Shown here: positions 1 through 31,352 of the stretch, piece after piece | Layout of the letters: each line of letters starts with the position of its first letter | Position numbering within the stretch: the stretch's first letter is position 1 | From: a virus | Reading direction: 5' to 3' (one strand) | DNA length: 31,352 nt | IMG/VR virus record: IMGVR_UViG_3300036985_000262 | Span: 1 to 31,352 of that record | Notes under the pieces: model-generated | What the model was told of the DNA's origin: nothing | What the model saw: only the letters and a program-made list of their open reading frames with translations | Database searches by the model: none | Made by a program: the position numbers and the translations under genes

Positions 1-60
1 AAATTATAAAATGTATTTTCTTTTAAGCTAAAAACAGTTGTAGCTGTTATGTAATAATCT
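1..60. repeat. End repeat, left copy (matches 31293-31352)
   Basis: The 60 bases pair without gaps with the last 60 bases of the window: the first 26 are identical, and 49 of 60 match in all (my count by eye). Both lie in the same reading frame of the same small gene. Either a 20-codon tandem repeat or two alleles of the same place at the contig join. Confidence 0.8.
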
Positions 61-194
61 GACAAATAAAAATCAGCTGCTATATTAGTTTCAATTCCTG
101 TAGTTTCATTTCTTAAAACAATAGTTGTAGCATTCATTTCACGTGGTATGAAAGTTATGCTTTGTGCTGTATTTTGTTCTTTTAAAATTATCAT
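1..194 (-). CDS. Conserved small phage protein, N-terminal part (cut by contig end)
   Basis: The frame opens with ATG at 194 (MIILKEQNTAQSITF...) and runs off the window edge after 64 codons. If the contig is circular it continues in frame at 31352 into the open frame that ends just inside the portal start. It looks like a small beta-rich protein of unknown function that I remember next to portal genes in Flavobacteriia phages. It is the first gene after the terminator at 250, so it probably heads virion block I. Its last 20 codons resemble the first 20 codons of the fragment at the other contig end. The function is unknown; the coding call is good. Confidence 0.75.
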   Translation of the reverse strand, partial: MIILKEQNTAQSITFIPREMNATTIVLRNETTGIETNIAADFYLSDYYITATTVFSLKENTFYN

Positions 195-199
195 AAACT

Positions 200-244
200 A
201 TTTTTATATATTAATAATTTAAAGTTAAAATTGTTTTAAAACAA
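200..244 (-). promoter_or_regulatory. Possible late promoter region of virion block I
   Basis: This gene-free stretch lies between the terminator at 243-271 and the ATG at 194. Read on the minus strand it has a TTTTGTTTTA start, an ACAATTTTAACTTTAAA core and a TTATTAATATATAAAAAT end. It aligns well with the stretch before the tail-chaperone gene (11155-11202) and has no TAnnTTTG box. Position and similarity suggest a shared late promoter. AT-rich leaders can resemble each other by chance, so this is inference. Confidence 0.4.
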
Positions 245-271
245 AAAAAGGATGCTAAATAAATAGCACCC
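243..271 (-). terminator. Rho-independent terminator after virion block II
   Basis: On the minus strand an 8-bp stem (264-271 with 250-257, one G-U pair) and a 6-nt loop are followed by seven U. It lies about 25 bases past the stop of the tail tube-like gene and ends the long structural operon. Confidence 0.85.
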
Positions 272-296
272 TCTTTAAAAAAAAACAAACAATAAA

Positions 297-839
297 TTAT
301 GCTACAGTACCTTCAACAATAGAAGCTAAAATACCTGTAGTTAATGGTCCAGTTACAAAGTTTGCAGCTAAAGGTTCCATTCCTTGGAATTCAATTTTAT
401 ATCCTGACATATCTCCCATAGCAGCACCTGAAGATATAGTTGAAGTTACTAAATCCATTCCTTTAGTTAAACCAGCTAAAAAGAAGTTTCCGTTGTTATC
501 TTCTATAATAACTTGTGGTCTACCATAAGAAAGTAATTTCAATTGCTTATGGTCAGCAATAGTTAATTTTTTAATACTCAAAGATAATTTTTGGTCTACA
601 AATGTAGTTCCATTTTCTCTTGATGAAGTTAAAGTTTGTTCAAATGTAGAACTTCCTTTTAATTCATATTTATAACCGACAGGAGTTCCTCCTAATGCAG
701 TTATTACATCTTCACTTCCTGCAGTTGCAGAATATGTTACCGTTGTAGCATCACCCCAATTAATGAAGTATGCAGCTCTTAATCCGCCGATTGAATTTTT
801 ACATTGTTCGGCTCTTCCTAAAGAAATATCGCAAGGCAT
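297..839 (-). CDS. Major tail tube-like protein
   Basis: A 180-aa protein with the start MPCDISLGRAEQCKNSIGGL and a middle segment with SSRENGTTF and LLSYGRPQVIIEDNNGN. I recognise this as a conserved structural protein of Bacteroidota phages, usually found beside the capsid gene. The probable role is the tail tube subunit; this comes from family memory and context, not from a catalytic motif. It is the last gene of virion block II and is separated from the capsid gene by an internal terminator at 863-890, which may set the ratio of the two abundant proteins. It could instead be another major virion protein. Confidence 0.7.
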   Translation of the reverse strand: MPCDISLGRAEQCKNSIGGLRAAYFINWGDATTVTYSATAGSEDVITALGGTPVGYKYELKGSSTFEQTLTSSRENGTTFVDQKLSLSIKKLTIADHKQLKLLSYGRPQVIIEDNNGNFFLAGLTKGMDLVTSTISSGAAMGDMSGYKIEFQGMEPLAANFVTGPLTTGILASIVEGTVA

Positions 840-862
840 AGGTTTATGTTTTTAAAGTTAAT

Positions 863-890
863 AAAAAAGGGCAGGCAATATTACCTACCC
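863..890 (-). terminator. Terminator between capsid and tail tube genes
   Basis: On the minus strand the arm 884-890 pairs with 869-875 (T-G wobble allowed), the stem can extend inwards, and six U follow. It sits directly after the major capsid gene, in a 75-base gap, so capsid transcripts would be partly terminated before the next gene. Confidence 0.8.
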
Positions 891-914
891 TTATTTAATT
901 ATTGTTTATAATGA

Positions 915-1859
915 TTATGCAGCTGGAGTGTAAAGAACAATTTCAGCACCAACACCGTATTGAACAGCAGCAGTAAATCTAGCTACAATTCTTACGTTTT
1001 CACTTCCGTCAATGTCAGCCATATCAATTACTTTAACTTCATTTTGGTCTGATAATAAACCAGTTCCGAAGTATAAGTTAGATTTTTGAGCAGCCATCAT
1101 ATAATCGTTAGTCATTCCGTTGCAAACAAAGATTTTAACACCATCAAAAGATAATGAACCATTGTTAAACCATTGTGTGCCTAAATTGTTAGTACCATTA
1201 GCACCAAGTCCAGAAGCCCCGAATCCACCTAAAGCACGTACATAATCACGAGCAACAGATTGAGAAATATATAAATATAAATCTTCTTTTCCGTAAAGTG
1301 AAGCAGGAATCAAATCAACAACTTTTCCAAGTTCTGCAATTACATTTGCAGCAGTAACACCACCCGAAGCAGGAGAAGCTACATCAAGAACAGCAGCATC
1401 AGCAGCAGCAAGAGTTAAGAATCCGTCAAACTCACCTGCAGTAGCATTAACACCTTTCCAAATGTTTTGTTCTGTTTTTTCAGCAATTTTAGAAACAACG
1501 TGTGCTAATAAGAAATCAGCAAAACTTGGAGGTAAAGAATCAAATGCAGAATATCCCATTTGAACCGCTTCCCAATCAGATTTGAAGTCCTTCTTACAAA
1601 GTTGTAAATTTACTTGGAATTCCTCAGGAGTAATTACTCTTTCAGTTAATGTTACAGTAGAAGTAGCATCAAAATCACAAGTTGCATTTTTAACGATTCC
1701 GTCAGTAGCAATTCTTTTGATAACTTCTTTGTATTTAATGTTTGGTTTTACTTCAATACCGCCATTAGCGATTGTAGAACCTGATAATAATGCAGCAGAA
1801 ATATATTTTCCTGCAAACTCACCTGCATAGGTAGTCGTAATTGATGTTGTAGTCGGCAT
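915..1859 (-). CDS. Major capsid protein (HK97 fold)
   Basis: A 314-aa protein of typical capsid length. The middle (about 75-140) has the VITPEEFQVNLQLCKKDF and FADFLLAHVVSKIAEKTE pattern and the C-terminal third has LYLYISQSVARDYVRALGG and VKIFVCNGM, which I know from Bacteroidota-phage capsid proteins of the HK97 superfamily. It forms the icosahedral shell. Upstream, in the same operon, are the acidic scaffold-like gene (7 bases away), two small genes and the XkdF-like protease, the expected head-assembly set. The start at 1859 follows an A-rich leader. No N-terminal delta domain is obvious, which fits a separate scaffold. Confidence 0.85.
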   Translation of the reverse strand: MPTTTSITTTYAGEFAGKYISAALLSGSTIANGGIEVKPNIKYKEVIKRIATDGIVKNATCDFDATSTVTLTERVITPEEFQVNLQLCKKDFKSDWEAVQMGYSAFDSLPPSFADFLLAHVVSKIAEKTEQNIWKGVNATAGEFDGFLTLAAADAAVLDVASPASGGVTAANVIAELGKVVDLIPASLYGKEDLYLYISQSVARDYVRALGGFGASGLGANGTNNLGTQWFNNGSLSFDGVKIFVCNGMTNDYMMAAQKSNLYFGTGLLSDQNEVKVIDMADIDGSENVRIVARFTAAVQYGVGAEIVLYTPAA

Positions 1860-1865
1860 AGTTTT

Positions 1866-2414
1866 TTAATTAAAAAGTTTAGACATAACTATATCTTGTG
1901 TAGTCATTTGTCTGTTAGGTGATAATTTATTTAGTTTTACTTCGTTTTTAACTTCAGGTGAGTGTGTTAATGGTTCAACAACTACTTCTGAACTTAATTC
2001 TTCTTTAACAACTTCTTTTACTGATTTTAATTCAGCAATTTCAGTTCTTAATTTTTCAATTTCTGCAAAAAACATTTCTTTAGAAACTGATTCAACAATT
2101 CTTTTTGGAGTAGCTACAGCAGCTTGTGCTTCAACCTCAACTTCTACTTCAGCTTCCGGTGCTTCAGGTGCTTCAACAACTGCTTCTTTAATTTCAGCAA
2201 TAACACCTTCAACGGCTACTACTAAAATCATTCCATCTTCTAATTCGTATTCTCCAACAGGTACAGGAATTCTTTCCTCACCATTAACAATAAAAACAGC
2301 ATTATCCATTTCAAAAGCATCAGCTTCTAAAACAGTAACTCCATCTTTAAGTTTCATTTGAGCAAGTTTTACTTCCATACCCAAAAGAGTTTTGATTTCA
2401 TTAATTACATTCAT
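1866..2414 (-). CDS. Acidic scaffold-like head protein
   Basis: A 182-aa protein in three parts. An N-terminal beta-rich domain (about 15-75) has GVTVLEADAFEMDN and EDGMILVVAVEGVIAEI. A low-complexity acidic stretch of E, V, A and P follows at about 78-100. A predicted coiled coil with alternating E, K and L lies near 110-145, and the tail is polar. Its place directly before the capsid gene, its charge and its helical C-terminal half suggest a capsid scaffold or capsid-associated protein. I know related proteins from Flavobacteriia phages only as structural proteins without assigned function. There is no catalytic motif. Confidence 0.6.
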   Translation of the reverse strand: MNVINEIKTLLGMEVKLAQMKLKDGVTVLEADAFEMDNAVFIVNGEERIPVPVGEYELEDGMILVVAVEGVIAEIKEAVVEAPEAPEAEVEVEVEAQAAVATPKRIVESVSKEMFFAEIEKLRTEIAELKSVKEVVKEELSSEVVVEPLTHSPEVKNEVKLNKLSPNRQMTTQDIVMSKLFN

Positions 2415-2432
2415 ATTTACTTATTTAAAATT

Positions 2433-2804
2433 TTATTTACTTACTGAAATACCAAGGTTATCTACATAAGCAAATAATTTTTTATATTCGTTTGCTTTAG
2501 CAGTCATAGCTTTAGTATATGGAGCATAAGGGTTATCAGTCAAACCTAATTCTTTTATTTTTGCTTCCATTGTATTAAGAGCATTTAAAGTATTTTGAGC
2601 GTTTTGATATGCTTGACCCACACTTGTTAAGTAAGAATCTAATCCTGCTCTTGCTTTATTCTTGTATGTTGTGATAGCAGAATCTAAAGTTTTATAATCA
2701 CTTAAGCCTTTTTGAATATCATCTTTTAATGCTAATTCAACTTTTTCACTTTTCAATTCTGTTTTTCCAAACAAAGAATTCATTACAATTTTTTCCGTAG
2801 ACAT
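2433..2804 (-). CDS. Helical head-region protein of unknown function
   Basis: A 123-aa protein, lysine-rich and almost wholly helical by composition, with heptad-like segments (about 20-85) and no Cys or membrane segment. It lies between the SEC-C-like small gene and the scaffold-like gene inside the head-assembly cluster. It could be a minor scaffold, an internal head protein or a capsid-assembly factor. No motif allows a choice. The start MSTEKIVMNSLFG is preceded by an A-rich leader. The coding call is strong and the role is open. Confidence 0.65.
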   Translation of the reverse strand: MSTEKIVMNSLFGKTELKSEKVELALKDDIQKGLSDYKTLDSAITTYKNKARAGLDSYLTSVGQAYQNAQNTLNALNTMEAKIKELGLTDNPYAPYTKAMTAKANEYKKLFAYVDNLGISVSK

Positions 2805-2851
2805 AATTTTATTTTTTTATATTAATTAATGTTATTTAGTTTTGTTATAAA

Positions 2852-3037
2852 TTACGAACTTACACTTGTTATAACTCTTGCTGCATTTGCGTTTGAAACT
2901 GTTCCACTTGATTGTGCTACAGTAGAACCAATACCTTGTTCTTGTAATTCACCTTGGCAACATTCTGATTTGTAAGTTCCGTCTTTACATAGACAACCTC
3001 TTTTTCCACCTTTAGGTGATGTAGTTTTATTTCCCAT
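2852..3037 (-). CDS. Small SEC-C-like zinc-binding protein
   Basis: I choose the ATG at 3037 (MGNKTTSPKGGKRGCLCKDG), four bases after the protease stop, rather than an upstream ATG at 3061 that would overlap the protease gene. This gives 61 aa. The CLCKDGTYKSECC segment resembles the SEC-C metal-binding motif (CxC...CC) and probably holds one zinc. The C-terminal half is Ser/Thr/Ala-rich and probably disordered. I know very similar small proteins from Flavobacteriia phages between head genes. The role is unknown; a small virion or assembly factor is plausible. Confidence 0.7.
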   Translation of the reverse strand: MGNKTTSPKGGKRGCLCKDGTYKSECCQGELQEQGIGSTVAQSSGTVSNANAARVITSVSS

Positions 3038-3041
3038 AATT

Positions 3042-3638
3042 TTATTTATTAATTTCAGCATTATTTATTATTGATTTAATTTTTTCAATTAGTTGTAATT
3101 CTTTATTTTGAGAAGATAATTTTTGTTCATCACTAAAATATCCTTCAACACTTATTCCTAAATAAGTACCATCTTTAATTTCTTGCCAAACTTTATCATT
3201 TTCAATACTCATAATAACAGCCCAAGAACCTTCTGTAGCATTTAAATTATAAATAGCAGATTTATCCATTTTAGGATTTTCTACAGTCCAAGATTCAACA
3301 ACTGAAACACCTTCAACTTCTGTTTTATGTTCTAATGTAGCATTGTTATTATTTAGTTTTTTTAAATATAATCTTGCTGCCTTGTTTACAGTTTCTTTTG
3401 AAAATTTAATGTTATATTCATAATCACCATTTTTTCTATAAATAAGTTTATCAGGTACTAAAGCTAAACCTATAATGATTCTTTTTTCATCGTCAATAGA
3501 TTTAAATTCTATTCTATGATTATTTAAAGCAACCCAATTTTCTTCTGTAGCAGGAAACTTTACTAAACTTAACGCTTCTATTCCATCGTTATCAGCAGTT
3601 TCATCAATAAATAATTCTATCGTTTCTAAATTTTTCAT
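3042..3638 (-). CDS. XkdF-like prohead serine protease
   Basis: A 198-aa protein. The N-terminus DGIEALSLVKFPATEENWVAL fits the XkdF-like putative serine protease family: substrate-like residues, then a beta-rich body with RRIIIGLALVPDKLIYR and later NATLEHKTEVEGVSVVESW. The H of LEHK and the S of VVES are candidate catalytic residues by analogy with other prohead proteases. The expected role is cleavage of scaffold or capsid during head maturation. The position (after the tape measure, four genes before the capsid) agrees. It is shorter than XkdF-like proteins I remember that carry an extra C-terminal module; a related-looking module seems to sit on the portal here. Confidence 0.75.
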   Translation of the reverse strand: MKNLETIELFIDETADNDGIEALSLVKFPATEENWVALNNHRIEFKSIDDEKRIIIGLALVPDKLIYRKNGDYEYNIKFSKETVNKAARLYLKKLNNNNATLEHKTEVEGVSVVESWTVENPKMDKSAIYNLNATEGSWAVIMSIENDKVWQEIKDGTYLGISVEGYFSDEQKLSSQNKELQLIEKIKSIINNAEINK

Positions 3639-3681
3639 ATTTTTTATCTATATTTTTATAATAAATTATTTAATAATTTGT

Positions 3682-5295
3682 TTATCCTAAACTTGCGTTT
3701 GTTACAATATTTCTATTCAATGCTTGTCCTGTAGTTACATCTCCAGCAACTACATAAGTTTTAATTGGAGGTTGTTCTTTATTTAATGTTTGTGCTAATT
3801 GATTTACACCTGTATTTCCTACTACATTGAAAGAAGGAGCAGAAGCACCACCGCCAGTTGCTCCTCCTGACGGAGCAGAACCTCCACCTCCACCAGGAAC
3901 TTTAACTGCTAAAATAGATTTAACATTTTTAATACCAGCAACAATAGCTAATCCAGCATTTATAGGAGCTAATACAGGGCCTACATAAGGTATTCCAACA
4001 GTAGCATCGTAAGCCTTTTGAGCAGAACTAAAAGTATTAATTGTAGCGCTTGCAACCGCGGCAGCTTTTCCAGCAGCAGTTTCTTTTCCTAATAATTCAG
4101 ACATTCCAGATAAAGTATTTGCAACGGCATCAACAGCATCTAATTTAGCTTTCTTTTCAGCAGCGGCTAAAGCTATTTTTGCGTCTGTTATTGCTTTTTC
4201 ATCTGCTAATGTTTTATCATTTATCGCTTTTGTATCAGCAGCTATTTTATCGGCATTCTCTTTATTTATAGCATCTAAAGTTTCATTATGCGTTTGAGTT
4301 AATAACGCTGTATCTAAATTATTTGCTTCAAGAATTGCTTTCTTTTCTAAATATTCTCTTTGTTCTTTTTGTGCTGGAGTTTCTCTTGATTTATTTAACT
4401 CATCTAAAATAGCCATTGCGTCTTTAGCAGATTGCATTTGTGCATCTAACTTTTCTTTTGCTATTCTATCTAATTCAGCTTTTTCTTCTTCAGCTTTTTT
4501 AATTGCTTTGTCTTTAGCTTTCTGTTCGTTTTCTGCTTTTTTCTCTAATGCAGCTTTTCTATTTTCTTCTCGCTTTTCTATTTCTGCTTTCTCGGACGCT
4601 GTTAGTTCTTTTGAACCTTCAGTAAAACGTTTCATACTTTCTCCGTATGATTGTTGTGTCTTTTTAAAACTTCCGCCAACTTGGTCTATACCTTCAGAAA
4701 TAGCATCTCCATCTAAAGTGAAAACTCCTTTTAAAATTTTCATTGCTCCAGCACCTGATTCTTTTAAGAAAGTAAAGTAAGCCATCATAGCAGAATAAAC
4801 AGCTCCAATACCTTTTGTAACATAAGGCAAAGCATCTGTAGCTAAATCAACCATTGTATTAAATAATGGTTCTACTGCTCTAAATACTCCTTGAAATATT
4901 TTTTTAATTCCATCTAATAAAGGTTGCAATTTTTTCATTGCTCCTTCATTTTCAGAGAATGCAGCAACTAATCCACCAAGTAAAGAAACTATTAATCCAA
5001 TTCCTGTAGCTTTTAATGCACCACCAAAAGATTGTGTAGCTACTTTTGCTCTATTAATAGAAGTACCTAATGCGCCTAACGGTCCACCAGCCATTTCCAA
5101 ACTATCAACCCAATCAGATGAAGCGTTCTTAGAAGATTTAATTTTATCTTCTAAATCATCTATTTGATTATATAACTTTTTAAATTCTTCAGAACCTGCA
5201 GCAGTATCTTTTAATTGTCTTTTAAGTTGTCTTAAACCAGCAATAGATTCTTCTACATTACTTCGAATATCTAATTCAACTACTTTCTTTTCCAT
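3682..5295 (-). CDS. Tail tape measure protein
   Basis: A 537-aa protein with a coiled-coil N-terminus (about 15-55), a hydrophobic membrane-like segment (about 96-113, rich in G, L, I and V), a long charged helical region full of K, E and A (about 225-400), and a Gly/Ser/Pro-rich C-terminal part (about 465-500). This architecture is typical of tape measure proteins, which set tail length and enter the cell with the DNA. At about 0.15 nm per residue it would give a tail near 80 nm (inference). It is short for the family. It overlaps the preceding 48-aa gene by 16 bases. Confidence 0.85.
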   Translation of the reverse strand: MEKKVVELDIRSNVEESIAGLRQLKRQLKDTAAGSEEFKKLYNQIDDLEDKIKSSKNASSDWVDSLEMAGGPLGALGTSINRAKVATQSFGGALKATGIGLIVSLLGGLVAAFSENEGAMKKLQPLLDGIKKIFQGVFRAVEPLFNTMVDLATDALPYVTKGIGAVYSAMMAYFTFLKESGAGAMKILKGVFTLDGDAISEGIDQVGGSFKKTQQSYGESMKRFTEGSKELTASEKAEIEKREENRKAALEKKAENEQKAKDKAIKKAEEEKAELDRIAKEKLDAQMQSAKDAMAILDELNKSRETPAQKEQREYLEKKAILEANNLDTALLTQTHNETLDAINKENADKIAADTKAINDKTLADEKAITDAKIALAAAEKKAKLDAVDAVANTLSGMSELLGKETAAGKAAAVASATINTFSSAQKAYDATVGIPYVGPVLAPINAGLAIVAGIKNVKSILAVKVPGGGGGSAPSGGATGGGASAPSFNVVGNTGVNQLAQTLNKEQPPIKTYVVAGDVTTGQALNRNIVTNASLG

Positions 5296-5426
5296 TCTCT
5301 TTTTAATTTATTAAATCCTTGTTTCCAAGTAGTTATTAATTGATATTTTCCTTTTGCAATCTCTATTGTTTCGCTTTGATTGTAATGAGCATCTAAAGCT
5401 AACATATCTAATATGTGTTTAAGCAT
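5280..5426 (-). CDS. Small 48-aa protein between tail-tip and tape measure genes
   Basis: A 48-aa frame, MLKHILDMLALDAHYNQSET... ending LKREWKRK. It starts inside the last codons of the large tail gene (8-base overlap) and ends 16 bases into the tape measure gene. It fills exactly the only gap in this part of the operon. It is charged, helical and has a very basic C-terminus. It probably belongs to the tail assembly set, but I do not recognise it. The tight overlaps on both sides are the main support. Confidence 0.6.
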   Translation of the reverse strand: MLKHILDMLALDAHYNQSETIEIAKGKYQLITTWKQGFNKLKREWKRK

Positions 5427-7800
5427 CTTGTGTAACGTATAAATAAGTTGTTAATACTGAAACTCCGTTTTTAAAATATTGTAAATTAATAGTTCCAGTT
5501 CTTTCTACTCCGCTTGTATTTGGGTCTATAATTACTTGTAAAGCTGTATCTTCAACGCAGTCTGAAACAGAAACATATTTAACAAATCCTCCTGATGTTT
5601 GAGGTAATATATTAAAGCTATCATATTCGTTTTTGTAAATAGTGTATTCAACTTCTTTTCCTGTATTATCAACTCTTACAATATCAGATGAACTTAATTT
5701 ATAACCAACTGTTGATACAGCATCTGCTCCTCGATAATCATTTATCAATTCTAAATCAGTTTCTCCTGTTGTTAAATCAGTTGTAAATGAATTTATAATA
5801 TATCTTTTATCTCTAATTATTAATCTATCATTTAATTTTAAACCTAACTTTGTTCCAAATCCATTTGTAGTATTTGAACCAAGTAATTTGTCAGGAAATA
5901 CTGCTTTAACTTTTATAATTCTTGTTTTATTATTATAGATATTTGCTATATAATTTTCGTAATGTCTTTTGTATAATCCATTACTTGCGTTTGAACCAAA
6001 CCAAGGAGATTGATATTCTCCAAAGTTAGAACTCATTAAAAAGTTTAAATCAGTTGGAACTGTTGTCATTTCATTTGAAAATCTATTATAAGAATTTATA
6101 GTATTCCAAACTGTTGGACTTTCAGTAGTTACTTTAATTGGAAAAGCACTTACTGATTCTAATCCATTAGAATATAAAAATATAGGTTTTGGAGTATATG
6201 GTTTTAAATCTTTATCAATCAAAGTTGCTGTTGAAAAATTATAAATGTTTGTTCCTATTTTAGCACGTTCAAACATTATATTTTCAAATGGTAATTTTAT
6301 TTCATAACTTGAACTTTCGTTCATATTAACATTATTAAGAACTAAATCTCCATATTCTAAATTAAACAATCTATAAAAAGCGTTGTTTAAAATGTTACTT
6401 GATTTTTCGTAATTAAAACTAATTGATTTAAAAAGTTTCGGTCTTTCTATATCTGCTTCTTCAGAACGTATGTATTCTGTTACATCGTTTATATTTCCAG
6501 CATTATAATATAACTCCAAAGGAATTAATTCAAATGAAGTCGAGCTATTAGGAATTATAATTAAATTAAACATCTTAACTAATCCAGTAATAAAATCAGT
6601 TATTGTAATATCAGGAACAAATTGACTTAATTCCATATATTCAGTAGTAGGAGTTGATGGCGCTAATCCATACGCCCAACTATTAGTTCCACCATTTATT
6701 AATCTGTCATATCTTAATGAACAATTAAAAGTTAAAGGTTCAACGCTATCTATTGAAAAAGTATATACATTAGAACTAGGTTCGTTTATAAAAGTAAAAC
6801 TATCAAGCCAAAGTGATTGTTTTGGAATTGCGTTTGTAGTTAAATAAGTACCTTGTAAATCAGAAAACGTTTTAAATAAAACTCCGTTTTTATAAACAAA
6901 AACTCTATATAATTTCGTCAAATCACTTGGGGTTATATCTAATTTAATCCATATACTTTTTTGATTATTTGGTAAAGGAGTTCCCCAAGTCCAATTAGTT
7001 GTAATTGTATCTGTTATTAAATTCATTTCAGCAAATGGATAACCTGGAGCAATACTTGTAAAATTTATTTTCTTTTTTTCAGTATAGAAATCTAATTTTT
7101 CAGCATTTTTACAATACAACCAAAGATTTTTCCATTGCAATAAATCTAAAAAACTACCCGTAAAAGTAATTCCGTATTTAGTTTGAATAAATGCAATTAT
7201 ATCTTTTACTTTAATAGCAGGAAATAACTCATTCCATTTAACGGCTCCAGTAGTTAATGTAATATCGTTTAAAGCGCTTGTTGTTTTATATTCGTATTTT
7301 TTAGCACTTCCGATAATTGGGTACATTACAGAATAAACAGGAGAAGCAATTAATCTATTTTTAATTTCAGCTGAATTATATAGATGTTTTATATCAGTAT
7401 AATTTAAAGTATTTAGTTTATCATCTTTAAATAAATCTTTTAACTGAGTTAAGTTACCATAGAACGTAACAGTATAACTTTCAATCCTTCCGTTTTTTTT
7501 ATTTGCTTTTTCTAATTGGAATTTTCCTTCTTTAAATAATACGGTATTGATTTCTATATATCCATTGTAACGTTGTCCGTGTAAGAATCCACCATCAACT
7601 TCGCTTTCGTACCAATGTTTAAATATAGAGTTATTATGGTCAGAAGCTGGTACTGTAAAACTTTGAGAATAATCTGTAAATACTTTTCCGATATCATTAA
7701 CGTTTGACAAAGAAGAAGTAACAGAAATCTTTTCATCGTTAAATAATTCAATCCTTTTAGCTACTGAATCTACAGTTATATAAATTGAAACTACATTCAT
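5419..7800 (-). CDS. Large distal tail (tail-tip/baseplate hub-like) protein
   Basis: A 793-aa protein rich in N, T, Y, S and I with alternating beta patterns. The N-terminal part (FTVPASDHNNSIFKHWYE and FKEGKFQLEKANKKNGRIESYTVTFYG) is a pattern I know from a conserved large tail protein of Bacteroidota phages. The last 100 residues have an Ig-like look with ERTGTINLQYF... and a terminal TYLYVTQDA, close to the end of BACON-type domains that bind glycans or mucin. It probably forms the tail tip and contacts the host. It overlaps the next gene upstream by one base (TAATG). No enzyme motif was seen. Confidence 0.65.
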   Translation of the reverse strand: MNVVSIYITVDSVAKRIELFNDEKISVTSSLSNVNDIGKVFTDYSQSFTVPASDHNNSIFKHWYESEVDGGFLHGQRYNGYIEINTVLFKEGKFQLEKANKKNGRIESYTVTFYGNLTQLKDLFKDDKLNTLNYTDIKHLYNSAEIKNRLIASPVYSVMYPIIGSAKKYEYKTTSALNDITLTTGAVKWNELFPAIKVKDIIAFIQTKYGITFTGSFLDLLQWKNLWLYCKNAEKLDFYTEKKKINFTSIAPGYPFAEMNLITDTITTNWTWGTPLPNNQKSIWIKLDITPSDLTKLYRVFVYKNGVLFKTFSDLQGTYLTTNAIPKQSLWLDSFTFINEPSSNVYTFSIDSVEPLTFNCSLRYDRLINGGTNSWAYGLAPSTPTTEYMELSQFVPDITITDFITGLVKMFNLIIIPNSSTSFELIPLELYYNAGNINDVTEYIRSEEADIERPKLFKSISFNYEKSSNILNNAFYRLFNLEYGDLVLNNVNMNESSSYEIKLPFENIMFERAKIGTNIYNFSTATLIDKDLKPYTPKPIFLYSNGLESVSAFPIKVTTESPTVWNTINSYNRFSNEMTTVPTDLNFLMSSNFGEYQSPWFGSNASNGLYKRHYENYIANIYNNKTRIIKVKAVFPDKLLGSNTTNGFGTKLGLKLNDRLIIRDKRYIINSFTTDLTTGETDLELINDYRGADAVSTVGYKLSSSDIVRVDNTGKEVEYTIYKNEYDSFNILPQTSGGFVKYVSVSDCVEDTALQVIIDPNTSGVERTGTINLQYFKNGVSVLTTYLYVTQDA

Positions 7801-8879
7801 TATATTACATCGTTAATTAAATTGAAAGCGTATTCAAATTCCATTTCATAGTTAATCATTTTATCTTGTAAAGATGTTTTTAAACTTGAAGATTGTGTTT
7901 TAATTTCTACAGGTTTATTATCTAATAAAATAGTTTCTGATAAAAGTAATTGCGTAATAATATCGGAATAGTTTTCATCAACCCATCCAGTATTTAATTT
8001 AACAGTTTGTCCACCATTAATATTAAATGATTTTGTTTGTCCTTGTGCTATGTTATAATCTAATGCTGAAGGCATCATTTTATACGCACTACCTTTTACA
8101 TTGATATTATTAGTTTGTGCTTTAAAGAACGTTAAAAACTGCCATCCACCTTTTGCATTTATAAACGAACAAAAAACAGAAGTATATTTAGGTTCACATA
8201 AAGGAATTACTTTATAAGTTGCTAATGCAGCAGAAGTTGTATCATCTATAATTCTTAATCTATTTCCATTATCGTAAGCAACACCTTCGTTTGCTAATGC
8301 TACAGCATAATTAAAATTACCAACATCTCCAATTCCTGTTGAATCAATAACTGTATTTGAGTTTAATTGAATCCATCTAATATCTATTGCTTCAGCTCCT
8401 GTTGGATTTAAAAACAAAAGATTTATATATGGTATATTACCAGCATCACGATTATAATAAATTGTTTGCAAATCATTTGTTAATGGTATAATTGCACTTT
8501 CAATACTTTCATTATATCCGTCTAAATATTTAGTATATCCATTTGTACTCGTATATATAATTGTATCTAATAAAGTATCAACTGTAGAAACTGTTTTATA
8601 ACGTTCTACTTTAACAAAACACCAAGCATTATTTTCTTCTACAATAATAGGTTCAGGAACTAATGGCGCAATATTATCTATAAATTCTCTAACATAGTTT
8701 GATATATTGAAACTTAAATTTGTTTGCGTTGCGCTTGGAATATTCTTTGATAATATATAAGTTGGAGTTGTAGGTTCTGTAGTTCCTTTATTCCAAATAT
8801 ATAATTTTATTTTTGCTCCTGTTTGTCCCGCTTCATTTACACTTATAAAGTATGGACTTCTTGTAAATATTAATTTCAT
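7800..8879 (-). CDS. Distal tail-like structural protein
   Basis: A 359-aa beta-rich protein starting MKLIFTRSPYFISVNEAGQT. It has SSLKTSLQDKMINYEMEFEYAFNLINDVI at its end. A protein with this beginning is regularly found upstream of the large tail-tip protein in Bacteroidota phages. The probable role is in the distal tail or baseplate, between tube and tip. Its start overlaps the end of the gp10-like gene by four bases (ATGA-type), showing translational coupling. Function is from context and family memory only. Confidence 0.6.
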   Translation of the reverse strand: MKLIFTRSPYFISVNEAGQTGAKIKLYIWNKGTTEPTTPTYILSKNIPSATQTNLSFNISNYVREFIDNIAPLVPEPIIVEENNAWCFVKVERYKTVSTVDTLLDTIIYTSTNGYTKYLDGYNESIESAIIPLTNDLQTIYYNRDAGNIPYINLLFLNPTGAEAIDIRWIQLNSNTVIDSTGIGDVGNFNYAVALANEGVAYDNGNRLRIIDDTTSAALATYKVIPLCEPKYTSVFCSFINAKGGWQFLTFFKAQTNNINVKGSAYKMMPSALDYNIAQGQTKSFNINGGQTVKLNTGWVDENYSDIITQLLLSETILLDNKPVEIKTQSSSLKTSLQDKMINYEMEFEYAFNLINDVI

Positions 8880-9406
8880 TTTATATCTTTTAAATTTAAG
8901 TCTACTATTGTTTCTACATCTTGACCGAATGCTTTTATTAAATCAACGTCTATGTATTTTTTATATCCTTCTTCAAATGGTTTTGTAAAGAATAAACTTG
9001 GTTTTATTCCTTTGTTAAATATAGAACGTGTAATTAAATAAGCTGTAGATTCATAACTTAAAAACTTACCTGATTTTCTATCTCTAAATTGAAAACCTTT
9101 TTGTTTAACCCATTGATTTATTCCTTTTGTTAAACCACCTTTTCTACCTCTACCAGAACCAAACTGATATGGACTATTAGGAGCTTTATTAGAACTTGTT
9201 TTACCTTTAACACCTAAATCTACAAACGTTCCATAATCATCCATTTGAAAGCCTACAATAGTAAAGTTGTTTTCTGTTACTACTTCTCCTTTTAAACTAT
9301 TATATAAAGACTTTGTATTGTTATGTCCTGACTTTGTTAGATTACTTCTTGCTTGTTGAATAACGTAATCACGAAATCTTTTTATAACCGCTTCTGTTTC
9401 TTTCAT
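8876..9406 (-). CDS. HK97 gp10-like tail completion (neck) protein
   Basis: A 176-aa protein with a helical N-terminus (about 1-30), then YGTFVDLGVKGKTSSNKAPNSPY, a basic Gly/Arg-rich loop (FGSGRGRKGG) and a C-terminal helix. The YGTFVDLGV...KAP...SPYQFG pattern fits HK97-gp10-like neck proteins of Bacteroidota phages, which join the head connector to the tail. In the chaperone-to-tape-measure operon it would act with the tail terminator gene at 9954. The homing endonuclease gene at 9409 now separates the two. The start at 9406 lies three bases after the endonuclease stop. Confidence 0.65.
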   Translation of the reverse strand: MKETEAVIKRFRDYVIQQARSNLTKSGHNNTKSLYNSLKGEVVTENNFTIVGFQMDDYGTFVDLGVKGKTSSNKAPNSPYQFGSGRGRKGGLTKGINQWVKQKGFQFRDRKSGKFLSYESTAYLITRSIFNKGIKPSLFFTKPFEEGYKKYIDVDLIKAFGQDVETIVDLNLKDIK

Positions 9407-9408
9407 AT

Positions 9409-9963
9409 TTATATAAATGTAAATCTATAATTCTTTTTATATCTCATAATTCTTTGATATTCTCTACCATATATAATATTTGTTGAATTACAAGCCGATA
9501 ATAATGAATCATAAAATATTCCTGTTTCTAAATCAACAACTGCTTTTGAAAATTTATGATTATCTTTAATTTTTAATTTAGATTCTTTAGTATGTTTTCT
9601 ACCAATACCTGCTTCACTCATTTTACGTTTTGTTTCAACAGAAAATTCCTTACCCCTTCTACCACTTCCTAATTTATATCTTGTTTCTTCATCAGGATTA
9701 AATTGACCTTCACCACCACTATTTATATTTGTTAAATTATTAAGACCATATTCAGATATTAAAAAAATTTCTAATTCTAAAGCATCTTCTAATGTTAAAT
9801 TATCAGCAACAATTTCAATAGCATAATCAGTTTTATTTACAATGTTTTGCCAATGTTTATTTCTTCTTGTTGAATATGGTCTATTTTCATTTCCCATACC
9901 AATATAAAAAATAGCATTAGTATCTAATCTTCTATGTCTATATACTAATTTTTCTAATTGCAT
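9409..9963 (-). CDS. GIY-YIG homing endonuclease (free-standing)
   Basis: A 184-aa protein. The N-terminal GIY-YIG-type nuclease region has LVYRHRRLDTNAIFYIGMG (about 6-24) and ALELEIFLISEYGLNNLTNINSGGEG with the catalytic-type Glu of ELEIFLI. NUMOD3-like DNA-binding segments follow (RGKEFSVETKRKMSEAGIGRKHTKESKLKIK), and a NUMOD1-like end (VVDLETGIFYDSLLSAC). It would cut a gene copy lacking it and spread by repair. It sits between two tail-completion genes, overlapping the end of the upstream one by 10 bases. It is a close paralogue of the gene at 28254. It probably plays no role in the virion. Confidence 0.85.
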   Translation of the reverse strand: MQLEKLVYRHRRLDTNAIFYIGMGNENRPYSTRRNKHWQNIVNKTDYAIEIVADNLTLEDALELEIFLISEYGLNNLTNINSGGEGQFNPDEETRYKLGSGRRGKEFSVETKRKMSEAGIGRKHTKESKLKIKDNHKFSKAVVDLETGIFYDSLLSACNSTNIIYGREYQRIMRYKKNYRFTFI

Positions 9964-10412
9964 TTTGTCATTTTGTTTTCAATAGCTATGTCAAATGTAA
10001 ATGTAACACCTGCTATTTTATTTTCAAATCGTTCAGTAAAGAATTCAATGTTTGCAGTACCATTTACTAATTCATAATCTTCAGCTAATTCTCCTCGATT
10101 TAATACTTCCAAGAATCTATTAGCTACAGTTAATTGTGTGTTTAATACATCTTGTTCGTTATCATTACCTAAGAATATATCTGTTACCTTTTCTTTTGAT
10201 TCATCTACGATATCCATACATAATATAGATATATTATAATTCAATACAGGACCTTGATATGATACTGAGTTAACTATAATATGACTTAAAGGAAATATAG
10301 TTAGTTTGTTTAAATCAACTTTAAATATGTCTCCTGTTGTAACTGTATTCACAAACAAATCTTCTTGTAGTTTGTTTTTAATTACTTGTGTTATTTCGTA
10401 AAATGTACTCAT
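9954..10412 (-). CDS. Tail terminator-like protein
   Basis: A 152-aa protein with an N-terminal helix (YEITQVIKNKLQEDLFVNTVTTGDIFKVDL) followed by beta strands (PLSHIIVNSVSYQGPVLNYNISILCMDIV) and an alpha-beta C-terminal half. This pattern is known to me from Bacteroidota phages in the tail terminator or neck slot, next to the gp10-like protein. It would cap the tail tube. Its ATG at 10412 overlaps the stop of the -1-frame extension of the upstream tail-chaperone gene (TAATG), which supports that frameshift product. Confidence 0.6.
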   Translation of the reverse strand: MSTFYEITQVIKNKLQEDLFVNTVTTGDIFKVDLNKLTIFPLSHIIVNSVSYQGPVLNYNISILCMDIVDESKEKVTDIFLGNDNEQDVLNTQLTVANRFLEVLNRGELAEDYELVNGTANIEFFTERFENKIAGVTFTFDIAIENKMTKCN

Positions 10413-11151
10413 TATCTTTTTTTAATTAAATCTGATTCTATTTGATTCTTTTGCTTTTCAAATGTTAGATATGTTAAACATTGGTTAATCGGTAACTCGG
10501 TGATTCTATCAAACCTTGTAAGGTCTCCTTGAGCAAGAGCATAGATTGAACTATACCATCCCCATCTTTGTCCGAATTGTGCTGTTGCAGAATAGTCTGC
10601 ATTTCCTTGTTGTTCTCCAAATAATTCAGAGTAGACTTCAGTAATTCGTTGCCTAAATTGTAAAAAAAAATAGTAGCTCCTAATACAGCATCTAAAGGAG
10701 CGTGTTTCATAACATCGGAATATGTTATTGAACCATTATATTTTTCTATTGAATACGTATGCTTAAACTTTTGTTCTATTGGTCTATATAATACAGCCAT
10801 TGCTTTGTGCATATTATCCCAGTCTCCTATGTATGTATCTAAATCTGTATATTCTCCAAATGATATTTCTTCTAAGTTAGGAATAAATCCAAATTCTATT
10901 CCACCAAGTTTAAACGTTTGAACTAATTTATGTTCTTTAGAAAACATTGCGCTAAGTCTATTAGTTATATCGTTTACTTCAGAATATTTAATTGACGCTA
11001 CATCTTTTAAATCTATACCACAAAATAATTGAACCATCTTTTGTTGTAAGAACTCTCCTTCAGGATTATTTTTAGCAATAGACAAGAACTTTTGATATTG
11101 AATTAATTTAATTTCGTTTAATTCGGTCGGTATGTTAATTTCTAACTTCAT
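10412..11151 (-). CDS. Tail assembly chaperone, -1 frameshift product (246 aa)
   Basis: The zero frame from 11151 gives a 225-aa protein. After codon 163 there is a run of nine T (10670-10662 on the minus strand, frame ATT TTT TTT TAC). A -1 slip there continues for 83 residues as LQFRQRITEVYSELFGEQQG..., FGQRWGWYSSIYALAQGD, LTRFDRITELPINQCLTYL and ends at a TAA overlapping the next ATG (10412). This tail reads like conserved tail-chaperone sequence, whereas the zero-frame tail past the slip looks random. G/GT-type chaperones use the same device to make two products that load the tape measure. A homopolymer base error is the alternative. I consider the -1 frame real. Confidence 0.7.
10474..11151 (-). 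CDS. Tail assembly chaperone, unshifted product (225 aa)
   Basis: The product reads MKLEINIPTELNEIKLIQYQKFL at the start, which I know from a conserved gene at this position in Bacteroidota phages, upstream of tail completion and tape measure genes. Residues 1-163 are shared with the frameshift product. The final 62 residues are specific to the zero frame and low in conservation-like features. It would be the abundant short chaperone form. This is the first large gene of virion block II, preceded by a terminator (11221-11249) and a possible late promoter (11155-11202). Confidence 0.7.
   Translation of the reverse strand: MKLEINIPTELNEIKLIQYQKFLSIAKNNPEGEFLQQKMVQLFCGIDLKDVASIKYSEVNDITNRLSAMFSKEHKLVQTFKLGGIEFGFIPNLEEISFGEYTDLDTYIGDWDNMHKAMAVLYRPIEQKFKHTYSIEKYNGSITYSDVMKHAPLDAVLGATIFFYNLGNELLKSTLNYLENNKEMQTILQQHNSDKDGDGIVQSMLLLKETLQGLIESPSYRLTNV
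10662..10670 (-). other. Slippery homopolymer for -1 frameshifting (T9)
   Basis: Nine T on the minus strand inside the tail-chaperone gene. In frame they read ATT TTT TTT TAC, so a T-TTT-TTT heptamer lets both tRNAs re-pair one base back. The -1 frame is then open for 84 codons to 10412. The run is also the classic place for sequencing errors or polymerase slippage, so transcriptional slippage is a possible mechanism too. Confidence 0.65.
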
Positions 11152-11154
11152 ATT

Positions 11155-11202
11155 ATTGTTTTTTATTATAATAAAATAAAGTCATAATTGTATTAAACAA
11201 AA
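11155..11202 (-). promoter_or_regulatory. Possible late promoter before the tail operon
   Basis: A short AT-rich stretch between the terminator at 11221 and the chaperone ATG at 11151. On the minus strand: TTTTGTTTAATACAATTATG, then ACTTTATTTTATTATAATAA. It matches the stretch at 200-244 over most of its length. A short hairpin (AATAGC/GCTATT, 11201-11215) lies just upstream. No TAnnTTTG box is present. Late promoter function is inferred from the shared position. Confidence 0.4.
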
Positions 11203-11220
11203 TAGCAAAGCTATTAAAAC

Positions 11221-11249
11221 AAAAAAAAGACCTACATTTCTGTAAGTCT
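11221..11249 (-). terminator. Rho-independent terminator before the tail operon
   Basis: On the minus strand AGACTTAC (11249-11242) pairs with GTAGGTCT (11235-11228) with one wobble pair, followed by eight T. It ends the short unit starting at the 11.5-kb promoter. Confidence 0.85.
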
Positions 11250-11326
11250 AATTTATCATTCGTGAGTTATCAGATTCTCCAATGATTGTTGCTATACTAT
11301 CTGAATCAAGCAACGGCTATCTTTAT
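11250..11326 (-). other. Gene-free stretch with potential RNA stems
   Basis: About 77 bases between the stop of the Cys-rich gene and the terminator. I find two complementary pairs here: GTTGCT/AGCAAC (11288-11293 with 11309-11314) and ATCATT/AATGAT (11255-11260 with 11281-11286), and then the terminator hairpin. No start codon with a useful frame. It may be a structured 3' untranslated region or a small RNA released from it; the stems are short. Confidence 0.35.
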
Positions 11327-11449
11327 TTAATCTTCTTCATTTGCAATTAAACAATCTTTACTGCAAAATTCATCTTCACAAGCGTTGCCACAAAAACCAC
11401 ATTCGTTTTCTGGTGCTTCATCTGGGTTTAAAAAATCTAAGTGTTCCAT
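11327..11449 (-). CDS. Small Cys-rich zinc-finger-like protein (40 aa)
   Basis: A 40-aa frame, MEHLDFLNPDEAPENECGFC..., with Cys at 17, 20, 24, 29 and 33 in the arrangement CGFC...C...FCSKDC, very acidic otherwise. The pattern is that of a small zinc-binding fold, and similar mini-proteins are common in Flavobacteriia phages. It lies directly behind a promoter module (-7 box at 11472-11479) and before a terminator, so it forms its own short unit. A regulatory or host-interaction role is possible but not shown. Confidence 0.65.
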   Translation of the reverse strand: MEHLDFLNPDEAPENECGFCGNACEDEFCSKDCLIANEED

Positions 11450-11471
11450 ATCTTTTGTTTTAAATTATAAA

Positions 11472-11522
11472 CAAATGTAACAATTATATTTTAAATATGT
11501 TACACTTTAACAAATATTTAAC
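11472..11522 (-). promoter_or_regulatory. Promoter module: TACATTTG box plus TTAAC direct repeat
   Basis: On the minus strand TACATTTG (11479-11472) fits the Bacteroidota -7 box TAnnTTTG and lies about 22 bases before the ATG at 11449. Upstream, on the plus strand, TTAAC (11507-11511), six bases and TTAAC (11518-11522) form a direct repeat with an 11-base period, the same as at 16935-16950 and 22725-22740. Confidence 0.55.
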
Positions 11523-11667
11523 TATTCAAATAAGCAGAAGCTATTAAATACATTTGCTGCATCTTTTTAATTTCGCCTACATTTCTTGGTAAGTTAATCT
11601 GTACTTCTACATTCTTTTTGTGATGTATGTAACATTGTATTGTAGCAATCATTTGTCCGTATGTCAT
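11518..11667 (-). CDS. Small 49-aa protein
   Basis: A 49-aa frame, MTYGQMIATIQCYIHHKKNV... ending QMYLIASAYLNS. It fills the gap between the Cys-rich gene and the 40-aa gene before terminase. It is helical and mildly hydrophobic. Its stop codon lies within the distal TTAAC repeat of the promoter module, so gene end and regulatory site overlap. I do not recognise it. Codon pattern and clean spacing from neighbours support coding. Confidence 0.55.
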   Translation of the reverse strand: MTYGQMIATIQCYIHHKKNVEVQINLPRNVGEIKKMQQMYLIASAYLNS

Positions 11668-11670
11668 AAT

Positions 11671-11793
11671 CTAATTTTGTTTTCTTAATTTATATTTTAA
11701 ATTTAAACAATATTCACATCTACATTTATACATTAATTCTTTAATCCATTTTGATTTTTTATTATATCTATCTTTTTTTATTGTTCTTGACAT
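11671..11793 (-). CDS. Small basic Cys-containing protein (40 aa)
   Basis: A 40-aa frame, MSRTIKKDRYNKKSKWIKEL then MYKCRCEYCLNLKYKLRKQN. Very basic, with CRCEYC near its centre, which could bind metal or nucleic acid. It starts 18 bases after the terminase stop and ends three bases before the start of the 49-aa gene. I do not recognise it. Support comes from spacing and composition. Confidence 0.5.
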   Translation of the reverse strand: MSRTIKKDRYNKKSKWIKELMYKCRCEYCLNLKYKLRKQN

Positions 11794-11810
11794 AATTTAC
11801 CAATATACAA

Positions 11811-12977
11811 TTAATATATAAAATAGTTTCCTTTATTAGGGTTCTCTAATTGACTTGTAATAGCGTAACGCATAGCATCTATTGCGTGGTTATAAGCGTC
11901 TATTGGTTTATTTAACTTGACTCCTGTTTTATCTGTTAACCATATATAGTTTCTTAATTCGTTAATTAAGTTCTTGCTTCTTGATGTTACATATACTTTA
12001 TTTTGATTGATTAAATTAAGACCGTATACGATACTATCTCTACCTTTTGTAACTGGTAATACATTATGTCCATAACTATTCAACTCAGCTATTGATTTAG
12101 GTTCAGCACAATCTGCGTGTATTATATCTTCTACTTGATTTGCTTTTAATAGATTAGATATTTCGCTATTTAATAAACCTTTCTTATAAATAACTTCATC
12201 AAATATAAACGAATCATTATATTTATACATTGCAACTAATGATGTAGGGTCGTTTGAATATCCAAAGTCCATACCATAACAAAGTATTCTTGCTTCTAAT
12301 GGTAAATCAATCTCTTGCCAATCAGGTATACATACTCCTTCTAGTGAACCTGTTTGTCCTAATCCATATACTTGCCACCAATTCGCCCAATATGAAGATG
12401 TTAATGCTTTAACTTTTGCTGATTCTATTTCTTTTACAATCGTATCACTTAACGCTTCATTATCTAAATACGTTAATGTAATAAAGTCTACATTATCTTG
12501 TGTTAGTATTTCTCTATCTACCCAAAACGTAGATGCTGGATTATAATCTAACCATATATCTCCTGAAGTTCTAATAGCCATTTGATAATATGAATCGAAG
12601 TCTATATTGTTACACTCGTTTACATATAAGATATGCCTTCTTGCTCCTCTTAATTTATCAGGTTGGTCTACAGAAAAGAATTCAATATAACTACCGTTAG
12701 CAAATGTGTATTTTAAAGTACTCTTATTGAAGTTAGCATCTGTATATCTACCAAGTGCCATTATAATCTTTAAGAAGTCTTTTAAAGCACCTCTACGTAA
12801 ATGTGGTATTGATTCGGATACAACACTAATTTCTAAATAAGGTTCTTTAATTGCTTTGTCAATAAGCAAAGGAAGTATTCCAAATGTTTTACCAGCAGAT
12901 GTTCCACCTCGCACGACTTTAATACGTTGCTTTAAACGTAATAACTTTCTTATTGCAGTAGTTAATATAAACTCCAT
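11811..12977 (-). CDS. terL: Terminase large subunit
   Basis: A 388-aa protein with the two expected domains. ATPase: Walker A GGTSAGKT (24-31), Walker B-type ILYVNE (116-121) with catalytic Glu, and the C-motif region after it. Nuclease (RNase H fold): YGMDFGYSND with Asp237, HADCAEP with Asp289 and DAYNHAIDAMRY with Asp360/Asp368. It fits the PBSX/Terminase_3 group and is of normal length. It cuts and translocates phage DNA into the prohead through the portal. The small subunit gene is 11 bases upstream. Unusually, portal lies far away, on the other side of the circle. Confidence 0.95.
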   Translation of the reverse strand: MEFILTTAIRKLLRLKQRIKVVRGGTSAGKTFGILPLLIDKAIKEPYLEISVVSESIPHLRRGALKDFLKIIMALGRYTDANFNKSTLKYTFANGSYIEFFSVDQPDKLRGARRHILYVNECNNIDFDSYYQMAIRTSGDIWLDYNPASTFWVDREILTQDNVDFITLTYLDNEALSDTIVKEIESAKVKALTSSYWANWWQVYGLGQTGSLEGVCIPDWQEIDLPLEARILCYGMDFGYSNDPTSLVAMYKYNDSFIFDEVIYKKGLLNSEISNLLKANQVEDIIHADCAEPKSIAELNSYGHNVLPVTKGRDSIVYGLNLINQNKVYVTSRSKNLINELRNYIWLTDKTGVKLNKPIDAYNHAIDAMRYAITSQLENPNKGNYFIY

Positions 12978-12988
12978 ATAATAACGTC

Positions 12989-13249
12989 TTAAATGATATC
13001 TAAATCATCTATATTAAATATAGGTTGCTCATTCGTTACTGTAATGTCTTTTGTTTCTCTTGGTTTACCAGCATAGTAATTATAGAACAATTGAGTGAAT
13101 TTAAAATCTCCGTTCTCTAATCCTTTTTCTAATGCCATAAATGCTAAAGGTTCTAATACAGATAATTTTTCTATTAGTTGCACTTCTTCTGCTTTTGATT
13201 TTCTACCAGCGGTTTTATGTCCTCCATTATTTTTTCGCTTATCTTCCAT
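12989..13249 (-). CDS. Terminase small subunit-like protein
   Basis: An 86-aa protein with a basic N-terminus (RKNNGGHKTAGRKSKAEEV) and helices (about 20-60), followed by AGKPRETKDITVTNEQPIF, a linker ending typical of small terminase proteins in Bacteroidota phages. It should recognise phage DNA and recruit the large subunit. It is directly upstream of terL. It is short for the family, so the call leans on context. Confidence 0.75.
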   Translation of the reverse strand: MEDKRKNNGGHKTAGRKSKAEEVQLIEKLSVLEPLAFMALEKGLENGDFKFTQLFYNYYAGKPRETKDITVTNEQPIFNIDDLDII

Positions 13250-13292
13250 AATTAAATAAAATTATTATTAATTTAAAAATAAATAAAAATGT

Positions 13293-13388
13293 TTATTGTT
13301 TATCAGACTTGCTAATTAAGTAATACCAAAACCAAATTATCTTTGGTCTTATAAATTCATATGATAATAATATTAATAGATATTTCAT
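13293..13388 (-). CDS. Tiny hydrophobic protein (31 aa)
   Basis: ATG at 13388 directly follows the stop of the 79-aa gene. MKYLLILLSYEFIRPKIIWF followed by WYYLISKSDKQ: one possible membrane segment, positively charged end. It fills most of the gap before the small terminase gene. Tiny and AT-rich, so the call is tentative. Confidence 0.4.
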   Translation of the reverse strand: MKYLLILLSYEFIRPKIIWFWYYLISKSDKQ

Positions 13389-13628
13389 TTATAATAGTTC
13401 ATCAATAGTTATGTTATGATGTTTTAATAGTTCGTGTATCTTTTCAAATACCATTTCTATTCCTTGATGTTTATGTTCTGAAGTTATAGAATCGTTTAAC
13501 GTATAAACTAATCCTTTCTTAGTATTATATACCAATTCAAAAATAAAGTTAGCCATATCTAATGCTTTGACTGTTGCTAAATATTCTGCGTTATCTTCTG
13601 GAAGATTAAATTCTAATATTGCTTTCAT
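13389..13628 (-). CDS. Conserved phage protein of unknown function (79 aa)
   Basis: MKAILEFNLPEDNAEYLATV opens a small protein type found in many phages of several phyla (MKAxLxFNLPED start), with helices to the end and a C-terminal HNITIDELL. No known function. It lies in a chain of small genes between the DnaA-like gene and terminase. The start is certain from the conserved beginning. Confidence 0.75.
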   Translation of the reverse strand: MKAILEFNLPEDNAEYLATVKALDMANFIFELVYNTKKGLVYTLNDSITSEHKHQGIEMVFEKIHELLKHHNITIDELL

Positions 13629-13631
13629 ATC

Positions 13632-13778
13632 TTATTTGTTTTTGTATAAAACTCCAAGTTCAATAGATATTTCTTTCCATCCTTCTATTTCTTGTTTTAT
13701 ATATCCTGCTACTATGAATCTATTATATTCTTTTGAATATTTATTAAATAGTATTGTTGCTCTTTCTTTGTGTGTCAT
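13632..13778 (-). CDS. Small helical protein (48 aa)
   Basis: A 48-aa frame, MTHKERATILFNKYSKEYNR... ending ELGVLYKNK. Its ATG overlaps the stop of the upstream gene (ATGA), a sign of translational coupling. Charged and helical throughout, with a Trp in the middle (IEGWKEI). Not recognised. It fills a gap of otherwise 146 bases, and reading frame and composition look coding. Confidence 0.65.
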   Translation of the reverse strand: MTHKERATILFNKYSKEYNRFIVAGYIKQEIEGWKEISIELGVLYKNK

Positions 13779-13978
13779 AACTTTTCTATTTTTGTTTTAA
13801 AATATTTTATTAATTCTTCTTTTGTAAATGGAGTTATTTCTTCATTATAAGTTTGCATTGTAAATATTTTTTTTTCTTTATTTTCTTTATAAATAATTTC
13901 ATAAAAAGTTATATAATCTTCAGTAAGGTCTCTATTTAATATTACATTTGGTTGAATTTTTATATTTAATATATTCAT
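13775..13978 (-). CDS. Hypothetical protein (67 aa)
   Basis: I set the start at the ATG at 13978 (MNILNIKIQPNVILNRDLTE) because it overlaps the stop of the tiny membrane gene in an ATGA. A longer version from 14017 would add an Asn-rich stretch that is only the shadow of that gene. The protein is alternating charged and beta/helical, ending YFKTKIEKL. Not recognised. It belongs to the chain of coupled small early genes. Confidence 0.55.
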   Translation of the reverse strand: MNILNIKIQPNVILNRDLTEDYITFYEIIYKENKEKKIFTMQTYNEEITPFTKEELIKYFKTKIEKL

Positions 13979-14058
13979 AATGTTATTATTAATATTAGTA
14001 CTATTGTTATTATCCAAGATATTATTTCTACCATTAATCTTTCTTGTTTATTTGTCAT
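13975..14058 (-). CDS. Tiny membrane protein (27 aa)
   Basis: MTNKQERLMVEIISWIITIV then LILIITL: a short polar start and one strongly hydrophobic segment. Its start overlaps the upstream stop (ATGA) and its stop overlaps the next start (ATGA). The double coupling is the main support; length and composition alone would not suffice. Confidence 0.5.
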   Translation of the reverse strand: MTNKQERLMVEIISWIITIVLILIITL

Positions 14059-14246
14059 AAGTTTATATTATCAATTTCATCTTTTGTTAATTTAGTATCC
14101 ATTTCCCAATAGTATTCACATTCTAATCCATCGTTTGGTTCTTTAATAAAGTATGATTGCATATACTTACTTGGTTCTGCTTTATATCTGTAACACGTTG
14201 AGCTTAATTCGCAGTAGTTACCATTACACATTGTTATATCAGGCAT
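14055..14246 (-). CDS. Small Cys-containing conserved phage protein (63 aa)
   Basis: MPDITMCNGNYCELSSTCYR with Cys 7, 12, 18 and later Cys43 (LECEYYWEM). The CxxxxCxxxxxCYRY...YF...CEYYW pattern is familiar from many Bacteroidota phages and suggests a small metal-binding fold, function unknown. The ATG overlaps the end of the coiled-coil gene upstream by 8 bases. Confidence 0.7.
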   Translation of the reverse strand: MPDITMCNGNYCELSSTCYRYKAEPSKYMQSYFIKEPNDGLECEYYWEMDTKLTKDEIDNINL

Positions 14247-14430
14247 CTTGTTCGTTTTTTATACTTGTTAATAATCTTATGTTTGTTAATTCTAATTTTA
14301 AATTAGTTATTATAGCTTTACTTGCATTTAATTCATTAGTCAAGTTTTCATTTTTATTTTCTAATGAGTATAAATTTACTTTCAAATCTACTATTTTGTC
14401 TATTAAGTATTCTTTTGTGTTTTGTTTCAT
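14239..14430 (-). CDS. Coiled-coil protein (63 aa)
   Basis: A 63-aa protein that is nearly all heptads: LIDKIVDLKVNLYSLENKNE, NLTNELNASKAIITNLKLEL. No Cys or catalytic motif. The start overlaps the stop of the DnaA-like gene (ATGA). It may pair with that neighbour, which also has a coiled-coil C-terminus; this is inference from adjacency. Confidence 0.6.
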   Translation of the reverse strand: MKQNTKEYLIDKIVDLKVNLYSLENKNENLTNELNASKAIITNLKLELTNIRLLTSIKNEQDA

Positions 14431-14933
14431 AGTTTTATATTATTATTCATTTTGTAAAATGCTTCTAGTCTATCTGTTATTATTTGCTTTTGTTCTGTTC
14501 CTTCATATTGATGCATTAGTTTATTTAGTTTGTCTATTGTTTTGTTTTCGTATTGTGGTTTGTCTTGTAGTTCTTTTATTTCTTTTGTCAAAGATACGTT
14601 ATTAAATCTTAAGTTGTATAGTTCGTTTTCTTCAGGTGTATTTTGTGATTGTTCTACTTCTATAAAGTTGCTTAATATTTTGTTTCTTAATCTTTTTAAC
14701 TCAGGATTTGATTTCTCGTATATATCATACATTCTAACAGCGTGTATAATAGTTGCGTGATTTAATTCAATTGAATTACCTATTGATTGATATGTCTTAT
14801 TAGGTTTTAATTGTTTTAATATGCTACAGTATAAACTTCTTATTTCTACTATTTCTCTTTTGCGTGTTCTTAAGTTTATGTTTGTATCTGTTTCTAATTT
14901 TATTATGACTTTTAATCTTTCTGTTATTTCCAT
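14427..14933 (-). CDS. DnaA domain IV-like DNA-binding protein
   Basis: A 168-aa protein. The N-terminal 75 residues have RTRKREIVEIRSLYCSILK (22-40) and YQSIGNSIELNHATIIHAVR (48-67), close in layout to the DNA-binding domain IV of DnaA, whose helix-turn-helix reads IG..F..rdHsTV..A. The rest (about 95-165) is coiled coil. It lacks the AAA+ part of DnaA. It may mark the phage origin or act as a regulator in the early region. Placement next to methyltransferase and exonuclease genes fits replication. Confidence 0.7.
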   Translation of the reverse strand: MEITERLKVIIKLETDTNINLRTRKREIVEIRSLYCSILKQLKPNKTYQSIGNSIELNHATIIHAVRMYDIYEKSNPELKRLRNKILSNFIEVEQSQNTPEENELYNLRFNNVSLTKEIKELQDKPQYENKTIDKLNKLMHQYEGTEQKQIITDRLEAFYKMNNNIKL

Positions 14934-15142
14934 TTTATTTTTATTTTTTGTTTGTTATTTTTACTTAAATCTGTTAGTACGTTAAAACTTATTATTTGTA
15001 ATGCTAAATTTATTCCTTGACATTCTTCATATAGTTCTAATTCTTCATAATGTTTTAATATGTTTCTTACTTGAGTTAATGTTGTACCTCTTTCTATTTC
15101 GTATAGAGTTAAGTTGTAATGGTCTATTGCTTTATCATTCAT
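14924..15142 (-). CDS. Hypothetical early protein (72 aa)
   Basis: A 72-aa helical protein, MNDKAIDHYNLTLYEIERGT..., with a lysine-rich end (NNKQKIKIKWK). It overlaps the methyltransferase stop by one base and the DnaA-like start by ten, so it is translated in a coupled chain. I do not recognise a domain. The basic C-terminus might contact nucleic acid. Confidence 0.6.
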   Translation of the reverse strand: MNDKAIDHYNLTLYEIERGTTLTQVRNILKHYEELELYEECQGINLALQIISFNVLTDLSKNNKQKIKIKWK

Positions 15143-15762
15143 TAAAACAATTTTTGTTGTGCAACGTGATTGTTTATTCTTTGCATTGCCTTATCAAAAT
15201 ATTCCTTATCTAATTCACACGCTGTTAAATCAAATCCGTAATCGTGGCACGCTATTGCAATACTTCCACTACCTAAATGAGTATCTAGTATTTTATCGTT
15301 TTCTTGTGTTTTACAATATTCAAACATATATTTATAAACATAAATGGGTTTTTGTGTTGGATGAAAACGTTCTAAATCTGTACTTGACTTTTTCATTATT
15401 TTAGCAGGTTTATCAAATGAAGTCCAAACTAATTCACAAGCTGAAAGTGTTGGCATACTTTGATTTTTATCCCAACAAACAAATCCTCTTGTATTAGGCA
15501 AATATTCAAAGAAATAATTAGCGCCAAACACAACTTGATTTTTAGATACTCTAAATAATTCTTTCCAATATTCTGCATTTGGTAAAATATCCCATTCTTT
15601 ATCTACATATAAAAGCCTTGAAGGGTCATTTTTTCTTTTACCACCACCTTTACTCAATCTATCTCCAAGTCCATAAGGAGGGTCTACAATAGCCAAGTCA
15701 AAATAGTTATCAGGGTACCTTGCCATTAAAATCATATTGTCCTCATTTGTTATATTCAGCAT
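15142..15762 (-). CDS. DNA methyltransferase (DPPY type)
   Basis: A 206-aa protein with DPPY (27-30, motif IV) near the N-terminus and motif I late (ILDTHLGSGSIAIA, 158-171), plus HPTQKP (134-139). This order is that of beta-class N6-adenine or N4-cytosine methyltransferases. It transfers a methyl group from SAM to phage DNA. No restriction partner is nearby, so it probably protects phage DNA from host enzymes or marks replication. There is no obvious separate target-recognition domain beyond the middle segment (35-110). Target unknown. Confidence 0.88.
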   Translation of the reverse strand: MLNITNEDNMILMARYPDNYFDLAIVDPPYGLGDRLSKGGGKRKNDPSRLLYVDKEWDILPNAEYWKELFRVSKNQVVFGANYFFEYLPNTRGFVCWDKNQSMPTLSACELVWTSFDKPAKIMKKSSTDLERFHPTQKPIYVYKYMFEYCKTQENDKILDTHLGSGSIAIACHDYGFDLTACELDKEYFDKAMQRINNHVAQQKLF

Positions 15763-15763
15763 A

Positions 15764-16477
15764 TTATTCAGTTTTAAGTTTTAATAAGTTCCAACATTCA
15801 ATATATCTTTGCCTTGCTTTTCCTTTGTGTATTTCTTTAAATAGTTCATATATCTTTTTAGTATATTGATAATTACTTTTGCAATCTACTAAATACTTTT
15901 CTGCAAATTTCTTTCCATATCCTTTACAATAGTTTACATTATCAGCAGTATCTCCAATAATCATTTGTTCATAGAAATTGTATCTTGCTTCTTCTTCTGA
16001 TATATCATAAACACATTTATGTTTAATATGATAGTTATACATCAAACAAGGAAATTGTTTATAGTCTTTATCTATACTTACTATTATAACGTTATCCCTT
16101 CCTATTTCATCTGATATAGTTTTCCAGTATTCAGCTACAACATCGTCTGTTTCACATCCATAACCCCAAATAGAATTATATTGTTCTTTAACGTATTCGT
16201 GCATTTCATTTAACAATGGTGGAAGATTATTATAATCTCTATTTGCTTTATACTTTGGTGTTATATACTTTCTAAAATTACCTTTTGAACCTGAAAATGT
16301 TTTTACTTCATTTATTTCGTAAACATCTTCCAAGTGATTTATAATAGACATAAATACTTCATCAAATTTATTAGTTGCATCTTCTAAATTATAATGGAAT
16401 CCATCATCTTCTATTGTTTCTCGTTTCTTGTAACAGCTTGAAAATATTAAACTATCTGCATCAAATAATACTATCAT
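15764..16477 (-). CDS. 5'-3' exonuclease / flap endonuclease (FEN family)
   Basis: A 237-aa protein with the acidic metal-binding pattern of the FEN/PIN fold: Asp6 and Asp8 (LFDADSL), Arg/Lys-rich FRKYITPKYKANR (68-80), Glu109, Asp111 and Asp112 (YGCETDDVV), Asp136 and Asp138 (SIDKDYKQF) and Asp176/Asp179 (IIGDTADNV). Like T7 gp6 and T4 RNase H it would remove primers or resect 5' ends for annealing by the ERF protein. The helix-hairpin-helix-like segment follows at KGYGKKFAEKYL. Four bases overlap the upstream 66-aa gene. Confidence 0.88.
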   Translation of the reverse strand: MIVLFDADSLIFSSCYKKRETIEDDGFHYNLEDATNKFDEVFMSIINHLEDVYEINEVKTFSGSKGNFRKYITPKYKANRDYNNLPPLLNEMHEYVKEQYNSIWGYGCETDDVVAEYWKTISDEIGRDNVIIVSIDKDYKQFPCLMYNYHIKHKCVYDISEEEARYNFYEQMIIGDTADNVNYCKGYGKKFAEKYLVDCKSNYQYTKKIYELFKEIHKGKARQRYIECWNLLKLKTE

Positions 16478-16674
16478 CCTTTATTGATTAAAGTTAGCAT
16501 ATATTCCCAAACTTTTAATTCTCTTGTAGTTGAATCTAGCATTCTATATAAAATATCTTCTTCTAAATCTGTTTTACCAGTTGTTATTTGATAAACATAA
16601 TCTTGTTCTTCTCTATTTAAAGCATTTATTTTACACCTTACTTTGATGTATGCTTGTTCTTTTATTTCTTCCAT
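16474..16674 (-). CDS. Hypothetical early protein (66 aa)
   Basis: A 66-aa helical, acidic protein, MEEIKEQAYIKVRCKINALN.... The start lies within the end of the 71-aa gene (13-base overlap) and the stop overlaps the exonuclease start (ATGA). No motif recognised. It is the second gene of the unit starting at the 16.9-kb promoter. Confidence 0.55.
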   Translation of the reverse strand: MEEIKEQAYIKVRCKINALNREEQDYVYQITTGKTDLEEDILYRMLDSTTRELKVWEYMLTLINKG

Positions 16675-16877
16675 ATTTGTATGTTGTTTAAGTTTTCCAT
16701 TGTTTCATCGTAATTTAATACTTTTTTGATTTGTTCGCAATAAGCATCTGATTCTTGCCAATCTTTTACTAAAGCATCTGCAACTAATTGAAGTTCATTT
16801 CTTACATAAGTGTTTTCAATTTCATTCATTAACCAAATAATGCTTTCTAATTTGTTTAAAATTTCTGTTTTGTTCAT
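16662..16877 (-). CDS. Hypothetical early protein (71 aa)
   Basis: A 71-aa helical protein, MNKTEILNKLESIIWLMNEI..., with several Trp and acidic patches, ending NNIQIWKK. First gene of a transcription unit: the promoter module (-7 box 16901-16908) lies 24 bases upstream and a terminator isolates it from the gene before. Not recognised. Confidence 0.6.
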   Translation of the reverse strand: MNKTEILNKLESIIWLMNEIENTYVRNELQLVADALVKDWQESDAYCEQIKKVLNYDETMENLNNIQIWKK

Positions 16878-16900
16878 AGTGTTTGTTTTTTATTGTTATA

Positions 16901-16950
16901 CAAATATAAACAAGTTATTAATACAAATTACATTTTAACAAAAAATTAAC
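16901..16950 (-). promoter_or_regulatory. Promoter module: TATATTTG box plus TTAAC direct repeat
   Basis: On the minus strand TATATTTG (16908-16901) fits TAnnTTTG; a TTTG lies 15 bases upstream (16927-16924). On the plus strand TTAAC (16935-16939), AAAAAA, TTAAC (16946-16950) repeats with an 11-base period, as at 11507 and 22725. It drives the exonuclease/methyltransferase/terminase region. Confidence 0.6.
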
Positions 16951-16952
16951 AT

Positions 16953-16980
16953 AAAAAAAAAGCTACTGTTTAGGTAGCTT
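16953..16980 (-). terminator. Rho-independent terminator
   Basis: On the minus strand AAGCTAC (16980-16974) pairs with GTAGCTT (16966-16960), then eight T. The stop of the 42-aa gene lies in the hairpin. The next promoter module starts directly beyond. Confidence 0.85.
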
Positions 16981-17091
16981 GATAATATTTCTATAAACTT
17001 TATTAACTCGTTCCGAATTAATTCCTCTTGAGTGATAAAATTCTAGTACTCTGTTTATTCTTGTTAGTGGTTTAAATCTATTCTTTGCCAT
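16963..17091 (-). CDS. Small basic protein (42 aa)
   Basis: A 42-aa frame, MAKNRFKPLTRINRVLEFYH... ending NIIKLPKQ, strongly basic and helical. It starts 7 bases after the GIY-YIG endonuclease stop, and its own stop lies in the terminator stem. It is probably the gene that followed the MazG-like gene before the endonuclease inserted. Not recognised. Confidence 0.55.
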   Translation of the reverse strand: MAKNRFKPLTRINRVLEFYHSRGINSERVNKVYRNIIKLPKQ

Positions 17092-17097
17092 ATTTTT

Positions 17098-17802
17098 TTA
17101 AATATAAATGAATCTTTTTATTTTGTTTTTATTTATTTGTGATTTAAGGGAACTATAATTAATATTATAAGATTCAGAAACTTCTTTACAGCTATCAAAA
17201 TATATTCCAGTATATAAATCTAAAACAATTTTTGATTTTGGATGTTCTATTCCTTTTTTAGCTTTTTGTTTTATTAACTCTGAATTTTTTATTTTCCATT
17301 CGTCACTTCTTTTTATTCCATACATAGGATTTTTATCTCCAGCTAAAAAAACTTTTCCTTTATTCCAAGCTTGTTTTCCTAAATTTGGATGTATATTATT
17401 TTTATGCCATTTTTTAAAGAAAACCGATATTTGCTTTTTTTGAATATCACTAATTACTTTTCCTTTATGTGCTAATCCAATTTTTATTTTTGTTTCATTA
17501 CTTAAACCACTAAATTCATCCGAAAATTTAGGTAATGATAAATTAAGTCCATTATCTCCTAAAACATCAAATAAATTTCCGTAATAACATTCAAAATAAA
17601 ATTTATCTTTAGCATCACATTCATAAATTACTTCAAATTTATGGCTTTCAAAAGAATATTTAATTAATGAATTATAAATTTTAATTTGATTTTTAACCCT
17701 ATATGTTTTATATCTATAAATTCTATCTTTTAAATTAATAGTTGAACCTATATATATTTTACCTTTTGGATTTGTTATTTTATAAATATAAGCATTTTTC
17801 AT
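17098..17802 (-). CDS. GIY-YIG homing endonuclease with NUMOD modules
   Basis: A 234-aa protein. The canonical GIY-YIG start is YIYKITNPKGKIYIGSTINL (5-24) with RIYRY and the later Glu of FECYYGNLFD. NUMOD3-like segments follow (KIKIGLAHKGK, GDKNPMYGIKRSDEWKIKNS), then a NUMOD1-like end (VLDLYTGIYFDSCKEVSES). It cuts a specific intron- or gene-less allele and promotes its own spread. It lies between the MazG-like gene (TAATG overlap) and the 42-aa gene. It belongs to a different subgroup from the two at 9409 and 28254. Confidence 0.88.
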   Translation of the reverse strand: MKNAYIYKITNPKGKIYIGSTINLKDRIYRYKTYRVKNQIKIYNSLIKYSFESHKFEVIYECDAKDKFYFECYYGNLFDVLGDNGLNLSLPKFSDEFSGLSNETKIKIGLAHKGKVISDIQKKQISVFFKKWHKNNIHPNLGKQAWNKGKVFLAGDKNPMYGIKRSDEWKIKNSELIKQKAKKGIEHPKSKIVLDLYTGIYFDSCKEVSESYNINYSSLKSQINKNKIKRFIYI

Positions 17803-18140
17803 TATTTTTTTATATCTTTAATTATACGCTCTAAATATAAAATTGCATCCATCAATTCTTCACGAAAATGAATCATCCATTGTAAGGTATCTAAATCAGT
17901 TCTATCTAATGTTGTATTGTATTTCTTTATTCCTACTTCAGAACGCTGTTTAAATTGTTCTATAACTGATTCTACTATTGTGTCTTTCATTGTTTCATTT
18001 TTAAATTTAATATATAAATCTTTTGAAGTTCTTCTGTTGTGTTCGTTTTCCCAAAAATGTACTCCATTACTTTGTTCATTATATAATACATAATGATTTC
18101 TTGCTATCCATTCAGCAAATTTTATTTCTATGTCTTTCAT
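17802..18140 (-). CDS. MazG-like all-alpha NTP pyrophosphohydrolase-like protein
   Basis: A 112-aa protein. The C-terminal half has KQRSEVGIKKYNTTLDRTDL (64-83) and HFREELMDAILYLERI (91-106), which carries the EExxD-type metal motif (Glu94, Glu95, Asp98) of MazG-like or DUF5664-like dNTP hydrolases in phages. The N-terminal half (FAEWIARNHYVLY...TSKDLYIKF) resembles a separate small phage module, so the gene may be a fusion. Possible role: sanitising or adjusting nucleotide pools. Met51 could be an alternative start for the short form. Confidence 0.6.
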   Translation of the reverse strand: MKDIEIKFAEWIARNHYVLYNEQSNGVHFWENEHNRRTSKDLYIKFKNETMKDTIVESVIEQFKQRSEVGIKKYNTTLDRTDLDTLQWMIHFREELMDAILYLERIIKDIKK

Positions 18141-18418
18141 TTGTTAAATCTTTTTGAATGTTGTTTGTATAAATCCATTACTTTTTTCATTCCTTCATAT
18201 TCGTTAAACGTTTGTCTATTACTTGGTATTGATTCTAACTTTGTATCAATAGTTAAATAATTTATTAACTTATAATTAGAAGGTTTGTACTTAATTACAT
18301 AATAACTTGAATCTTTATTTCTTTCTATATAATAAGCCAAATCATTATCCAAGCAAATTTTCATTGCTTTGCTTTCTTCATCTGAAGGAATATATTGTAT
18401 GATTTGTTTCTTTGCCAT
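18137..18418 (-). CDS. Hypothetical early protein (93 aa)
   Basis: A 93-aa basic protein starting MAKKQIIQYIPSDEESKAMK. The YYIERNKDSSYYVIKYKPSN stretch and a helical C-terminus (NEYEGMKKVMDLYKQHSKRF) are known to me only as a conserved hypothetical in Flavobacteriia phages. The start overlaps the upstream stop (TAATG) and the end overlaps the MazG-like start. Function unknown. Confidence 0.65.
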   Translation of the reverse strand: MAKKQIIQYIPSDEESKAMKICLDNDLAYYIERNKDSSYYVIKYKPSNYKLINYLTIDTKLESIPSNRQTFNEYEGMKKVMDLYKQHSKRFNK

Positions 18419-18774
18419 TACTCTAGTCTTAAAAACTCTGTTTCAGCGTGTTTAACAAACCATTCTTTATTTTCTTTGTACTTATCTATTACTGCATTTA
18501 TCATTACTAATTCATCAATAGATGAGGTTTGAAGTTTACTTATAATTTCTTCTATACTTCTTAATATATTAGTAGTTGTTTCTGCATCTGTATCGTAAAT
18601 GATTTTATATTCATCACGTACAATTTCTTCCAAGTCTTTATTTAAACTATTTACTTTGTGTTTAATTTGTTGCTTGTATTGTTTTGTAAAAAATAAACTT
18701 TCGTTTGCTTCTAAAAGTAATTGACTTAATAAGACTGATTTAAGGTATTCTAATTGTATTACATTGTTTTCCAT
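18418..18774 (-). CDS. Hypothetical helical early protein (118 aa)
   Basis: A 118-aa all-helical protein, MENNVIQLEYLKSVLLSQLL..., with long coiled-coil-like heptads (about 30-95) and no Cys. The start lies within the end of the nuclease gene (16-base overlap). Could be a small protein-protein adaptor. Not recognised. Confidence 0.55.
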   Translation of the reverse strand: MENNVIQLEYLKSVLLSQLLLEANESLFFTKQYKQQIKHKVNSLNKDLEEIVRDEYKIIYDTDAETTTNILRSIEEIISKLQTSSIDELVMINAVIDKYKENKEWFVKHAETEFLRLE

Positions 18775-19160
18775 TGTTTTGCTTTTGTTATTTCTAAATA
18801 TGCTACTTCTTTTTCTATTCTTTGTGTATTATAAAATTGTGTTGTTGCTGGGTTTTTATTATTTGTTTCCCATTCTGGTATAATTAGATTAAGATTAAAA
18901 CTATAAATTCCTTTTGGAGTTGAATTAAAATACATTGGTGTATCTAAATGCTTTTCACATTCTTGTTTCATCGCATCGTATTTCTTCTTTTCTAATAGTA
19001 ATGTAGGATAATGTGCTTTTCTACATTTTAGTTCCAATCTATGTCCAGTGGTGGGACTATAACAATCCCACCTTGACATTTGATTTTTTGCTTTGACTAA
19101 ATCAGGATATATATTTTCCTTTAGCCAATTGAATAAATCTTCTTCTTTCCAATTAATCAT
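18759..19160 (-). CDS. PD-(D/E)XK nuclease-like protein
   Basis: A 133-aa protein. Asp32 (RWDCYSP) and, after a turn, Glu43-x-Lys45 (RLELKCRK) followed by AHYPTLLLEKKKYDAM fit the core of the PD-(D/E)XK fold, as in small resolvases and RecB-like nucleases. It may resolve or trim recombination intermediates made by ERF and SSB-like proteins. The core is recognisable, but the fold was not modelled. It overlaps the next genes on both sides by 8 and 16 bases. Confidence 0.65.
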   Translation of the reverse strand: MINWKEEDLFNWLKENIYPDLVKAKNQMSRWDCYSPTTGHRLELKCRKAHYPTLLLEKKKYDAMKQECEKHLDTPMYFNSTPKGIYSFNLNLIIPEWETNNKNPATTQFYNTQRIEKEVAYLEITKAKQWKTM

Positions 19161-19530
19161 TAATTTTATATTCGTTGTAAACTTTTCTTAATTCTTCTAC
19201 TTTACCGGCCCAACAAGAACCACAAGAAGATAACTGCAAACGATAATTAAATACATTAAAATAAATTTCAGAAATTGCGTTTTGTTCTTCAGGTGTTAAT
19301 GTTGTTTTGCTTGGTGCAATTAATTCAGTTAAAGCATTGTAATCTTTTTCAGTTAAACAATTAATGTTTGAATTGTAAGGAAATAACTTATTTAGTTTTG
19401 ATTTACGTTCATCGCAACCGCAGTCTATGCCAGTTACGGATGAAAATAATTCTACTACTTTTTTAATTCCAGTTACTTCTGTGATTTGTTCAATAGTGTC
19501 TCCCAAACCTTGTGCGTTTTTTTTAGCCAT
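19153..19530 (-). CDS. Conserved Cys-rich early protein (GLGDTIE type, 125 aa)
   Basis: A 125-aa protein starting MAKKNAQGLGDTIEQITEVT. Cys pairs lie in IDCGCDERKSKLNKLFPY and SCGSCWAGKVEEL, so one zinc site is plausible. I know this family as a conserved hypothetical of Bacteroidota phages near the recombination genes, with the same DCGC...KLNKLFPY pattern. Function unknown. It is followed at 8 bases by the nuclease gene (overlap) and preceded by the sigma-like gene. Confidence 0.75.
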   Translation of the reverse strand: MAKKNAQGLGDTIEQITEVTGIKKVVELFSSVTGIDCGCDERKSKLNKLFPYNSNINCLTEKDYNALTELIAPSKTTLTPEEQNAISEIYFNVFNYRLQLSSCGSCWAGKVEELRKVYNEYKIND

Positions 19531-19538
19531 AATTTTAA

Positions 19539-20081
19539 TTAATAAGTGTTTTTGTAATCGTTAATATTATAATCGTTGTAATCTTTTTGAAATTTGTTTT
19601 TAAGTATCTCTTTATAGTTTTTAATACTATGAAATATAGAAATTAAACTTATGTTTGTTTCTTTTGCTATATCTCGCATTGACATATCCGTATCTCTATA
19701 AAGTTTAAATAGCTTTTTATCATACCAGTGCCAATTATCTATTTCTTTATCTATCATTAAACATATATTGTTATATGCTTTGTGTTCTTCAATGTTAGAA
19801 TCATCAAATAATTCCCAACACCCATCAAAAGGTACTTTAGTTATTTTTATTTTTTTATTGTAATATTGAAAATATAAACTTCGTAAAGTGAAATAAACAT
19901 ATCCTTTTCTGACATTCCCTTCTGAATCTATAATTTTATCAGCATCGGCATATTTCCATAAAGCTATATAACTTTCTTGGACAATATCTTCAGCGTAATC
20001 AAATTCTCCAAATCCATTTATAATCTTAACCCATTCTTTGTGATGTAAGGCTACTTTTTCGAGCCATTTGTTGTTATCCAT
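19539..20081 (-). CDS. Sigma-70 family (ECF-like) transcription factor
   Basis: A 180-aa protein. Region 2-like: FDYAEDIVQESYIALWKYAD (28-47) and RKGYVYFTLRSLYFQYYNKK. Region 4-like helix-turn-helix: KKLFKLYRDTDMSMRDIAKE (122-141) then TNISLISIFHSIKNYKEILK. It lacks region 1 and 3, as in ECF factors, and has a basic C-terminus with YNDYNINDY. It may redirect host RNA polymerase to phage late promoters, such as those at 200-244 and 11155-11202 that lack a host box (inference). It could instead act in genome segregation or remain inactive. Confidence 0.75.
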   Translation of the reverse strand: MDNNKWLEKVALHHKEWVKIINGFGEFDYAEDIVQESYIALWKYADADKIIDSEGNVRKGYVYFTLRSLYFQYYNKKIKITKVPFDGCWELFDDSNIEEHKAYNNICLMIDKEIDNWHWYDKKLFKLYRDTDMSMRDIAKETNISLISIFHSIKNYKEILKNKFQKDYNDYNINDYKNTY

Positions 20082-20272
20082 ATAAATGTTATTGATATTA
20101 CGAAAAGCACTATTTGAATAGTGTGTTCTGTTTCTTCGTCATCAATATCGTTATTGTATAACGCACCAGCCATTAAACCTTTTATTGGCGCTATTATTAC
20201 ATCGCCATCGTATTTTACCATTAATTGCGTTAAGAAATAAATAGTAAACAGTATAAATGAAATTAGTATCAT
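20051..20272 (-). CDS. Small membrane protein (73 aa)
   Basis: Two hydrophobic stretches (about 1-18, ILISFILFTIYFLTQLM, and about 52-66, IQIVLFVISITFIWI) flank a loop with acidic NNDIDDEETEH. The start overlaps the upstream stop (ATGA). The 30-base overlap with the sigma-like gene start is rather large, but the two-span pattern is clear. Possible role at the host inner membrane. Not recognised. Confidence 0.55.
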   Translation of the reverse strand: MILISFILFTIYFLTQLMVKYDGDVIIAPIKGLMAGALYNNDIDDEETEHTIQIVLFVISITFIWITTNGSKK

Positions 20273-20559
20273 AGTTTTATTTTTAAATAAGCGTTATTTT
20301 TTTCTTTACTTTCTTTAACTTCTAAATCAATATGAATATTAGTTATTTGAGAATCTTGTTTTTGCAATAAATTAATTATGTTTTCTAATTCATTCCATTG
20401 AAACTTCGTTTCTATCATACTTAATTGATTCAAATATAACAACTTTTCTTTCAAGTCTTTAAAATAAGTTATTAACACTTTATTATCAGAATGTAATAAT
20501 AACATTCTTTCAGCAGATAGCTGTAATTCTTCTATGTGATTCTTAATTGTTGTTTCCAT
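20269..20559 (-). CDS. Hypothetical early protein (96 aa)
   Basis: A 96-aa helical protein (METTIKNHIEELQLSAERML...) with a beta-like C-terminal third (ITNIHIDLEVKESKEKNNAY). The start overlaps the ATPase stop (TAATG) and the end overlaps the membrane gene start. Not recognised; it may be a partner of the ATPase (inference from coupling). Confidence 0.55.
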   Translation of the reverse strand: METTIKNHIEELQLSAERMLLLHSDNKVLITYFKDLKEKLLYLNQLSMIETKFQWNELENIINLLQKQDSQITNIHIDLEVKESKEKNNAYLKIKL

Positions 20560-21407
20560 TAAAATACTCCTTTCATTACATCGTAAAAATCTCCTTCAAC
20601 TTGTGGTAATCCTGATTTGTTTACTTTAAAACTAAAGTTTTCAAATCCTGCGTTTCTGGAGCGTTTACAACTTACGGTTACTAAATCTTTGTTTACTGTG
20701 TTTAATTCTAATTGAATTTGTGTTTCTGCTTTCTTTTCTAATGCTGAACCTAAATGCCCTGTCGGTTTATCAGTTCCAAAATTAGAGTGTATAACAGTTA
20801 CTATGTGGCAGTTTAATTCTTTTGTCCATTTCATTAACTTCTGAACTACTAAATTAGATTCTTCTATGTTATTTACATCTGAACATAAATCTGCAATACC
20901 ATCAATAATTACTAATCCAATATCTTTTTTATCTAATGTATCGTACAAATAGAATTCTATTAAATCAACTCTATCTTTTGCGGAATATTGCCTTAAAGCT
21001 AATGTATGGTATTTGTCTGTTATAGTTCCGGTCATTTCAATTGGTCTTTTAAAAACCATTTGTGCGTGAAAGTTACCTTGTTCAGTATCAAAATGTACTA
21101 AATGTTTGTTATCTCTATTACCTTTTAAATCTCCGCTTATTCCGTTTAATTGTCCGTTTAAATAAACTGCAGAAAGTAAACTAATAAAAAATGTTTTCTT
21201 TGACTTTGGTGGTGCTTGTACAAAACTAAAGTTTCCGTATGTTCCTATTGGAATTGGATATTCAACTAATCCATCTTTTGTTTCGTATGTTTTAGTTCCA
21301 AATGAAATAGCTGGTGTTGGATAATCTATTTTTTCTAAAGGATTGATAGTAGCTTCTTCTATCAAAACTTGCATTATAAGTCTGTGTTCGTCTTTGTCTA
21401 TTGTCAT
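20559..21407 (-). CDS. RecA-fold ATPase (RepA/AAA_25-like, helicase- or Sak4-like)
   Basis: A 282-aa protein. A divergent P-loop APPKSKKT (65-72), Walker B IGLVIIDGIADL (Asp169), a VTVIHSN sensor-like strand and a basic C-terminal region (SCKRSRNAGFENF) fit the RepA-like hexameric helicase / AAA_25 group or Sak4-like recombinases. It would unwind or load on single-stranded DNA for replication or recombination. The P-loop lacks the usual second Gly. An internal terminator just upstream (21419-21443) may lower its expression relative to ERF and SSB. Confidence 0.75.
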   Translation of the reverse strand: MTIDKDEHRLIMQVLIEEATINPLEKIDYPTPAISFGTKTYETKDGLVEYPIPIGTYGNFSFVQAPPKSKKTFFISLLSAVYLNGQLNGISGDLKGNRDNKHLVHFDTEQGNFHAQMVFKRPIEMTGTITDKYHTLALRQYSAKDRVDLIEFYLYDTLDKKDIGLVIIDGIADLCSDVNNIEESNLVVQKLMKWTKELNCHIVTVIHSNFGTDKPTGHLGSALEKKAETQIQLELNTVNKDLVTVSCKRSRNAGFENFSFKVNKSGLPQVEGDFYDVMKGVF

Positions 21408-21418
21408 TTGTTTTGTTT

Positions 21419-21443
21419 AAAAAAGGGAGCTGTTACACTCCCT
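21419..21443 (-). terminator. Attenuating terminator inside the recombination operon
   Basis: On the minus strand AGGGAG (21443-21438) pairs with CTCCCT (21429-21424) with a 6-8-base loop, then six T. It lies in the 42-base gap between the SSB-like and ATPase genes. Some read-through is needed for the ATPase. Confidence 0.75.
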
Positions 21444-21449
21444 ATTAAT

Positions 21450-21746
21450 TTAAAATGGTAAATCCGCGGTTTCTTCTACAACTGCTTTTGATTCTTGTTT
21501 TGTAGCATTTGTGATTTTACCATCACTCCATACTACTTTTCCATTTCCTAAATAAGTTTTAGGTTTCTTTGCTTCTCTTTCTTCTTGTGTTTGAGAATCT
21601 GTAATTGAAACATTTTGTCCAAACTGATTTGTTTCATCGTTAATAGATATAGTTCCGTTGTAGTAAACTGCTCCATCTTTTCCGATAACAAATTTTTCTT
21701 TTGGTAATTTGTCAATTCTTAAACTAAAATTAATTAATGCACTCAT
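21450..21746 (-). CDS. SSB-like protein with acidic DLPF tail
   Basis: A 98-aa protein. The first part (MSALINFSLRIDKLPKEKFV, then GAVYYNGTISINDETNQFG, strands and QNVSITDSQTQEEREAKKP) looks like a short OB-like fold. The C-terminus VVEETADLPF copies the acidic tip by which SSB proteins bind partner enzymes. I infer it coats single strands and recruits the ERF protein, ATPase or nuclease. It is much shorter than cellular SSB (about 150 aa). It is encoded next to ERF. Confidence 0.7.
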   Translation of the reverse strand: MSALINFSLRIDKLPKEKFVIGKDGAVYYNGTISINDETNQFGQNVSITDSQTQEEREAKKPKTYLGNGKVVWSDGKITNATKQESKAVVEETADLPF

Positions 21747-21791
21747 ATTATTTGTTTTTATTTATTGCCTACCTTATTTTACTGTTGTCGG

Positions 21792-22379
21792 CTATTCAGT
21801 TTTTAATAATTCTTCTTTTGTTTCTTTATTCATTTTATACTTACTTTCAATAGTTGCAATATTACCACCATTTTTTAAATATTCAATAGCTTTTTTAAAT
21901 TCAGGTGTATTTTTATTTAACCATTTTAATTCATCTAATTTAGGAAATCCTATTGCAGTCTTTTCGTGCTTATTAGAAGCGTCTGAATCTTGTGTGTCAT
22001 CAATAAGTAATAAGTTACCTAATGCGTATTTCTTTCCGTAAGAAGAAGCAGAACCAAATTGTTGTGGTACTTGCATTCCTTTTTGATTTAAGTCAATTCC
22101 AACAATAGCTGTAGCCGATATTTTATTAACTCCGTTGTTATCTAAAATAGTTGCTATTGATTTTAACATTGGAGGAAAATTACTATGACTATCGAAACTT
22201 GAAACTATCCTTTCTGTAATAATAAAACTTACTTGGTATTTTTCATTATAAGGTTTTAATGCTTCTAATATATCTTCAGCACTTCTAAAGTTATATTTTC
22301 CAAATGAATTGAATTTTGATTTGTTTGCTTTAAATTCTTTTTGAATTAAAGACAGTTTTTGATTTAATGTTTGTTCCAT
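21792..22379 (-). CDS. ERF-family single-strand annealing protein
   Basis: A 195-aa protein. The ERF pattern is clear: FGKYNFRSAEDILEALKP (26-43), then VSFIITERIVSS..., and GSASSYGKKYALGNLLLIDD (109-128) with acidic DDTQDSD after it. ERF proteins anneal complementary strands in phage recombination and genome circularisation. Neighbours are the SSB-like protein, the 5'-3' exonuclease and NinG. The C-terminal third (about 135-195) is lysine-rich and variable. The start follows the 59-aa gene stop by 2 bases. Confidence 0.88.
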   Translation of the reverse strand: MEQTLNQKLSLIQKEFKANKSKFNSFGKYNFRSAEDILEALKPYNEKYQVSFIITERIVSSFDSHSNFPPMLKSIATILDNNGVNKISATAIVGIDLNQKGMQVPQQFGSASSYGKKYALGNLLLIDDTQDSDASNKHEKTAIGFPKLDELKWLNKNTPEFKKAIEYLKNGGNIATIESKYKMNKETKEELLKTE

Positions 22380-22380
22380 T

Positions 22381-22560
22381 TTAATTTGCTGTTAAGTTAT
22401 AAATTTCTTTTTTTACTAATGTCTTGTATTCCTTTGGACAATCTTCATCCAATACTTCAAAACAAAAACTTTGTAGCTTTGTTAGTTTCCCTTCAAGTTC
22501 GCAAATATGTTGTTGCATAACTTCCATTCTAAATCTGTTGTAATCTAATAAGTCTTTCAT
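22381..22560 (-). CDS. Small conserved-looking protein (59 aa)
   Basis: A 59-aa frame, MKDLLDYNRFRMEVMQQHIC... with FEVLDEDCPKEYKTLVKKEI near the end. It starts in a TAATG overlap with the tiny membrane gene before it and ends two bases before the ERF start. Cys at 20, 33 and 40, helical, coiled-coil-like start. Reading frame and spacing look coding. Function unknown. Confidence 0.7.
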   Translation of the reverse strand: MKDLLDYNRFRMEVMQQHICELEGKLTKLQSFCFEVLDEDCPKEYKTLVKKEIYNLTAN

Positions 22561-22649
22561 TATAATAAAGATGTTAATGTTAAATAAATCATTCCAAACG
22601 TAAATACGAATAGTAATGCTGCTGCGAAGTCTTTTAAATTCTGTTTCAT
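22560..22649 (-). CDS. Tiny membrane protein (29 aa)
   Basis: MKQNLKDFAAALLFVFTFGM then IYLTLTSLL: short charged start and one hydrophobic span. It starts 31 bases after the -7 box at 22680-22687 and its stop overlaps the next ATG (TAATG). First gene of the recombination operon. The promoter position and the coupling are the support. Confidence 0.5.
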   Translation of the reverse strand: MKQNLKDFAAALLFVFTFGMIYLTLTSLL

Positions 22650-22679
22650 TTTTAAATGTTTTAATTGTTAATTGTTTTA

Positions 22680-22740
22680 CAAATATATAACTTGTTTTTT
22701 AATACAAAACTATTTTAATTTATTTTAACAAAAGATTAAC
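22680..22740 (-). promoter_or_regulatory. Promoter module: TATATTTG box, TTG and TTAAC direct repeat
   Basis: On the minus strand TATATTTG (22687-22680) with TTTTG 17 bases upstream (22709-22705) fits the Flavobacterium promoter pattern TTG-N17..23-TAnnTTTG. On the plus strand TTAAC (22725-22729), AAAAGA, TTAAC (22736-22740), period 11, as at 16935 and 11507. It drives the ERF/SSB/ATPase unit. Confidence 0.65.
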
Positions 22741-22747
22741 ATATAAC

Positions 22748-22776
22748 AAAAAAAAGGGTATCTAAAATAGACACCC
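22748..22776 (-). terminator. Rho-independent terminator after ninG
   Basis: On the minus strand GGGTGTCTA (22776-22768) pairs with TAGATACCC (22764-22756) with one wobble pair, then eight T. It ends the ninG unit 32 bases past its stop codon. Confidence 0.88.
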
Positions 22777-22807
22777 GATTTTCAACAAAAAACAAAGAAA
22801 CAGAATC

Positions 22808-23182
22808 TTATATATTATTTACTTTATCAGTATAGTAGTTAATTAAGTCTATTAAATCTATATCAGCAAATTTAACTATTTGTTTTGATTTAATTTGTAA
22901 TTCTTCTGATAACTTATTACCAAGATATTGACTAAATTTGAATTGTTCTCCAGAACGAGATATATTGCATCCATAACATTGAACTCCAACGTTGTTTTCA
23001 TCCCATCTTGTTGAGTAATGTGAACGGGACATAAAATGCCCGTTTTGTAATTTCTTCCAATGGTCTTGTTTTCCACAAGTAACGCAAGTAGCTATTTCAT
23101 TAACAGCATCTTTCTGTCTTATATACTGACTAAAGATAGTATCTAGTTTTATTACTAATGATTTGCGTGTTGGTTTTTTCAT
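22808..23182 (-). CDS. ninG: NinG/Rap-like recombination endonuclease
   Basis: A 124-aa protein. The zinc/HNH-like core is complete: CVTCGK (Cys33, Cys36), LQNGHFMSRSHYSTRWDENN (45-64, with His49) and QCYGCN (Cys69, Cys72). NinG of lambda (Rap) resolves recombination intermediates; this copy is shorter than lambda Rap but has all core residues. It forms its own unit between the palindromic operator (23203-23224) and a terminator. The TATATTTG box at 23187-23194 leaves only a few bases to the ATG, so a very short leader is likely. Confidence 0.85.
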   Translation of the reverse strand: MKKPTRKSLVIKLDTIFSQYIRQKDAVNEIATCVTCGKQDHWKKLQNGHFMSRSHYSTRWDENNVGVQCYGCNISRSGEQFKFSQYLGNKLSEELQIKSKQIVKFADIDLIDLINYYTDKVNNI

Positions 23183-23186
23183 TTGT

Positions 23187-23224
23187 CAAATATAAATAGC
23201 ACTTATTAACTTTAGTGTTAATAA
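23187..23224 (-). promoter_or_regulatory. ninG promoter box and palindromic operator
   Basis: On the minus strand TATATTTG (23194-23187) is a -7 box five bases before the ATG. Just upstream lies a perfect 8-bp inverted repeat (TTATTAAC at 23203-23210, GTTAATAA at 23217-23224, 6-base spacer), well placed for a dimeric repressor. The TTTG at 23228-23225 is too far (30 bases) for a normal -33 box. Confidence 0.45.
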
Positions 23225-23252
23225 CAAATTTTAGAATTTAGAATTATTATTA

Positions 23253-23260
23253 TATATTTG
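23253..23260 (+). promoter_or_regulatory. Plus-strand TATATTTG box
   Basis: TATATTTG fits the Bacteroidota -7 box on the plus strand, in a genome whose genes all read on the minus strand. A start about 7 bases downstream would fall at the first base of the outer stem of the putative RNA (23267). No clear TTG box lies upstream, so it is weak on its own. Confidence 0.35.
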
Positions 23261-23266
23261 TACTTC

Positions 23267-23407
23267 CAATGCGTTGTAGACTTGCAGAACCTAATAAAAT
23301 ACGGAAGCTGTTTGGAACAGGTAAAATAAGTCAGTTAATTAATTGCGTTTGTTATTCCTTTACAAATTTTGAGTTCGCCCAACAAACATTCAAAATTACC
23401 TGCATTG
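23267..23407 (+). ncRNA. Possible structured RNA (about 140 nt)
   Basis: Nested complementary segments on the plus strand: ends CAATGCG (23267-23273) with TGCATTG (23401-23407); GACTT (23279-23283) with AAGTC (23328-23332), enclosing the hairpin CTGTT-TGG-AACAG (23308-23320); and GTTTGTT (23347-23353) with AACAAAC (23381-23387). Together they could make a three-way junction. The segment is visibly richer in G and C than the flanks. An alternative is a 50-aa plus-strand frame (23269-23421, MRCRLAEPNKIRKLFGTGKI...), which looks less convincing. Stems are short, so this is a candidate only; no family recognised. Confidence 0.35.
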
Positions 23408-23505
23408 TTAAAAAAAAATGATTAAATTTGTATAAAAGGTGGGTGAAAATAAATTGAAAACAATAATTCAGTAAGACAAGAAACTATTAATTTTCTTAAA
23501 AATAC

Positions 23506-24000
23506 TTAAATTAAAAAAAATCTTTTATATTTATATATTAAATAAATAATAATTAAACCTAATAAAAACCATAAATAAATAAAGTAATTTGCTTTTTTAT
23601 CTATAATTTTTGATTTCTTATTTTCAACTTGTTTGGTTTGTACTTTAATTGATTGTTTTTGTTGTTTTAAAGCATTCTCTGACACTTTTTCTTTCTTGTT
23701 ATATAAACTATTAACTTTAGTTTTTTTAATCGTTAAAACAACGTTTTTATAATGTTTACCATCTACAATAATTTCTTTTAAACTATCTAATGGTTTTATA
23801 ATAATTTCATCACTATCTATAAATGTGTTTATATTAATTTGTGAATCAGTATCTTTTTTAGTTTCTATTTTAGTATCAACTATCTTTTCAAATAAACTAT
23901 CTTTTTTAACTTCTGAAATTTGTGTGTTTACTTTACGTGATGCACAAGAAATAAAAAGTGCACCACATATAATATTAAGAAAAATAAACTTTGCTTTCAT
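23506..24000 (-). CDS. Probable unimolecular spanin (lipoprotein plus C-terminal membrane anchor)
   Basis: A 164-aa protein. Residues 1-19 form a lipoprotein signal with lipobox-like LFISC (Cys19 would be lipidated in the outer membrane). A lysine-rich periplasmic span (20-137) has coiled-coil-like parts (about 98-135). A single membrane helix (about 138-156, IYLWFLLGLIIIYLIY) and a basic end follow. This topology is that of u-spanins such as T1 gp11: both membranes are joined and fused in the last lysis step. It overlaps the endolysin gene by 26 bases. No sequence match is claimed; topology and place decide. Confidence 0.7.
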   Translation of the reverse strand: MKAKFIFLNIICGALFISCASRKVNTQISEVKKDSLFEKIVDTKIETKKDTDSQININTFIDSDEIIIKPLDSLKEIIVDGKHYKNVVLTIKKTKVNSLYNKKEKVSENALKQQKQSIKVQTKQVENKKSKIIDKKANYFIYLWFLLGLIIIYLIYKYKRFFLI

Positions 24001-24421
24001 ATAATCTTCTTTTAGTTAAACCTGCTACTTCTTTTTTATTTACTTTATTCCACTTTTTAAATTCTAATTCAATAGAAATATCATTATGGTTTTTATTTAC
24101 TTTTTTTAATAATGTAGAACTTGCAAAATTACCAGTTCCAATATTATAAGCTAAAGAAACTAATGCGTTAAATTGATTTTGATTTAAAGGACTTGTAACT
24201 AATTTAGAAACTGAACTTGCAAATTTATCAGCAATATGTTTAAACATTTCAAATGCTTGTACTTTAGTTATTTCTTTGTCTAACATCGTTACGCGTTTGT
24301 TATCTGAATAGTAAGTATTTCCAAATCCTATTGTAGCAATCTTTGCGCTGCATAAATAAGGCTTTGAACTAAATCCTTCAAATTCTGTTATAAGTAAATA
24401 ACCGCTATTGTTCAGTTTCAT
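23975..24421 (-). CDS. Endolysin, GH24 phage lysozyme
   Basis: A 148-aa protein of the T4/P22 lysozyme family. The catalytic Glu15 lies in EFEGF; nine residues on, Cys24 takes the place of the usual Asp, and Thr30 follows in ATIGFGNT, so the spacing E-x8-D/C-x5-T is kept. LVSLAYNIGTGNF and GLTKRRLYE are family-typical. It cleaves peptidoglycan. No signal or anchor helix, so it should need the holin. The C-for-D exchange is known in several GH24 endolysins. Confidence 0.9.
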   Translation of the reverse strand: MKLNNSGYLLITEFEGFSSKPYLCSAKIATIGFGNTYYSDNKRVTMLDKEITKVQAFEMFKHIADKFASSVSKLVTSPLNQNQFNALVSLAYNIGTGNFASSTLLKKVNKNHNDISIELEFKKWNKVNKKEVAGLTKRRLYESKVYFS

Positions 24422-24581
24422 TCTTATTATTCTTTTCCATTAAATACCATCTACGAGCAGTATAACCTGTAGCAATAATAAAAGCAAAAACTTTCATTGC
24501 TGTATCTACGTTTGTGAAAGTAAAAACTAAATAGCCACCAGTTAAAAAAGAACTCTTTAAATCTAAAATATAATTTTTCAT
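24405..24581 (-). CDS. Small membrane protein, second holin-like (58 aa)
   Basis: I set the start at 24581 (MKNYILDLKSSFLTGGYLVF), where ATG overlaps the stop of the upstream holin-like gene (ATGA); a longer version to 24650 would lie over that gene in another frame. One or two hydrophobic stretches (about 12-24 and 28-42) and a charged end. It lies directly before the endolysin gene (17-base overlap). Probably holin or antiholin; the pair cannot be told apart from sequence. Confidence 0.6.
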   Translation of the reverse strand: MKNYILDLKSSFLTGGYLVFTFTNVDTAMKVFAFIIATGYTARRWYLMEKNNKNETEQ

Positions 24582-24760
24582 TTTTTTAATTGTGTAACTA
24601 TTTCTGTAAATCCTTGTATTCCAATATAAGCTGTAGCAATAACAACCCAATCAGAACTTGTTAATGTTTGGTTAAATAAACCAATACAAGCGATAACAAA
24701 AACTAATAATTTTCTGCTTATTAATTTATTTAGAATTGTATCAAATTCTTGTCTACTCAT
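24578..24760 (-). CDS. Holin-like membrane protein (60 aa)
   Basis: Two membrane spans: about 17-33 (KLLVFVIACIGLFNQTL) and 37-53 (DWVVIATAYIGIQGFTEIV), with a charged start and end, fit a class II holin. It heads the lysis cluster holin-holin-endolysin-spanin. Its start is five bases after the fibre gene. No family recognised, so the name rests on topology and position. Confidence 0.65.
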   Translation of the reverse strand: MSRQEFDTILNKLISRKLLVFVIACIGLFNQTLTSSDWVVIATAYIGIQGFTEIVTQLKK

Positions 24761-24765
24761 TTTAA

Positions 24766-25530
24766 TTAATAAATTTTTGTTAATGTAAAGTTTCTTGAAA
24801 GTATTGAATTACCTGCATTATTTGTATTCCATTCTATAGTAACATCTAATGTATTATTCACTGTTGTATCAAATGTTGTATTATTTATTGTATTTAAAAC
24901 ATAACCTTCAAAGTTAGTTCCTGAATTTTTAATATAAGAAAATAAACCACCTGAAGAAACAGATGCAGTTCCCGTTACTCCTAATGTTCTAATTGTAAAA
25001 TATAAATTTAGTAACCAAGATTTAGAAGTAGCTGCCTCAAGAGCTATTATACCTGTATCAGCTAATAAAACTCCTGTTAATGTTTTCACTCTAACGTGTA
25101 TTGTTGCACTACCTACACAAGAAATTATACCATCTAAAGACGCTTGAAATGAATTTCCTATTTTAAATGAATTGGCAGGCACAGTTAATGTACCCACGCC
25201 CGGACCTATTATTGTTGTTTGTACTGTTGTAGCTGTTACAGGCCCTCCATCTGAAGTTTGAGCATATAATCCATAAGAGTTACTTGCAGGAATATCTAAT
25301 GCAGTTATAAACGGATTAGTTCCATCTTCTCCATCGTTTGTTAAATCAGAAGTATTAGTTGGAGAAATACTTTGATTGATATTAACAGTAGTTAATTCAG
25401 GAGTAACAGATATATTTACTGTTTCAGTAGTTGAAGTTGTATTTATATCTATAACATCTGTAGAAATAGAAGGATTTATAACTACGTTTTCAATAGTTTT
25501 GTTTACTGTTATATTAACGTTATCTGGCAT
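24766..25530 (-). CDS. Tail fibre-like protein
   Basis: A 254-aa protein rich in T, N, S and V. The N-terminal 55 residues are a repeating beta pattern (NITVNKTIENVVINPSISTD, TETVNISVTPELTTVNINQS), typical of fibre shafts. A C-terminal domain has GNSFQASLDGIISCVGSATI and TTVNNTLDVTIEWNTNNAGN, as in head-fibre or tail-fibre knobs. Probably trimeric and surface-exposed. It belongs with the adhesin at 26191 and the BppU-like protein at 25532. Confidence 0.6.
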   Translation of the reverse strand: MPDNVNITVNKTIENVVINPSISTDVIDINTTSTTETVNISVTPELTTVNINQSISPTNTSDLTNDGEDGTNPFITALDIPASNSYGLYAQTSDGGPVTATTVQTTIIGPGVGTLTVPANSFKIGNSFQASLDGIISCVGSATIHVRVKTLTGVLLADTGIIALEAATSKSWLLNLYFTIRTLGVTGTASVSSGGLFSYIKNSGTNFEGYVLNTINNTTFDTTVNNTLDVTIEWNTNNAGNSILSRNFTLTKIY

Positions 25531-25531
25531 A

Positions 25532-25867
25532 TTATCTTGTTATATCGCATTTAACAACAAAATTACCTTCTACCCAAGTTTTAACAGTTCCATCTGAAAA
25601 AGTTATTTCTATATCGTACACATAATTATATTCAGGAATATTAATTATCTGTTTGTTGATTTTAAACAATCCTCCAGCTGCATTTGTAATAGTTAAACCA
25701 GCAGAAGCAACGCTTGTTAAATTTAAAGCAATAACTCCACCACATTCTTTTCTTAATTGCATTTTAATAACAGCACCAGTTAAATTTAATACTACTGCAT
25801 TTTTAATAACAGCAAAATTAACTGCTTCAAATGTATCGCCTTTTATATGTTCAAAATTTAAACTCAT
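25532..25867 (-). CDS. BppU-like tail/baseplate protein
   Basis: A 111-aa protein. FEHIKGDTFEAVNFAVIKNA, LTGAVIKMQLRKECG and YVYDIEITFSDGTVKTWVEG fit the beta-sandwich of BppU N-terminal-like proteins (KGDTF start, MQLR, GTVKTW end). In lactococcal phages this domain attaches receptor-binding proteins to the baseplate. Here it would anchor the fibre. Overlaps are one to two bases on both sides. Confidence 0.65.
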   Translation of the reverse strand: MSLNFEHIKGDTFEAVNFAVIKNAVVLNLTGAVIKMQLRKECGGVIALNLTSVASAGLTITNAAGGLFKINKQIINIPEYNYVYDIEITFSDGTVKTWVEGNFVVKCDITR

Positions 25868-25868
25868 T

Positions 25869-26189
25869 TTATTCTATTAAATTATTATTAATTGGTTCAC
25901 ATCCAGCAAAGTTATGTCTCGGAGTTAATGGAAATATTTCACTTGCAAAAACTATTTCAATATCTGACATAATATCAAAAGCATATCCATCAGCATAAAC
26001 AGGAGCAGTTAATTCTTTAAAATCAGAATCGTAAGTTCCGTTTTCTAAAACAATTTTACCAATTTCTACAACTGCTTGTATTCCTTGTCCGTATATTAAT
26101 CCTTCTTTTGTTTCAATATAAACTACTTTTTTAATGAAGTCTTTTATTGCAGTTTCTTTATCTAAATAATTCAATTTATAAATATTCAT
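25869..26189 (-). CDS. Conserved tail-region protein (106 aa)
   Basis: MNIYKLNYLDKETAIKDFIK starts a 106-aa alpha-beta protein with IYGQGIQAVVEIGKIVLENG and PLTPRHNFAGCEP near the end. I know this type as a conserved protein between adhesin and BppU-like genes in Flavobacteriia phages, without known role. It lies between them here as well. Probably a tail accessory or assembly factor. Confidence 0.6.
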   Translation of the reverse strand: MNIYKLNYLDKETAIKDFIKKVVYIETKEGLIYGQGIQAVVEIGKIVLENGTYDSDFKELTAPVYADGYAFDIMSDIEIVFASEIFPLTPRHNFAGCEPINNNLIE

Positions 26190-26190
26190 A

Positions 26191-27939
26191 TTATAGTGTT
26201 GTTAATTGTGCAAGTTCTGTATTTGTTAAACGTGTTTTAAATATATTTGCATTTGCAACACCATCACCTAATTGTGAAGCTCCTGCATAATTATGTCCTA
26301 TATCTACTTTGCTACAAGTTGGAATTGTAGCTACTATATCAGTCCCTATTTCAACCCCATTTATATAAAATACAATATCGTTGTTTTTATAAGCTAATGC
26401 TAATTTATAAGTTCCTGTTGTTGTAATAGTAGAACTATTTATACTACATTGTAAAGTACCACCATTAAAAATTCTAGCTCTTATTACGTTTGAGCTTGCA
26501 CCTGAAAAAGCCATATAAATACGATTGTTTACAGTTCCATCAGATATGTGAAATATGTATCTTGATGAAGTTCCAATAAGTTTATTTACTTTTATTTCAG
26601 CATATATAGTTCCTTCTGTTTGCCCTATTAAAGTACTTATTCCTGTTTTAGAAATAACATCAGCATTACGAGTTACTGTAGATGCAACTGTTGGAATATA
26701 TGAAGTTGGGTATGAACCTGCTTCTAATTGAGCGCCATAAAGATAAAATCCTGAAGTTCCATTTCCTAAATAAGAAAAAGTACCATTTGCAGAACAAGCT
26801 CCAATTCTTAATGCTGTAGCAGTTATTGAAATTGTTATTGAACAACGATACCAACCATTCCCAACAGAAGTTATTGAAGAATTTAAAGGAGCCGCAATTA
26901 TATTAACCCCAAGCGTTCCGTTTTCTAAATCAAAACATTTGCCTTGCCCGGCGCTTTCAGCATAAGCATAAACAAATTTTCTTTCTCCTTGTTTCGCGTA
27001 AAATGTAAAAGTATTTTGACCGCTTGAAATTACATTTTGATAAATATGATGACTATCATTTGCAGTACCCTCAACTAATTTACTTGCGTTTTGAATTCCA
27101 TCAGGACTAACAATTGAATTAGCAGAAATTGTACAAGAATTTTTACTCCAAGCTGCATTACTAAAAGTATTGCTATATGTAAATAAATTAGTTCTTTGTG
27201 GCTCTACTAATAAACTTGGACAACTTCCGTTTGTGTAATCAATACGAGGTATGTTTAATCTAGTTGTTGTTGGAAAATATTCTGTTGCTGTTGCAAATTT
27301 ATCTAATTGCGCACCCCAAATAAATATACCATTACCTATTGTTCCAGTATATGTTTCAATATTATTATTTGTACAAGGCATAACTGAATAGAAAGAAGCT
27401 GCAACGCTGTGGTCTGTATTTTTAATTACGCAACGATACCATCCATTACCTACATTTTCAATGCTTGGAGTTCCAGTTGTATTATTTGTTCCAATAGTAC
27501 CATTTGCTAAATTAAACCAAACACTTTGATTTCCACCGTGAACAGCGTTTACTTTTATCCAATCTCTTTCTCCTTTTTTTGCATAAATTGAATGAGAATA
27601 TCTAAATCCGGTTGTTATTCCTTTATAAACTCCATAAGTTACTAAAAAACCATCTTCAACAAGTTTAGAAGCAGTTGTAGTCCCATTAGGCGCTACGGTA
27701 GTATTTGCAGTAATTGTAACTCCTGATTTTGACCAAGAAGCATTTGTAAAATCTTGGCTATAAGTCAATAAATTTCTAGGAACTTCTTCAATCAATCCCG
27801 CACTATTTACTCTCGTTGCTGTTGTAGCACGAACTACATCCATATCTCCTAATGTAGTATTAGGAACTACTGAATAAAGTTTGCTTTCTTTATAAGCGTT
27901 TGGCGTTACTATTAACGATGCTTTATCTAATAAACTCAT
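26191..27939 (-). CDS. Adhesin/tail spike with two carbohydrate-binding-like repeats and LamG-like domain
   Basis: I set the start at 27939 (MSLLDKASLIVTPNAYKESK), where ATG overlaps the stop of the preceding gene (ATGA); a longer start at 27975 would overlap it. The protein has 582 aa. Two homologous blocks follow: NLLTYSQDFTNASWSKSGVT...VGNGWYRCVIK and NLFTYSNTFSNAAWSKNSCT...VGNGWYRCSIT, the type called phage head spike fibre domain, each a beta-sandwich like a carbohydrate-binding module. The last 170 residues (EGTIYAEIKVNKLIG..., YKLALAYKNNDIVFYINGVE) are a concanavalin/LamG-like domain. It probably binds cell-surface sugars. Confidence 0.8.
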   Translation of the reverse strand: MSLLDKASLIVTPNAYKESKLYSVVPNTTLGDMDVVRATTATRVNSAGLIEEVPRNLLTYSQDFTNASWSKSGVTITANTTVAPNGTTTASKLVEDGFLVTYGVYKGITTGFRYSHSIYAKKGERDWIKVNAVHGGNQSVWFNLANGTIGTNNTTGTPSIENVGNGWYRCVIKNTDHSVAASFYSVMPCTNNNIETYTGTIGNGIFIWGAQLDKFATATEYFPTTTRLNIPRIDYTNGSCPSLLVEPQRTNLFTYSNTFSNAAWSKNSCTISANSIVSPDGIQNASKLVEGTANDSHHIYQNVISSGQNTFTFYAKQGERKFVYAYAESAGQGKCFDLENGTLGVNIIAAPLNSSITSVGNGWYRCSITISITATALRIGACSANGTFSYLGNGTSGFYLYGAQLEAGSYPTSYIPTVASTVTRNADVISKTGISTLIGQTEGTIYAEIKVNKLIGTSSRYIFHISDGTVNNRIYMAFSGASSNVIRARIFNGGTLQCSINSSTITTTGTYKLALAYKNNDIVFYINGVEIGTDIVATIPTCSKVDIGHNYAGASQLGDGVANANIFKTRLTNTELAQLTTL

Positions 27940-28181
27940 AATGTATCTAAATTTTCTAATGTAGTTAATAAGCAAGATTGTGCTTCAAATATTCCTGTAT
28001 CTAATAATATTCTTGATTTAAAATTAGTTACTGTTCCACCTTCATTTCCTACAATATCTGTTTCTCCACTCCAGCTTACATAATGTGATTTACCCCAAGA
28101 TATATTATTGTTAAATGCACCTTGTCCCCATCCGATATTATTGTTATTTGCTCCTTGACCCCAATCTATATTATTTGCCAT
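27936..28181 (-). CDS. Small WGQGA-repeat protein (81 aa)
   Basis: The start holds three tandem copies of an 11-residue unit: NNIDWGQGA, NNNNIGWGQGA, FNNNISWGKS. A polar second half ends GIFEAQSCLLTTLENLDTL. Such WGQG repeats are common in small proteins next to adhesins in Bacteroidota phages. Probably a fibre or fibre-assembly protein. Its stop overlaps the adhesin start. Confidence 0.6.
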   Translation of the reverse strand: MANNIDWGQGANNNNIGWGQGAFNNNISWGKSHYVSWSGETDIVGNEGGTVTNFKSRILLDTGIFEAQSCLLTTLENLDTL

Positions 28182-28266
28182 TTTGCTTTTCTAATTTATT
28201 TAAAAAGATTTCTAATTTTTTAACATTAGTTTCTTTCGGTTTATATGTTTCTTTTATAGTACCCAT
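28171..28266 (-). CDS. Tiny charged protein (31 aa)
   Basis: MGTIKETYKPKETNVKKLEI then FLNKLEKQNGK. ATG follows directly after an in-frame stop, overlaps the end of the GIY-YIG endonuclease gene (stop at 28254) and its own stop overlaps the next start by 11 bases. It fills the only gap between the two genes. Unknown; amphipathic helix. Tentative because of length. Confidence 0.45.
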   Translation of the reverse strand: MGTIKETYKPKETNVKKLEIFLNKLEKQNGK

Positions 28267-28862
28267 TTAAATCTTGATTTATCACTATACTTTCTTAATA
28301 AATATTTTTGATTATTGTAGTCTATATTTAAAACTTTACAAGCCTCTTTTAATCCGTAATATTCTACATTTGTTATTTTATCAATACATTTTTTTGAATT
28401 AGATATTGATAAGTTTTTTTTATGTTCTAATGAAAATTCTTTATTTTTAAAATGTGATATGTTATTTTTATAATATTCAATTAATTTACTTCTTGTTTTT
28501 TCAATATGCTCTTCAGTTGATTTTAAACCTTTATTCCAAGCAGTTTTACCTTTTAGTTTTTCACTTAATATTTTTTTAGTTTCAATAGAATGTAAATTAC
28601 CAAGATTACCCTCACCACCTAAAGTTATGTTTGATAAATTTTTTATTCCATATTCGCTAATTAAAAATATTTCTAATTCACAAGCTGTTTCCCAATCTAT
28701 ATCTTTTGCAATTATTTCAACATTATAATCTGTTTTATTAATTATATTTTTCCAATAAGAATTCCTACCATCTTTTCTATAAGCTCTTCTTTCTTCTTTA
28801 CCAATTCCAATATAAAATATTTTATTGGTATCTAATCTTCTATGCCTATATACTATTGCCAT
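28254..28862 (-). CDS. GIY-YIG homing endonuclease (paralogue of the one at 9409)
   Basis: I use the ATG at 28862 (MAIVYRHRRLDTNKIFYIGI), one base after the connector stop, not the one at 28916 inside the connector gene. This gives 202 aa. GIY-YIG-type nuclease start, ACELEIFLISEYGIKNLSNI with the Glu motif, then NUMOD3-like segments (KKILSEKLKGKTAWNKGLKS, SLEHKKNLSISNSKK) and a NUMOD1-like end (NVEYYGLKEACKVL). It is alignable along its first 100 residues with the endonuclease at 9409. It lies between head connector and tail genes. Confidence 0.85.
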   Translation of the reverse strand: MAIVYRHRRLDTNKIFYIGIGKEERRAYRKDGRNSYWKNIINKTDYNVEIIAKDIDWETACELEIFLISEYGIKNLSNITLGGEGNLGNLHSIETKKILSEKLKGKTAWNKGLKSTEEHIEKTRSKLIEYYKNNISHFKNKEFSLEHKKNLSISNSKKCIDKITNVEYYGLKEACKVLNIDYNNQKYLLRKYSDKSRFKWVL

Positions 28863-28863
28863 A

Positions 28864-29364
28864 TTATAATATCCAACCCGTGAAATTCGCATTTTGGTCC
28901 GGATATACATCTGCATTAGAATTTAAATTGTATTCTGGAAAAGAAACTTGATTAAAAGTCATATAATCTATAAAACGATTTGTATAACTTTGTGCCGTAT
29001 CACGTGCTTTTTCAATTAAAAAATCTATTTCTGTTTTATCAACAGCAGTACTATTTTCTGAACTATGTTTAAATACACCTTTCTCGCTTATTTTAATTGA
29101 TGCATAAGGTAAAAATTCTACCATAGTCCAATGTACTACCATCATTTTAATATAGTCGCTTAAAAGCGTTGTATATGGAGCAGCTAAATTACCAGCTACA
29201 ATTCCATCGTTAATCTTGTTATATAATTTAGTGCCTAAATAATTTTGAATATGTACTTGTTGAGCTTGAAAAATATATTGTGTATATGTATCAGGGTCTA
29301 CATTGCCATTTAAAATAGTATATTTAACTAAATCGTTTGTCGTAATGAATAATGCTTTTGCCAT
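28864..29364 (-). CDS. Head-tail connector-like protein (DUF6712-like)
   Basis: A 166-aa protein: MAKALFITTNDLVKYTILNG, QYIFQAQQVHIQNYLGTKLY and LLSDYIKMMVVHWTMVEFLP are marks of the DUF6712-like family in Bacteroidota phages, placed directly after portal. The helical fold is that of head completion or adaptor proteins (gp6/gp15-like). It would bind the portal ring and connect the neck. Six bases separate it from portal. Confidence 0.7.
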   Translation of the reverse strand: MAKALFITTNDLVKYTILNGNVDPDTYTQYIFQAQQVHIQNYLGTKLYNKINDGIVAGNLAAPYTTLLSDYIKMMVVHWTMVEFLPYASIKISEKGVFKHSSENSTAVDKTEIDFLIEKARDTAQSYTNRFIDYMTFNQVSFPEYNLNSNADVYPDQNANFTGWIL

Positions 29365-29370
29365 TTGTTA

Positions 29371-31164
29371 TTAATTTGTATATCCCATTTTATCCCAATA
29401 TTCTTGTGTGTAACCTTTTGTAGGCATATCGCTTGGTTTCATAGAAACTTCTTTGTCGTTTCTAATTCTATAACCATATTTTTCAGCAGTTGCAGCACTA
29501 ATAGCTTTAGCGTTTGGATTTGTAGGGTCTATTTTAACACCATCAAAAGTTGCATACGTTCTACGTAACCATTTATGATTGCATCTTGGTCCACCTTTGT
29601 AAAGCCATACATCATAAGAATCAGAGCCATTCGGTCCAAATCCAGCATTAACAACTTGAGTTTCCATATTTACAATATCTTCTTTACGATATACTTTATC
29701 AGCACGTAACATTTTACTGCAAAATTCACGTTCTCCGCTTAAATCTCCGCTATATTTATATCTTGTAATAAATTGAACACCATCAATAACTTTATCTTGT
29801 TCTTTATCTTTTATATTTGGTCTTGCAGTTCCTGTAGAAGTTATAAATTTCCACATTTTAGATAGTGTACTTTTCTTTTTATTATTTAAAGTATTGATTT
29901 CAGAATCTAATTCTTCTTCAGTGTCGTAATCAACTTCAGTTTCATCAATTAAAAACCATTCATCGCTTAATTCTTCTCCTTTATCAATTAATATATCTGC
30001 AATAGAATCACTTGCTAAATTATGCGAACACATTTTAACTCCAGTTTCTTCTTCTTTAGTTTCTGCATTCATTCCTGAAATATCAACAAATTCTAAAGGT
30101 TGTATTGTTTTAAAATATAGTTTTAATGATATACCATTAATAGCTAATATTTCATCAATAGCATCTATTATTTCTAATTGATATGGTTTTATAACTATAT
30201 TGTCAAATAATAGCGTAGCGGTCTTTATTTCATCTGCATTGTTACCTAGTCCGCCATCGCCAGTTCGTATTCCTAACAACATAGGCGAAGTAACTCTATG
30301 TCCAACAATTAACTTATCAAAACATTCTTTACTTAAATACTCGTAATGTGCTGGTGCATCGTTTAATGGTAAATCTTCTACTGTAGTTTTAGATTCTGCA
30401 TTAGCATTAAAAGCAATAATAACTTTCTCGCCTCTTGCTCCTGTTAATTTACCCATTACATCACGCTTCATTTTATCACGCATTTCTTCAGAAGGAATAC
30501 CATTATTGAAGTTAATTACTTTTGTACCACTAAATCCGTTTTGTACATCGTTAATTTGATAATCTGCTATGTTTTCTTCTAATAAAGCATAAGGTAAAGA
30601 ACCCGAATAATCTATTGGACTATAATAGTCAAAACCCGATACATAAGGTTGTATAACATATATTTCAACTTCATTACCATTACCAAAACCAAAAGCTGGA
30701 ATTCTTTTTGCATCTTCACTAGGTTTCTTTTTAGTCCAATCAGGATGATAATACCAAGCTTCAATTTGTCCTTTATCATTGCATTTTTCAGCACGTAAAG
30801 TTTGCATAGGAAAATGAAGAACTTGTTTAACTTGTTTCTTTTCTATTACGACTTGCATAGCAGCCATTCCTAATAATTTACGTTCTAAAGCTATTTTACG
30901 CAAATCTGAATCTTTAATAATAGATTTCATTTGTGCATATTCATTTGGCTTTTTATTAGAATCTAAAGCATCTAATCCTTTTCCGTAAATCATATTAGCA
31001 ATACCTGTTATAATAGCGCCATTTGTTGCAGAATATAAATATCTGTCAATTAAATATTGAAAGTAATTATTATCACTTCCGTATTCAATGTAATCGTTCT
31101 TTTTATTTTCTTGTATTACAGGACTTGTATAAGCACTTAAATTTACTATTGATATATTACTCAT
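29371..31164 (-). CDS. Portal protein with extra C-terminal module
   Basis: A 597-aa protein. Residues 1 to about 400 are a portal: NGAIITGIANMIYGKGLDAL, ALERKLLGMAAMQVVIEKK, VGHRVTSPMLLGIRTGDGGL and KPYQLEIIDAIDEIL. It forms the 12-mer through which DNA is packed. From about 440 on lies a different module: DGVQFITRYKYSGDLSGERE, FCSKMLRADKVYRKEDI, GGPRCNHKWLRRTYATF, possibly metal-binding through Cys/His. I recall such a module attached to XkdF-like or portal proteins of Bacteroidota phages. The start overlaps the preceding gene (stop at 31157). Confidence 0.85.
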   Translation of the reverse strand: MSNISIVNLSAYTSPVIQENKKNDYIEYGSDNNYFQYLIDRYLYSATNGAIITGIANMIYGKGLDALDSNKKPNEYAQMKSIIKDSDLRKIALERKLLGMAAMQVVIEKKQVKQVLHFPMQTLRAEKCNDKGQIEAWYYHPDWTKKKPSEDAKRIPAFGFGNGNEVEIYVIQPYVSGFDYYSPIDYSGSLPYALLEENIADYQINDVQNGFSGTKVINFNNGIPSEEMRDKMKRDVMGKLTGARGEKVIIAFNANAESKTTVEDLPLNDAPAHYEYLSKECFDKLIVGHRVTSPMLLGIRTGDGGLGNNADEIKTATLLFDNIVIKPYQLEIIDAIDEILAINGISLKLYFKTIQPLEFVDISGMNAETKEEETGVKMCSHNLASDSIADILIDKGEELSDEWFLIDETEVDYDTEEELDSEINTLNNKKKSTLSKMWKFITSTGTARPNIKDKEQDKVIDGVQFITRYKYSGDLSGEREFCSKMLRADKVYRKEDIVNMETQVVNAGFGPNGSDSYDVWLYKGGPRCNHKWLRRTYATFDGVKIDPTNPNAKAISAATAEKYGYRIRNDKEVSMKPSDMPTKGYTQEYWDKMGYTN

Positions 31165-31352
31165 AAATTTTAAATTCGTTATTTGTAACGTTTGCTACGT
31201 ATTGATTTTGGTTTACTGTATAAACATCGTTTGCTTGATTTGTGCAAAATATTTTATCTTTATAAACTATATTAGAACCATTTTTAATAGTTAAATTATA
31301 AAATGTATTTTCTTTTAATGCTAAAACATTTGTTGTAGTTAAATAATAACCT
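31157..31352 (-). CDS. Conserved small phage protein, C-terminal part (cut by contig end)
   Basis: An open frame of about 64 codons enters from the window edge and ends GYYLTTTNVLALKENTFYNL, TIKNGSNIVYKDKIFCTNQ, ... NNEFKIYE, with its stop 8 bases inside the portal gene. It continues the gene at 1-194 in frame if the contig is circular. Its first 20 codons duplicate the last 20 codons of that fragment with changes. Function unknown. Confidence 0.75.
   Translation of the reverse strand, partial: GYYLTTTNVLALKENTFYNLTIKNGSNIVYKDKIFCTNQANDVYTVNQNQYVANVTNNEFKIYE
31293..31352. repeat. End repeat, right copy (matches 1-60)
   Basis: The right partner of the end repeat. Bases 31293-31318 equal 1-26; the remaining 34 differ at 11 places. 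Because the repeat length is a multiple of three, joining the ends keeps the frame. Confidence 0.8.

Follow-up and report, generated by a model that had tools for sequence, protein, structure and literature searches.

A conserved run of at least nine T points to probable polymerase slippage in a putative tail-chaperone frameshift gene of Bacteroidota phages

Introduction

The frameshift in phage tail-chaperone genes is a textbook example of ribosomal recoding. In phage lambda, one gene gives two products with a common N terminus, gpG and gpGT; ribosomes that slip close to the end of G enter a -1 frame, which adds a C-terminal domain. The gene lies between those for the major tail protein and the tape measure protein.

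Two products can also be obtained from one gene by transcriptional slippage, which is known from mxiE, spa13, spa33, and mxiA of Shigella and from tssM of Citrobacter (PMC4256274, PMC5009743). Reported slippage efficiencies range from 15 to 55% in Shigella and lie at about 20% in Citrobacter tssM (PMC4256274). In mxiE, spa13, and tssM, a long A/T run (A11 in tssM) precedes an out-of-frame downstream open reading frame, and an inserted base results in a longer fusion protein for which translational stimulators are not needed. These genes belong to secretion machines, where the ratio of products likewise matters. The two-product outcome of dnaX is reached by polymerase slippage in Thermus and by ribosomal frameshifting in Escherichia coli. 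Among viruses, the RNA-dependent polymerase of potyviruses slips on GA6 and inserts one base, which opens the overlapping P3N-PIPO frame and renders the overlap dual coded. In a 2016 review, the legend of Table 1B characterizes the viral entries for polymerase slippage solely by the sense of single-stranded RNA (PMC5009743), and we found no published report of slippage in a phage tail chaperone.

Here, we describe a gene in a 31,352-nucleotide virus record (the window, analyzed over its full length) that encodes portal, terminase, tape measure, and tail proteins and that counts Bacteroidota phages and bacterial genomes among its relatives. We think it reasonably likely, from comparative sequence analysis, that this is a G/GT-type frameshift gene of a long-tailed Bacteroidota phage whose two products would be made by polymerase slippage on T9.

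Results and Discussion

All features of the locus are on the minus strand. The gene follows the large terminase subunit gene (11811 to 12977), which lies upstream, and the tape measure protein gene (3682 to 5295; phrog_9483, E value of 8.8e-15), the expected partner of a chaperone, is located several genes downstream. Its zero frame (10474 to 11151) encodes a G-like product of 225 amino acids that is conserved at full length in relatives and matches phrog_32199, a family of unknown function. A slippery run, ATT TTT TTT TAC in the zero frame, occupies positions 10670 to 10662 and contains exactly nine T. The -1 frame extends from there for 83 amino acids (10663 to 10412, stop codon TAA included), forming a T-like tail with the motif FGQRWGWYSSIYALAQGD that is also conserved in relatives, and the fused product would have a length of 246 amino acids. 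The -1 stop overlaps the start codon of the next gene in the sequence TAATG (10410 to 10414); this gene (9954 to 10412) encodes 152 amino acids of unknown function (phrog_30964). The zero-frame stop is situated 61 bases ahead of the same ATG. The run of nine T and the open -1 frame ending at TAATG, as given in the preliminary description, were both confirmed. From its upstream stop codon to its end, the -1 frame of the window contains no ATG, GTG, or TTG, so it can be reached by a shift alone. Across relatives, an ATG directly adjoins or overlaps the -1 stop in 75 of 103 clusters, so that coupling to the downstream gene would be possible for the long form.

Relatives were collected from five viral-contig scans, one genome-contig scan, and one search of isolated phages. 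Loci were recognized by protein profile, and a T run was not required. This yielded 338 loci with an analyzable site. They encode 275 distinct fused proteins, which fall into 103 clusters when 80% identity is required and into 33 when 50% is required. Some contigs were fetched twice, and cluster counts are therefore preferable to locus counts. The bacterial search covered 397 genomes of one family and 395 of its phylum, plus three that were reached directly. It returned six strong matches, each of which has T9. Some sit in the genomes of L177 to L179, and one lies past position 2.6 million of its contig, which rules out an assembly artifact of viral contigs. Isolated phages are represented by Nonlabens phages P12024L and P12024S (26% identity), which were the sole return when three divergent relatives were compared with isolated phages by tblastn.

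Relative to the zero-frame reading, continuing past the run in the -1 frame raised the profile score of the 338 relatives by a median of 113 bits. The fused reading spanned the whole profile in 320 loci, and 15 ended at a contig edge; L110 and L312, two rows of one contig, stopped early in the tail. At the junction, every relative (338 of 338) carried T9 or T10, at the place where the preliminary description had suggested looking for a kept T run. A conserved frameshift that gives a short and a long product with a common N terminus is almost certainly real, as judged by these comparisons.

The stretch from 10474 to 10661 encodes both the zero-frame C terminus and the -1 extension. In 67 of 67 distinct close relatives, the zero frame is open to the same stop and the -1 frame is open as well, although these relatives share ancestry and are not 67 independent tests. 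When sequences were recoded so that only the zero-frame protein was kept, the -1 frame was open in 14 of 13,400 cases (0.1%), and chance thus does not account for the open -1 frame. In the reciprocal recoding, with only the -1 protein kept, the zero frame stayed open in 128 of 13,400 cases (1%). Diversity by codon position in the overlap was between that of the zero-only and -1-only regions, and the first third of the overlap follows the zero frame, with diversity values of 0.093 at second and 0.269 at third positions. Across the wider family, the zero-frame tail varies in length between 15 and 84 codons; selection on it is clear over roughly its first 20 codons and weak to moderate further on (median P of about 0.06). 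Taken together, the DNA past the run is dual coded, with both C termini under selection according to these patterns. The earlier view that the zero frame ends in weak sequence did not hold, and the possibility that it is junk past the slip site was ruled out by conservation and the recoding simulations.

Structure models were generated for the zero-frame product and the -1 tail, each folded separately. In the AlphaFold model of the former (pLDDT of 83), a helix from residue 153 to 180 spans the slip site. The -1 tail is predicted to be helical (pLDDT of 88) and also starts with a helix, which offers a possible reason for dual coding.

Run length was kept irrespective of codon register. T9 was found in phase 1 in 317 loci, in phase 2 in four, and in phase 0 in three, and T10 occurred in phase 0 in eight loci and in phase 1 in six. 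At least 15 changes of run length or register were counted on a tree from which the slip residues had been masked and whose branch support is modest. As a control, 427 other open reading frames of at least 100 codons on the same loci and strand (304 kb) were inspected: T6 occurred 146 times, T7 33 times, T8 twice, and runs of nine or more T not once, as expected if such runs cause slippage. Selection against slippage has been seen in many bacteria at nine A or T (PMC1088944).

Losses at either end of the run were matched by gains at the other. In three clusters, the 5' T is lost, with an Asp, Ala, or Gly codon before two Phe codons, and all three then have a TTN codon. In another three, the 3' T is lost (CTG), and all three have a TTT codon on the 5' side. 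Fisher tests gave P values of 3e-4 for the 5' loss and 2e-4 for the 3' loss, with the six rare clusters treated as independent; at 50% clustering, these weakened to 0.011 and 0.09. A ribosomal heptamer would outlast either loss, whereas a nine-base run would not, and the compensation therefore favors the polymerase. What all 338 relatives share is a stretch of nine or more T, whatever the codon register.

Retention of nine bases regardless of frame points to a slipping machine that does not read codons, that is, RNA polymerase, and we consider polymerase slippage probably the better explanation of the frameshift. RNA polymerase, presumably that of the host, would slip on the A9 template of the T9 coding run. 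Faithful mRNA (U9) would yield the short protein of 225 amino acids, and mRNA with one extra U (U10) would be read by ordinary ribosomes into the 246-amino-acid protein with its 83-amino-acid -1 tail. Messages with one U less or two more would enter the +1 frame and meet a stop within about two to five codons. In the relatives, the median distance from the run to the stop codon of this frame is two codons, so that mis-slipped messages would give short products.

The preliminary description had instead proposed a ribosomal -1 slip on T-TTT-TTT. Its frameshift stands as a conserved feature, whereas the ribosomal mechanism fits less well than slippage by a polymerase, given nine or more T in any register. 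Classical programmed -1 ribosomal frameshifting on this heptamer, with the additional T present for other reasons, is in our view unlikely, although it has several points in its favor. Phage tail chaperones are known to rely on this device (PMC5009743), U_UUU_UUN is among the permitted heptamers of the X_XXY_YYZ type, and a ribosomal shift that is independent of a Shine-Dalgarno (SD) sequence and lacks detectable structure is conceivable. The heptamer T_TTT_TTT is present in all 103 cluster representatives, but it is automatically part of any T9; ribosomal slippage could still contribute. However, seven T in one register would be sufficient for a ribosome, and none of the 338 relatives has seven or eight at the junction; the register shifts and compensating gains preserve nine. 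Other heptamers, such as U_UUU_UUC, are used in 0 of 103 clusters. In E. coli, U_UUU_UUU is weak, A_AAA_AAG being far more prone to shift (PMC5009743). Stimulators of a ribosomal shift were not found either. An SD-like site 5 to 18 bases upstream was present in 10 of 103 clusters, compared to about 12 expected from nearby windows. Downstream RNA folding energies, a measure not specific to pseudoknots, were equal to those of shuffled sequences and control windows (mean z of -0.16 and -0.04), and an Rfam search gave no match.

A switch at the DNA level, by which replication slippage toggles between T9 and T10 and each virion makes one product, is far less probable. Homopolymers do mutate, and one relative (L276) carries T10 with a single continuous fused frame, as such a switch would produce. 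Many in-frame copies would be expected, yet the out-of-frame arrangement is found in 337 of the 338 relatives, including all other T10 loci. This single case corresponds to the ten-T arrangement that the preliminary description had named as evidence against a frameshift. Past the run, the alternative frame of L276 still resembles the usual zero-frame tail. The locus may represent a natural reversal, with slippage then making the short form, or an assembly error.

It is slightly less probable still that the -1 tail forms a gene in its own right, with a start codon, or that translational coupling gives access to it. The two Nonlabens phages seem to suggest so, because their homologues are annotated as two separate hypothetical proteins (gp40 and gp41 in P12024L, gp38 and gp39 in P12024S), the second starting from an internal ATG, which forms TAATG together with the overlapping zero-frame stop. 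Both parts of the gene, phrog_32199 and phrog_38404, are nevertheless present in these phages with T9 at their junction, as in the window; their zero-frame tail is shorter (27 codons). The TAATG overlap, at about 4450 to 4560 in L082 and L083 (P12024L and P12024S), probably led to the two-gene annotation. The start-free -1 frame of the window argues against a separate gene. A separately started tail was looked for in relatives: an ATG placed so as to preserve 70% of it is missing from 97 of 101 clusters, and when GTG and TTG are counted too, 54 of 101 still have no such start. The portion of the tail ahead of any start is also conserved. Least probable, and close to negligible, is a sequencing error or a decaying gene: homopolymers are prone to error, but T9 and the out-of-frame layout recur in 275 distinct sequences and in bacterial assemblies, with both frames under selection.

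A role of the gene as a tail chaperone is likely, based on its architecture, its genome context, and the analogy with lambda G/GT. As in lambda, one gene would give two products with a common N terminus, the -1 frame adds a C-terminal domain, and a tape measure protein is encoded in the same genome. By this analogy, coating of the tape measure protein would fall to the short form; the long form would use its extra tail to recruit the tail tube protein. The locus differs from lambda in that T9 occurs in any register, with no stimulators found, and in that the zero frame continues for about 60 codons past the slip, giving a long dual-coded overlap. It also follows the large terminase gene instead of lying between major tail and tape measure genes. 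No sequence similarity or significant fold similarity to lambda gpG/gpGT was found. Pfam and NCBIfam gave no match to the parts of the gene, PHROGs matched solely the families of unknown function phrog_32199 and phrog_38404, and nothing usable came from PDB fold searches with both models. Among annotated structures, the best hit, in BFVD, was a weak one to the ctCpR1 tail assembly chaperone (E value of 0.087, TM score of 0.41). The previously proposed G/GT identity is plausible given the two-product architecture, with no significant family or fold match and with a gene order unlike that of lambda. The deviating gene order weakens the assignment to the lambda class but leaves the functional analogy in place.

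With somewhat less confidence, we propose that the widespread tail-chaperone frameshift has passed from the ribosome to RNA polymerase in a large group of Bacteroidota phages, where T9 or T10 in any register would allow the polymerase to set the ratio of short to long product and the DNA past the run would encode two selected C termini. SD sequences, a usual stimulator of shifts, are not recognized by Bacteroidia ribosomes (PMC6847099, PMC9976891), which suggests a reason for the use of a polymerase device. If correct, this would parallel dnaX and imply that selection acts on the product ratio and not on the device. The outcome differs from that in dnaX, where slippage gives a truncated product, whereas the product here is extended. 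Compared to mxiE, spa13, and tssM, which are bacterial genes, it would concern a gene of double-stranded DNA phages across a large viral family, and, compared to the RNA potyviruses, it would add double-stranded DNA phages to the viruses that use polymerase slippage. The families phrog_32199 and phrog_38404 would become two parts of one gene, which predictors that look for a heptamer plus stimulator would misjudge.

Two distant matches were recorded beyond the 338 loci. A genome match (L347) is a single-frame protein of 248 amino acids that resembles profile positions 1 to 195 weakly, at 24 bits, and contains no T run; it may be a fused relative or may be unrelated. Flavobacterium phage 6H (L340) gave a distant fold match at 9900 to 11000. 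Its matching gene has no T run of seven or more, the candidate junction being T6 followed by C and not T9, and the downstream sequence appears to be spread over more than one frame, through errors in sequencing or a different arrangement; this phage was therefore left out of the comparison.

Within similar coding sequences, both ends of the window record (1 to 60 and 31293 to 31352) match each other at 85% DNA identity over about 61 bases. They do not form an identical terminal repeat and represent either segments that are paralogous or a circular join that is imperfect. The window also contains three related putative homing endonuclease genes (9409 to 9963, 28254 to 28916, and 17098 to 17802; minus strand) with GIY-YIG/NUMOD3 motifs, some of which score under the Pfam cutoff. 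The first two share 71% DNA identity across 249 bases, and both adjoin structural genes.
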